Origin: Thermoflexales bacterium
GTDB lineage: Bacteria; Chloroflexota; Anaerolineae; Fen-1058
Assembly: GCA_016931085.1 (NCBI GenBank)
Contig: JAFGFO010000199.1
Coordinates: 1-7,237 of the forward strand
Length of the DNA stretch: 7,237 nt
Direction of reading: 5' to 3'
In this document: positions 1-7,237 of the stretch, piece by piece
Position numbering within the stretch: the stretch's first letter is position 1
Layout of the letters: each line of letters opens with the position of its first letter
Notes under the pieces: generated by a model
Seen by the model: the letters and a program-made list of their open reading frames with translations, nothing else
Told to the model about the DNA's origin: nothing
Database searches by the model: none
Translations under genes and position numbers: made by a program

Positions 1-24
1 ACGCAATACGCAATACGCAATACG
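1..24. repeat. Tandem heptanucleotide repeat (ACGCAAT)x3
   Basis: Three exact copies of ACGCAAT followed by ACG open the window, and the array may continue to the left. The same CGCAA core recurs with the same 7-nt period inside murB at 620-640, so these look like one repeat family. The stretch is open in the murB frame, so it could be either the region before murB or translated N-terminal sequence. The general type resembles the STRR heptanucleotide repeats described in cyanobacteria; that is a comparison, not an assignment. Confidence 0.85.
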
Positions 25-40
25 AGATCTCCTTGCGGCT

Positions 41-1048
41 TTGGGAGAGCGCGCCAGGTGCGACGAGCCATTGAAGCGCCACACGACCATACGCATCGGT
101 GGGCCGGCCGACCTGTACGTTGAAGCGTCTACAGCTCGAGAGCTGGCGGACCTGGTCTTGCTGGCGCGCCAACACCACGTGCCGCACCTGGTCATGGGCA
201 GCGGCAGCAATATGCTGGTGAGCGACGCAGGCCTGCGAGGCTTGGTCATTGCGAACAGGGCCAGGCGGATTGAATTTCAGGTTGAAGGTTCCAGCTTTCA
301 GGCCGATAAAGACAATGGGCTCGTGGAGCTTGAACCTGAGACATTCAAGCTGCAAGCTGAAACCATCCTGGCCTGGGCCGAAAGCGGCGTGACGCTGCCC
401 AGCTTGGCGCTCGCGTGTATCGAGCGCGGCTATGCTAACCTGGAATGGGCCGCCGGGGTGCCGGGCACGGTCGGCGGCGCGGTGGTGGGAAATGCCGGCG
501 CTCACGGCGGCGACGTAGCGTGTGACCTGGTCACCGCCACCATCCTGAACGGGGATGGCGTGGCGCGTGATTGGAGCAACGAGGAGCTTGGCTTTGGGTA
601 CCGGACGAGCAGGTTGAAAATCGCAAACCGCAAATCGCAAACACCTGCACTTGCGCTGGAGCGCAGCGCAGGTGCAAGTGTCGCAATTTGTAGACCGGTG
701 GTTTTGGCGGCGGCGTTTCGACTGCGGACAAGCACACGCGAGGAGCTAGAGGCGCGAGTGGCCGATTTTGCCGGGCGGCGCCGGCGCCGCCAGCCGCCGG
801 GCGCGACCATGGGTTCAGTTTTCAAGAACCCGACTGGCGATTACGCCGGCCGCTTGCTGGAGGCCGCCGGCCTGAAGGGAAGCCAGGTCGGCCAGGCTCA
901 AATCAGCCCGGCCCACGCCAACTTTATTGTCAACCTGGGCGATGCAACGGCTGCGGATGTCAAAGCGCTCATCGACCTGGCCCGCGACAAAGTGCGGGCG
1001 CAATTCGGGGTCGAGTTGGAACTGGAGATCGAGCTGATTGGGGAATAG
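41..1048 (+). CDS. murB: UDP-N-acetylenolpyruvoylglucosamine reductase MurB, start uncertain
   Basis: MurB is the cytoplasmic FAD- and NADPH-dependent enzyme that reduces UDP-GlcNAc-enolpyruvate to UDP-MurNAc, the second committed step of peptidoglycan precursor synthesis. Counting from the TTG at 41 (335 aa), the sequence shows the DEPLKRHTTIRIGGPADL N-terminal motif (8-25), the FAD-binding GSGSNMLV (53-60), EWAAGVPGTVGGAVVGNAGAHGGD (135-158), GFGYRTSR (184-191, Arg188), the proton donor in GSVFKNP (Ser259), and a C-terminal ELEIELIGE whose Glu329 matches the catalytic Glu. The short form with GSVFKNP fits type II MurB. Two segments are not expected in the family, about residues 78-108 and 194-217, and both coincide with repeat DNA. 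The start is doubtful: TTG 41 has no clear ribosome site, the frame is open to the window edge, and the upstream in-frame residues RDLLAAL look like a MurB N-terminus. The gene may therefore begin outside the window. Confidence 0.95.
   Translation: MGERARCDEPLKRHTTIRIGGPADLYVEASTARELADLVLLARQHHVPHLVMGSGSNMLVSDAGLRGLVIANRARRIEFQVEGSSFQADKDNGLVELEPETFKLQAETILAWAESGVTLPSLALACIERGYANLEWAAGVPGTVGGAVVGNAGAHGGDVACDLVTATILNGDGVARDWSNEELGFGYRTSRLKIANRKSQTPALALERSAGASVAICRPVVLAAAFRLRTSTREELEARVADFAGRRRRRQPPGATMGSVFKNPTGDYAGRLLEAAGLKGSQVGQAQISPAHANFIVNLGDATAADVKALIDLARDKVRAQFGVELELEIELIGE
275..362. repeat. Heptad-built inverted repeat inside murB
   Basis: Two 28-nt arms (275-302 and 335-362) are imperfect reverse complements, with 20 of 28 positions pairing without gaps, around a 32-nt spacer. 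Both arms have a 7-nt rhythm: AATTTCA, GGTTGAA, GGTTCCA, GCTTTCA on the left and ACCTGAG, ACATTCA, AGCTGCA, AGCTGAA on the right. A smaller perfect stem, AGCTTGAA/TTCAAGCT (327-334 and 344-351), is nested on the right side. The stretch encodes about MurB residues 78-108, where related enzymes usually have some 20-25 fewer residues between GLVI and the SGVTLPSLA segment. I infer an in-frame insertion; the exact edges are approximate. Confidence 0.65.
620..691. repeat. Heptad array plus long hairpin inside murB
   Basis: The segment starts with three heptads, ATCGCAA, ACCGCAA, ATCGCAA (620-640), encoding IANRKSQ. It continues with a hairpin whose 18-nt arms (641-658 and 664-681) pair at 16 positions plus one G-T wobble and one C-A mismatch, around a 5-nt loop GAGCG. 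TCGCAA occurs on both sides of the hairpin (635-640 and 681-686). The 72 nt encode residues 194-217, placed exactly between the conserved GFGYRTSR and the RPVVLAAAFRL strand, which normally follow each other closely. The reading frame is kept (24 codons). An in-frame repeat insertion in a surface loop is the simplest reading. Confidence 0.8.
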
Positions 1049-1087
1049 ATGGCATGACCATTCGTTCTGCGCCAGGCAAAATTTTTT

Positions 1088-1146
1088 ACCACGAAGGACA
1101 CGAAGAACACAAAGGAAATCTTGGTGTCCTTGGTGCCCTTCGTGGT
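1088..1146. repeat. CCACGAAGGACACGAAG-type palindromic repeat
   Basis: The murB-ddl gap is mostly one imperfect palindrome: arms of 27 nt (1088-1114 and 1120-1146) pair at 23 of 27 positions around a 5-nt loop GAAAT. The arms are made of roughly 9-nt units (CACGAAGGA, CACGAAGAA, CACAAAGGA; TTGGTGTCC, TTGGTGCCC, TTCGTGGTT). From memory, this CCACGAAGGACACGAAG pattern is a common intergenic repeat in several large-genome bacterial phyla, often mis-annotated as small proteins containing NHEGHQGHQ or CPWCPSW. It has no transposase of its own here. As RNA it would form a strong hairpin between the two genes, without a U tract on the + strand. Confidence 0.85.
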
Positions 1147-1154
1147 TTATTCTC

Positions 1155-1158
1155 GGAG
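1155..1158 (+). promoter_or_regulatory. Ribosome binding site deciding the ddl start
   Basis: GGAG lies 8 nt before ATG 1167. The ddl frame is open further upstream to a TTG at 1038, but that extension runs through the palindromic repeat and encodes nothing resembling Ddl. The conserved protein starts at MAKRKLRIGVIFGG, so the ATG with this site is preferred. Confidence 0.7.
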
Positions 1159-1166
1159 TAGGTACT

Positions 1167-2369
1167 ATGGCCAAACGAAAATTACGCATCGGGGTCATTT
1201 TCGGCGGCAAGTCGGGCGAACACGAGGTCAGTGTGAGCAGCGCCCAGTCAGTGATGCGCGCCATCGATCCAGCCCGTTACGAGGTGGTGCCGATCGGCAT
1301 CACCAAGGAAGGGCGCTGGTTGACCCATGGCGATCCACTGGCGGCGCTCACCAGCCGGCAGGTGACCATGGCCAGCTTGTTATCTGGCGCCACGATCATC
1401 GATGCCGCGGGCGGCTCCGACTTGAAGGGTGAACAGTTGTCGCTTGACCTGGAGATCACCGACGCAGAGATGGGAAACCAGAGCTTGATTTCGAGAACGC
1501 GTGACTTGATCCCTGGTACACGCGAGGCTGGGATTCCCAACGTGGATGTGATCTTTCCGGTACTGCACGGCCCGTACGGCGAGGATGGCACACTGCAGGG
1601 GCTGCTGGAGTTGGCCGATATCCCTTACGTGGGGGCAGGCGTCATGGCCTCAGCGGTGGGCATGGACAAGGCCGTGATGAAAGATGTGTTTGTCGCCCAC
1701 GGCTTGCCGGTGGCGCCCTACCTGACCATCACACGGCAAAGCTGGGAGCGCGATCCAGTCACGGCGATGGAGGCCATCGAGCAAAAAATCGGCTGGCCGT
1801 GTTTCGTCAAGCCGGCTAACCTGGGTTCGAGCGTTGGCATCAGCAAAGCGCACAATATCCCCGAGCTTGACGAGGCGTTGGCCGAAGCGGCCCAGTACGA
1901 CCGCAAACTGTTGGTTGAAATGGCTGTGCCACAAGCGCGCGAGATCGAGTGCAGCGTGCTGGGCAACGACGATCCCATCGCCAGTCTCCCAGGCGAGATT
2001 GTGCCCAGCCGCGAGTTTTACGACTATGCGGCCAAGTACCTGGACAGCGGCGAAAACGCATCGCAATTGCTCATCCCAGCGCCTATTGCAGACGAGTTGG
2101 CTGCCCAGGTACGCGGCTTGAGCATCAAGGCCTACACAGCCATCGACTGCGCCGGCATGGCGCGGGCCGATTTCCTGTTGGACGGCCAGGCTGGCACGTT
2201 ATACATCAACGAGCTCAATACGATCCCGGGCTTTACTCAGATCAGCATGTACACCAAGCTGTGGGAAGCAAGTGGCATCCCTTATGCAGAACTCATCGAT
2301 AGACTAGTCGAGTTAGCGCTGGAACGCTACACGGATAAACGGCGCTCGCGCACCACCTACGTGGTGTAA
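1167..2369 (+). CDS. ddl: D-alanine--D-alanine ligase
   Basis: This ATP-grasp enzyme joins two D-alanines in the cytoplasm, and MurF adds the product to the UDP-MurNAc peptide. Visible landmarks are GGKSGEHEVS (13-22; Glu18 matches E. coli DdlB Glu15), FPVLHGPYGEDGTLQG (130-145), KPANLGSSVGI (215-225, the Ser loop), the omega loop FYDYAAKY (284-291), Arg333 and Asp335 in ARAD, and NELNTIPGFT with the magnesium ligands Glu349 and Asn351. Tyr291 aligns with DdlB Tyr216. It is Phe in known D-Ala-D-lactate ligases, so a normal D-Ala-D-Ala product is expected. At 400 aa it is longer than most Ddl proteins (roughly 300-370). Much of the excess lies before FPVLHG, where about residues 102-124 coincide with a repeat-like segment. 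The last codons hold a small palindrome, CACCAC-ctac-GTGGTG (2351-2366), right before the stop. Confidence 0.96.
   Translation: MAKRKLRIGVIFGGKSGEHEVSVSSAQSVMRAIDPARYEVVPIGITKEGRWLTHGDPLAALTSRQVTMASLLSGATIIDAAGGSDLKGEQLSLDLEITDAEMGNQSLISRTRDLIPGTREAGIPNVDVIFPVLHGPYGEDGTLQGLLELADIPYVGAGVMASAVGMDKAVMKDVFVAHGLPVAPYLTITRQSWERDPVTAMEAIEQKIGWPCFVKPANLGSSVGISKAHNIPELDEALAEAAQYDRKLLVEMAVPQAREIECSVLGNDDPIASLPGEIVPSREFYDYAAKYLDSGENASQLLIPAPIADELAAQVRGLSIKAYTAIDCAGMARADFLLDGQAGTLYINELNTIPGFTQISMYTKLWEASGIPYAELIDRLVELALERYTDKRRSRTTYVV
1471..1539. repeat. Probable 69-nt inserted element inside ddl
   Basis: The segment begins TGGGAAACC (1471-1479) and ends GGATTCCCA (1531-1539), terminal inverted repeats matching at 8 of 9 positions. 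CTTGATT (1484-1490) and CTTGATC (1505-1511) are spaced exactly 21 nt, three heptads, as in the murB repeats. Its 69 nt keep the frame and encode about residues 102-124 (NQSLISRTRDLIPGTREAGI), which have no counterpart that I recognise in Ddl; the conserved VDVIFPVLHG follows at once. This is a weaker case than the murB insertions because Ddl length varies naturally at this place. Confidence 0.5.
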
Positions 2370-2412
2370 AAGTGCCTGCCTGGAAGGTGAAAGTGGAACA
2401 CATGAGCTGCAC

Positions 2413-2467
2413 GCCTCACCAAAAACAAAGACATCGGCATCGTGAGGCTCGAAACTGAGACCTGAGA
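2413..2467. repeat. Inverted repeat and heptads in the ddl-ftsQ gap
   Basis: The 113-nt gap holds a perfect 7-bp inverted repeat, GCCTCAC/GTGAGGC (2413-2419 and 2442-2448), with a 22-nt spacer. Two heptads, ACTGAGA and CCTGAGA (2454-2467), follow it. ACCTGAG also occurs as a heptad in the murB element at 334-340. I see no convincing promoter and no terminator in the gap, so ftsQ is probably read through from ddl. Confidence 0.55.
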
Positions 2468-2482
2468 CTATCTGGGTAGATT

Positions 2483-3343
2483 ATGACAACTCGAGCGAAC
2501 ATGCGATCCAAACCACGTAAATTGCCGGCCAGGCGCTCTCGCCAGCCGGCCAGGAGAGCGGCGTATACGCCCTTGGGAAGGGGCACGCCCTTTCTCAAGG
2601 GCGCGTCGGCCGCTGGCGCAATCCACCTGTCGCCAGCCATGGTGCTGGACGCGCTGTCCCCAGCACGCATGCTGAGTTTTGCTCTCATGGCAATCTGCCT
2701 GGCGACCCTGGTATATTTTTCGTATGATGCCAGATTCTACGTTGGCGAGCCGGCCGTCCTCGGCAGTGAGTACACACCAGCCAAGGACGTGATCGGAGCC
2801 AGTGAGTTGGAAGGGATACACGTGGCGTGGGTACAGCCCCAGCACATCGCGCAATTGATCACCCACCGCCTGCCAGGGGTGCGCGCAGCGGCTGTGACGT
2901 GCGAGCTGCCGGCCCAGTGTACGATCACAGTTGAAGAACGGCAACCCCTGTTCGCCTGGCGGCAGGGGCAGGCTTGGGCCTGGGTCGACGCGGAAGGCGT
3001 GCTGTTCACCGGGCCCCGGACATCCAGTAGCGCGCTGGTGGTCGACATGCCGTCCGGCCGCCTACCGTTGCCTGGCACGCGGGTCGACCCTGAACTGGTA
3101 TCGGACGTGCAGACCATCATCCAGCACTTGCCCGGCATCCAGTTGGTGCGCAAGACGGTCGAGCATGGCTTCGAGTTCAGCGACCCGGTTGGCGGCTGGC
3201 CGGTCTACCTGGGAAGTGGGCCAGGCATGAGCGAGCGGCTGGCCGTCTGGCAGGCGTTGTCCGATCACCTGGTGCAAAGCCATATCAGGGCCAGCTATGT
3301 GAATGTGCAGGATGCCCAAGCGCCGTATTACTCGACACACTAG
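2483..3343 (+). CDS. ftsQ: Cell division protein FtsQ/DivIB
   Basis: FtsQ (DivIB) is a bitopic membrane protein of the divisome, connecting cytoplasmic ring proteins with the FtsB/FtsL and FtsW/FtsI synthesis complex. The 286-aa product has a very basic cytoplasmic tail (1-60), one hydrophobic segment (about 62-80, MLSFALMAICLATLVYFS), a POTRA-like domain (about 83-152, with VAWVQPQHIAQLITHRLPGVRAAAV and the CTITVEERQPLFAW strand), and the extracytoplasmic FtsQ domain with WVDAEGVLF (167-175). Identification rests on this architecture and on the position between ddl and ftsA, since FtsQ sequences diverge strongly. ATG 2483 is well limited: an in-frame TAG sits at 2477-2479. The ribosome site (GGGTAGA, 2474-2480) is weak. 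The cytoplasmic tail is encoded by strongly palindromic DNA (2524-2603). Confidence 0.9.
   Translation: MTTRANMRSKPRKLPARRSRQPARRAAYTPLGRGTPFLKGASAAGAIHLSPAMVLDALSPARMLSFALMAICLATLVYFSYDARFYVGEPAVLGSEYTPAKDVIGASELEGIHVAWVQPQHIAQLITHRLPGVRAAAVTCELPAQCTITVEERQPLFAWRQGQAWAWVDAEGVLFTGPRTSSSALVVDMPSGRLPLPGTRVDPELVSDVQTIIQHLPGIQLVRKTVEHGFEFSDPVGGWPVYLGSGPGMSERLAVWQALSDHLVQSHIRASYVNVQDAQAPYYSTH
2524..2603. repeat. Repeats and a 16-bp hairpin in the 5' end of ftsQ
   Basis: GCCGGCCAGG occurs twice (2524-2533 and 2545-2554). CGCTCTC (2534-2540) pairs perfectly with GAGAGCG (2554-2560). Next comes a hairpin in which 2568-2583 pairs with 2588-2603 over 16 positions, two of them G-T wobbles, around a CACG loop. 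The stretch encodes about residues 14-41 of the cytoplasmic FtsQ tail (including TPLGRGTPFLKG), a part that is variable in the family. It may be repeat-derived like the murB insertions. In the mRNA it would form a stable structure about 85 nt after the start codon. Confidence 0.7.
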
Positions 3344-3349
3344 GAAATC

Positions 3350-3427
3350 ATGGAGCTGCGCAAGGGCAAGCGTAACATACAAGACGTGAAACGCGAAACG
3401 TCCCTCGGCAAGCTCGGGATGATATAA
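3350..3427 (+). CDS. Possible 25-codon ORF between ftsQ and ftsA
   Basis: An ATG 6 nt after the ftsQ stop, preceded by GGAA, opens a 25-residue frame (MELRKGKRNIQDVK..., very basic in its first half). It ends in TAA exactly at the ftsA ribosome site (3426-3433). It lies in the same frame as ftsQ, so loss of the ftsQ TAG would lengthen FtsQ by 28 residues. Most of it is repeat DNA (heptads and a PELAEG-type repeat on the other strand), and a frame this short is often open by chance. Translation could couple to ftsA. I would not call it a gene without conservation. Confidence 0.15.
   Translation: MELRKGKRNIQDVKRETSLGKLGMI
3370..3422. repeat. Degenerate heptads and PELAEG-type repeat
   Basis: The ftsQ-ftsA gap shows ACGTGAA, ACGCGAA and ACGTCCC in register (3384-3404), preceded by weaker units GCGTAAC and ATACAAG (3370-3383). 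It then has CCCTCGGCAAGCTCGGGATGAT (3401-3422). The latter looks like a variant of the CTTCGACAAGCTCAGG interspersed repeat, whose minus-strand reading gives HPELAEG or SRACRGT peptides in many bacterial genomes; this is recalled, not checked. It is a further example of repeats filling dcw gaps here. Confidence 0.6.
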
Positions 3428-3433
3428 GAGGTG
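3427..3433 (+). promoter_or_regulatory. Ribosome binding site for the ftsA TTG start
   Basis: AGAGGTG lies 4 nt before TTG 3438. A TGA in the ftsA frame at 3432-3434 rules out any start further upstream, and MERTIVGIDVGTTK is the expected FtsA N-terminus. Together these fix TTG as the start. Confidence 0.8.
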
Positions 3434-3437
3434 AAAC

Positions 3438-4682
3438 TTGGAACGAACGATAGTCGGTATTGATGTAGGGACAACCAAAATCTGCACGCTGATTGGCGAG
3501 ATAGACGAACAGAGCGAGCTGCGCGTCGTGGGTGTGGGCACGGTGCCGGCCCAGGGCTTGCGCAAGGGCGTCATCGTTAACGTGACCGAAGCTTCGCGGG
3601 CGATCGCGACCTCGGTCGAAAAGGCCGAGCGTGTCAGCGGTTACGATATCGAGCGCGCCTATCTCAGCCTGGCCGGCGCCCACGTGTCATCAGTCAACAG
3701 CCGGGGCGTGGTGGCCATTCAACACAGCGAACGCGGTGTCAGCCAGGAGGACATCGACCGGGCATTGGATGGCGCCCACGCTATCGCCATCCCGCATGAT
3801 CGTGAGATCATTCACCTCGTTCCGCGCGAGTATGCTGTAGATGGGCAGGAAGGTATCAAAGACCCACGCGGCATGATCGGTTATCGTCTGGAGGTTGAAG
3901 CGCACATCGTTACCGGCGCCACATCGTCTATTCATAACCTGATCAAGTGTGCCGAGGACGCCGGGGTAGGTGTAGATGAATTGGTCGTTGGCCCGTTGGC
4001 TTCGGGGGAAGCGGTCTTGTCAGAGCACGAACGCGAGCTAGGTGTAGCATTGGCCGACATTGGCGGGGGGACGACCGACATCGCCATCTTTATCGAGGGC
4101 AGTGTTTGGCACACGACTATCCTGGCAGTGGGTGGCAATCACGTGACCAATGATATCGCCGTGTGCCTCAAGATGCCCATGTCAGCGGCGGAAGAAGCCA
4201 AAATCAACTACGGGCACGCCTGTCCTGACCAAGTCAATCCCAACGACATGGTTACCGTGCAGGCCTTTGGCACGCCAGACGGCGAGGCCACCACTCGCCT
4301 GTCGCGCGGTGAGTTGGCCAAAGTGATCGAAGCGCGCATGGAAGAAATTTTTGACCTGATTGTGCAAGAAATCAAGCGCTCAGGTTATGACGGCCTGCTG
4401 CCGGCCGGCTTGGTCCTGTGTGGAGGCACAGCCGAGCTGCGCGGTATCCGTGAACTGGGCCAGCGGGTGTTGGGACTGCCGGTGCGCATCGGCCGGCCGC
4501 ACGAATTGCACGGACTGGTGGACACTCTCAACTCACCCGCTTTTGCCACCAGCGTAGGGCTGCTGCAGTGGGACCAGCAGCAACTCGGCCCGGCTCCTAA
4601 AAAGTCGCGCCGGGTCGTCGCTGAGAATGATGGGGCCGGCCTGGTCGGTTGGCTCAAGAACTTGCTGCCCGATCGAGCTTGA
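3438..4682 (+). CDS. ftsA: Cell division protein FtsA
   Basis: FtsA is the actin-like ATPase that binds the FtsZ C-terminal peptide and anchors the ring to the inner face of the membrane. The 414-aa product has the actin-family phosphate 1 loop GIDVGTTKICTLIGE (7-21), the FtsA-specific 1C subdomain (about 85-165, ending in EAHIVTGATSSIHNLIKC), the phosphate 2 loop ADIGGGTTDIAIF (206-218), and the adenosine motif GLVLCGGTAELRGI (324-337). After a short linker it ends with GLVGWLKNLLPDRA (401-414), an amphipathic membrane-targeting helix of the usual kind. Length and motif order are normal, and no repeat-derived segment is seen. It starts with TTG, which together with a good ribosome site may set its level below that of FtsZ. 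It lies directly upstream of ftsZ as in most bacteria, but 226 nt apart. Confidence 0.97.
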   Translation: MERTIVGIDVGTTKICTLIGEIDEQSELRVVGVGTVPAQGLRKGVIVNVTEASRAIATSVEKAERVSGYDIERAYLSLAGAHVSSVNSRGVVAIQHSERGVSQEDIDRALDGAHAIAIPHDREIIHLVPREYAVDGQEGIKDPRGMIGYRLEVEAHIVTGATSSIHNLIKCAEDAGVGVDELVVGPLASGEAVLSEHERELGVALADIGGGTTDIAIFIEGSVWHTTILAVGGNHVTNDIAVCLKMPMSAAEEAKINYGHACPDQVNPNDMVTVQAFGTPDGEATTRLSRGELAKVIEARMEEIFDLIVQEIKRSGYDGLLPAGLVLCGGTAELRGIRELGQRVLGLPVRIGRPHELHGLVDTLNSPAFATSVGLLQWDQQQLGPAPKKSRRVVAENDGAGLVGWLKNLLPDRA

Positions 4683-4764
4683 TATTGGGCTATCGGAATA
4701 GTTTATGGTAGAGGGTACCCCCCTTGCTAGATGTGTTGGAACTGATAAAAACCTGGAGTCGCCT

Positions 4765-4788
4765 ATGAAAACACTCTTGGGGTGGTGA
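4765..4788 (+). CDS. Possible 7-codon leader ORF before ftsZ
   Basis: ATG AAA ACA CTC TTG GGG TGG TGA encodes MKTLLGW. It is preceded by GGAG (4755-4758) with a 6-nt spacing, as good a ribosome site as some genes in this window have. It lies in the 226-nt ftsA-ftsZ gap, 120 nt before ftsZ and ahead of a small hairpin (4876-4890). This could be a leader peptide acting on ftsZ expression, or chance; frames this short are frequent. Confidence 0.15.
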   Translation: MKTLLGW

Positions 4789-4875
4789 ATCAAGAATCGA
4801 GTTCCGGGTTTCGTGTCACGTACATCGGGTACTACGAATGGCCTGGAAAAAATTGTCAGATCAGGACTTATGAGT

Positions 4876-4890
4876 GCCCCACGATGGGGT
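4876..4890 (+). promoter_or_regulatory. Small GC hairpin in the ftsZ leader
   Basis: CCCCA (4877-4881) and TGGGG (4885-4889) pair around a 3-nt loop CGA, with a flanking G-T pair. The hairpin ends 7 nt before the ftsZ ribosome site. No U tract follows, so it is not a classical terminator. It may insulate or modulate ftsZ translation. The rest of the gap (4683-4875) holds the palindrome GGGTACCC (4713-4720) and no clear promoter with both boxes. Confidence 0.4.
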
Positions 4891-4897
4891 CAATAAC

Positions 4898-4904
4898 AGG
4901 GAGG
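4898..4904 (+). promoter_or_regulatory. Strong ribosome binding site of ftsZ
   Basis: AGGGAGG, 4 nt before ATG 4909, is the best Shine-Dalgarno match in the window. It fits the high FtsZ level cells need. An in-frame TAA at 4894-4896 confirms that the gene does not start earlier. Confidence 0.85.
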
Positions 4905-4908
4905 CAGA

Positions 4909-6075
4909 ATGAGTACACAAAATCAAGTCGTTGAAAACTTTGCCCAGATTCGAGTGGTGGGCGTGGGGGGCGGCGGCACGAACGCCGTGAATCGAATGAT
5001 CGCCGAGGGTGTACGCGGCGTCGAGTTCATCGGGATCAACACCGATGGGCAAGCGCTGATGATGGCCAACGCGCCCAAGCGCGTCCGCCTGGGCGACAAG
5101 CTCACGCGCGGCTTGGGCGCCGGCGGCAATCCCGAGATTGGCGAAAAGGCGGCCGAGGAATCGGCCGACGAGCTGTACGAGGTGCTCAAGGGCAGCGATA
5201 TGGTGTTCGTCACCGCCGGCATGGGCGGCGGCACGGGCACCGGCGCCAGCCCGGTTGTCGCCCGCGTGGCCCGTGAAATAGGGGCGCTGACCATCGGCGT
5301 CGTCACGCGGCCGTTTACGTTCGAGGGCGGCAAGCGCGCCAAGTCGGCCGAAGCCGGCATCACCAAGCTCAAAGAGCACGTGGACACCTTGATCGTCATC
5401 CCCAACGACCGCTTGCTCGAGATCGTCGACAAGCGCGCCAGCTTGCAGCAAGCCTTCAGCATCGCCGACGACGTGCTGCGCCAGGGCATCCAGGGCATCA
5501 GCGAGCTGATCACGGTGCCTGGCTTGATCAACCTGGACTTTGCCGACGTCAGGACGATCATGTCCGAAGGCGGCGCGGCCTTGATGGCCGTCGGGCGGGC
5601 CGAGGGCGAGAACCGCGCGATGGCGGCTGCTCAAAGCGCGATTTCCAGCCGGCTGCTCGACGTGACGATTGACGGCGCGCGCGGCATCCTGTTCAACGTG
5701 ACCGGCGGGCCGTCGATGACGCTGTTCGAGGTCAACGCAGCCGCCGAGATCATCAAGCAAACGGCTCACCCCGACGTCAACCTGATCTTTGGCGCGGTGG
5801 TCGACGAGGCCATGGGGGACGAAATTCGCATCACGGTCATCGCCACCGGTTTTGACCAGGGATCAGCCGTGCCGGCGCAAAGCCTGGTGCAACGGCCGGC
5901 GCGGGCGCGCATCAGCGAGATGGTGAGCGCCAAGCCGTCACAGCCGGAAGTGCCCGTCAGCCTACCCGCGCAGCCCGTCAAGACGCCGGTGCCGGTTCAG
6001 CCTGAGTTGACGTCGCGCACGTTCAGCGATTCAAATTTAGATATCCCGCCCTTCTTACGCAAGCCACGCCATTAG
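4909..6075 (+). CDS. ftsZ: Cell division protein FtsZ
   Basis: FtsZ is the tubulin-like GTPase that polymerises into the division ring. The 388-aa product shows the N-terminal nucleotide site ([14 protein letters not shown], 17-30; NTDGQAL, 44-50), the tubulin signature [10 protein letters not shown] (103-112), VTRPFTFEG (132-140), the T7 synergy loop [11 protein letters not shown] (208-218) with Asp210 and Asp213, which complete the GTPase site of the neighbouring subunit, and [17 protein letters not shown] (266-282). The globular part ends near residue 317. A proline-rich linker of about 60 residues and the conserved tail [12 protein letters not shown] (377-388) follow, the tail being the part expected to bind FtsA. 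Everything is canonical in order and length, with no repeat insertion. A strong ribosome site and the long leader suggest expression partly independent of ftsA. Confidence 0.99.
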
Positions 6076-6103
6076 GCTAGCTCATCCCCTTGCTCTCATG
6101 AGA

Positions 6104-6124
6104 GGGCGCATTTCAGTAGCGCCC
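6104..6124 (+). repeat. Inverted repeat after ftsZ
   Basis: GGGCGC (6104-6109) pairs perfectly with GCGCCC (6119-6124) around a 9-nt loop, 28 nt after the ftsZ stop. The following bases, GTTGGGCTTGGTT, are not a real U tract, so a Rho-independent terminator is only weakly supported. Confidence 0.45.
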
Positions 6125-6146
6125 GTTGGGCTTGGTTGATGAAGCG

Positions 6147-6176
6147 CAGCCCGGGTGAACGCAGGCACGCGGGCTG
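6147..6176 (+). repeat. Second inverted repeat after ftsZ
   Basis: CAGCCCG (6147-6153) and CGGGCTG (6170-6176) are perfect complements with a 16-nt spacer, and a G-T pair extends the stem outward by one. No U tract follows. It is part of a run of GC-rich structures behind ftsZ. Confidence 0.45.
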
Positions 6177-6198
6177 TCACAACGCAAAACGGGTGCGG

Positions 6199-6240
6199 AG
6201 CGGCGCAAGGCAACGCAGGGCCTTGCGCCGCTTGCCTTGC
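6199..6240 (+). repeat. Strong hairpin with a competing alternative stem
   Basis: 6199-6211 pairs perfectly with 6220-6232 (13 bp, core GCGGCGCAAGGC/GCCTTGCGCCGC) around an 8-nt loop. In addition, GCAAGGCAA (6205-6213) is a perfect complement of TTGCCTTGC (6232-6240), so a second 9-bp stem would exclude the first. The first is more stable and probably ends or pauses ftsZ transcripts. It has no U tract, so it would be a non-canonical or Rho-assisted terminator if it is one. Confidence 0.6.
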
Positions 6241-6472
6241 CTGGCGACCGCCCTACGCGAGCGTTTCACGCTGGGGACTAATTTCACGCTTTGGAGTTGA
6301 GGCTTTCGCCCTTGGCGCGCAGAGCGAGCCAGAGAAACCGCCTTCCAAAGGACGCAAAGCGAAAGGCTCGAATCCAGTGAATATAATCGCTTGGGCACGC
6401 TCAAATTATACGCGCGGCTTGTCCCATGTGCGTAACGCTCCCGCCCTACAGGTGATTGCTGTGCGCCAAATG

Positions 6473-6481
6473 TGATATAAT
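6473..6481 (+). promoter_or_regulatory. Extended -10 promoter for a leaderless transcript
   Basis: TGATATAAT is a perfect extended -10 element (TGnTATAAT). No good -35 lies at the usual distance; TGATTG at 6453-6458 is weak, but extended -10 promoters often do without one. The hexamer ends 7 nt before the ATG at 6489, so transcription should begin at or within a base or two of the start codon. There is no ribosome binding site, in agreement with a leaderless mRNA. Confidence 0.75.
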
Positions 6482-6488
6482 AGTAGTC

Positions 6489-7237
6489 ATGGCAAAAATT
6501 TTTTTCAATCCCGGTAACATAAGCGTTGAGGTAACGCCCGGCGCCTTGATCAGCGAGGCGGCACACCAGGCCGGCATCGACATCACGCAGCCGTGCGGCG
6601 GGCAGGGCCGCTGCGGACGCTGCGCGGTGATTGTCGAGCGCGGTCCGGTGCGCCGCCGCAGCACGCTGCGCCTGTCGGCCGCCGACGTGCAAGCCGGCTG
6701 GGCCCTGGCCTGCCAGACGGTGATCGAGGGCGACGCCGTCATCACCGTCCCACCCCAGGAAAAGATCGAGCGCCGGCTGACCAGCGACAAGTCAGCCGCC
6801 AAGGTCGAGCTGCCTTTCGACTATGATTACGAGCGCGCCCAAAACGTGCGCGCTTTTTACGCGCGGGTCGACCCACCCTCGTACGCCGACAACACCGATG
6901 ACCTGGCCCGCCTGGCGCGGGCGCTCAAGACGCAGCACGGGATCGAGGGACTGACCGCCAAGCTGGGTGCCTTGCAGACGCTGAGCGAGAGCCTGCGCGC
7001 GGGCGAATGGGACGTCACGGCGCTGATCGAGCTGGATACCTGGCAGCAGCCGGGCGGCCCGCCGCGCCTGATCGCCGTGCGCCCCGGCTACGTCGATGCG
7101 GTCTGGGGCGTGGCGATCGACATCGGCACGACCAGCAACGTCGTCTACCTGGTCAACCTGGTCAGCGGCGAGGTGGTGGACACCGCCGCCGATTACAACG
7201 GGCAGGTCAAGCGCGGCGAAGACGTGATCAGCCGCAT
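6489..7237 (+). CDS. [2Fe-2S] ferredoxin/ASKHA protein (RamA/RACo type), 3' truncated
   Basis: Proteins of this type reduce the cobalt of inactivated corrinoid proteins, using an iron-sulfur cluster and ATP hydrolysis, and so return them to methyl transfer. The 249 codons present show an N-terminal plant-type ferredoxin domain (1-88) with Cys36, Cys42, Cys45 and Cys75 (CGGQGRCGRC, then C after 29 residues), a linker with the VDPPSYADNTDDLARLARAL segment (127-146), a middle domain, and the start of the actin-like domain, VAIDIGTTSNVVYLVNL (208-224), with GEDVISR near the window end. Complete relatives exceed 550-600 aa, so more than half is missing. Start: ATG 6489 fits the family N-terminus and lies at the predicted transcription start. 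It is transcribed apart from the dcw genes, and I see no functional link to them. Some family members have unknown substrates, so the corrinoid role is inferred. Confidence 0.9.
   Translation, partial: MAKIFFNPGNISVEVTPGALISEAAHQAGIDITQPCGGQGRCGRCAVIVERGPVRRRSTLRLSAADVQAGWALACQTVIEGDAVITVPPQEKIERRLTSDKSAAKVELPFDYDYERAQNVRAFYARVDPPSYADNTDDLARLARALKTQHGIEGLTAKLGALQTLSESLRAGEWDVTALIELDTWQQPGGPPRLIAVRPGYVDAVWGVAIDIGTTSNVVYLVNLVSGEVVDTAADYNGQVKRGEDVISR

Follow-up and report, generated by a model that had tools for sequence, protein, structure and literature searches.

The window (the whole stretch of DNA that was analyzed, 7,237 nucleotides from a Thermoflexales bacterium) holds a dcw-type cluster of murB, ddl, an FtsQ-like gene and ftsA, assigned by families, followed by an FtsZ-like ORF recognized by eye (Table 1). 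The protein is recognized as MurB by NF010480 and TIGR00179, with scores that exceed their curated cut-offs, and the murB frame is open throughout, inclusive of the heptad and hairpin stretch. The frame is also open up to the left end of the window and hence the true start of murB was left unassigned. Among periods of 4 to 15, the tandem repeats with the highest scores in the window have period 7 and are located at 1–24 and 618–641. The fold of nucleotides 612–696 is at −39.9 kcal/mol, compared to −23.8 ± 3.1 kcal/mol in 200 shuffles, of which none reached it. The proposal of the first-pass annotation that a repeat and a hairpin lie in frame within murB is thus borne out. The region 560–760 had no match in Rfam at E ≤ 1. 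In the neighborhood of murB, an imperfect inverted repeat precedes ddl; by eye, sequence resembling this repeat flanks the palindrome described below in two other loci (L348 and L350). Ddl itself seems to carry an extra stretch, and its match exceeds the corresponding stretch of the NCBIfam model by 25 residues.

Table 1. Coordinates of the features within the window
Feature	Position	Strand	Remarks
ACGCAAT heptad array	1..24	+	Period-7 segment; at or before the MurB N-terminus
murB (UDP-N-acetylmuramate dehydrogenase)	41..1048	+	TTG at 41 is the first start of the listed ORF
Second in-frame MurB expansion (QVEGSSFQADKDNGLVELEPETFKLQAETILAW)	278..376	+	Similar in the homologue P0002; degenerate heptad-like DNA by eye only
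Heptad array, left part	618..641	+	AAATCGC AAACCGC AAATCGC AAA, up to the palindrome; AAATCGC-type, degenerate; period-7 segment
Palindromic element, 39 bp (CACCTGCACTTGCG...GCAGGTGCAAGTG)	642..680	.	13 codons, between A641 and T681
Heptad array, right part	681..691	+	TCGC AATTTGT, from the palindrome onward
Imperfect inverted repeat, 9-bp period (ACCACGAAGGACACGAAG...)	1088..1146		Between murB and ddl
Apparent extra stretch of Ddl (LKGEQLSLDLEITDAEMGNQSLISRTRDLIPGTREAG)	about 1400..1540		

A palindrome within a heptad array

Two distinct layers, a heptad array and a separate palindrome, make up the stretch within murB. The palindrome is CACCTGCACTTGCGCTGGAGCGCAGCGCAGGTGCAAGTG in its full 39 nt; 30 of the 39 positions are unchanged in the reverse complement, and none of the six frames contains a stop. 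When A641 is joined to T681, a regular array results (AAATCGC AAACCGC AAATCGC AAATCGC AATTTGT). The peptide of this joined frame is RLKIANRKSQIAICRPVVLA, compared to RLKIANRKSQTPALALERSAGASVAICRPVVLAA for the gene as found; TPALALERSAGAS is the peptide predicted in MurB if the palindrome is translated. As the joining restores the heptads, the simplest history is that of an in-frame array first, into which the palindrome then brought 13 codons. The stretch had been annotated at first as one heptad-hairpin element of 72 nt, a description that we replace with an array and a separate palindrome of 39 bp, which accounts for 13 residues.

The palindrome as a dispersed family

The palindrome at 642–680 is a dispersed element. 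One arm, ACACYTGCACYTGCG, gave 33 matches in 9 of 19 relatives, compared to 2 for the reversed control. The whole hairpin (searched as ACACYTGCACYTGCGN{4,30}GCARGTGT) is present in 49 of 396 genomes of the class, and the reversed control was 0 in every row. A draw from the phylum had the hairpin in 11 of 301 genomes, all 11 of them shared with the class draw; the hairpin was absent from all 263 genomes that were new in the phylum draw (G761–G1023, classes not told). The 15-nt arm is held by 64 viral contigs, 6 of which have the full hairpin; a search of viral contigs by MurB returned none. The 78 copies span 26–43 bp, mostly 27, 28 or 39 bp, with a single copy of 43 bp, and 68 of them have no stop in any of the six frames. 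The copy nearest to that of the window (in L250) is identical at 38 of 39 positions. One copy (L401:1–60, genome G507) lies inside another palindrome, in its loop; this outer palindrome has a GTAG tag and adjoins a Y1 transposase gene.

Insertion sites

Both genes and other repeats have received copies, for the most part at A^T and with no duplication of the target. The original search patterns already required an A and a T next to the element, so a relaxed pattern freed of these flanking bases was used. With this pattern, 46 of 54 copies were preceded by A and followed by T, where chance would give about 1 in 16; the count is from by-eye comparison of the relaxed with the original lists in ten of 30 genomes (G684, G181, G642, G403, G637, G141, G041, G064, G073 and G089). 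Five of the remaining 8 copies are at T^T. For 5 of the 78 copies, empty sites (9+9 flanking bases) were found in the DNA examined, at three distinct targets and only with AT between the flanks; none of the 78 copies had an empty site with any of the 15 other dinucleotides or with nothing between the flanks. A further empty-site search led to a fourth target. Joining of the flanks via AT restores the heptads in the window and in L160, and, by eye, motifs such as IGKMKADE of SerRS. Target-site duplication, a feature of MITEs, was not seen: one AT is present in the empty sites, and in the occupied ones A lies on one side of the element and T on the other. An alternative reading, in which 5 bp had been duplicated at the target (CGCAA for the window and TGCTG for L160), was rejected because AT joining restores the heptads and the empty sites carry AT.

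The targets that were hit repeatedly are GTC^AT^TGCGAGGGCG, TTTCG^AT^ACG, the heptads GATTGCTG^AT^TGCTG and a GTAG-tagged palindrome. Some of this recurrence may reflect a single compound repeat that was itself copied, and not independent insertions. A hairpin-apex score of at least 5 was obtained for 19 of 76 targets, compared to 8% of control AT sites. Preferential insertion at hairpin apices is a tendency that we did not adopt as a rule, as most targets are not apices.

The distribution of targets also bears on whether the hairpin and the heptads could be one composite element. The hairpin touches heptads in the window, and copies in genomes G405 (L160) and G403 (L158, L166) are within heptads too. 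Yet, few of the 76 distinct targets are heptads (by eye), the hairpin being found in many other kinds of target; the palindrome is absent from the listed heptad arrays, and heptad-like loops occur without it in P0002 and other MurBs. We consider a single composite very unlikely.

Copies within genes

A copy was assigned to a gene when Pfam matches spanned it, or were on both sides of it, in one open frame. Frame-keeping copies were found by this criterion in SerRS (L156), AIRS domains of the PurL type (L158), the transpeptidase/BiPBP_C of a PBP (L166), PNP_UDP_1 (L182), a multicopper oxidase (L193), Wzy_C/TPR (L194), GT4 (L221), UvrD (L346) and TauE (L351). For PMT_2 (L363), the Pfam match is on one side of the palindrome only. 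Two copies are found in a fragment of a group II RT gene (L195/L250) and one in a short ABC fragment (L199), all in core motifs; these RT and ABC carrier genes look degenerate or fragmentary. In L250 (genome G526), the two copies in the group II intron reverse transcriptase fragment are of 39 bp, lie at GGI/SP and CL/RYADD, and keep the frame. All listed gene copies are of 27 or 39 bp, and that of the window is also of 39 bp. A 29-bp copy in L192 breaks the frame of a transposase-like gene; when the pieces were scanned apart, one had a weak DDE_Tnp_1 match below the cut-off and the other had none. The reverse search, which started from the 33 off-frame copies, gave 14 rows (13 copies), of which L192 was taken further. 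Lengths that are multiples of 3 were found in 10 of 10 spanning gene copies and 35 of 68 others (78 copies; p = 0.0025), or in 10 of 11 and 35 of 67 when the off-frame L192 is included among the gene copies (p = 0.015). This excess is biased and partly an artefact, because the search for gene copies looked for frames that run across the element. Spanning frames without a family match (L180 on both strands, L192 plus, L185 minus, L189, L190, L203, L205 and L211) and those with a match on one side only (L185 plus, L244 and L257) were left out of the gene list.

Could the palindrome be cut from the mRNA, or skipped by the ribosome, such that MurB is made without it? The yeast mitochondrial "byps" are skipped elements and provide a comparison. 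The stability of the hairpin, the copies within RT and ABC core motifs, and the out-of-frame 29-bp copy would all fit. However, skipping needs no multiples of 3, yet the copies in cellular genes are of 27 or 39 bp (in a search biased to open frames); the genes of the RT and ABC copies appear fragmentary, and the insert of the window is, by the model below, in a tolerant loop. We hold removal or skipping of the palindrome to be very improbable.

The MurB loop in relatives and in a structure model

The flanking aligned blocks are separated by 5 residues in 1hsk of Staphylococcus aureus and by 27 here, and by 2 residues in 3tx1 and 24 here. Both comparisons give 22 extra residues, close to the 24 estimated at first. 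Such short spacing does not hold everywhere. In 114 related loci, a few genes of which are represented twice, mostly 20–23 residues make up the segment that begins with xYRxS and ends with VVLxAxF, with 24–58 in the rest and 41 in the window. Rather than being conserved at equal length in all close relatives, the loop varies in both length and sequence. The closest homologue (P0002, 82% identity, compared as protein) has KISNINYQISNRP at the loop, without the palindrome peptide. The second expanded region is of 37 amino acids, compared to a median of 11 in 120 homologues, and is about 25 residues longer than in three aligned solved MurBs, in which both expanded regions are shorter.

Palindrome-like peptides occur, among the 120 homologues, in the MurB loop of P0012, P0016, P0041 and P0053, besides that of the window, and in the other (second) expanded region in P0009. 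Judged from these peptides, MurB seems to have two recurrent landing sites.

An AlphaFold2 model of MurB was built on an alignment of 41 sequences (A1). The mean pLDDT is 85, residues 215–226 are below 50, and values around residues 91–120 are low too. By this model, the 13 residues of the palindrome are on a low-confidence, probably floppy loop of MurB. The idea that a selfish-looking repeat is read in frame in an essential enzyme is supported by this model, from the dispersed copies and from the other frame-keeping gene copies.

Heptad arrays

In 400 kb of genome G684 we found 31 arrays of period 7, compared to 4 of period 6 and 6 of period 8, and five Markov sequences of the same length had no period-7 arrays. 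The corresponding numbers for 80 MurB loci (774 kb) are 30, 2 and 10, with the period-7 arrays distributed over 16 loci. Eleven of the 31 arrays in G684 are within 8 Pfam-recognized ORFs: one array each in RrnaAD (KsgA), PriA, YfhO/Polysacc_synt, a DEAD helicase and PurS/AIRS (PurL), and two each in GH2, BPD_transp_1 and MurB. Two further arrays are in ORFs of 149 and 170 amino acids, outside the Pfam-scanned set. A single domain match encloses the array in both KsgA and the DEAD helicase; in PriA, GH2 and PurL, the array falls between matches. In L139:9413–13927 of the same genome, a 68-bp inverted heptad array is in frame in an ORF of 1505 amino acids, with YfhO and Polysacc_synt on either side; as these two domains are unrelated and the array lies between them, the ORF could be two genes in one frame.

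Different lineages fill the MurB loop with different heptad families: GCAGGAT-type units in G001, GATGCAA-type in G405, AGAAGTC and CGCAATA in G403, and AGTCAAC-type in G684. A test on protein alone asked whether synonymous codons could give the loop a period of 7, compared to 40 shuffles. The loops of 64 of 113 MurBs beat all shuffles, whereas three control stretches did so in 1, 0 and 0 of 120 cases; at other periods, 0–4 of 113 loops did so. For the loop of P0002, 0 of 40 shuffles reached its score. A fourth stretch (up80) gave 18 of 120, and by position it is largely on the second expanded region, which itself gave 27 of 120. The loop of the window does not stand out (6 of 40 shuffles reached its score), as expected if the palindrome interrupts the array.

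These data speak to the possibility that the MurB loop is an ordinary, functional one, specific to the lineage, and that its DNA looks repetitive by chance. That loops of relatives vary in length, and that the second expansion is similar in P0002, would be in keeping with it. For 642–680 it is refuted by copies at unrelated locations, to which the palindrome is identical at 38 of 39 positions, and the period-7 excess over the three control stretches also argues against it. It may hold for the second expansion (278–376); overall, we accord it very little probability.

Comparison with known elements

Intragenic palindromes are already known. The Rickettsia palindromic elements (RPEs) of Rickettsia and Wolbachia are described as palindromic repeats of 100–150 bp in genes, with the frame kept, at solvent-exposed places (PMC3767692). 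The present palindrome is likewise within ORFs with the frame kept (one copy being frame-breaking). In the MurB model, it is on a low-confidence loop. It differs in size (mostly 27–39 bp, with none of the 78 copies as long as an RPE), in its occurrence in Anaerolineae, in its sequence and in its prevailing A^T junction. The ATGAC motif of RPE-4/6/7 is absent by eye on both strands of the 39-mer of the window. The parallel to RPEs drawn in the first-pass annotation is sound as to the type of repeat, although the present palindrome is far shorter, differs in sequence and comes from another phylum.

REPs are described as palindromes of 20–40 bp, some of them intragenic, with GTAG repeats also in Chloroflexi (PMC3733652). 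The copies here are within this size, save for the one of 43 bp among the 78, but within 8 bases on either side of the 78 copies there is no fixed tetranucleotide. The element is without a GTAG or CGTC tag, and its targets include a GTAG-tagged palindrome (L401, L252). Membership in the GTAG/CGTC super-families, or mobilization by a Y1 (RAYT-type) transposase, would be in line with the similar size, the intragenic copies and the presence of Y1_Tnp in 15 of 16 chosen carriers. In contrast, 10 of the 12 non-carriers that were chosen have Y1_Tnp as well, no fixed GTAG/CGTC adjoins the element, and a copy was found in 2 of 30 Y1 loci of carriers and non-carriers, one nested in a GTAG-tagged palindrome and one about 800 bp away. 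As Y1 is common in both groups and copies are in 2 of 30 Y1 loci, no link to Y1 is shown, and we regard this relationship as unlikely.

The GC clusters of yeast mitochondria are described as mobile GC-rich dispersed repeats of about 32–42 bp, with AG target nucleotides that appear twice in the footprints and with the 89 GC42 sites located between genes or in introns (PMC4478555). The palindrome is similarly a mobile dispersed repeat of comparable size; it differs by the lack of target duplication. As for the heptads, degenerate 7-nt repeats able to pair into a hairpin are described in the tRNA-Leu intron of Nostoc (PMC3488679). The heptanucleotide character is shared, as seen in the excess of period 7 over periods 6 and 8 in G684 and the MurB loci, but the Nostoc repeats sit in an intron, whereas the heptads here are in frame in core proteins, in many unit families and in another phylum. 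In the literature searched, which covered few subscription papers, we found no description of this palindrome or of translated heptads in this phylum. The latter are apparently an undescribed phenomenon.

Discussion

We think it likely, by the sequence comparisons above, that a non-autonomous palindrome was inserted into a pre-existing heptad array of MurB and is translated. The array would already have filled a surface loop of MurB. The 39-bp element, a member of a dispersed family with a prevailing A^T junction, would have entered between A and T, without target duplication. Given that the insert is of 39 nt (3 × 13), stop-free in every frame and placed, in the model, in a flexible loop, MurB would still be read through, and we infer that the enzyme is made and active with the insert. 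Selection would purge frame-breaking or structure-breaking insertions from essential genes. The palindrome would be moved by an enzyme that acts in trans, perhaps on the extruded hairpin, and the heptads may arise via slippage or copying of short units.

More broadly, and with somewhat less than an even chance in our judgment, Anaerolineae may host a distinct class of minimal mobile palindromes (mostly 27–39 bp, mostly stop-free, moved in trans, with an A/T junction without duplication), which together with ever-changing heptads would rewrite surface loops of essential proteins, with the MurB loop as a recurrent landing site. The locus offers a bacterial case, outside of Rickettsia and Wolbachia, of selfish repeats that appear to be translated in core enzymes. 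The insertion rule of the palindrome makes empty sites recognizable, and the family points to a mobilizing enzyme. The heptads in KsgA, PriA, PurL and MurB constitute a natural experiment on the gain of new protein loops.
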